DNA of 28,522 bases from a virus. The stretch lies in IMG/VR virus record IMGVR_UViG_3300030102_002433, positions 1 to 28,522 of that record. The stretch is one strand, 5' to 3'. Position 1 is the stretch's first letter; the number at the start of each line of letters is the position of its first letter. This document shows positions 1 to 28,522 of this stretch, piece by piece. The translations under genes and the position numbers were made by a program. The notes under the pieces are model-generated. The model worked only from the letters and a program-made list of their open reading frames with translations, did no database searches and was not told where the DNA came from.

Positions 1-1532
1 CCTCTGGTGCTTTAGCAACACAACTTAATGAAGCCTTGGACGCAAGTGAAACTGAAATAGATGTGGACAGTGCAACAGGAATTACGGCTGGTGATTTAAT
101 TTTAATAGAAGAAGAACTTATTACGGTAGGCACAATAAGTTCTAATACGTTAGGAACTGGTGGAGGTCCATCAACCAGAGGTGCAAGTGGCACAGATGCA
201 GCAACACATGCAGATAATACACTTGTAAGATTAGCAGTTGGTAATGCAGATTCTGCTAATGACTTTGTTGGCTGGGGTAATGCAGCAAGTGTCACGGTTC
301 CTGGAGCACAAATTAGATTATGGTCACATGATAATTTTGGTGAAGATATTATAATAAACCCAAGAGATGGTGGTTTATTTTATTGGGATAAAACAAACGG
401 TTTAGGTACTAGGGCTGTTGAACTTAGTGCAACAAGCACATATTCTGGAGAAACTAGTGTGCCTACGATAGCTAAACAAGTTCTTGTATCAGATCAAGAT
501 CGACACGTTATCGTGTTTGGTTGTGATGGATTAGGTGCAAATTCGTCTGCTACACAAGGTAATGGTGTACAAGATCCATTATTAATACGTTTTTCATCAC
601 AAGAAAACCCAGTAGATTTTTTTCCGACTGCTACAAATACGGCAGGAGATCTAAGGTTAGGTGGTGGATCTACCTTTGTACAGGCTGTAGAAACAAAACA
701 ACAAATATTAGTCTTTACAAATAAAACGCTACACGCCATGAAGTTTATAGGTCCACCATTTACGTTTGGTTTACAAGAATTATCAAAAAATATAACTATT
801 ATGAGTCCTTTTTCTGCCATAGCTGTTGAAGATGCAGTATTTTGGATGGGAGTAGATACTTTTTATGTTTACTCTGGTGGTCAAACAATACAATTACCTT
901 GTACTGTAAAAGATAAAGTATTTTTAGATTTTAACTTTGAAGAACGTGATAAAGTACATGTAGGACTTAATTCAGAGTTTAGTGAGATCTTGTGGTTTTA
1001 TCCATCTTCTACTGGTGGGACAGTCGTAGATAAATATGTTGCTTATAATTATTTAGAAAAAGTTTGGTATTATGGAACTCTCGCAAGACAAGCATGGCTT
1101 GACAGGGGTATTAGAAATCTACCACAAGCAACAGGAAATCAATATCTTTACAACCATGAAGTAGGGTTTGATGATGACGGTTCTGCTATGACATCGTTTA
1201 TTGAATCATCAGCTATTGATATAGGAGATGGTGATAAATTTTTATTTATAAAACAAGTTATACCTGATATAACATTTAATGGTTCTACTAGTGTGAATCC
1301 TGATGTAGCCTTTACAATGAAGTCTAGAAATAATCCTGGAGCTGATTTTAACGAAACAACACAAGCTACGACTCAACGATCTGCAACAAGTCCTGTTGAA
1401 CAGTTTACAGAAAAATTAAATTATCGTTTACGAGGTAGATCTTTTGCTTTAAGAATTGATTCTACATCGCTGGGAACAAAATATAAATTAGGCACACCAA
1501 GAATAGATATTAGGGAGGATGGTAGACGTTAA
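1..1532 (+). CDS. Tail hub / packaged-DNA stabilisation protein (P22 gp10-like), 5' partial
   Basis: The frame is open from base 3, so the true start lies upstream; the TTG at 36 is only an internal candidate. About 510 residues are visible. The N-terminal part has a beta-rich repeat-like segment (DASETEIDVDSATG) of a kind often found in phage tail proteins. The remainder is beta-strand rich, with tryptophan and glycine patterns (FWMGVDTFYVYSGG, then EILWFYPS) that I associate with the P22 gp10 / Phage_stabilise family. Members are beta-propeller-like hubs that close the portal channel and hold the tail together. It lies directly upstream of internal virion genes, as expected for a podovirus tail module, and its TAA overlaps the next ATG. 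A T7 gp12-like nozzle is a related alternative. The virion role is fairly sure; the exact family is an inference. Confidence 0.7.
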   Translation, partial: SGALATQLNEALDASETEIDVDSATGITAGDLILIEEELITVGTISSNTLGTGGGPSTRGASGTDAATHADNTLVRLAVGNADSANDFVGWGNAASVTVPGAQIRLWSHDNFGEDIIINPRDGGLFYWDKTNGLGTRAVELSATSTYSGETSVPTIAKQVLVSDQDRHVIVFGCDGLGANSSATQGNGVQDPLLIRFSSQENPVDFFPTATNTAGDLRLGGGSTFVQAVETKQQILVFTNKTLHAMKFIGPPFTFGLQELSKNITIMSPFSAIAVEDAVFWMGVDTFYVYSGGQTIQLPCTVKDKVFLDFNFEERDKVHVGLNSEFSEILWFYPSSTGGTVVDKYVAYNYLEKVWYYGTLARQAWLDRGIRNLPQATGNQYLYNHEVGFDDDGSAMTSFIESSAIDIGDGDKFLFIKQVIPDITFNGSTSVNPDVAFTMKSRNNPGADFNETTQATTQRSATSPVEQFTEKLNYRLRGRSFALRIDSTSLGTKYKLGTPRIDIREDGRR

Positions 1533-1921
1533 TGTTAATCACTAGTATTCCTCAATATATTCAAGGTGTTACAAACGCAAAGGTAGATTTAACCACAACG
1601 GATCTTACGACTTTGTTTACAGTTCCTAGTGATGCCGATTTTAATGCAGCCGTTGTAAACTCAATATTAGTATCAGAAGATAGTGGTAATGCAGATACGA
1701 TAACAGTTACACTTGTAAGTGGTAGTGATACGTTTAGTTTATTTAAAGTAAAATCAGTGGGAGCTAATACTACTGTAGAATTACTATCAAAAGATTTGAT
1801 TTTACAAAGTGGAGAAGTATTGAAAGTTCAAGCAGCAACAGCAAATAGATTGCATGTTGTAGCAAGTATTCAAGAGTTATCTAAAACAAGGGTAACAACA
1901 AGTGCTATATCAAGAATCTAG
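1532..1921 (+). CDS. Small beta-rich virion protein
   Basis: This encodes 129 residues starting at an ATG that shares its A with the preceding TAA, so it is probably translationally coupled. The sequence is dominated by short alternating beta strands and Thr/Val/Ser-rich turns (GNADTITVTLVSGSDTF). It has no membrane segment, no cysteine and no catalytic signature. The composition and place between a tail hub and internal virion proteins fit a small beta-sandwich decoration or tail accessory protein. I have seen similar small proteins in uncultured marine phages, but no function is known to me. The virion assignment rests mainly on context. Confidence 0.65.
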   Translation: MLITSIPQYIQGVTNAKVDLTTTDLTTLFTVPSDADFNAAVVNSILVSEDSGNADTITVTLVSGSDTFSLFKVKSVGANTTVELLSKDLILQSGEVLKVQAATANRLHVVASIQELSKTRVTTSAISRI

Positions 1922-1965
1922 ATAAAAGGATTGTAAAATGAATTATTATAAGTTATGGTATTGTC

Positions 1966-3051
1966 ATGATTGCTCCGTATGAAAACCAAGCTAGAGGGTT
2001 AGCAAGTTTAGGTCGGTTTGAGGACACTTATATTGTTCATGCTGCCGAAGGCGAAACAGTTATCCCTAAAGAAGTATTAGAAGGCAATCCTAAATTAAAA
2101 GAAGATATTTTTAAACAGATGAGAGCAGTAGGTATAGACCAACCTGAAAGTTATGTTGTTGGTAATGCTCTAAATTCTATAAACCCTAATACTGGACAGC
2201 CAGAATTTTTCTTTAAAAAATTAAAAAGATTTCTTCCTACGATTGGTGCGATAGTTGGTAATATTATAGCTCCTGGAATAGGTGGTGCTATTGGATCTGG
2301 TCTTGGATCATTAGCAGCAGGTGAGCCTGTAGATAAAGCTCTTATAAATGCTGGTGTTGCTTATGTTGGTGGAAAGTATGTAGCTCCTGAAATAGATCAA
2401 GCAGTAGCTGGAATTAGTGGAACAAGTAGTGTTCCAACAATAGGGTCAGTAACAGGTGCAGGACAAGCATTTACTCCTGCTGCATTCCAAACAGGAACAT
2501 CTGCTGCTGGAAGTGTCTTATCAGGTGCAGGAGCAACAATACCACAAGTTGTTACAGCAGGACTAAGTCCACTAGTAGGGAAAGAAATAGCAAAATTAGC
2601 TGAACCTATAAAGCCAGAGGGGGATGGATTGTCAAGACAGCAAATAGTAGATAATTATTATGCTGCATTAGCAAGAGGTGAAAATCCTGAATTACCACCT
2701 GAACTAACACCTCCACCACAAAGTGCTTTATTTGGATTAGAAAAACAGGATGCACCAACTGATCCTAAAAAATTATTAGCAGACGTTGATTATGAGGCTT
2801 TACTAAATAATATTCTTAGTAGACAAATGTTTTTAAATGCTGCTGGAGGTGGTTATATTAAAGGTCCAGGAACACCAATAAGCGATTCTATTCCAGTAAG
2901 AGTATCTAATACAGAGTTTATAAATACAGGAAAATCAGTCGCAGGAGCTGATCCTACAGGACAAAATAATCCTGATAGAGGTGCTGTGGTTATGGAAGGA
3001 ATCATGAGAGCTTTCGAAAAAAGAGCAGATAAAAATGCGAGGATGGCGTAA
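1966..3051 (+). CDS. Virion structural protein with hydrophobic Gly/Ala segment
   Basis: This encodes 361 residues from the first in-frame ATG. The N-terminus carries TYIVHAAEGETVIPKEVL, followed by a stretch (about residues 85-115) rich in Gly, Ile and Ala that could insert into a membrane. The C-terminus has GPGTPISDSIPVRVSNTEF, a variant of the GPGTxxSDSIP...GEF motif common in phage virion proteins. Composition and position next to ejection-type genes suggest an internal or tail-associated virion protein. The start is uncertain. The good ribosome site (AAAAGGA at 1924) serves an ATG at 1938 in another frame that stops after 14 codons, while the reading frame of this gene is open back to base 1942 without an ATG. 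The motifs support virion membership; the exact role is unknown. Confidence 0.65.
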   Translation: MIAPYENQARGLASLGRFEDTYIVHAAEGETVIPKEVLEGNPKLKEDIFKQMRAVGIDQPESYVVGNALNSINPNTGQPEFFFKKLKRFLPTIGAIVGNIIAPGIGGAIGSGLGSLAAGEPVDKALINAGVAYVGGKYVAPEIDQAVAGISGTSSVPTIGSVTGAGQAFTPAAFQTGTSAAGSVLSGAGATIPQVVTAGLSPLVGKEIAKLAEPIKPEGDGLSRQQIVDNYYAALARGENPELPPELTPPPQSALFGLEKQDAPTDPKKLLADVDYEALLNNILSRQMFLNAAGGGYIKGPGTPISDSIPVRVSNTEFINTGKSVAGADPTGQNNPDRGAVVMEGIMRAFEKRADKNARMA

Positions 3052-3986
3052 TGGCAACAACTGAACAAACCGTAATAAATAGACAAGCTCCTTTTTTAGA
3101 GGATTATGCTCGTAAACTTTTAGAATCAAGTTATCAAAGATCACAAGATGCTGTAGATGTACCTGATATAAAAGTTGCAGGATTTACCAAAGATCAACAA
3201 GATGCTGTAACAAAAACGAGAGAAGGATTAGGAACTTTTGCACCTTTTTTACAAGGAGCAAGTCAAGCTGTTGAAGAAGCGATTGGTAGACCTTCTATAG
3301 ATCAAACATTCGGTGCACAAGGTATAGCTTCTTTTATGAATCCTTTTACACAAAATGTAATAGATACAACTTTAGCTGATATAGGTAGGCAAGGGCAAAT
3401 AGCTCAAAATCAATTAGCTGCACAATCCGTGGGTCAAGGAGCATTCGGTGGGTCTAGACAAGCTATTGCACGAAATGAACTTGCATCGAATATCTTAGAT
3501 CAACAAGCTAAGACAGCAGGTCAGTTAAGAGCAGCAGGATTTGAGTCTGCTTTACAACAAGCGAGGAACTTAGCTGATGCACAAATAAGAGAAAGAAGTT
3601 TATTAGGTCAATTAGCTGGACAGCAAGCAGGATTAGGTGGTTTACAACAACAGTTACAACAACAAGATGTAGCAAATTTATTAGGAATAGGATCGTTACA
3701 ACAAGGTCAAGCTCAAGCTCTACTTGATGCTGCAAGACAAGGTGATTTACAACAAGCCTACGAACCATTCCAAAGATTAGGTTTCTTTAGTGATATACTA
3801 AGAGGTGTTCCTACAGCTTCGCAAACAGTTACTGCGACAACAGCACCTACTCCTTCATTACTTTCTCAGATAGGTGGTGTTGCTGCAACAGGATTAGGAC
3901 TAGCAGGACAATTAGGATATAGACCTTTTGCAAAAGAGACATCAGGACTTGGTTCTTTTAATTTTAATTTAGGAGGTAGCAAGTAA
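3051..3986 (+). CDS. Glutamine-rich internal virion protein
   Basis: This encodes 311 residues with start ATG overlapping the previous stop (TAATG). It is strongly helical and rich in Gln, Ala, Leu and Gly. A motif around residues 100-150 (NPFTQNVIDTTLADIGRQG, then GAFGGSR) recurs in marine podovirus virion proteins as I remember them. Residues 180-235 are a Q/L-rich probable coiled coil, and residues 265-295 form a Gly/Ala-rich weakly hydrophobic tail. Helical, low-complexity proteins at this map position, downstream of a tail hub and upstream of two very large helical proteins, are typically ejected with the DNA (compare P22 gp7/gp20/gp16). The ejection role is an inference. Confidence 0.6.
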   Translation: MATTEQTVINRQAPFLEDYARKLLESSYQRSQDAVDVPDIKVAGFTKDQQDAVTKTREGLGTFAPFLQGASQAVEEAIGRPSIDQTFGAQGIASFMNPFTQNVIDTTLADIGRQGQIAQNQLAAQSVGQGAFGGSRQAIARNELASNILDQQAKTAGQLRAAGFESALQQARNLADAQIRERSLLGQLAGQQAGLGGLQQQLQQQDVANLLGIGSLQQGQAQALLDAARQGDLQQAYEPFQRLGFFSDILRGVPTASQTVTATTAPTPSLLSQIGGVAATGLGLAGQLGYRPFAKETSGLGSFNFNLGGSK

Positions 3987-6418
3987 TGCAACAAAGAGGA
4001 GGCATACCTTTTGGATTAATAAATCAAAATGATCCTTTGTTTCAAACAGCAGGTAGATCCAGATTTTTGCAAAGCGATATAAATCAAGTAAATCAAAACG
4101 ATTTAAAACAGTTAGGAAAAGCAAGTATAGAAAAAAACTCAGCAGGAGTATTAACTAACGAACTTTTTGCAAAGACAGAACCAAAAGTAGAAAGTTTAGC
4201 TACCGATGATAAAAATACAGTCGATTCTAATTTAACAGGTTTATATGATGGTAGTGGCGATATAGCAAAAATAATGGGAGCATTATCAAAATTATCTAAA
4301 GACGATAAAGCTGATAAATTATATCAAGACTTAATAGATGAAAAAACAACACCAGAAGATGCAAAAGCAAAAGTAAATAAATTTTTTGGTGTAGATAAAA
4401 CAGAAAAGACACCTGCATGGGCAGATGCTGCTTTAGCAATAGGTTCTCAATTATTAGCTCCACCAAAACCAGGACAAACAACATTTCAACAACTTGGAAC
4501 TGCTCTTGCTGCAGGTGGTGTTGCTGCAAAAGCAAAGAAAAAAGAAGAACGAGCAGAAGATCTTGCTATAAATAAACTTGCTTTTGGTGTTTTTAGAGAA
4601 GATGAAAAAAGTAGAAAAGCACTAGCAAAACAATATGCAACTTATAAACAAAAAAGATTACAAGATACAACTAAACTAGGTTTAGATTTAAGTAAGTTAT
4701 TTTTTGATAAACAAAAATTCGAGTTAGAAGAAGATAAGTTTGCTGAAACACAGGGTAAAAATTATGCTAAAGCTGTTACTGATACAGTAAAAACTTTTCC
4801 TGAAGAAGTTCGTAGTAGTTTATTTGATGCTATACAAAAAGATAAAAAGTTTTTAAAAGGTGTTGATCTAAAAGGTGTACCAAATGCTATTTTTGCATTA
4901 GCTAAAGATAATGGTATAAAGACAGATAATGTAAAAGGATCAGATATTGTAAAAAGTGAATTTAAAATAAATACTAAACCACAATTTGAGGCATTAGCTA
5001 AAGCCTATCCTAATTTAGGTTGGGGTGAATATGATCCATCAAAATCATATATATTAAGAGGGTTTAAAAATAAAACAAAACAAGCTCTTTTTACTCAAGC
5101 CCCTAATTTAGAAATAGAACCAAAAAAAGAAAAAACAGGATATTTAGGATTACTAGATGAAAGAATGAAAATAAAGAAAATGGTAAAGCCTAGTCAAGAA
5201 GATTTAGCTAACTTAAAATTAATTGAAGATAAAATAGAAAAAGAAACAAAATTACCTGATGATAGAACTGGTTTAAGAAAAGAACAAGATAGTTTACGAG
5301 CTCTTGAAAGAGAAAAACAAACTGTTAATATGGGGGGTGCAGGTCGTCCTTTAGATGTGATAAATAGAGAAATAGATCAAGTAAAAGGTCGTATAACTAA
5401 ATTAACAACAACAGAAAAAACAGGAACATATTTAGCTCCTGATGGCTCTTTTTATAGTGGTCCTGTAGGTCCAGGAGGATTAGACGAAGTAAAACAACAA
5501 AACACTATAAAAGATTTAGAAACTAGACAAGTAAATTTTGTTCGTGCTGCATATATTGGAGATAAGATTTTATATAATCTTGCTCGTCCAGGGGCAAAAA
5601 AGAATGTAGGTTTATTTGAAACTTTTGCAAATAGAGTTGTTGGTATATCTAGTCAAATAACTAACTTTACTAATATTTCAGCAGAAGATCAAGCTAAGTA
5701 TTCTGGTGAAAACATAGATAATTTAATCGAAGGAAATACTGGGAATACAAGTAAAACATTTGCTGCATTTAAAACAGCAGCAAAAGGCAATCAAAGATTA
5801 ATGTCTGCTGTTATGGATTATGCTTATGCATTAGCAGGTAGTCGTGAAACAGGAAAATTAACCGATAAAGACGTTGCTGCTGCATTAAGAACATTAGGTG
5901 GTGAAGATTTATCAGAAGGTGCGTTTTTTACAAACGTAGATAAATTAATTTCAGGTGTAAGTAATGCTTTAGATTTAGCAAATAATAATCTAGGTGTTGC
6001 TATGAATTTATATTTAGATAAATCATATAAAATGGAAAAGAAAAGAAATCCAGATGCAAATGAAAATGATTATGTATTCGATCCTGTTGCAACAATAAAA
6101 CGTCTATCTCCTGATAAAACACTATATGAACGTATTTTTTCTGGAAAAACAGAATTTTCTCCTCAAGGTTTATCATATCAAAAATTTGAAGAGTACCAAA
6201 AACTTCATGGTGTTTCTTCTAATACTGAGGGAGGTAACGATGTTAATCTAGGGGGTAATGCTTTAAGTCAAGTTGTACAATTAATAAAAAACACTAGAAA
6301 ATTTGGTGTTGATCAAAGTGGAAAGTTAACTCAAGAAGCAACAGATACAATAAAAAATTTATTAGAAAATTTAAGTGTAGAAGAAAGAGCTAAAGCTAAA
6401 CAACAGTTAGGATTATAA
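3986..6418 (+). CDS. Large helical internal virion (ejection-type) protein
   Basis: This encodes 810 residues, with ATG overlapping the preceding stop. It is lysine-rich and almost wholly helical. Around residues 145-195 lies an amphipathic to hydrophobic region followed by a very basic helix (AAKAKKKEERAED). Around 590-645 there is a compact helical domain containing AYALAGSRETGKLTDKDV. I associate this motif with large structural proteins of uncultured marine phages. No peptidase or lytic transglycosylase active site was visible. With the neighbours at 3051 and 6423 it would make up the set of proteins delivered into the cell envelope on infection. This role is inferred from size, composition and map position. 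Confidence 0.6.
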   Translation: MQQRGGIPFGLINQNDPLFQTAGRSRFLQSDINQVNQNDLKQLGKASIEKNSAGVLTNELFAKTEPKVESLATDDKNTVDSNLTGLYDGSGDIAKIMGALSKLSKDDKADKLYQDLIDEKTTPEDAKAKVNKFFGVDKTEKTPAWADAALAIGSQLLAPPKPGQTTFQQLGTALAAGGVAAKAKKKEERAEDLAINKLAFGVFREDEKSRKALAKQYATYKQKRLQDTTKLGLDLSKLFFDKQKFELEEDKFAETQGKNYAKAVTDTVKTFPEEVRSSLFDAIQKDKKFLKGVDLKGVPNAIFALAKDNGIKTDNVKGSDIVKSEFKINTKPQFEALAKAYPNLGWGEYDPSKSYILRGFKNKTKQALFTQAPNLEIEPKKEKTGYLGLLDERMKIKKMVKPSQEDLANLKLIEDKIEKETKLPDDRTGLRKEQDSLRALEREKQTVNMGGAGRPLDVINREIDQVKGRITKLTTTEKTGTYLAPDGSFYSGPVGPGGLDEVKQQNTIKDLETRQVNFVRAAYIGDKILYNLARPGAKKNVGLFETFANRVVGISSQITNFTNISAEDQAKYSGENIDNLIEGNTGNTSKTFAAFKTAAKGNQRLMSAVMDYAYALAGSRETGKLTDKDVAAALRTLGGEDLSEGAFFTNVDKLISGVSNALDLANNNLGVAMNLYLDKSYKMEKKRNPDANENDYVFDPVATIKRLSPDKTLYERIFSGKTEFSPQGLSYQKFEEYQKLHGVSSNTEGGNDVNLGGNALSQVVQLIKNTRKFGVDQSGKLTQEATDTIKNLLENLSVEERAKAKQQLGL

Positions 6419-6422
6419 TTAA

Positions 6423-9344
6423 GTGTCAGATCCAATATTACAAAATATTTTTGATGAAATAGAAACTAATAGATTAAAATCAGCTAGTTCTTCGGTTCAA
6501 GGAATACAAAATTTACCCACTGCTGCATCAGGTTATTTAGAGTCAAAAGGTATTCTTAGCCCAACAGAGTCAGCACTTATGGAACAAGGTGTAGATACAG
6601 TTGGTTTTACTGATACTAGTTTAAAATCTGATACAGAACTAGATATGGAACAAGCAGGGATCTTGAATAAAGGTGCACCAACATCAGTTCGAGCCTTAAT
6701 AAGTTTTGGTCAAGTATCAGATCCAGATTTACAAAAGAAAAATGTCTTATTTCATTTAAATAATTATTATAAAGAACAAGGACTTATAACAGATAATTAT
6801 GACTTTGGTTTAAGAGTTGGACCTCAAAGTGGTCGTTTAGAATATAAAGATCCATCTAATCAAGGAAAATATAATGTTCTTGATCCTGTTGGTTTTAAAG
6901 ATATGATGACAGGAGATTTAGCTGATTTAGCAGGAGATATACCAACTATATTAGCTGAAATAGGAGCTGGTGTAGGAACAACATTTATTCCAGGAATAGG
7001 TCAAACAGGTGTAGCTCAAATAGGTGCTGCATCATTAGCTGCATTAGGAACAGAAATATTAAGATTAAAAGTAGCTAGAAGTACAGGTGCTTTATCACCT
7101 GATGTAACGGATGACGATATTTTAAATACAGCTTTAAATACAGCTAAGTGGAGTGCTTTAGGTGGAACAGGTGGTCTTTTATTATATAAGTTTGGTAGAC
7201 CATTTTTATCTAAATTAGGTTTAGTTCCACAAGGCTTACGTTTTGATTTAGATGAAGAAAGTTTTCTAAAAGCCTATGATTCCTATACTAAATCAGGAGC
7301 AAAACAAAGTGCAGAAGAAATAGGAGTAGTTCCTACTTCTGCTCAGGTTGCAAAATTAGCGTCTGAAGATTCTGGTCTTTCTGCTTTAGAAAAAACACAA
7401 ATGGCAAGTCTTTCTGGTAAATTAGCAAGAGAAGAAAAACTTGTTGCTACTTCTCCTGATCTTGAAACTGGAGCAGCGATTACAGATCCAAGCCTCATGG
7501 CTCAAATATTAGCTAAAGAAAAGTTTGAAAAAGCAGCAGGTGAAGGTGTTGATACTGGAGCAGAAATTACTGAAGAAACTTTATTGAAATTAGGCGAAGG
7601 TGTTCAAAAGAAAACTGTTCAAAACGCAGAAGGATTAAAGTTTGAACTAGAAAAATATACTGATCAAAAACTGGTAGATGTAGAAAAAGGTTTAGATGAT
7701 TTAGTAAACTTACCACCTAATGTTGCTGATGCTTCTACTATAGGAAAGACAGCACAAGATGCAATACAAGAATCTTATTCTAATACTCAAAAGAATTTTG
7801 ATAAAGAGTATGAAAGTTTATACAAAGCATGGGAAAATAAAACAGGTATAAGTATTGATTCTACTATAGTTGGTCAAGGTGGAATAAAGCCATCTGAATT
7901 AGCTACTGAAGTTGTAAAATTAAAAAAGACTTTTAAAGACCGAGCTTTTGTAAATTCTGAAGAAAGAGCATTAATAGATAAAATATACGACACTTTTATA
8001 CTTGCTGAAAAAGGTTCAGCAGTAACAGTAAAAAATATTTCGTTACGAACATTAAACGAAAACCTAAGAGATTTAAGAAGATTAGAAAGAGGAGCTTATC
8101 TAAAATCTCTATCTGGACAAGATTCACCTTATCCAGAAACACTTTCTAAAATGGTAGATGCTTTAGAAAAAGCTAGAACAAGAGTTATAACAAGAAAGAA
8201 CGCTCCATCAGAAATGGCAGAAAAATTAAAAGTTCTAGATGATGGTTTTGCAGATTTTGCTAAAAAATTTAGAAATGCTAAAATATCTTCTATAGCTAAA
8301 TTAAGGAACGCAAGAAACCCTGAAGCTGCATTTAACATTCTATTCAAACCAGATCGAACAGGAAAGACAGCCGTTTTAGAAATAGCTAGTGAATTAAAAG
8401 CTAATCCAAAAAATGCTGATTTAGTTGAATATATAGGAGATACAGTTCGTAAAAAATGGCTAGATGCTGTAGTAAAAAGAAATAAGGATGGTCAGATTAC
8501 ATCAATAAATCAAGCAGCACATGATAAGTTTTTAGATGATTATAAATCAGTCTTTGATGAGTATTTATCTCCTGCATCAAAAGCTGCATTAGATTCTGGT
8601 TCTGTTCGAGAGTTTGCAGATCAAGTAGTAAAAGTACAATCAGAGAAAAAAGCTATTTATAATCTTATAGAAAAAGATTTAAGACTTGCTGGAGGACAAT
8701 TAGATAAACCAGAAACTTTATTTGATTTAGTATGGAAACAAGACGAGATTTCACCTTTTAATAAAGCCTTTCCAATTATAAAGGAAAATACTGAATTATT
8801 GAAAACATTTAAATCTTTAGTTTATAGAGATATGTTGGATCCTCTTAAACAACACGTGATACCAAAAGGTAATGTAATGATTCCAAATTTAGAATTATTA
8901 GTGCCTTATGTTCAAAAGAATAAAAATAAATTACAACAAACTTTTGGTGATCAATATGTAACTAATTTAGAAAAAGTTTTAACAGCTTTAAAACCTGCAT
9001 TAACTGATGTTAGTCCTCAACAAGCTAGACAGCCAACTGATTTATTAACAACATTTGCAAGAAGTGTTGTTGGTGTGTTTACTCGTCCAGGAAGAATATT
9101 AACTTTTATAAATAAGTTTAGAGGTAGAGCAAGAGAAGATGCTTTAGTACAAGGATTAATTGATCCAGATAAGTTAGCAGCAATGGCAAAAGCATCGAAA
9201 CTATCTCCTGGACACTCTGCAGCTATTCAAACATTAGGAAGAATATATTTTGGAGGAGATAGATCTGCACCTTTTGATGAAGATATGAACGTACCTAAAC
9301 CGTCTTCTGCAGAGGAAATATTAAAAGAATTACAAAATAGGTAA
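6423..9344 (+). CDS. Very large internal virion protein with hydrophobic loop
   Basis: This encodes 973 residues, the largest product here. It starts at GTG (6423) four bases after the previous stop; no nearby ATG fits. A conspicuous Gly/Ala/Ile segment at about residues 178-213 (FIPGIGQTGVAQIGAASLAA) could cross or disturb a membrane. A second glycine-rich hydrophobic patch lies near 245-265. The remainder is long helices with charged, coiled-coil-like repeats (residues about 370-700). The C-terminal 60 residues are basic then acidic. The design resembles T7 gp15/gp16-type ejection proteins without sequence identity that I can claim. I saw no transglycosylase signature at the N-terminus. Role inferred from context. 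Confidence 0.6.
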   Translation: MSDPILQNIFDEIETNRLKSASSSVQGIQNLPTAASGYLESKGILSPTESALMEQGVDTVGFTDTSLKSDTELDMEQAGILNKGAPTSVRALISFGQVSDPDLQKKNVLFHLNNYYKEQGLITDNYDFGLRVGPQSGRLEYKDPSNQGKYNVLDPVGFKDMMTGDLADLAGDIPTILAEIGAGVGTTFIPGIGQTGVAQIGAASLAALGTEILRLKVARSTGALSPDVTDDDILNTALNTAKWSALGGTGGLLLYKFGRPFLSKLGLVPQGLRFDLDEESFLKAYDSYTKSGAKQSAEEIGVVPTSAQVAKLASEDSGLSALEKTQMASLSGKLAREEKLVATSPDLETGAAITDPSLMAQILAKEKFEKAAGEGVDTGAEITEETLLKLGEGVQKKTVQNAEGLKFELEKYTDQKLVDVEKGLDDLVNLPPNVADASTIGKTAQDAIQESYSNTQKNFDKEYESLYKAWENKTGISIDSTIVGQGGIKPSELATEVVKLKKTFKDRAFVNSEERALIDKIYDTFILAEKGSAVTVKNISLRTLNENLRDLRRLERGAYLKSLSGQDSPYPETLSKMVDALEKARTRVITRKNAPSEMAEKLKVLDDGFADFAKKFRNAKISSIAKLRNARNPEAAFNILFKPDRTGKTAVLEIASELKANPKNADLVEYIGDTVRKKWLDAVVKRNKDGQITSINQAAHDKFLDDYKSVFDEYLSPASKAALDSGSVREFADQVVKVQSEKKAIYNLIEKDLRLAGGQLDKPETLFDLVWKQDEISPFNKAFPIIKENTELLKTFKSLVYRDMLDPLKQHVIPKGNVMIPNLELLVPYVQKNKNKLQQTFGDQYVTNLEKVLTALKPALTDVSPQQARQPTDLLTTFARSVVGVFTRPGRILTFINKFRGRAREDALVQGLIDPDKLAAMAKASKLSPGHSAAIQTLGRIYFGGDRSAPFDEDMNVPKPSSAEEILKELQNR

Positions 9345-9349
9345 CATTT

Positions 9350-10075
9350 ATGGTTGTTGCAGAAGTTCTCACGGGCATAGCATTAGTTAAGAAAAGCGTT
9401 GACTTTATAAAAGAAAATATCTCCACTGTTCAAGACATACAAGGCATAGCTAAACAAATAGATGGGTTCTTTGAGGGTGAAGCTCAAATGAACAAAAAAG
9501 GTGGTAAAGTTGGTATAAAAGAACAGTTTGGTATTGAATCTACAGCTAATGATTTTATTGATAGAAAGTTATTAGAAGAAAAACGTAATGAATTAAAGAT
9601 GATTATAAATATGCGATTTGGTCCAACTGCATGGGATCAAATAATAGCAGAACGAGCAAATAGAATAAATGAAGCAAAAGAAGCTGAACGCTTACGAAAG
9701 GTAGAAGCAAGACAAAAACAAAAGGAGATAATAGATGCCTTACAAACTATGGGTATTATATTTTGTGTTATTGCTGTTCTCGGTATTGTTGCAGCTTTAT
9801 ATTTCAAAGCATACTCAAAAGAATATACGAGGCAACAAAAAATACAACGAGGTGAAATAGTTTTACCAACTATGACAACCTGTAGGTTAATGAAACAAAA
9901 AGTTTATAAAGATAAAATGGCTTGTATATATCGTGGGGCAAATAAAACATATGAACTTGAATTTACAGATATTCGAGTAGGTTGTCCTAAAAAATATAAG
10001 TGTGTTTTAAACCCTAACGGTAAAGAGCCAAATATAGATGATATTATGGAGAGTCTAAGGAGTATCGCTAAATGA
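9350..10075 (+). CDS. Membrane protein with coiled coil and cysteine-rich C-terminus
   Basis: This encodes 241 residues. After a mixed N-terminal helix, residues 100-130 form a charged probable coiled coil. A single transmembrane segment follows at about 135-152 (GIIFCVIAVLGIVAALYF). The tail has four cysteines (178, 192, 212, 218) spaced as two possible disulfide pairs in a small beta-rich domain. No signal peptide is visible. The gene ends with ATGA overlap into the next one. It lies between the ejection-type genes and the small basic and lysis genes. It could be a virion-associated membrane protein or take part in envelope attack at lysis; I cannot assign a family. Confidence 0.55.
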   Translation: MVVAEVLTGIALVKKSVDFIKENISTVQDIQGIAKQIDGFFEGEAQMNKKGGKVGIKEQFGIESTANDFIDRKLLEEKRNELKMIINMRFGPTAWDQIIAERANRINEAKEAERLRKVEARQKQKEIIDALQTMGIIFCVIAVLGIVAALYFKAYSKEYTRQQKIQRGEIVLPTMTTCRLMKQKVYKDKMACIYRGANKTYELEFTDIRVGCPKKYKCVLNPNGKEPNIDDIMESLRSIAK

Positions 10076-10374
10076 GTAAAAAGAAGAAAGATCCTAAAGT
10101 TGGCACAGGAAAAAAACCAAAAGGCAGTGGGAGACGCTTATACACGGATGAAAACCCTAAAGACACAGTTAGGATCAAGTTTGCCACCCCAACAGATGCA
10201 AGAAACACAGTTGCAAAAGTTAAAAAAATCAATAAGCCATATGCGAGAAAGATACAAATACTTACAGTCGGTGAGCAAAGAGCTAAAGTAATGGGAAAAA
10301 CACAAGTGGCTAGTATTTTTAAAAGAGGAAAAGAAGCAATAAGAAAAGCTCGAGGAAAAAGGAAAACAACTTAA
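10072..10374 (+). CDS. Small highly basic protein (possible DUF5872-like)
   Basis: This encodes 100 residues, about a third of them Lys or Arg. An AAGGAG ribosome site lies near 10057 and the start overlaps the previous stop (ATGA). The segment GSGRRLYTDENPKDTVRIKF followed by ARKIQIL and VGEQRAKVMGK resembles, from memory, a small conserved family that I believe is DUF5872, found in phages and large DNA viruses; this is a loose recollection. The charge suggests binding to DNA, for example packaged genome. A second open frame inside it (10100-10291) is a shadow. Whether it is a virion protein is not shown by the sequence. Confidence 0.6.
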   Translation: MSKKKKDPKVGTGKKPKGSGRRLYTDENPKDTVRIKFATPTDARNTVAKVKKINKPYARKIQILTVGEQRAKVMGKTQVASIFKRGKEAIRKARGKRKTT

Positions 10375-11072
10375 TGTCTAGTTTAATATGTAATCTTCCA
10401 GCTCAACATGTCTGGGTACGAAAAGAATATCTCATGGATCATGAATCAGGTCATGGTGAGTATGTAAAAGGTATTTGGGTTAGTGCTAAATCTATTCCTG
10501 GTCGTGCTTTTTATTTTGAAACGTATCTTCCTGATTATGGTGCTATGTTTGATAAATTACCAATAAGTGCTTTTTTATCAGAACCATCAAAACCTGATCC
10601 TGATATGTCTTTACCTAATTTACAGTTTTGGAATTGTATGGATTACGATGTTACTTGTATATATAAACAATTTATTGGATCGATGGACTTTGAGGCATTT
10701 ACTAGAGATCATGGATTCCAAGCTGGAACCTATATTTGTACATTAGATAATTATCATAGAGATCCAGATACAATAGATTATAGTACAAGTGAACAACCAG
10801 ATGAACATAAATCTTTTAATTTATTAGAATTAAATAATGGGCAATATTGTTTATACCCTAATAATAGAATGAGAATATATGATAACTCATTAACCCCAGA
10901 AAAACCCTTTACACCTGATTTTAAAGTAAGCACAATATATTATCAAGTAGAAAATGGTAACAATACTAGATTAGGAGATACAGATGAATACTACTGGAAA
11001 ACAAAAAAAGAAAACAAAGAAGCTATCACCAAAGCAGATGAAGATAGCAAGAGTCGCTCCTCCAAGAAATAA
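10374..11072 (+). CDS. Conserved marine-phage hypothetical protein
   Basis: This encodes 232 residues, and the start ATG overlaps the preceding TAA. The N-terminal half is rich in aromatic residues with conserved-looking blocks (CNLPAQHVWVRKEYL, KSIPGRAFYFETYLPDYG, LQFWNCMDYDVTC). The last 30 residues are a charged Lys/Glu/Ser tail. I recall near-identical blocks in several ocean phage genomes at the end of the structural module, but no function is attached to them. There is no membrane segment and no known catalytic motif. The distal end overlaps a 26-codon reading frame at 11038. A late-expressed structural or assembly role is only suggested by position. Confidence 0.6.
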   Translation: MSSLICNLPAQHVWVRKEYLMDHESGHGEYVKGIWVSAKSIPGRAFYFETYLPDYGAMFDKLPISAFLSEPSKPDPDMSLPNLQFWNCMDYDVTCIYKQFIGSMDFEAFTRDHGFQAGTYICTLDNYHRDPDTIDYSTSEQPDEHKSFNLLELNNGQYCLYPNNRMRIYDNSLTPEKPFTPDFKVSTIYYQVENGNNTRLGDTDEYYWKTKKENKEAITKADEDSKSRSSKK

Positions 11073-11118
11073 AATCACTGGAGCTGATTTTAAAAAGCTA
11101 AAGAAGAAAAAGAAATGA
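11038..11118 (+). CDS. 26-residue basic peptide
   Basis: This short reading frame starts at ATG 11038 inside the end of the preceding gene and stops at TGA 11116-11118, sharing ATGA with the next gene. The product begins MKIARVAPPRNKITGADF and ends in a nearly pure lysine tail. Start and stop interlock with both neighbours, which is the pattern of a translationally coupled operon gene. I recall short basic proteins with KITG-DF-like blocks at this position in other marine phages. No clear ribosome site precedes it, as expected for coupling. Function unknown; a nucleic-acid or membrane-surface binder is possible. Confidence 0.5.
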   Translation: MKIARVAPPRNKITGADFKKLKKKKK

Positions 11119-11345
11119 CCGATAAAAAATTAGATACAAAGAAAACGTATGAAAAACCATGGAACATGAAGATTGACGAAAACAGTTTTGAGTTATCTTT
11201 AAGAATATTAAGTAACGAATTCGTTGCAATAAAAATTGGTTCAACAAACTTTTCTGGTAAACTAATTGCAGGTGGAATTTTATTATTGTTTTTTACCCTT
11301 ATTTTATTAGAGGGCTTTGGATTAAATGAGTTATTGATGCAATGA
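11115..11345 (+). CDS. Small single-pass membrane protein
   Basis: This encodes 76 residues. A charged N-terminal half is followed by one strong transmembrane segment at about residues 50-66 (LIAGGILLLFFTLILLEG) and a short tail. The start overlaps the 26-residue gene upstream and the stop overlaps the next gene (ATGA). It is the first of three small membrane proteins preceding or including the holin. It may be a holin-like or antiholin component, but single-pass proteins are too generic to name. The reading frame is convincing from overlaps and spacing. Confidence 0.6.
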   Translation: MTDKKLDTKKTYEKPWNMKIDENSFELSLRILSNEFVAIKIGSTNFSGKLIAGGILLLFFTLILLEGFGLNELLMQ

Positions 11346-11578
11346 GTGTAGAAACTTTTTTAAAATGGAAGATCCTTCCTAGATTAATGATGCTTGTAAG
11401 TACAATAATGTCTTGGCGATGTGCAGAATGGTTTATGGCATTAGATGAACCAACTGCTTCTCAATCAGCTTTTGTATCGGTTGTCATGGGTGTTATGACA
11501 GGTGTTTTCGGTATTTGGATGGGACACGAACATAAAGGAGATAACAATGTTAACAGCGTTGATAGGACCAGTAAGTAA
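11342..11578 (+). CDS. Small membrane protein, possible second holin/antiholin
   Basis: This encodes 78 residues with two hydrophobic stretches, about 11-30 (LPRLMMLVSTIMSWRCAEW) and 42-60 (SAFVSVVMGVMTGVFGIWM). The tail is short, polar and charged. It overlaps the upstream gene by four bases, and its last 32 bases overlap the start of the GTA-type holin. Two-helix proteins beside a holin often modulate lysis, so a class II holin or antiholin is plausible. No family motif is recognised. Confidence 0.6.
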   Translation: MSVETFLKWKILPRLMMLVSTIMSWRCAEWFMALDEPTASQSAFVSVVMGVMTGVFGIWMGHEHKGDNNVNSVDRTSK

Positions 11579-11942
11579 CCTTCTAGGAAAATTTATAGAA
11601 GATAAAGATATGAAAAATAAGTTGGCACATGAAGTGGCAACTATGGCAGAGAATCATGCTCAAGAATTAGCAAAAGGACAATTAGCAATAAATAAAGCAG
11701 AAGCTCAACATAAGTCTATATTTGTTGCTGGGTGGAGACCATTTATTGGTTGGACGTGTGGTATAGCTTTATGTTGGCACTTCGTTCTTGCTCCAGTAAC
11801 CATGTTCCTTTGTGCCTATATAGGTGTAGCTATACCTGATCTTCCAACTTTTGATATGGGAAGTCTTATGACAGTCTTAATGGGTATGCTAGGATTAGGA
11901 GGATTAAGGACATATGAGAAACAGAAAGGATTAACTAAATGA
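11547..11942 (+). CDS. GTA-type three-TM holin
   Basis: This encodes 131 residues. I chose ATG 11547 over an upstream in-frame non-ATG codon because AAGGAG lies at 11535-11540 with six bases of spacing. The N-terminal amphipathic region (IGPVSNLLGKFIEDKD) and long charged helix lead to KSIFVAGWRPFIGW at residues 57-70. These are the hallmark blocks of the 3-TM holin family described from alphaproteobacterial gene transfer agents. Hydrophobic segments follow at about 64-92 and 105-120. Holins permeabilise the inner membrane at the programmed time, releasing the cytoplasmic lysozyme. The matching lysozyme is encoded just downstream but on the opposite strand. Confidence 0.85.
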   Translation: MLTALIGPVSNLLGKFIEDKDMKNKLAHEVATMAENHAQELAKGQLAINKAEAQHKSIFVAGWRPFIGWTCGIALCWHFVLAPVTMFLCAYIGVAIPDLPTFDMGSLMTVLMGMLGLGGLRTYEKQKGLTK

Positions 11943-12052
11943 AAAAGAAAATAAACAAGGTTATAAAAGGTTTAAAAAAAGCTAGTGCTTTACATGCTAA
12001 ACAAGCAAAAACATTAAAAACTGTATTAAAGAAAAGAAAGAAAAAGGCTTAA
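11939..12052 (+). CDS. 37-residue basic peptide
   Basis: This short gene starts at ATG 11939, overlapping the holin stop (ATGA), and ends at TAA 12050-12052. The product is a lysine-rich probable amphipathic helix containing VIKGLKKASALHAKQAKTL. I recall short peptides with a KKAS-LHA-QAK pattern in several marine phage genomes, which supports a real gene. Its stop codon directly abuts the stop codon of the convergent lysozyme gene with no spacer. Possible roles are a lysis accessory acting on the membrane or a nucleic-acid binder; the sequence does not decide. Confidence 0.55.
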   Translation: MKKKINKVIKGLKKASALHAKQAKTLKTVLKKRKKKA

Positions 12053-12517
12053 CTAAGTAGCTATTTGTTCCTTAACGGCAACATCTTCCATTCTTTTTAT
12101 TAAACGGTTTGCTCTATTAGGAACTTGTTTAGCCCAACGAGAGTCTTCCATTTGGATTGATGCCTCCATCCAATCACCATCTGCGATTGCAGCATTCATT
12201 TTCTTAAAATTAGAAAGACGAGGTCTACCCATATTAAACATCATGTTACAAAGGATTAGTTGTACTTCTTCTGGTAGATCAAGAAAGTTAGGATAGAGTT
12301 TTTTACATTCATCTATCGTTGTATGAATATCTGCTTGAAAACAAGAATTTACTCTATCTTCAGATATTTCTGTGCCTACAGGTTTTTGATATTCTTCATC
12401 CCACTCAGTAACTAAATGTCCAATTCCAAAAGTGGGTAAACCAAGATGGTCTAAATAGATCTCGTATTTACAGCCCTCATCTTGTTCTATTTCTACTCTT
12501 AATCTATTAATATCCAT
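12053..12517 (-). CDS. T4-type lysozyme (GH24 endolysin)
   Basis: This encodes 154 residues that cleave the glycan between N-acetylmuramic acid and N-acetylglucosamine. The T4 lysozyme catalytic arrangement E-x8-D-x5-T is exact: Glu14, Asp23, Thr29, within DEGCKYEIYLDHLGLPTFG. The C-terminal half also follows T4 lysozyme, with MMFNMG, then SRWAKQVPNRANRLI matching the SRWYNQTPNRAKRVI-type block. Length is close to T4 lysozyme (164). There is no signal peptide or signal-anchor segment, so release should depend on a holin such as that at 11547. Unusually it is the last gene of a minus-strand set with a regulator and a helicase, overlapping the regulator by 11 bases. Confidence 0.92.
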   Translation of the reverse strand: MDINRLRVEIEQDEGCKYEIYLDHLGLPTFGIGHLVTEWDEEYQKPVGTEISEDRVNSCFQADIHTTIDECKKLYPNFLDLPEEVQLILCNMMFNMGRPRLSNFKKMNAAIADGDWMEASIQMEDSRWAKQVPNRANRLIKRMEDVAVKEQIAT

Positions 12518-12737
12518 TGCTTACCTCATCATATGATACTCGTTCTATTGGTCTAATATGTAATTCAAATCCCATTTTATTTAAAACTTTATTAAAGTTA
12601 CTCAGGGTAGGTTGCCTCATTTTAGATTCCCAAGTGTATATAGCTATCTCACTAACACCTGTACCATCAGCTAATTCTTTTTGAGTATAGCTTTTATATT
12701 TTCTTATATCTTTAAAATTTTCAATTATATCAGCCAT
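12507..12737 (-). CDS. XRE-family helix-turn-helix regulator
   Basis: This encodes 76 residues. Residues about 16-37 (YTQKELADGTGVSEIAIYTW) form a classic XRE/Cro-type helix-turn-helix, followed by ESKMRQPTLSNFNKVLNKMG, the usual remaining helices. The length matches small Cro-like repressors or antitoxin-like regulators. It overlaps the helicase gene upstream by 13 bases and the lysozyme gene downstream by 11, so the three are almost certainly cotranscribed. Three dyad sequences in the divergent region at 14223-14358 are natural candidate operators, which would make it a self-regulating switch for both directions. The DNA-binding fold is clear; target and lifestyle meaning are inferred. Confidence 0.85.
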   Translation of the reverse strand: MADIIENFKDIRKYKSYTQKELADGTGVSEIAIYTWESKMRQPTLSNFNKVLNKMGFELHIRPIERVSYDEVSNGY

Positions 12738-14179
12738 TTTTTCCAGTCCTCTCCTAAAACTTGGGTAGCTAAGTTTATTTTTTGTCTTAACGATTTTACT
12801 ATAATTTCGTCTACAGTTTTTTCTGCAACTAAATCAATATATGTTACTTTCGATGTTTGACTTATTCTATGTGCTCTATCTTCTGATTGCAATCTTATCT
12901 CAAGATCATAACTATTACTATAATAAATTACTGTATTAGCAGCCGTTAGAGTAAGACCAAAACCTCCAGTTCTTGGTTGTCCTACGAAGAAACGTAAAGT
13001 ATCATCAGTTTGAAACTGTTCTACAATCTGTTGTCTTTCTTCTCCTGGAGTATCACCATAATAACTCCTTACAGAGTTTTCACCATAAATACGACTAAGC
13101 TCTTGTTCTATCTTTTGTATATCGTGTCTATAATTCGCCCATATTAGAGCTTTTCCATTTACTTCTTCTAATATACTTATTAATTCAGATAGTCGATTAT
13201 TATTTATTTCAACAGAAGAGCCATCGTCTGTATTTACAAAACCACAACTTATTTGATGAAGTCTTAATAGTTGTGTTATAACTGCGTTTGCAGTAACTTG
13301 TTCCATATTATCTAATTGGGTAACTGCATTCTTCTTCATATCCTGATAAATCTTTTTTTGCTCAGGGGTTAGTTCTATAACTCTACGAGTATAAATTTTT
13401 TCTGGTAAATCCAAACATTGTTCTTTTGTTACTCTAAAAGAATGAGGCTTTATTAGTTCTGTTAATTCGTCTAAATTACGAAAACCTAATATTTGATTAT
13501 ACTGATGAGATCCTGCAGATCTTTTTATCATATCTGCAAATCTTGCACAAAAAGAATAATACGATCTAAATCCTAATAGTTCTTCACTTAAAAAAGCAAA
13601 CTGCGAATATAGATCTAAAGGTGATTTAGTTATTGGTGAACCTGTTAATATTCTTTTATACTTCGCTAACTTTCCTAACTCTATTGCATTCTTAGTTCTT
13701 TTTGCCCTATGGTTTTTTATTACAGTAGATTCATCTATTGCTAATAATGTGCCTTCGTTATGTATTCCATTTTTGTGATTAAAGATAAATCTTTTGGCTA
13801 TCTCTAAACCTTTCTTAGTAGACAGAGCTTCAATGTTCATTACAAATATTTGTAAATCAAAATCTGGTTTCCATATTGCTTCTATTTCTTTTTTTACTTT
13901 TTCTGTTAATGGTGAAGACCAATATGCCATCTTATGTTCTATATGGTTAGGAAGATGATTAGGTATTTCTTGCCCTACCCAGTTTTTATAAACACCTTTT
14001 GGTGCTAATATAAACGCTGAATTAATTTTTCCAGTGTCATATAGATAAGCTATAGTGTCTATTAAGACTTTCGATTTACCAGTTCCCATATCCATAAGCA
14101 ATGCATATTCATCTTTATTACAAGATTCTTTTAATGCATTAAGCTGATGTTTATACGGTCTAGTTTTGAACGTAAACAA
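12725..14179 (-). CDS. SNF2-type superfamily 2 helicase
   Basis: This encodes 484 residues, two RecA-like domains. Motif I is MDMGTGKSK (GTGKS at 32-36) and motif II is DEST (149-152). Motif III is LTGSP (178-182). Motif V is GGFGLTLTAAN, and motif VI is QSEDRAHR (431-438) with its arginine finger. Such ATP-driven translocases serve as phage replication or recombination helicases. The start is TTG: an AAGGAGA ribosome site sits seven bases upstream and no ATG fits. It is the first gene of the minus-strand unit, opposite the replication operon across the divergent region. Length is short for cellular SNF2 proteins but normal for phage versions. Confidence 0.88.
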   Translation of the reverse strand: MFTFKTRPYKHQLNALKESCNKDEYALLMDMGTGKSKVLIDTIAYLYDTGKINSAFILAPKGVYKNWVGQEIPNHLPNHIEHKMAYWSSPLTEKVKKEIEAIWKPDFDLQIFVMNIEALSTKKGLEIAKRFIFNHKNGIHNEGTLLAIDESTVIKNHRAKRTKNAIELGKLAKYKRILTGSPITKSPLDLYSQFAFLSEELLGFRSYYSFCARFADMIKRSAGSHQYNQILGFRNLDELTELIKPHSFRVTKEQCLDLPEKIYTRRVIELTPEQKKIYQDMKKNAVTQLDNMEQVTANAVITQLLRLHQISCGFVNTDDGSSVEINNNRLSELISILEEVNGKALIWANYRHDIQKIEQELSRIYGENSVRSYYGDTPGEERQQIVEQFQTDDTLRFFVGQPRTGGFGLTLTAANTVIYYSNSYDLEIRLQSEDRAHRISQTSKVTYIDLVAEKTVDEIIVKSLRQKINLATQVLGEDWKKWLI

Positions 14180-14213
14180 AATATGTCTCCTTCTTCTTTC
14201 TAAAAATTAATAT

Positions 14214-14219
14214 ACTATA
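14214..14219 (-). promoter_or_regulatory. Candidate -10 box for the minus-strand operon
   Basis: Read on the minus strand this is TATAGT followed by ATATTAA, about 35 bases before the TTG start of the helicase gene. No good -35 hexamer is seen at 17 bases. The dyad 14223-14238 lies immediately upstream, where a bound repressor would block polymerase. Confidence 0.35.
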
Positions 14220-14222
14220 TAA

Positions 14223-14238
14223 ATATCTAGTGAGATAT
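14223..14238. promoter_or_regulatory. Dyad 1, candidate operator
   Basis: ATATCT and AGATAT form perfect six-base arms around AGTG. It sits next to the minus-strand -10 box, a usual position for a repressor site. The XRE protein encoded at 12507-12737 is the obvious candidate ligand, by inference. Confidence 0.35.
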
Positions 14239-14269
14239 ATAAAAGTTATGAAAAAAGTTCCTTACGACC

Positions 14270-14286
14270 CATTATCTATGATAATG
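14270..14286. promoter_or_regulatory. Dyad 2, 17-base palindrome, candidate operator
   Basis: CATTATC and GATAATG form perfect seven-base arms around TAT. The 17-base size and odd-centred symmetry are typical of Cro/XRE operators. It lies mid-gap between the two divergent units. Confidence 0.45.
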
Positions 14287-14340
14287 TAAAATAAAATCTC
14301 ATAGAGCAGTTATATAGTAAAAACAAAGGCTTAACTACAT

Positions 14341-14358
14341 TCTTATGATATTATGAGA
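14341..14358. promoter_or_regulatory. Dyad 3, imperfect palindrome
   Basis: TCTTATGATATTATGAGA matches its own reverse complement at 14 of 18 positions. It shares the ATGATA core of dyad 2. Its right arm also pairs with AATCTCATA at 14295-14303. This could be a second operator or part of a DNA-loop site. Confidence 0.35.
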
Positions 14359-14449
14359 TTATGACGAGCTTTTTTAAAAATAAAATAATAAAAACTTTTA
14401 AACATGACTATGTTGCATAAAATAAAGGTTTATTATTATATTAATAAAG

Positions 14450-14460
14450 TATAGTATAGT
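14450..14460 (+). promoter_or_regulatory. Tandem TATAGT boxes before the replication operon
   Basis: Two overlapping TATAGT hexamers (14450-14455 and 14455-14460) are followed by AAAAG and the ribosome site AGGAGA before ATG 14481. If used, the leader would be very short. An alternative further upstream is TTGCAT (14413-14418), 17 bases, then TTATAT (14436-14441). Confidence 0.4.
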
Positions 14461-14480
14461 AAAAGTTAGGAGAAAGTAGA

Positions 14481-14831
14481 ATGGAAAATACAAAACAAGC
14501 AACTGTATATGTTGTACAAGATTTCGGTACTAAGAATATATCTGGTGCTAGAAAATTTGGTAATATTAAAGTTTTACTTCCACCCAACAGACAAATCGTT
14601 TTAAGTTCTGCTCCGACAGTCGCAAGACTAAGGGAAGGCTTAAATGGTTTTTCAGACGAAGACTATCTATTATTAATGGGGGATCCTGCTGCAATAGGCA
14701 TAGCCTGTAGTATTGCATCTCATATTAATGCTGGAAAGTTTAAAATGTTAAAGTGGGATAGACAAGAAGCAATGTATCTTCCCATCAATATTAACCTAAA
14801 ATACTTTGGAGAGTATGATGAACAATCTTGA
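14481..14831 (+). CDS. Conserved phage hypothetical protein, first gene of replication operon
   Basis: This encodes 116 residues. AGGAGA near 14468 precedes the ATG. Conserved-looking blocks are FGNIKVLLPPNRQIVLSSAP and DYLLLMGDPAAIGIACSIAS, ending with a KWDRQEAMYLPI segment. I remember this pattern from early regions of other marine phages but know no function. There is no cysteine cluster or classic catalytic motif. Being the first gene after the control region suggests early expression. Its end overlaps the next gene's ribosome site and start. Confidence 0.6.
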   Translation: MENTKQATVYVVQDFGTKNISGARKFGNIKVLLPPNRQIVLSSAPTVARLREGLNGFSDEDYLLLMGDPAAIGIACSIASHINAGKFKMLKWDRQEAMYLPININLKYFGEYDEQS

Positions 14832-15378
14832 CGATATCCTCAGTGGTGAGGCTATAAACACCATAAATGTCAAAGCAACACCTGATGAATTAAACAGGTT
14901 GAGCAGATTGGCAAACGAACTTATCGCACGACAAAAAGATGTCAAAGTCCATGAAGAGTCGATTAAGACTTTTAAGGAGAGGATAAGAATGATCTCCGAA
15001 CAAGAAATACCTGATCTTTTAGCAGAGGTAGGGCTTTCTAGTTTTGAGTTAAGTGATGGAACTAAAATTAAGGTTGAACCTTTCGTAAGGGCTCATATAT
15101 CAAAAGACCGAGCAAAAGAAGCACATGCTTGGTTAGATGATAATGGTTTTGGTGAAATTATTAAAAAAGAAATAAACTGTAAATTTGGTAGAGGGGATAA
15201 TAGATTTACCGAAGTATTAAGTCAGCTTGATACATTAGGTATTGATACTACTACTAAAGAGTCAGTTCACCACTCAACTTTAAATTCTTTCTGTAAAGAA
15301 CAAATGGAAAAAGGAACAGATATTCCTGTAACTACTTTTGGTCTTTATAGTGGGTTTGTAACTAAAATAAATAAATAA
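14818..15378 (+). CDS. Hypothetical protein with N-terminal coiled coil
   Basis: This encodes 187 residues. I place the start at ATG 14818, since GGAG at 14808-14811 is six bases away; an upstream in-frame TTG lies at 14806. Residues about 20-65 are a charged helical, probably coiled-coil segment, and the rest is mixed alpha/beta (LAEVGLSSFELSDGTKIKV, then GLYSGFVTKINK at the end). The gene directly precedes the candidate ssDNA-binding protein by ten bases. Pairs like this are common in phage recombination and replication modules, but I cannot name the family. No nuclease or ATPase motif was seen. Confidence 0.55.
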   Translation: MNNLDDILSGEAINTINVKATPDELNRLSRLANELIARQKDVKVHEESIKTFKERIRMISEQEIPDLLAEVGLSSFELSDGTKIKVEPFVRAHISKDRAKEAHAWLDDNGFGEIIKKEINCKFGRGDNRFTEVLSQLDTLGIDTTTKESVHHSTLNSFCKEQMEKGTDIPVTTFGLYSGFVTKINK

Positions 15379-15388
15379 GGAGGACAAT

Positions 15389-16177
15389 ATGTCAGAAAAA
15401 GCAGTTGCAAGAAAAGAAGAAACATCAATTTTAGCGATTGATGATGAGATACTAGCTAATGGTACAGGTTTTGAGGATACAAGTTCTGAAGACTTTGCTA
15501 TTCCATTTATCAGAATATTACAATCTGGTAGTCCACAAGTAAAAAAATCAGAGGGAAAGTATATTAAAGGTGCTGAAGAAGGCGATATACTTAATACTGT
15601 TACTAGTGATATTATCGGTGGAGAAGAAGGAATTATTGTTGTTCCTGTCTACTATCAGAAAAAATATATCGAATGGAAGCCAAGAGAAGCTGGAGGTGGA
15701 TTAGTAAACCCAGATCACGAAAGAACTATCTTGAGTGAATGTACTAGAAATGAGTCTAATCGACTTGTTTTATCTAATGGTAATTATATTGATGAAACTG
15801 CACAGTTTTATGTTATGGTTACTAATAAAGAAGAAACCGAATGGCAACAAGCCGTCATAGCCATGTCCTCTACTCAATTAGGTAAAGCTAGAAAATGGTT
15901 AAGCCAAATGAAACAGAGACGTGTAAAAAATAGTAAAGGTGAATTAGTTGAAGCACCTTTATTCATGTTTCGTTATTTAGCTAAAACTATGCCTGAGCAA
16001 AATGATAGAGGTGCATGGTACGGTTGGTCTATTGGTCTTGATGGTCCTGTACAGGAGAAAAACTTTATGTTAGAAGCAAGTCGCTTTTTGAAAAGTATTC
16101 GTGCTGGTGATGTAAAAGTTAAACAGGATGAAGTTAACGAAGACTCAACACCTAAAGATGACGAAGTACCGTTTTAA
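15389..16177 (+). CDS. Candidate single-stranded DNA-binding protein
   Basis: This encodes 262 residues with an excellent AAGGAGG ribosome site. The body is beta-rich with GIIVVPVYYQKKYIEWKPR at about residues 80-98, a block I associate with phage proteins of gp2.5-like or unassigned ssDNA-binding type. The C-terminus is acidic and closes with DDEVPF, almost the DDDIPF tip with which bacterial SSB recruits partners. The acidic flexible tail from about residue 245 fits the same idea. It is followed by a strong terminator, so it may be produced at higher levels than the genes after it, as expected for a stoichiometric binder. The function is inferred from tail and context. Confidence 0.6.
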   Translation: MSEKAVARKEETSILAIDDEILANGTGFEDTSSEDFAIPFIRILQSGSPQVKKSEGKYIKGAEEGDILNTVTSDIIGGEEGIIVVPVYYQKKYIEWKPREAGGGLVNPDHERTILSECTRNESNRLVLSNGNYIDETAQFYVMVTNKEETEWQQAVIAMSSTQLGKARKWLSQMKQRRVKNSKGELVEAPLFMFRYLAKTMPEQNDRGAWYGWSIGLDGPVQEKNFMLEASRFLKSIRAGDVKVKQDEVNEDSTPKDDEVPF

Positions 16178-16179
16178 TC

Positions 16180-16201
16180 AAGGGGGCGAAAGCCCCCTTT
16201 T
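16180..16201 (+). terminator. Intrinsic terminator (GAAA tetraloop)
   Basis: AAGGGGGC and GCCCCCTT form an eight-base-pair stem closed by a GAAA tetraloop, followed by T residues. It lies right after the stop of the ssDNA-binding candidate and is the strongest terminator seen in the window. Read-through or a partial stop would set the ratio between that protein and the downstream primase and helicase. Confidence 0.85.
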
Positions 16202-16218
16202 ACCATTCGGAGAAAGAT

Positions 16219-16449
16219 ATGACTACAAGCTATAGCAAAATTAAGGGTAGATCAAAAGGTTATAGATATAGAAATTCTATAGTTGATTTACAGAGAAAAT
16301 TATGGAAGGATAATGCAAAGAAAACTCCTGTAGAATTAGAAGAACATGAACGGTTTGAAGATGATCCAAGGGCTTTAAGAGAACAAGATTATGGTAAAGT
16401 AAATAAAATACCAACTTCATTTTTACATAATCGCAGACATAATGACTAA
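16219..16449 (+). CDS. Small basic hypothetical protein
   Basis: This encodes 76 residues. GGAGA lies upstream of ATG 16219, just after the terminator. The N-terminus is Lys/Arg/Tyr-rich (KIKGRSKGYRYRNSI), and the middle is acidic. It overlaps the primase start by eight bases, suggesting coupled translation. No family is recognised; a replication accessory is possible from position alone. Confidence 0.55.
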   Translation: MTTSYSKIKGRSKGYRYRNSIVDLQRKLWKDNAKKTPVELEEHERFEDDPRALREQDYGKVNKIPTSFLHNRRHND

Positions 16450-17974
16450 AATAGTAAAAGATTTTGCTACTCTTTTTTCTGGGTTGAGAAAGGCATATGG
16501 TTCATATGCTCCAGAAGAGGGAAATGGTGTAGGAAAAGAAAAAGGTCGATATAGAATTATATCTGAAGACATAGATGATCTTCGGCTACAAGAATTATGG
16601 AAAAACCATTTAGAGGGTAAAAATTCTCTTGGTATAATACCGATTACGGAAACTAATACTTGTACATGGGGGGCTATTGATATTGATCAATATCCTTTAA
16701 ATCATAGTGATTTAGTAACTAAATTTATAAAAACAAATAAATTACCATTTGTAGTTGCTCGTTCTAAATCTGGTGGTGCACACATATTTGTATTTCTTAG
16801 TGAACCTGTAAGTTGTGCTATCGTTCAACATAAACTAAAAGATATTGCTTCTGTGTTAGGTTATGCAACGGCAGAGATATTTCCTAAACAAACAAAACTT
16901 TTATTAGAAAAAGGTGATAGAGGTAGCACTTTAAATATGCCATATTTTGGTGGAAAGAGGACTACTCGTTATGCTCATGATGATACAGGTGTAGCTATAA
17001 CAGATTTAAATGAGTTTATAGAATATGCAAAACAAAAGACGATAACTAAAGCAGAATTAGAAAGTTTAAAAATTATCTCTGCTGATATGGCTGATAAAGA
17101 TTTAGAAGGTGCACCACCTTGTTTAAAAATACTATGTAGTATGGGCTTTCCTGAAGGAACTAGGAATAATGGTTTATTTGACGTTGGTGTATTTTTAAGA
17201 AAAAAGTTTTCTGACGATTGGGAGAAAAAAGTAGAAGAAAAGAACTTTCAATATATGAAGCCACCACTTGGTGCTTCAGAAGTTTTAGCAGTTATAAAAG
17301 CATTAAGTAATAAAGATTATCAATATAAATGTAATGATCAGCCTATAGCCTCACATTGTAATGCTGCAGTTTGTAGAACTTGTGAGTATGGCGTTGGTTC
17401 TTCTGGGGGCTTACCACAATTTAGTAACCTACAAAAACAAGATTCAACACCACCTATATGGTTTTTAGATGTAGAGGGTCATCGAATAGAGTTAACTACA
17501 GATGAACTACAAAACCAAACTAAGTTCCAAAGAAGATGCATGGACGAGTTAAACTTTATGCCTTTAACTATGAGACAAAATAACTGGAGAACCGTCGTTC
17601 AACAATTATTAGATAGTGTATCTATAATCGAAGTTCCAGAAGATGTATCTGTTCATGGTCAATTTAAAGAGCTTTTAGAATCCTTTTGTACTGAGAGAGC
17701 ACAGGCTCAATCAAGAGATGAATTATTATTAGGAAAGCCTTGGACAGAAGAAAGTAAAACTTTTTTTAGATTAAAAGATTTAATAGACTATTTTAGTCGA
17801 CAACAGTTTAGAGATTATGGAAGAAACCATATTGCTGCACGACTCAGAGAACTGGGAGGTGGGGATCATTTCTTTCATGTAAAAGGTAAAGGTGTAACAG
17901 TTTGGTATGTCCCAGAATTTAAAGCACAAGATGAGGGCTACGAATTACCAAATATGGGGGAGGATCCATTTTGA
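16442..17974 (+). CDS. AEP-superfamily primase (TOTE-type)
   Basis: This encodes 510 residues. The catalytic core shows WGAIDIDQYP (Asp80 and Asp82, metal ligands) and RSKSGGAHIFVF (residues 107-117, Ser110 to His114, nucleotide-binding motif). EIFPKQ follows at 145-150. I associate this set with the archaeo-eukaryotic primase found in TOTE conflict elements and many phages. A helical segment (GTRNNGLFDVGVFLRKKF) is followed by a probable zinc site, Cys297, Cys306, Cys311, Cys314. The C-terminal 190 residues look like helical winged-helix material. It would synthesise primers for the PolA at 22972. The end couples to the UvrD-like helicase through TTGA overlap. A primase role is strongly suggested; the TOTE label is from memory. 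Confidence 0.8.
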   Translation: MTKIVKDFATLFSGLRKAYGSYAPEEGNGVGKEKGRYRIISEDIDDLRLQELWKNHLEGKNSLGIIPITETNTCTWGAIDIDQYPLNHSDLVTKFIKTNKLPFVVARSKSGGAHIFVFLSEPVSCAIVQHKLKDIASVLGYATAEIFPKQTKLLLEKGDRGSTLNMPYFGGKRTTRYAHDDTGVAITDLNEFIEYAKQKTITKAELESLKIISADMADKDLEGAPPCLKILCSMGFPEGTRNNGLFDVGVFLRKKFSDDWEKKVEEKNFQYMKPPLGASEVLAVIKALSNKDYQYKCNDQPIASHCNAAVCRTCEYGVGSSGGLPQFSNLQKQDSTPPIWFLDVEGHRIELTTDELQNQTKFQRRCMDELNFMPLTMRQNNWRTVVQQLLDSVSIIEVPEDVSVHGQFKELLESFCTERAQAQSRDELLLGKPWTEESKTFFRLKDLIDYFSRQQFRDYGRNHIAARLRELGGGDHFFHVKGKGVTVWYVPEFKAQDEGYELPNMGEDPF

Positions 17975-19473
17975 GTGTTGATCCTTCTACTTGGTCTATT
18001 ATTCTTGGACCTCCAGGAACTGGAAAGACTACAACTATTCTTAACTTAATTGAAATGGAGATGCAAAAAGGAACACCTCCAGATAGAATAGGTTATTTTG
18101 CTTTTACAAAGAAAGCATCTGACGAAGGTAAAGAAAGAACAATGAACAGGTTCTCTTTATCAGGAAAAGATATTCCTAATTTTAGAACTTTACATTCTTT
18201 ATGTTACCGAATGTTAGGGCTATCTCGTACTTCGGTCATGGATCGTTCAAACTATAAAGAGTTTAATGATATTATGGGTTTACGTTTAACAGGTGATATA
18301 AACCTAGAAGAAGGATCTATTTCTCTTTTATCGAAAGATGATAAGTTAAAGTTCGTAGAAGGATTAGCAAGATTAAAGTGTCATGATTTAAGAGCCGAGT
18401 GGCAAGAACATTATGACGAAGATATAGATTGGCATACATTAGAACGGTTTTCAAAAGGCTTGTATCAATTTAAACAAGCAAGAGGGTTATACGACTTTAC
18501 TGATATGCTTGATATGTGTGTACAAAAGGAACTTGCACCTAGTTTAGATGTTATGTTTGTAGACGAAGCACAAGACTTATGTCCTTTACAATGGAAATTA
18601 GTAAAGATACTCGCACAAAAATCTAAGAGAGTCTACATTGCTGGTGATGATGATCAAGCTATCTTTAGATGGGCAGGGGCAGACGTAAACTTCTTGATTA
18701 ATATCTCTAACGATGCTAGAATTTTGGAAAAGAGTTATAGAATCCCTCAGAGTGTTTTTAGTGTAGCTAATAAAGTGATAGGTCGTATTAAGACAAGAAC
18801 ACAAAAAACTTGGAGTCCGAGGGAAGAGGCTGGTAATGTAATCACCGAAGCAAGTTTCGAACATATTGATATCTCCTCTGGTCAATGGTTAATACTATCT
18901 CGTTCTAACTATTTATTAAATGAAATAGAAGCACATTGTAGAGGTCTTGGTGTATATTTCGAAAGAAAGAATAATCCATCTATTTCTAAGAAAAAGATAG
19001 AGGCAGTAAAAAACTGGGAAAATTTAAGAAAAGGGTTGTTTATCTTTCCTGATCAAGCAGAAGAATTAGTTCCTTATATAAGAGGATCAAAAAGAAAAGC
19101 ATTTGTTAATATTGATCCCTCACAAAAATTAACATTAAAAGAAGTACAACAATTAGCAGAACTTCCTGAACCTAAGATATGGCACGATATGTTTACTGGG
19201 TTATCTGTTCATGAAAGAAGTTATATTTTGGCTATGTTAAGATTAGGTGAAAAGATAACTAAAAAGCCAAGAATTACTTTATCTACAATACATTCTGCAA
19301 AAGGGGGTGAGGCAGATAATGTTGTTCTTATGACAGATATGCCTCATAGAACTTGGAGGGCTTATGAAAAAGATCCTGACGATGACACTAGAGTTTTTTA
19401 TGTAGGTTTAACTAGGGCTAAACAAAACTTACATATCGTTCAGCCAGTTACCAATAAATACTTTATGATATGA
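17971..19473 (+). CDS. UvrD/PcrA-like superfamily 1 helicase
   Basis: This encodes 500 residues. All main SF1 motifs are visible. Walker A is GPPGTGKT (13-20) and motif Ia is FTKKA. Motif II is DEAQD (198-202) and motif III is GDDDQAIFRWAGA (225-237). Motif IV includes SYR, motif V HSAKGGEAD, and motif VI VFYVGLTRAK (475-484). The protein is shorter than cellular UvrD (about 720), so 1B/2B subdomains must be reduced. The start is TTG at 17971, inside the primase stop, preceded by GGGGGAGGA six bases away. Coupling to the primase gene implies a joint role at the fork, although 3'-5' SF1A enzymes also act in recombination. Confidence 0.92.
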   Translation: MSVDPSTWSIILGPPGTGKTTTILNLIEMEMQKGTPPDRIGYFAFTKKASDEGKERTMNRFSLSGKDIPNFRTLHSLCYRMLGLSRTSVMDRSNYKEFNDIMGLRLTGDINLEEGSISLLSKDDKLKFVEGLARLKCHDLRAEWQEHYDEDIDWHTLERFSKGLYQFKQARGLYDFTDMLDMCVQKELAPSLDVMFVDEAQDLCPLQWKLVKILAQKSKRVYIAGDDDQAIFRWAGADVNFLINISNDARILEKSYRIPQSVFSVANKVIGRIKTRTQKTWSPREEAGNVITEASFEHIDISSGQWLILSRSNYLLNEIEAHCRGLGVYFERKNNPSISKKKIEAVKNWENLRKGLFIFPDQAEELVPYIRGSKRKAFVNIDPSQKLTLKEVQQLAELPEPKIWHDMFTGLSVHERSYILAMLRLGEKITKKPRITLSTIHSAKGGEADNVVLMTDMPHRTWRAYEKDPDDDTRVFYVGLTRAKQNLHIVQPVTNKYFMI

Positions 19474-19515
19474 GTAGTTTTTTCTTTATACAATAAATTA
19501 TTTATACTATCATAA

Positions 19516-19521
19516 TATAGT
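19516..19521 (+). promoter_or_regulatory. Candidate -10 box before gene 19543
   Basis: TATAGT followed by AAATTTT lies in the 69-base AT-rich gap after the UvrD-like gene. TACTAT (19505-19510) and ATAGTA (19517-19522) also form a six-base hairpin across it. No clear -35 is seen. Confidence 0.35.
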
Positions 19522-19542
19522 AAATTTTTAGAAAGTTAGAAT

Positions 19543-19941
19543 ATGACAGATAAAAAATCAAAGATTACTTTTCCTGACGGCTATTGGCAAGAGTATATGC
19601 CTGGATGTTTTCGATTTTGGCACCCAGAAGAACTTGAAGAAGCAGTTAACTGGAGACAAAAAGTTATTAAACAAAGTTCTAACTCTGAGGAAGTAAAAAA
19701 ATCTTTATACAGATTTGACCCAGAGGCAGTAATTGTTTATAATAAGCACCCAGAAAAGGGTGCATCACAAATGTTAGTGATATTAGATATATTAAAGAAA
19801 CATGGAAAGCCTGTAAGTATTGAAGACTTTTTTCCTATTATAAAAAAGAGTAAGAAACTTCAAACTACTCAACCTGTTGACAGAATATATAAGCACTACC
19901 ATAAAACAATGTTAGCAAATAACTACATCAACTATGAATAG
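19543..19941 (+). CDS. Hypothetical protein, possible winged-helix C-terminus
   Basis: This encodes 132 residues. The N-terminal third is aromatic-rich (YWQEYMPGCFRFWHPEE). Residues about 68-130 look like a winged helix, with ASQMLVILDILKKHGKPVSI reminiscent of helix-turn-helix openings. It follows a promoter-like gap and leads into the methyltransferase nine bases later. I do not recognise the family. A DNA-binding helper for the modification or replication genes is an inference from the C-terminal pattern. Confidence 0.5.
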   Translation: MTDKKSKITFPDGYWQEYMPGCFRFWHPEELEEAVNWRQKVIKQSSNSEEVKKSLYRFDPEAVIVYNKHPEKGASQMLVILDILKKHGKPVSIEDFFPIIKKSKKLQTTQPVDRIYKHYHKTMLANNYINYE

Positions 19942-19950
19942 GAGAAAGCA

Positions 19951-20790
19951 ATGGCTTCGATAAGAAGAAAACTTGCAGTAAATGCAAATAACTCTAAAAA
20001 CACAAGAATGGATATAGCAAGTGCAGGGACACTGGCAAACTGGAGACCAGATGAGTTAGCTCATATTAGTCGTTTTTGTAAGATGGGACAACTAATAATG
20101 GATAAAGCTAAAACTCTTGGAAGACCTGTTGATATATTAGAAATAGGTTGTGGGGAAATATGGACACTTCGTTATTTATATAAAGCCTTTGTTTCTACTA
20201 AGTCAGAGATTGTAAATAGTTATGTTGGTATGGATATAGATCCAGCATGTTTAGATGATTGGTGGGTAGACGATGATCTTCCTGTTACAGAACACCAGTG
20301 GTTTAAAACTATGACTTCTAATAGAGGTCAAATAGTTCTACAAGATTTAACAACTAATCCTGAACCTCCAGTAGAAGATGAATCTATAGATGTCTTTATG
20401 ACAACGGAAGTTATAGAACATATGGGGAGAGAGTTTATCGAACCGTGGATTGAGGCTTCTGCTAGAAAGCTACGTCCAGGAGGTATTGCATATATATCAA
20501 CACCTAACCACGATGGGTCTAATGATAAATTACCTAAAGATCATGTTTATGAGTGGGGCTATCAAGAATTAAAAGACTTATTAGAAAAACATTTCGTATT
20601 AGAACGTCATTATGGAACTTTTACCCAAACAAATAATTTTAATAAAAACCACCGTGCTAATATGAGGTGGTCACAAAATGTTATTGACGATATTAAAAAT
20701 AGATTCGATAAGCATTGGCAAAGAGTAATATTAGCTACGGCTTATCCTGAAACTGCTAATAATGTTAATTGGCATCTAAGGAAGAAGTAA
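19951..20790 (+). CDS. Class I SAM-dependent methyltransferase
   Basis: This encodes 279 residues. TAGGAG precedes the ATG. The SAM-binding motif I is LEIGCGE (63-69), the acidic loop is GMDID (93-97), and a later motif is IDVFMTTEVIEHMG (146-159). KLRPGGIAYISTPN (173-186) is the usual post-motif strand. The pattern is that of small-molecule or sugar methyltransferases (Methyltransf_11/23), not of a DNA cytosine or adenine enzyme, since no DPPY or PC catalytic motif is present. The next gene starts within its stop codon and belongs to a DNA hypermodification family, so methylation of a modified base or nucleotide intermediate is possible. The substrate is unknown. Confidence 0.8.
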   Translation: MASIRRKLAVNANNSKNTRMDIASAGTLANWRPDELAHISRFCKMGQLIMDKAKTLGRPVDILEIGCGEIWTLRYLYKAFVSTKSEIVNSYVGMDIDPACLDDWWVDDDLPVTEHQWFKTMTSNRGQIVLQDLTTNPEPPVEDESIDVFMTTEVIEHMGREFIEPWIEASARKLRPGGIAYISTPNHDGSNDKLPKDHVYEWGYQELKDLLEKHFVLERHYGTFTQTNNFNKNHRANMRWSQNVIDDIKNRFDKHWQRVILATAYPETANNVNWHLRKK

Positions 20791-21620
20791 TGGATCCTGT
20801 TAAAAGGTTTTTCTGGTGGATCGAGGAAAGACATGATATCTTTAAGAAAAAAGAACAAGGTCTTCCTCGTCCTTGGACAACGGATAAGATTTTAGATAAG
20901 TATCGATTTACTAATCCGTTTCGAGAAAACGATAAGACAACTGTTTGGTTTCGAGAGAACATGAGACAACCTCTCCATAACCAAGAAGAAGTTTTTATGG
21001 CTACTGTTATCTTTCGTTGGTTTAATCTTATTGAAACTGGAGAAACTTTATTAAAACATAATCTTCATATTGACTGGGATCCTAAACTTGCCAGAGAAGA
21101 AATTAAGAAACAAAAGAAGTATGTTACAGGGGGTTATATAATAAAAACACCTAATGGTATGGATAAAGTTGATGGTGTTATTTGGTGTATAGAGAAGGTA
21201 TGGGATGAACGAAAAAGTATAATAGAAGAATTAATAGAAAAGACAGAAACTTTGAGACGTGCTCATATCCTCTTTCAAGAATTTCCATATTTAGGTCATT
21301 TTATGGCATATGAACTTGTTACTGATTTAAGACATACGATGTTTCTAAATTCAGCTAAAGATATAAAAACTTGGGCTAATGCAGGTCCAGGAGCAATGAG
21401 AGGATTAAATAGAATATTTGGTAGAGAGTTGGATTGGAAAAGTTCTAAACATAAATGGAACGATGATATGTTAACTTTATTTTATTGGAGACATAATTTT
21501 TTACCACCAGAGATAGCTACAGTTATGGAGATGAGAGAGATAGAACATAGTCTTTGTGAGTTTGATAAATATGAACGAGTCCGTTTAGGACAAGGTACAC
21601 CAAGAGGGAGATATAAATGA
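20790..21620 (+). CDS. DNA base hypermodification protein (5-hmdU kinase helical-domain / aGPT-PPlase-like)
   Basis: This encodes 276 residues. I chose ATG 20790 (TAATG overlap, AAGGAAG upstream) over a TTG seven codons earlier. The protein matches the pattern I recall for the helical family proposed by Iyer and colleagues for thymine hypermodification. The opening is FFWWIEERHDI, then PRPWTTDKILDKYRF (26-40) and NPFRENDKTTVWF (42-54). GGYIIKTPNG (114-123) and GHFMAYELVTDL (169-180) follow. The block WANAGPGAMRGLNR (195-208) resembles the DNA-glycosylase-like core. Such proteins act on 5-hydroxymethyluracil in DNA as kinase partner or pyrophosphorylase-transferase. No P-loop kinase domain is fused here. 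The subfamily is undecided; adjacency to a TS-like enzyme supports the role. Confidence 0.8.
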   Translation: MDPVKRFFWWIEERHDIFKKKEQGLPRPWTTDKILDKYRFTNPFRENDKTTVWFRENMRQPLHNQEEVFMATVIFRWFNLIETGETLLKHNLHIDWDPKLAREEIKKQKKYVTGGYIIKTPNGMDKVDGVIWCIEKVWDERKSIIEELIEKTETLRRAHILFQEFPYLGHFMAYELVTDLRHTMFLNSAKDIKTWANAGPGAMRGLNRIFGRELDWKSSKHKWNDDMLTLFYWRHNFLPPEIATVMEMREIEHSLCEFDKYERVRLGQGTPRGRYK

Positions 21621-22681
21621 TAACATTTCGTGGCGATAACGTAGAAGAAGTATTTCAAATAGCAGTAATGTCATTAAGAGAACCACACAATATGGTAAAG
21701 ATACCAAGTAGAAATGGTGATGTCTTAATGTTCAGAGATCCTGTTTGTTCTACTTATAACTTTCCAAGAGAACGAGTAATGTTTCTTCCTGAGAGAAATT
21801 GTAATCCTTTCTTTCATTTTATAGAAGGTTTATGGATGTTAGCTGGTCGAAGAGATGTAGAACCATTAGCAAGATTTGTAAAAAGAATGAAAGAGTTTTC
21901 TGACGATGGTAACTTTTTATATGGGTCTTATGGTTATCGTTGGCGAAACCAGTTTGGCTACGATCAATTACATGACGTTATTAAAAAGCTAAAAGAGAAT
22001 AAATGGGATAGGCGAATAGTTTTATCAATGTGGGATCCTGTACACGATCTTCATTATAAAGGCAAAGATGTTCCTTGTAATACTCAAATATATTTTAAAG
22101 CCTATCCAACAAAAGAATTAGGTGAAGAAAATAATCAAATAAAATTAGATATGACTGTATGTTGTAGATCTAATGATTTAATTTGGGGTGCATATGGGGC
22201 TAACGCAGTTCACTTTAGTATGCTTCATGAATATATAGCAACGATGTCAGGGCTAAGTGTAGGTTGTTATCATCAAATTAGTAATAATGCTCATGTTTAT
22301 TTAGATGTCTGGAATGAACTAGATAAGAAACTTTCTAAAGGTATCTCTCCTCATGGCTATGAAGTTAACCCAGAGATTACATGGCAAGACTTAATACAAG
22401 ATAAACAAAACTTCGATAAAGATTTAAATTATTTCTTTAACCTGTTTTGTTCTAGTAAAGATAATGAAGAACTAGGTGGTATGTGGATAACCCCAGATCA
22501 TTTTAGTAATATGAAAACATTCGCTTATACAGCGATACCTCTTGTTGAGGCATGGAACTATTATAAACAAAAAGATTATAAACATGCCATACTGCAAGCC
22601 TCAACTATCCAAGCACCAGATTGGAGAAAAGCATGTATGGAGTGGTTAGAAAGAAAGGAAGAGAGAGCTAAGAATGACTGA
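21617..22681 (+). CDS. Thymidylate synthase-family enzyme, probable dUMP hydroxymethylase
   Basis: This encodes 354 residues of the ThyA fold. Glu70 (FIEGLWMLAG), the catalytic cysteine Cys154 in VPCNTQIYF, RSND (184-187), Asn196, and His226/Tyr228 (NNAHVY) match the ThyA dUMP and folate residues. Departures are PCN instead of PCH, one extra residue before Asn196, and SNNAH instead of GDxH. Such variation is expected in deoxynucleotide hydroxymethylases, which add CH2OH instead of CH3. Keeping Asn196, where dCMP enzymes carry Asp, favours dUMP, giving 5-hydroxymethyl-dUMP. The gene overlaps the hypermodification gene by four bases. Plain thymidylate synthase remains possible. Confidence 0.8.
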   Translation: MITFRGDNVEEVFQIAVMSLREPHNMVKIPSRNGDVLMFRDPVCSTYNFPRERVMFLPERNCNPFFHFIEGLWMLAGRRDVEPLARFVKRMKEFSDDGNFLYGSYGYRWRNQFGYDQLHDVIKKLKENKWDRRIVLSMWDPVHDLHYKGKDVPCNTQIYFKAYPTKELGEENNQIKLDMTVCCRSNDLIWGAYGANAVHFSMLHEYIATMSGLSVGCYHQISNNAHVYLDVWNELDKKLSKGISPHGYEVNPEITWQDLIQDKQNFDKDLNYFFNLFCSSKDNEELGGMWITPDHFSNMKTFAYTAIPLVEAWNYYKQKDYKHAILQASTIQAPDWRKACMEWLERKEERAKND

Positions 22682-22982
22682 GAAACGTAGTAAGATAATA
22701 CAAAAAGTTAATGTACTAGCTAACGACGATGTTAGTGCTTTGCATGAAGCAGAAAAGTCTTATGGAGATAGTTGGAAAAAGCGAGGTGGTATAGGTGCTT
22801 TTATGATGTTAGCTAGGAAGTGGGATCGTATAGAAAACCAATCAAACGATTATACTTACGATATCTTTTTAGCTTTAGAAGAGGATCAGAGACCAGAAGG
22901 ACTTATAGACGATATAAGAGACCTTAGACGTTATCTGCTCTTAGTCGAAGCACAAATGGCTTTACAAAAGAATGTTAAATAA
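22674..22982 (+). CDS. Nmad1/DUF1599-like nucleotide-modification-associated protein
   Basis: This encodes 102 residues, all helical, overlapping the TS-like gene by eight bases. The pattern is AEKSYGDSWKKRGG (27-40), LARKWDRIE, then EGLIDDIRDLRRYL. It follows the YG-SW ... K-RI ... EG--D---DL--Y scheme I recall for DUF1599, named nucleotide modification associated domain 1 because of its company with base-modification genes. A MazG-like all-alpha nucleotide-binding fold is the other reading. Either way it would act on the modified nucleotide pool. The match is by eye, and the family is held with moderate confidence. Confidence 0.6.
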   Translation: MTEKRSKIIQKVNVLANDDVSALHEAEKSYGDSWKKRGGIGAFMMLARKWDRIENQSNDYTYDIFLALEEDQRPEGLIDDIRDLRRYLLLVEAQMALQKNVK

Positions 22983-24972
22983 GGTAAACTCTTTCCCAGA
23001 GAAAGGGAAGAAAGCATTGCCGAAATATAAAAATCCTTTACAGGATCCTCTGTTCCCTCCTGATAGTGCATGGACAGTTCCAGAAGTGCTACCAGACTTA
23101 TCCAAAGCTAAAGAAATAGCTATTGACCTTGAAACATGGGATCCTAACTTACGATCTAAAGGTGCAGGTTGGGCGAAGAAAGATGGACATATTGTTGGTA
23201 TCGCTGTAGCTACTGATGGTTGGGAAGGTTATTTTCCAATACGACATAGATCAGGGGGCAACTTAGACGAAAAAGTTGTTTTTAATTGGTTAAAAGACAT
23301 GGTATCTACAGATGCAGATAAAGTTTGTCATAATGCTTCATATGATATTGGTTGGTTAAAAGCAGAGGGTGTTAATGTAAAAGGTCGTATAATTGATACT
23401 ATGATCGGTGCACCTTTAATAGATGAAAACAGATTTAGTTATGCTTTAAATGCGTTAGGTAAACATTACTTACAAGAAACGAAAAGTGAAGACTTGTTAC
23501 GTGATGCCGCAGAAGCATGGAATGTAGACCCAAAAGCAGATATATCAGAACTACCACCTATGTATGTTGGTCCATATGCAGAACAAGATGCTGCGATGAC
23601 ATTAAGGTTATGGAAGTTTCAAAAACAAGAATTATCAAGACAAGACTTATGGTCGATATTTAATTTAGAAACATCGATACTACCATTACTTATCGAAATG
23701 AGGTTTAAAGGTGTTCGTATTGATTTAGATCATGCAGAACGTATGTCTAAAATGTTTAGGGCTAAAGAAGAAGATGCTTTATTACAGATAAAAAAGTTAG
23801 TTGGATCAAATGTAGAAATATGGGCGAATGCATCTATAGAAAAAGCATTTAAGAAATTAAAACTACCATATAACTTTACAGAAAAAGGATCACCCTCCTT
23901 TCAACAATCATGGTTAGAAAACCACGAACATGAAGTTCCAAAGCTGATTGTAAAAGCACGAAAGATGAATAAAGCAAGGACAACATTTATCGACGGAATG
24001 CTTATGAGTAATCAACAATCAGGTCGTCTTCATGCTGAACTACATCCACTTCGTTCTGATGATGGTGGTACGGTTACAGGTCGTTTTAGTTACAGTAATC
24101 CTAATCTACAACAAGTCCCAGCAAGGGATCCTGAAATAGGCACGGCTATCCGATCATTATTTATTCCTGAAGAGGGATGTCAGTGGGGTGCTTTTGATTA
24201 CTCTCAACAAGAACCAAGACTCGTTGTTCATTATGCAGAGATGATGGAACTTCGTGGGGCAAAAGAAGCTGGGGATGCATTTAGAGATGGAGATGCAGAC
24301 TTCCATCAAGTCGTAGCTGATATGGCTGGCATACCAAGAAAGCAAGCAAAGAATATAAACTTAGGATTATTTTATTCTATGGGTGTTCAAAAACTGTCTA
24401 GTAGTCTAGGGTTAACGATGGAAGAAGGAAAAGAATTATTTAGTCAATACCATGAACGAGTTCCATTTGTAAAAGCCCTTAGTGAACGAGCTATACGACG
24501 TGCTGCAGATCAAGGCAATATAAGAACATTATTAGGAAGACGTTGTCGTTTCGATAAGTGGGAGCCAATGCAGTTTGGTACACGAAAAATTATGGATCAT
24601 AAAACTGCTTATGCTGAACATGGTAATGCTATTAAAAGGGCTTTTACACATAAAGCTATGAATAGATTAATACAAGGTAGTGCCGCAGATATGACTAAAA
24701 AAGCAATGCAGTTATTGTTCGAAGAAGGAATTATACCTCATATACAAGTTCATGACGAATTAGATTTTTCTGTAGAATCAGAAGAACAAGCAGTAAAGAT
24801 AAAAGAAATTATGGAACATTGTGTAGAAATAAAAGTCCCTGTAAAAGTAGACGTGGAACTTGGACCAAACTGGGGTGAAGCTAAAGATGCTTCTAAAGTC
24901 ATAGCTCATGCTGAATCTGTTAGAGGTTGGACGAGAGGCTCTGAGTCAGATTATACAAAGCAAGCAGTATAA
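22972..24972 (+). CDS. Family A DNA polymerase with 3'-5' exonuclease
   Basis: This encodes 666 residues from ATG 22972 (an in-frame TTG at 23017 with a GGGAAG site is an alternative). The proofreading domain has Exo I IDLETWD (Asp52, Glu54), Exo II HNASYDIGWL (Asp125) and Exo III YAEQDAAMT (Tyr202, Asp206). The polymerase domain has motif A FDYSQQEPR (Asp409), motif B RKQAKNINLGLFYSMG (Lys460, Tyr468) and motif C QVHDELD (Asp595). There is no 5'-3' exonuclease domain, as in T7. At the position equivalent to E. coli PolA Phe762 it has Leu464. The enzyme would replicate the phage genome with the upstream primase and helicase. Confidence 0.95.
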   Translation: MLNKVNSFPEKGKKALPKYKNPLQDPLFPPDSAWTVPEVLPDLSKAKEIAIDLETWDPNLRSKGAGWAKKDGHIVGIAVATDGWEGYFPIRHRSGGNLDEKVVFNWLKDMVSTDADKVCHNASYDIGWLKAEGVNVKGRIIDTMIGAPLIDENRFSYALNALGKHYLQETKSEDLLRDAAEAWNVDPKADISELPPMYVGPYAEQDAAMTLRLWKFQKQELSRQDLWSIFNLETSILPLLIEMRFKGVRIDLDHAERMSKMFRAKEEDALLQIKKLVGSNVEIWANASIEKAFKKLKLPYNFTEKGSPSFQQSWLENHEHEVPKLIVKARKMNKARTTFIDGMLMSNQQSGRLHAELHPLRSDDGGTVTGRFSYSNPNLQQVPARDPEIGTAIRSLFIPEEGCQWGAFDYSQQEPRLVVHYAEMMELRGAKEAGDAFRDGDADFHQVVADMAGIPRKQAKNINLGLFYSMGVQKLSSSLGLTMEEGKELFSQYHERVPFVKALSERAIRRAADQGNIRTLLGRRCRFDKWEPMQFGTRKIMDHKTAYAEHGNAIKRAFTHKAMNRLIQGSAADMTKKAMQLLFEEGIIPHIQVHDELDFSVESEEQAVKIKEIMEHCVEIKVPVKVDVELGPNWGEAKDASKVIAHAESVRGWTRGSESDYTKQAV

Positions 24973-25009
24973 ACATTTTATTCTTATATAATTCCATTTT
25001 TATTTTTAT

Positions 25010-25015
25010 TATAAT
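25010..25015 (+). promoter_or_regulatory. Candidate -10 box (TATAAT) before gene 25035
   Basis: A perfect TATAAT lies in a T-rich 62-base gap after the polymerase gene, followed by AAATAAAAAGGAG, the ribosome site. No -35 match was found; the upstream run of T-rich blocks is like the other candidate promoters in the window. Confidence 0.4.
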
Positions 25016-25034
25016 AAATAAAAAGGAGTATTAA

Positions 25035-25304
25035 ATGTCCGAAAAAACTATAACGATGCCTATCATCATGGCTGTTGTCGCATGGCGAAAGCTACGAGAG
25101 TTAGGTGCTAAGAACGAAGCAGATCTAATCGCTGCAAACCTTATAGGTCAAGGAGTTGAGCTAGAGGGTGCTACTGCCGATGAGACGTTCGACTTTTATT
25201 CCGAGTATCTAATTACACACGGAATGTTATCCATCGACACGGCAGAAGAAGATTATAAAAACACTTGGGAAATCATACATGGAAAGGGAGAAAGCGATGA
25301 GTGA
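25035..25304 (+). CDS. Small hypothetical protein
   Basis: This encodes 89 residues with an AAGGAG ribosome site. It is mostly helical and acidic at the C-terminus, with no membrane segment or cysteine. The opening contains ITMPIIMAVVAWRKLRELGA, then DEADLIAA-type helices. It overlaps the following gene by eight bases. I do not recognise it. Position after a fresh promoter-like box opens a new accessory transcription unit. Confidence 0.5.
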   Translation: MSEKTITMPIIMAVVAWRKLRELGAKNEADLIAANLIGQGVELEGATADETFDFYSEYLITHGMLSIDTAEEDYKNTWEIIHGKGESDE

Positions 25305-25605
25305 ACAAGAAAAAATAGAAAGAAGAAATTGGATGTCTAAAGAACAGAAGATCCAAGTAGCAAGGAAGTTATTTGCAAGTATGCGAGGTCAATATATAAT
25401 TGGTCAAGCCCTTTATATTGCGATAAAAGAACTAGAAAAAGTTCCTGGAGCAATGAAAGAAGTATCAAATATTGAAGATATGCGATTATTAATGTATAAT
25501 TTATTTCCTATGTATAAAGATACTCAAGAAATAACTGAAAATATTCATAGTGAGTTTCCAACTACTCAAAGTCCTTACGATAATAATGGCGATGAGTCGG
25601 CATAA
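25297..25605 (+). CDS. Conserved marine-phage small hypothetical protein
   Basis: This encodes 102 residues. ATG 25297 is chosen because AGGGAG lies six bases upstream; an in-frame ATG at 25279 is less well placed. A helical core, ARKLFASMRGQYIIGQALY followed by EVSNIEDMRLLM, is familiar from other marine phages, though no function is known to me. The last 25 residues are polar. The gene precedes the structured RNA region. Confidence 0.6.
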   Translation: MSEQEKIERRNWMSKEQKIQVARKLFASMRGQYIIGQALYIAIKELEKVPGAMKEVSNIEDMRLLMYNLFPMYKDTQEITENIHSEFPTTQSPYDNNGDESA

Positions 25606-25645
25606 GAAACATTATTTTTAGTTTTTATTCATTTAATATTTTTAC

Positions 25646-25651
25646 TATAAT
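25646..25651 (+). promoter_or_regulatory. Candidate -10 box (TATAAT) driving the structured RNA
   Basis: A perfect TATAAT precedes the first stem of the RNA by about seven bases, which would put the transcription start at about 25658, exactly at the base of hairpin 1. The agreement between predicted start and structure is the main support. The -35 region is only T-rich. Confidence 0.5.
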
Positions 25652-25657
25652 ATAAAA

Positions 25658-25816
25658 GTAACATGAGGTGGCTACCTCCAGTCTCATGTTATTTGTTAAA
25701 TGTTGCAACGTACTAGAAGTGGGGCGATAGCATGAGGTTAGACAGAGTTGCTATCGGAATATCAGACCCTCTTTGACTTCGACGGAAGACACTCGGTAAT
25801 GTCCTACTTCTAGTAC
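25658..25816 (+). ncRNA. Structured RNA, new candidate (ncRNA or leader riboswitch)
   Basis: The 230-base gap 25606-25835 has no reading frame but strong RNA structure. Hairpin H1 pairs 25659-25667 with 25683-25691 (nine perfect pairs, three more outside if a wobble is allowed). P1 pairs 25710-25720 with 25806-25816 (eleven perfect pairs, extendable inward to 25724/25802 with wobbles). Inside P1, P2 pairs 25725-25732 with 25749-25756 (eight perfect pairs, 16-base loop). A weaker P3 may pair 25770-25774 with 25785-25789. The whole forms a three-way junction preceded by a hairpin. G+C is visibly higher than in the flanks. A promoter-like TATAAT lies just upstream and a ribosome site 10 bases downstream. 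No family was recognised; it may be a free small RNA or control the gene at 25836. Confidence 0.75.
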
Positions 25817-25835
25817 ACTTTTAGAAAGGAAGAAT

Positions 25836-26081
25836 ATGGCAGATATGTGTTATGAGTTAGAGGCTAAGTATGAAGTAACTTCATGTTATTTATTAGACTT
25901 TAATGTAAAAGATGTTTATGCGTGGTGGATTAAGTATGATACCTTATATGTTCAGCATAAGCTAGGTGAACCTATATCAAGGTATGAGCCTAATTTTCCA
26001 GGTCGTACAAACGACTTTAAACATGCAAAAGAGTTTTATCAAAACTCTGCACCTGTAGAAGAAAACCCATTGAAATATTAG
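25836..26081 (+). CDS. Small hypothetical protein downstream of structured RNA
   Basis: This encodes 81 residues, with GAAAGGA before the ATG. It is rich in Tyr, Trp and acidic residues (VKDVYAWWIKYDTLYVQ), probably a small alpha/beta fold. It is the first gene after the structured RNA at 25658-25816; if that RNA is a riboswitch, this is its direct target. No family recognised. Confidence 0.55.
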   Translation: MADMCYELEAKYEVTSCYLLDFNVKDVYAWWIKYDTLYVQHKLGEPISRYEPNFPGRTNDFKHAKEFYQNSAPVEENPLKY

Positions 26082-26093
26082 AAAGGAAGAAAG

Positions 26094-26399
26094 ATGGCGA
26101 TTACTTGTCCAAGATGTGGTCATGGCATACACCAGTTTGATATGACCCCTTTTAAAATTTTAGAATTAATTGTTAGCTTTGATTGGCGAAGTTTAAACGA
26201 TGATGAGATTACTCTTTATAAGCCTGTGTTTGGTGAAGTTCCCCTAGATGGAGCGAGGGCTTTAGAAACATCAGATGGCACTCGTTTATTTATTATTAAT
26301 AATATGACCTTGTATTCTTTTGAGTTAGGTACTACTAAATCTCAAGGTAAATGGGTCTTGCTTCATGTGACTAATCAGGAGGGTTCTAATGGAAAATAG
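26094..26399 (+). CDS. Small protein with CPRCGH knuckle, paralogue A
   Basis: This encodes 101 residues with GAAAGGA upstream. It opens with one CxxC zinc-knuckle-like motif (CPRCGH) and no second pair, so metal binding would need a partner. The core ILELIVSFDWRSLNDDE, DGARALET and NNMTLYSFE lines up with the protein encoded at 26738, in the same order and spacing, so the two are related. Function unknown. The paralogue lacks the cysteines. Confidence 0.55.
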   Translation: MAITCPRCGHGIHQFDMTPFKILELIVSFDWRSLNDDEITLYKPVFGEVPLDGARALETSDGTRLFIINNMTLYSFELGTTKSQGKWVLLHVTNQEGSNGK

Positions 26400-26535
26400 A
26401 TATTATGTTAAAGTAGCTATTAATAAAGATCTCAACAAATTAGTAGAGTTTATGATCGAAGCTGATAGTCAAGAGCAGATTAGAAAAGTAATAGATAATA
26501 AACACGAAATAATAAGAATGGATTGGGTAGACTAA
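26389..26535 (+). CDS. 48-residue hypothetical protein
   Basis: This short gene starts at ATG 26389 with a strong AGGAGGG ribosome site at 26377-26383, inside the end of the preceding gene, and stops with TAA shared with the next ATG (TAATG). The product is a small alpha/beta protein opening MENRYYVKVAINKDL and ending RMDWVD. The ribosome site and interlocked stop/start support it being real. Function unknown. Confidence 0.6.
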   Translation: MENRYYVKVAINKDLNKLVEFMIEADSQEQIRKVIDNKHEIIRMDWVD

Positions 26536-26741
26536 TGAAGCAAGTAGATCAAGACACTATTACATTAGAATGGTGCACAGAAGATGTTATGGAGCAATGT
26601 CCACTACTAACTAAAGATCAAGCTCGACAAGTATTGCGACGTTGTTTGGAAAAACATGATGCTTGTGTAGGGCTTAGTTGGGATATAATAGAGTGTCATG
26701 CTGACACTCTTTTTCCTTATCGAGGAGGTGATTCTACATGA
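26535..26741 (+). CDS. Small hypothetical protein
   Basis: This encodes 68 residues. ATG 26535 is preferred over an upstream in-frame TTG since it overlaps the stop of the 48-residue gene (TAATG). It has four cysteines, mostly scattered, and a helical block LLTKDQARQVLRRCLEKHD. It overlaps the next gene by four bases. Small phage proteins of this kind often inhibit host enzymes, but nothing in the sequence tells which. Confidence 0.5.
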   Translation: MKQVDQDTITLEWCTEDVMEQCPLLTKDQARQVLRRCLEKHDACVGLSWDIIECHADTLFPYRGGDST

Positions 26742-27019
26742 AACATTTTAAACAAAAATCTTATGGTCGTTCAACAGGTATCGCTAGTAACCTTTTAGAA
26801 CAGATTATCCAACAAGATTGGAGAGGTCTATCAGCAAGTGATCTACAAACTTTTCAAGGTGTTGAATCAGATGGTGCAAGAATGTTAGAAACAGAACATG
26901 AAACATATATTTTACACCAAAACACTTTAGAAGTTTACTCTCACGAAAACCATAGTATGATTCAATATGAACTCAAGCTAGTCAATATACTGGAGGTAGA
27001 TGATGAAAGTGCCGTATGA
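26738..27019 (+). CDS. Small hypothetical protein, paralogue B
   Basis: This encodes 93 residues. It shares with the 26094 product the blocks LLEQIIQQDWRGLSASD, DGARMLET and NTLEVYSHE in the same order, indicating duplication and divergence within 650 bases. It lacks the N-terminal CPRCGH of its relative, replaced by a basic segment (KHFKQKSYGRS). It couples to the MazG-like gene downstream. Function unknown. Confidence 0.55.
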   Translation: MKHFKQKSYGRSTGIASNLLEQIIQQDWRGLSASDLQTFQGVESDGARMLETEHETYILHQNTLEVYSHENHSMIQYELKLVNILEVDDESAV

Positions 27020-27374
27020 TTATTATACTCTCGAGGGCTTGATAAGGAAGTGGCATGAAGATCGTAACCTTATCGAGGGTAGTACAAGTAAAGATCAAGT
27101 TCTAAAACTTGTAGAAGAACTAGGCGAGTTATCCCAAGCAGTTATTCAAGCAGACTCCTACGATACACCAGAAGTCCCGAAGGCTTTGATAGCAGATGCT
27201 ATTGGTGATATGTTAGTTATTATGGTTAATATTTGTATGCGAAATAATATGTCTTTAGTTTCTTGTATGGATTATGCTTACGAAGAAATTAAAGATAGAA
27301 AAGGAAAATTGGTTAACGGATTATATATTAAAGAGGAGGATCAAAATGAGGATGCCAATGGATTTAACAACTAA
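27003..27374 (+). CDS. MazG-like nucleotide pyrophosphohydrolase
   Basis: This encodes 123 residues (124 from ATG 27000). GGAGG at 26992 favours ATG 27003 by spacing. The all-alpha NTP-PPase signature appears as LVEELGELSQAV and IADAIGDMLVIM. The first pair of metal-binding acids is EE-x2-E; the second is D-x3-D, which departs from the usual E-x-x-D. MazG enzymes hydrolyse (d)NTPs to (d)NMP and pyrophosphate. In phages they clear unwanted nucleotides or blunt ppGpp signalling. With a probable modified-thymine pathway here, removing normal dTTP or dUTP is one possible use, an inference. The C-terminal block RKGKLVNGLYIKEED is usual for phage MazG-like proteins. Confidence 0.8.
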   Translation: MKVPYDYYTLEGLIRKWHEDRNLIEGSTSKDQVLKLVEELGELSQAVIQADSYDTPEVPKALIADAIGDMLVIMVNICMRNNMSLVSCMDYAYEEIKDRKGKLVNGLYIKEEDQNEDANGFNN

Positions 27375-27735
27375 GCGAATTAAGAAAGTATTAGTAGAGG
27401 CTAATCAAAGAGATTTAGCAGAGATCTTATACGATGCTCATACTATTTGGGATATAAAAACATTTACTGAGTTAGGCTTTCCACCAAAGTATGTAAAGAG
27501 TTTCATTCGTACTTATAAATCTGATGGCTCTCATAAAGGAAATATTTATGCAGACGATGGTTCAATTATTAAAGAACTCGAAGGAGTTTCGTCTCATAGA
27601 ATTGTAGAAGATATGGCACGACGTTTTAATCTTCATACTGCTTTAGAAGCATCATATATGAAAGCAGGTCGTGGTAGTTCTTTAGCCGTACTTACCGACG
27701 CAGTTTTAAAACATGTAGAGGAGAATGTAGCATGA
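27346..27735 (+). CDS. Hypothetical protein
   Basis: This encodes 129 residues. ATG 27346 is preferred over an in-frame upstream codon since AGGAGG lies just before it. The N-terminal half is helical and positively charged (TKRIKKVLVEANQRDLAEIL), while the middle has a beta turn-rich stretch (DGSHKGNIYADDGSI). It overlaps the MazG-like gene by 29 bases and the next by four. No family recognised. The helical N-terminus resembles small DNA-binding or adaptor proteins only in a generic way. Confidence 0.5.
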   Translation: MRMPMDLTTKRIKKVLVEANQRDLAEILYDAHTIWDIKTFTELGFPPKYVKSFIRTYKSDGSHKGNIYADDGSIIKELEGVSSHRIVEDMARRFNLHTALEASYMKAGRGSSLAVLTDAVLKHVEENVA

Positions 27736-27956
27736 TACTTTCAACAACAGGTTATTATCGTATTCGTATTAAAAGACGTGGGGACCACGGATCATCATTC
27801 ATTGGTTCGTATCGAACACGAGAAGAAGCAGAAAAGAGATTAGAGTTCTTCTCTGCTCCATTAAAAAACAAGAACTTTTATTCAATCAATATTGAAGAAA
27901 TGGAAGATACACTTAGCTACAAGTTCAACGATAAAAAGCATAGTTTTCCTATATAA
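27732..27956 (+). CDS. Small hypothetical protein
   Basis: This encodes 74 residues, with start overlapping the previous stop (ATGA). The opening YYRIRIKRRGDHGSSFIGSY is a basic beta-hairpin-like sequence, followed by a helix (TREEAEKRLEFF). The size and style recall small ferredoxin-like phage proteins. No family is named. It ends before a promoter-like gap. Confidence 0.5.
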   Translation: MILSTTGYYRIRIKRRGDHGSSFIGSYRTREEAEKRLEFFSAPLKNKNFYSINIEEMEDTLSYKFNDKKHSFPI

Positions 27957-27974
27957 ATTGCCTTTTTGTTTTAG

Positions 27975-27980
27975 TATAAT
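27975..27980 (+). promoter_or_regulatory. Candidate -10 box (TATAAT) before zinc-finger gene
   Basis: A perfect TATAAT sits in the 55-base T-rich gap, followed by AAAAATAAAG and the ribosome site AGAAAGGA. No fitting -35 is seen (TTGCCT at 27958 is too close). Confidence 0.4.
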
Positions 27981-28011
27981 AAAAATAAAGAAAGTAGAAA
28001 GGATATTGCTA

Positions 28012-28203
28012 ATGTATTGTAAAGTATGCGATGATGTTATTTCGCCCCCTCGCAGGGCTTCTCTTGGGTATGATACCTGTTTATCTTGTGGCGATAAAGA
28101 AGCTAAACAAAAAGTTCATACTGTTGTTCCTATGCATAAATCTAATTATGTTCTTGTGACTAACCTTTCGGAATTAGTTAATATAAATACGAAAGGAGCA
28201 TAA
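28012..28203 (+). CDS. Small zinc-finger protein
   Basis: This encodes 63 residues. ATG 28012 is chosen because GAAAGGA lies upstream and upstream in-frame codons would cross the promoter-like gap. Four cysteines form C3xxC6 and C23xxC26 (CKVC and CLSC), a treble-clef-like or DksA/TraR-like zinc site. They are followed by the motif VVPMHKSNYVLVTNLSEL, which I recall from other marine phages. Such proteins can bind RNA polymerase or DNA. A regulatory role is an inference. Confidence 0.7.
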   Translation: MYCKVCDDVISPPRRASLGYDTCLSCGDKEAKQKVHTVVPMHKSNYVLVTNLSELVNINTKGA

Positions 28204-28205
28204 GC

Positions 28206-28439
28206 ATGGCATGGAAACTATTAGAGGAAGGTCATGGTTTCGGTTATGTCGAATATTGGCACCCAGAAGATATCGCTCACCCAGAGCATCCTGGAGAGAT
28301 ACCTGATGATCATATAGATTATATGGATGCAGAGTCTCAAGTTGTTTCTGCTTGGCAAGATGCTAACTATACTTACGTTATTCATCATGTCTTGGACGAA
28401 ACTTTTAATTATTTCAGATACCCAAAGGAGGGACAGTGA
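28206..28439 (+). CDS. Small acidic hypothetical protein
   Basis: This encodes 77 residues, starting three bases after the zinc-finger gene. It is acidic and rich in His, Tyr and Trp (FGYVEYWHPEDIAHPEHPGE), with a beta-like middle. The FWHPEE/YWHPED pattern also occurs in the 19543 product, but I would not call them related on this alone. Function unknown. Confidence 0.5.
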   Translation: MAWKLLEEGHGFGYVEYWHPEDIAHPEHPGEIPDDHIDYMDAESQVVSAWQDANYTYVIHHVLDETFNYFRYPKEGQ

Positions 28440-28522
28440 TGATAGGTAATCCAGATGATGTATCTAATCAAGTAATTGCAAAGATAGAACGATGGTTAAA
28501 ACATGAGATTAGCCATCAAGCC
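28439..28522 (+). CDS. Hypothetical protein, 3' partial
   Basis: A reading frame starts at ATG 28439, overlapping the previous TGA (TGATG), with AGGAGGG seven bases upstream. The visible 28 residues begin MIGNPDDVSNQVIAKIERWL and run off the end of the window. It continues the accessory operon. Too little to name. Confidence 0.5.
   Translation, partial: MIGNPDDVSNQVIAKIERWLKHEISHQA

Follow-up and report, generated by a model that had tools for sequence, protein, structure and literature searches.

Among the known systems closest to the locus analysed here is the thymidine hypermodification cluster of Pseudomonas phage M6/YuA, associated with 5-NedU, in which a thymidylate synthase (TS) family enzyme of the dUMP-hydroxymethylase type and a PF18723 protein are encoded upstream of the DNA polymerase A (PolA) gene, together with a P-loop kinase (PF18748, 5-hmdU DNA kinase), an amino-acid:DNA transferase (PF18724), a radical SAM enzyme, a PLP enzyme and Nmad5. 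The Pseudanabaena phage Pam3 retains the kinase, transferase, PLP, radical SAM and Nmad5 genes, and PF18723, PF18748 and PF18724 are all present in each of four cultured phages (M6, PaMx11, Pam3 and the ViI-type SFP10). Among marine phages, Wittmers et al. 2022 (PMC9599517) described TS and aG/PT-PPlase1 genes near PolA in HTVC023P-type clades V, VIII and IX, proposed a thymidine hypermodification like that of M6, and mentioned a glucosyltransferase and a 5'-deoxynucleotidase for some genomes. The word 'methyltransferase' is absent from the main text of that article, in which we met no discussion of a missing kinase and transferase.

The DNA examined here, hereafter the window, is a 28.5-kb fragment of a viral contig. 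Its PolA is nearest to that of 023Pt_psg01 (57.7% identity), followed by DSL-LC04 and the Pelagibacter phages HTVC023P and HTVC027P. Because its primase, UvrD and PolA are 38-58% identical to, and syntenic with, those of 023Pt_psg01 and DSL-LC04, we assign the window to an HTVC023P-type marine podovirus, carrying the replication genes of that pelagiphage group in matching order. The original prediction, which had placed three overlapping genes ahead of a polymerase in a podovirus-like marine context, is upheld in both respects. The window is evidently a member of the phage group treated by Wittmers et al. (PMC9599517), with the same two genes near PolA, and since the pairing of TS with PF18723 was already in print there, the prediction was largely a rediscovery. 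The cassette between helicase and PolA runs from a methyltransferase through PF18723 and the TS-family enzyme to a 102-aa protein (Table 1); the methyltransferase gene is a cassette member that had been overlooked. In the cassette-less DSL-LC04, PolA adjoins the helicase gene directly, and 023Pt_psg01 has just two small genes between them. The 132-aa protein occupies the same position in HTVC023P-type relatives and lies downstream of PolA in a second clade, and is therefore no obligate part of the cassette. Relative to M6, the window shares the hydroxymethylase-type TS and PF18723 upstream of PolA but lacks the kinase, transferase, radical SAM, PLP and Nmad5 genes, and has the methyltransferase in place of these extra enzymes. 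Pam3 has PF18723, TS, a homologue of the 102-aa protein (Pam3_54) and PolA in identical order; unlike the window it keeps the full M6-type set, and no methyltransferase of the window's family was found in its cluster region.

Table 1. Genes of the cassette and its borders, in window coordinates.
Feature	Position	Strand	Profile match
UvrD/Dda-like helicase; cassette left border	17971..19473	+	
132-aa protein, function unknown, between helicase and methyltransferase	19543..19941	+	
SAM-dependent class I methyltransferase, 279 aa, proposed tailoring enzyme	19951..20790	+	Methyltransf_23, E 5e-10
PF18723 HMUDK_hel protein, 276 aa	20790..21620	+	E 9.9e-49, 166.6 bits
TS-family enzyme, predicted dUMP hydroxymethylase type, 354 aa	21617..22681	+	phrog_5131, E 9.5e-99
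Small cassette protein, 102 aa, Pam3_54 homologue, function unknown	22674..22982	+	
DNA polymerase A; cassette right border	22972..24972	+	PF00476, E 1.5e-66

We hypothesize that the product of this cassette is a hypermodified thymine, reached by a path that dispenses with the kinase and amino-acid steps of M6, the best explanation at present and one to which we give a probability of roughly one half. The TS-family enzyme would convert dUMP to 5-hydroxymethyl-dUMP, which would enter the dNTP pool and be built into phage DNA as 5-hmdU by the adjacent PolA, replacing some or all T. The glycosylase-fold PF18723 protein would then recognise and extrude 5-hmdU in DNA, and the methyltransferase would use SAM to methylate the C5 substituent, in the simplest case at its hydroxyl, yielding 5-(methoxymethyl)-deoxyuridine. 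Synthesis of 5-hmdU by the cassette is very probable and participation of the methyltransferase in the hypermodification pathway is probable, while O-methylation to the product named is put forward tentatively, at somewhat less than even odds. We infer that the phage DNA contains a non-canonical base, which by analogy with M6 and ViI might protect it against host nucleases. A literature search for methoxymethyl pyrimidines in phage DNA gave nothing relevant, and as far as we have found there is no earlier report of 5-(methoxymethyl)-deoxyuridine as a DNA base. If the methyltransferase does cap 5-hmdU, both the base and the DNA-modifying activity of the enzyme would be new, and PF18723 would be read as a shared module for handling the substrate rather than as a component of a kinase.

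The methyltransferase is translationally coupled to PF18723, the stop codon of the one and the start codon of the other overlapping by a single base in TAATG. Of 86 marine loci, 72 have it immediately upstream of PF18723, and in a scan seeded with the methyltransferase PF18723 is the next gene downstream in 79 of 79 loci with room for it, most with the 1-nt overlap; the two scans share many contigs and are therefore not independent samples. Shared descent accounts for part of this conserved order, since, once PolA and UvrD are controlled for, the distances for methyltransferase and PF18723 show a partial correlation of only 0.15. Mean identity is 63.8% for the methyltransferase and 64.3% for PolA, such that the two are equally conserved. 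The AF2 model (pLDDT 81) has an ordinary class I fold. CmoM (4htf), an enzyme that methylates the C5 side chain of tRNA uridine, comes first in the structural comparison, but among so many tied class I methyltransferases that the fold does not point to one substrate.

A second branch of methyltransferases, 26-30% identical to the marine ones and with STPxxDG and NNxxW motifs in common with them, occurs in the Stenotrophomonas phage AXL3, in ctUtU524 and in 22 viral contigs. A cytosine-type (dCMP-type) hydroxymethylase is found nearby in 23 of these 24 loci, the remaining one being truncated, and most also carry NTP pyrophosphatase, kinase-like and dCMP deaminase genes; PF18723 was not found in them. 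Like the window, AXL3 (gp27-gp31) encodes a pyrimidine hydroxymethylase close to a methyltransferase of this family (30% identity); it differs in that the hydroxymethylase has the Asp of the cytosine type and in that PF18723 is absent from the AXL3 record. AXL3 DNA resists 35 of 37 restriction enzymes, the two that cut having A/T-only sites (PMC7504290), a pattern consistent with modified cytosine. Because the two branches adjoin hydroxymethylases of different base type, the hydroxymethyl group itself is suggested as the methyltransferase target, and it is because this group looks like the shared target of the family that methoxymethyl-dU is proposed as the product. Given its lack of PF18723 and its low identity to the marine enzymes, the second branch may have another substrate, or may work at the level of mononucleotides. 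The marine methyltransferase might itself work in the nucleotide pool, on 5-hmdUMP or a precursor, with PF18723 performing a separate role at the DNA level. The AXL3-type loci lend this some weight, pairing as they do a related methyltransferase with a hydroxymethylase, a monophosphate-kinase-like gene and an NTP pyrophosphatase, and no PF18723. We consider it unlikely for the marine branch, whose methyltransferase never occurs without PF18723 directly downstream in the loci with room, suggesting that the two proteins act jointly.

A new finding here is that absence of the kinase is conserved across the marine PF18723 loci. Neither PF18748 nor PF18724 was matched in the window, itself a fragment, in the first 14 loci, or in any of 38 PF18723-bearing marine contigs searched whole (24-84 kb, many of 50-67 kb). 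A seed-profile search of 86 neighbourhoods, on metagenomic contigs of which some are fragments, detected no kinase, transferase, PLP or M6-type radical SAM gene, and a P-loop motif scan of the window and four related contigs (two of them, of 51 and 59 kb, scanned whole) detected the UvrD helicase only. The original prediction had noted that the helical protein stands without a P-loop kinase beside it, which is borne out, a methyltransferase occupying that place, and had offered two ways out: a different second step, which our results support, and a kinase elsewhere in the genome, which they do not, the PF18748, seed-profile and Walker-A searches of the sequences just named all being negative. 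The pathway could nonetheless be of the M6 type, with a kinase that escaped detection, has diverged or belongs to the host acting in concert with PF18723 to phosphorylate 5-hmdU, and the methyltransferase modifying a later adduct. PF18723 is after all named '5-hmdU DNA kinase, helical domain' in Pfam and adjoins the kinase in M6, PaMx11 and Pam3, and diverged kinases can be missed, since that of PaMx11 scores just 17 bits with PF18748. Such a route is nevertheless rather improbable: the helicase is the sole Walker-A open reading frame in the contigs scanned whole, and with PF18724 absent from the 38 contigs there is no known next step for the phosphate. In SFP10 the PF18723 protein is encoded 48 kb from the kinase and bears no other Pfam domain; its presence there speaks against a general lack of PF18723 in ViI-type phages.

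The helical protein, which had been put forward for comparison with PF18723, matches that profile (HMUDK_hel, aGPT-Pplase1) at 166.6 bits against a family cutoff of 25. Translation probably begins at the ATG at 20790, within the TAATG overlap, and the closest named relatives of the protein are in PaMx11-like and M6-like Pseudomonas phages. A PDB sequence search with PF18723 gave no match, but the AF2 model (pLDDT 91) has the fold of an HhH DNA glycosylase (3knt, Z 11.3), and the invariant Asp of the family, D198 in the window, matches the position of the glycosylase catalytic Asp by motif, as distinct from a residue-level structural alignment. The model aligns with the solved structure of the PaMx11 gp46 5-PmdU glycinyltransferase (8z2n) at Z 11.2, which is no better than DNA glycosylases do; homology between PF18723 and PF18724 likewise gained no support at the profile level, where hhalign found only a short shared C-terminal motif at 0.3% probability. 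The predicted fold fits a base-flipping protein on DNA. A role confined to kinase chemistry does not fit the kinase-less phages, and the invariant core of PF18723 is kept in phages with and without the kinase.

Across the marine loci the order methyltransferase, PF18723, TS, small protein and PolA is kept, and the 1-nt TAATG coupling is common. Most kinase-less loci without this methyltransferase have glycosyltransferases, radical SAM enzymes or another methyltransferase. In three of them (L054-L056) PF18723 and TS are separated by a radical SAM/SPASM enzyme and a glycosyltransferase-like gene, to which L054 adds a cytidylyltransferase-cupin gene; L075 and L094 have an FkbM-type methyltransferase, accompanied in L075 by a glycosyltransferase; and L013 and L014 have TET-associated glycosyltransferases, L013 (a sub-cutoff match) also carrying two radical SAM enzymes. 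In a tree of PF18723 proteins, in which some joins are weakly supported and some branches long, these partner types form distinct clades, the methyltransferase type making up two clades around that with glycosyltransferases and radical SAM enzymes, and PaMx11 falling beside the FkbM type. The partner enzyme is thus exchanged while PF18723 and the hydroxymethylase stay. It is possible, though we would put it no higher than about one chance in three, that PF18723 is a general module presenting 5-hmdU in DNA to interchangeable partners, a kinase in M6 and PaMx11, a SAM methyltransferase in most of the marine phages sampled, and glycosyltransferases and radical SAM enzymes elsewhere, the pair in the window producing 5-(methoxymethyl)-deoxyuridine. 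Thymine hypermodification in ocean phages of the SAR11-phage type appears to follow a second branch, which differs from that of the Pseudomonas phages and is common among marine viral contigs. An end product of plain 5-hmdU, with a methyltransferase directed at some unrelated protein or RNA and PF18723 persisting as a remnant or binding protein, has a precedent in SP8, which uses unelaborated 5-hmdU (PMC7653180), and class I methyltransferases have very varied substrates. Both the retention of the PF18723 core and the coupling to it of a methyltransferase as conserved as PolA speak against this, and we judge it improbable.

The first step of the proposed hypermodification without a kinase would fall to the TS-family protein, which matches Pfam Thymidylat_synt (E 3.8e-23) and aligns from end to end with M6 gp58 at ~41% identity. 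It reaches the cutoff of no NCBIfam ThyA equivalog model, the best score being 72.4 bits where 174.55 is required. In alignment, the window enzyme, the dUMP hydroxymethylase SPO1 gp29 and M6 gp58 have in common the active-site pattern PCN and RSND..WG.YGAN, where ThyA has PCH and RSxD..GxPFN, and T4 gp42, MilA and AXL3 gp28 have Asp at the position of the Asn found in uracil-acting enzymes. RSND and the Asn are kept in 88 of 89 relatives from the scanned loci, the exception being a truncated open reading frame. Both departures from ThyA noted previously, PCN and SNNAH, are present, the latter corresponding to the 'DxHxY' region of TS. By these sequence features the enzyme is of the dUMP-hydroxymethylase type and closest to the M6 and SPO1 hydroxymethylases; SPO1, unlike the window, has no PF18723 protein. 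That it is instead an ordinary thymidylate synthase, the cassette only raising dTMP supply for DNA with normal T, is very improbable, for although its membership of the TS superfamily and its intact catalytic Cys and uracil-type Asn would fit that role, it scores below all ThyA cutoffs, has hydroxymethylases as its closest relatives, and accompanies PF18723 in 85 of 86 loci.

The 102-aa protein has no Pfam or NCBIfam match. Its earlier labelling as Nmad1/DUF1599-like is without HMM support: even at E 10, PF07659 (DUF1599) matches nothing in the window, in Pam3 or in relatives. Along 79% of its length the protein shares 55% identity with Pam3_54, which is annotated 'nucleotide modification' and sits within a full M6-type cluster, and its gene is found in 82 of the 86 loci.

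In AXL3 (Stenotrophomonas phage), one of the loci that carry a relative of the window's methyltransferase but no PF18723 protein, the product of gp28 is annotated as a thymidylate synthase, yet its motifs (PCT and RSSD..LGVPYD) show Asp where Asn would stand, which makes dCMP hydroxymethylase the likelier identity. Such an activity would explain the resistance of AXL3 DNA to enzymes with G/C in their sites. The C-terminal half of the neighboring gp29 shows, by eye, a resemblance to uracil-DNA-glycosylase-type motifs (GEDFG...PF.S.NG).

Other tailoring enzymes accompany PF18723 at kinase-less loci. The gene set of L054, comprising cytidylyltransferase-cupin, glycosyltransferase-like and radical SAM/SPASM genes, points to a sugar-based thymine modification, and L013 encodes two radical SAM/SPASM enzymes along with its TET-associated glycosyltransferase. 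Stand-alone PF18723-like proteins are also encoded on bacterial and archaeal plasmids (hits H199-H208), where they are annotated as nucleotide kinase domain proteins; validated anti-phage defence domains include 5-hydroxymethyluracil kinase and thymidylate synthase (list in PMC13092281).

Features of the window and of compared loci (L118, AXL3)
Feature	Position	Remark
gp29, 'thymidylate kinase'	L118:9220-10203	N-terminal P-loop
'thymidylate synthase' (gp28 in AXL3)	L118:10184-10993; L119:8056-8844	PCT, RSSD..LGVPYD
Cytidylyltransferase-cupin fusion, glycosyltransferase-like gene, radical SAM/SPASM enzyme	L054:10825-13698	between PF18723 and TS
TET-associated glycosyltransferases (PF20691)	L013:10913-14377; L014:11079-11894	adjoining PF18723 or TS
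132-aa protein	window 19543-19941	5' of methyltransferase
ORFs, 810 and 973 aa	window 3986-6418; 6423-9344	structural region
Primase	window 16442-17974	match to PF22548 (archaeo-eukaryotic primase domain of TOTE-conflict type), E 2e-13

Elsewhere in the window, no confident family match was found for the two long structural-region ORFs. In HTVC023P-type relatives the methyltransferase gene is preceded by that of the 132-aa protein, whose homologues in the other methyltransferase clade are instead encoded 3' of PolA.

Follow-up and report, generated by a model that had tools for sequence, protein, structure and literature searches.

Two described phage systems come closest to the RNA domain reported here. 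In T4 and T2, the messenger leader of gene 32 holds an H-type pseudoknot upstream of the ribosome site, which is the translational operator for gp32 (PMC3014915). In T4, 67 nt that include an A+U-rich stretch separate this pseudoknot from the start codon (PMC3014915). The put RNA of HK022 consists of two stem-loops, ~70 nt, near the early promoter, and suppresses termination through the zinc domain of the polymerase beta' subunit (PMC9378689). The domain we describe, element A, has the T4 gene 32 leader pseudoknot as its nearest known counterpart by form and HK022 put by place, and it lacks defining features of each.

Element A resembles the gene 32 leader in that an H-type pseudoknot precedes a ribosome site; in A, it is formed by a helix (P2) and a loop pairing (PK) with one compensatory change, in what the promoter and ribosome site suggest is a phage messenger leader. 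The A pseudoknot differs in lying inside a long helix (P1) that also encloses a GACG hairpin, and A ends ~7 bases before the ribosome site. Nor is A tied to one gene: the genes that follow it encode unrelated small proteins, and no single-strand-binding protein gene was found among them. With put, A shares its placement, as a structured RNA directly past a phage promoter that could act on any operon, but the architecture differs, since A measures ~107 nt and has a closing helix and a pseudoknot, and the terminators show no pattern in favor of antitermination. With element A, the DNA phages of the ocean, from which few structured RNAs are known, gain an RNA family that is undescribed and has covariation support.

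A structured gap between promoter and ribosome site

The window, by which we mean the whole 28,522-nucleotide stretch of DNA that was analyzed, represents 28.5 kb of a tailed-phage genome, and a longer contig, of 51 kb, is identical to it over the polymerase and leader region. The DNA polymerase of the window shares 58% identity with the enzyme of phage 023Pt_psg01 and ~51% with those of the Pelagibacter phages HTVC023P and HTVC027P; blastn found no meaningful close match to the window among cultured phages. We retrieved 28 phage loci with a related polymerase as a near-relative set, and a wider polymerase search gave 40 loci. The gap that holds the folded RNA lies ~0.7 kb past the polymerase gene, with two small genes on one side of it and, on the other, several more small genes in a row on the same strand.

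All window features below are on the plus strand. A -10 box, TATAAT (25646 to 25651), lies inside the block TTTACTATAAT, with no good -35 box upstream. The transcription start predicted from it falls at the foot of the first stem, near 25658, as the first-pass annotation had placed it. A TACTATA(A/T)T block precedes the same leader in loci L001 to L015 and also stands before other operons of these phages. At the other end of the gap, the ribosome-binding site AGAAAGGAAG (25823 to 25832) is a sequence that recurs ahead of many genes of the window phage, as seen in blastn. Both signals are found in the sequence, which bears out the placement originally proposed for the RNA, just past a promoter and just ahead of a ribosome site. 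Several other operons of the relatives likewise open with a short hairpin located at the predicted transcription start (L016 at 9574, L017 at 9406, L007 at 9510, and L012 at 4448).

The three stems initially described in the gap are all present. The leading stem (TAACATGAG/CTCATGTTA) has 9 pairs, or 10 counting one G-U; in the long stem (GTACTAGAAGT/ACTTCTAGTAC), 11 pairs are perfect and wobble brings the total to 14 (25710 to 25723 with 25803 to 25816); and the internal stem (CGATAGCA/TGCTATCG) has 8 pairs. Folding of positions 25655 to 25835 gives -57.1 kcal/mol (z, -3.7) and folding of 25708 to 25819 gives a z of -3.9, and in neither case was any of 200 shuffles as stable. A 110-nt stretch at element A has the lowest energy among 3790 stretches scanned on both strands of the window; corrected for G+C, it ranks only among the top five. 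Since G+C-corrected stretches elsewhere are equally good, and the reverse strand of the gap likewise folds well, folding alone is not proof, and it is covariation that provides it.

Element A, a pseudoknotted RNA family

The gap had been read as one structured RNA. The structure holds up, but not as a single unit: there are two domains, a 5'-terminal hairpin (H1) and element A, and the second contains a pseudoknot that had been overlooked. Element A (25710 to 25816) has homologues in L002, in L003 and L004, and, in divergent form, in L138 and L179. P1 (25710 to 25723 with 25803 to 25816) closes P2 (25725 to 25731 with 25750 to 25756), the hairpin P3 (25775 to 25790), and the pseudoknot, in which AGAG of the P2 loop (25744 to 25747) pairs with CUCU (25769 to 25772). 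The P3 stem (25775 to 25780 with 25785 to 25790) carries a GACG tetraloop (25781 to 25784).

Among the close copies, which are 80 to 93% identical overall (L002 carries the A region at 93% over 237 bases; L003 and L004 carry it at 80%), variation is too small for covariation testing. We built a covariance model from three distinct sequences (window, L002, and L003/L004), with the pseudoknot not included, and scanned the 40 loci with it. There was one match, at L138 13207 to 13313, with 42.2 bits and an E-value of 2.6e-8, though the E-values of this model are rough. L138 represents another phage group, its polymerase being 55% identical to that of the window, and its copy lies in a 244-base gap (13147 to 13390), ~20 to 30 bases past a TACAAT box and with a ribosome site downstream. 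A second contig, L179, has the same A sequence as L138, and when viral and bacterial genomes were scanned by pattern, only these two proved to be true new copies. A weak match in L113 (15.5 bits) was rejected as a copy for its many unpaired positions. Each genome with A has one copy.

When L138 is included, 96.7% of the cells in the alignment pair, against 39 to 51% when the partner strand is slid. Twelve of the 31 pairs are changed on both sides (7 of 14 in P1; 2 in P2, where 100% of cells are paired; 2 in P3; and 1 in the pseudoknot) and 0 of 500 shuffles match this, with all 12 double changes coming from one divergent sequence, L138, in an alignment fitted to the model. In the pseudoknot, AGAG with CUCU in the window becomes AGUG with CACU in L138, and this is the only one of its four pairs that varies. 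The GACG loop of P3, invariant in all four distinct A sequences, is unchanged in L138, as are two other motifs, GG.UA of the P2 loop and AAUA...CC of the joining strand. The homologues thus carry compensatory changes in their stems, and the structured RNA claimed at first pass is real. We conclude that element A is a real, new, and conserved phage RNA family, with four distinct sequences so far. Judged from the alignment, a distant phage preserves its fold with most of the sequence replaced.

The family also matches nothing in Rfam, in agreement with the initial view that the RNA fits no known class. In Rfam 15, the best scores for the window were 14.3 bits (gathering score, 41.2) and 11.2 bits (gathering score, 57.6), so none reached the gathering score; the L138 and L003 copies had no score near threshold, and scans of A and of elements B and C, described below, matched nothing.

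Hairpin H1 (25658 to 25692; stem 25658 to 25667 with 25683 to 25692) stands at the 5' end of the predicted transcript. Across five sequences, 98% of its cells are paired, against 33 to 58% in slid controls; 4 of 10 pairs vary and 2 are changed on both sides, in a sample small enough that 137 of 500 shuffles reach this count. Its loop holds an invariant UACCUC (25673 to 25678), to which GAGGU, from the P2 loop of either A or B (AUGAGGUU, 25732 to 25739 in the window), is complementary. All leaders with H1 hold the AUGAGGUU motif once, and L015 and L033, which lack H1, show CUAGGUU instead. This complementarity makes a contact between the two domains, UACCUC of the H1 loop with AUGAGGUU, possible, in cases too few to prove it.

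Different RNA modules at one site

In near relatives, the promoter block TTTACTATAAT and the ribosome site AGAAAGGAAG (TTTACTATATT in L007 and L008) flank the gap, and what lies between them varies. The slot contains H1 followed by A in the window and L002, H1, then A, then B in L003 and L004, H1 followed by B in L005 and L006, and B alone in L015 and L033. It is filled by a long structured module, C, in L007 and L008 and by a short hairpin in L012 and L049, and holds nothing in L010 and L011.

The genes behind the slot vary as well. Gene X (25836 to 26081; 81 aa) is the first gene past the RNA in the window and follows the slot in most near relatives. L002 has lost X and keeps the RNA, so that the next gene, Y, comes first; in L138 and L179, A is followed by an unrelated gene. 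Because the downstream gene differs among the window, L002, and L138, the RNA is not a private regulator of one gene. None of the window genes that follow the RNA has a Pfam or PHROG match. In L002 (8852 to 8875), the deletion of X is clean and apparently arose by recombination between repeated ribosome-site sequences (AGAAAGGAAGAA).

Element B is a second undescribed structured RNA, a three-way junction with the core AAAACA(C/A)UUGCAUACCGA in its P3. Copies lie at L003 5330 to 5412, L006 4148 to 4230, L005 8890 to 8972, L015 10525 to 10607, and L026 13005 to 13090, and on the minus strand at L033 6743 to 6825 and L076 about 675 to 800. The homologues in L026 and L076 occupy another place in the genome, ahead of other genes. 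The core is retained (AAAAUAC in L005 and L006), while P1, P2, and P3 are replaced yet still paired in L026 and L076. Element B resembles A in its site, promoter, and ribosome site, in its independence of the gene behind it, and, in some copies, in the AUGAGGUU of its P2 loop, but it is a three-way junction without a pseudoknot of the A type. Treating A and B as one family was rejected, as they have only AUGAGGUU in common and their models fail to match each other's elements. Reading frames starting ATGAGGTT were considered as possible coding sequence in both and stop or break in relatives, in L003 for A and in L026 and L076 for B; since the frames are not maintained, we take both elements to be RNA.

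Element C (L007 9514 to 9790, and the same place in L008) opens with a hairpin at +1, continues with ~200 nt of strong structure, and is unrelated to A and B. The L007 copy includes a 54-aa frame, which in L008 carries a one-base shift. Apparently non-coding leaders of 400 to 480 nt end in B at L026 12630 to 13109 and over the ~400 to 450 nt before the B of L076, and each of these, with its B, is possibly one large RNA.

Possible roles of the leader

How might such an RNA act? The reading we favor, with about even confidence, is that A is a gene-independent operon leader acting in cis, most likely bound by a protein. The gap would encode the untranslated leader for a set of small accessory genes that form an operon; transcription would begin from a host-type promoter at H1, whose probable role is to protect the 5' end from decay. 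Element A would fold as an H-type pseudoknot (P2 and PK) plus the GACG hairpin P3 within the closing helix P1 and would act on its own transcript whichever gene comes next. Its putative binder, from host or phage, may be a ribonuclease, a ribosomal protein, a phage regulator, or RNA polymerase, and the bound element would set the stability, elongation, or translation of the operon. We observe the fold of A, its conservation, its placement from promoter to ribosome site, and its independence from the downstream gene. From these data we infer transcription from the TATAAT promoter, action in cis, and protein binding. No intrinsic terminator was found between A and the ribosome site, which makes A most likely part of the operon message. 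Its conservation across unrelated downstream genes suggests that it probably acts on the whole transcript via a protein, or in trans after processing. Counting against a cis leader, L010 and L011 have gene X behind the same promoter without a structured leader, so the leader is dispensable for X.

The gene independence of A, by which it is conserved whatever lies downstream, fits a trans-acting RNA, the main rival, equally well. In that case A would be a separate non-coding RNA, freed by ribonuclease cleavage, that binds RNA polymerase or serves as a decoy for a host enzyme or defence. Its single copy per genome agrees with this, and so does the fact that other structured modules take its place in relatives, as expected of arms-race loci. 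Nevertheless, in the window group A is always sense and always directly before the ribosome site, no terminator stands behind it, and Rfam offers no decoy partner, so we hold this reading to be somewhat doubtful. The first-pass suggestion of a free small RNA or polymerase decoy lost ground on the same missing terminator and on the cmscan result, which gave no 6S or 6S-like match; 6S-type decoys are free RNAs with a central bubble in a long hairpin. A broader proposal, that the slot is a locus of swappable and autonomous RNA cassettes (A, B, C, A+B, or none) for host takeover or counter-defence, seems to us unlikely. If the exchange of modules does reflect conflict with the host, it would represent an RNA-based takeover or counter-defence overlooked by protein-centred scans. 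A leader RNA can, at any rate, persist while the gene behind it and the sequences of its helices change.

The pseudoknot with its conserved loops (GG.UA, AAUA..CC, and GACG) and the ~7 bases from A to the ribosome site would suit a small-molecule-binding riboswitch that controls translation of the next gene, as had also been suggested from the sequence. However, an association with one pathway, looked for in the downstream genes of the three groups, is absent: these genes are unrelated among the phages, and none behind A is metabolic. No alternative fold concealing the ribosome site was seen, and Rfam gave no riboswitch match; a riboswitch is accordingly improbable. An RNA antiterminator like HK022 put, allowing passage of terminators in a long early operon, would serve any downstream gene, and A is placed as putL is, just past the promoter (PMC9378689). 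The operon also contains one strong terminator-like site, a hairpin AGAGTGTCATGCTGACACTCT-TTTTT at 26690 to 26710 within a coding frame. Yet the B phages L006 and L015 have no such internal site, the A+B phage L004 offers only, 2.8 kb downstream, a hairpin of 14 pairs whose T tail is weak, and the architecture of A is unlike the two stem-loops of put. Antitermination via internal terminators was set aside, as the terminator survey shows no pattern, and we rate a put-like role as quite improbable.

The near-perfect 14-bp terminal arms of A, and its presence or absence at one site among relatives, recall a DNA-level element, either a replication origin or a small mobile element bounded by inverted repeats. 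We find this very hard to credit: most arm pairs differ in L138 yet still pair, unlike a repeat recognised by a transposase; G-U pairing and a pseudoknot suit RNA; and multiple copies are not seen in any one genome. A self-cleaving ribozyme is fainter still as a prospect. The hairpin, loop pseudoknot, and second hairpin of A have what we take to be a loosely pistol-like arrangement, but Rfam gave no ribozyme family, pistol included, at a meaningful score, and a conserved cleavage core is not recognised. The cis-acting leader thus remains the reading that we favor.

Other features of these phages may also be of interest. More apparently non-coding structured gaps occur in accessory regions of the relatives (L017 10466 to 10746, L042 9794 to 10201, and L043 11320 to 11687), none with an Rfam match. 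L019 has a tRNA gene at 10467 to 10552 (61 bits), apparently of the leucine type given its long variable arm. In the window, where the genome is otherwise plus-strand, three minus-strand genes (lysozyme-like, HTH-like, and helicase) lie at 12053 to 14179, and the GC skew is reversed there.
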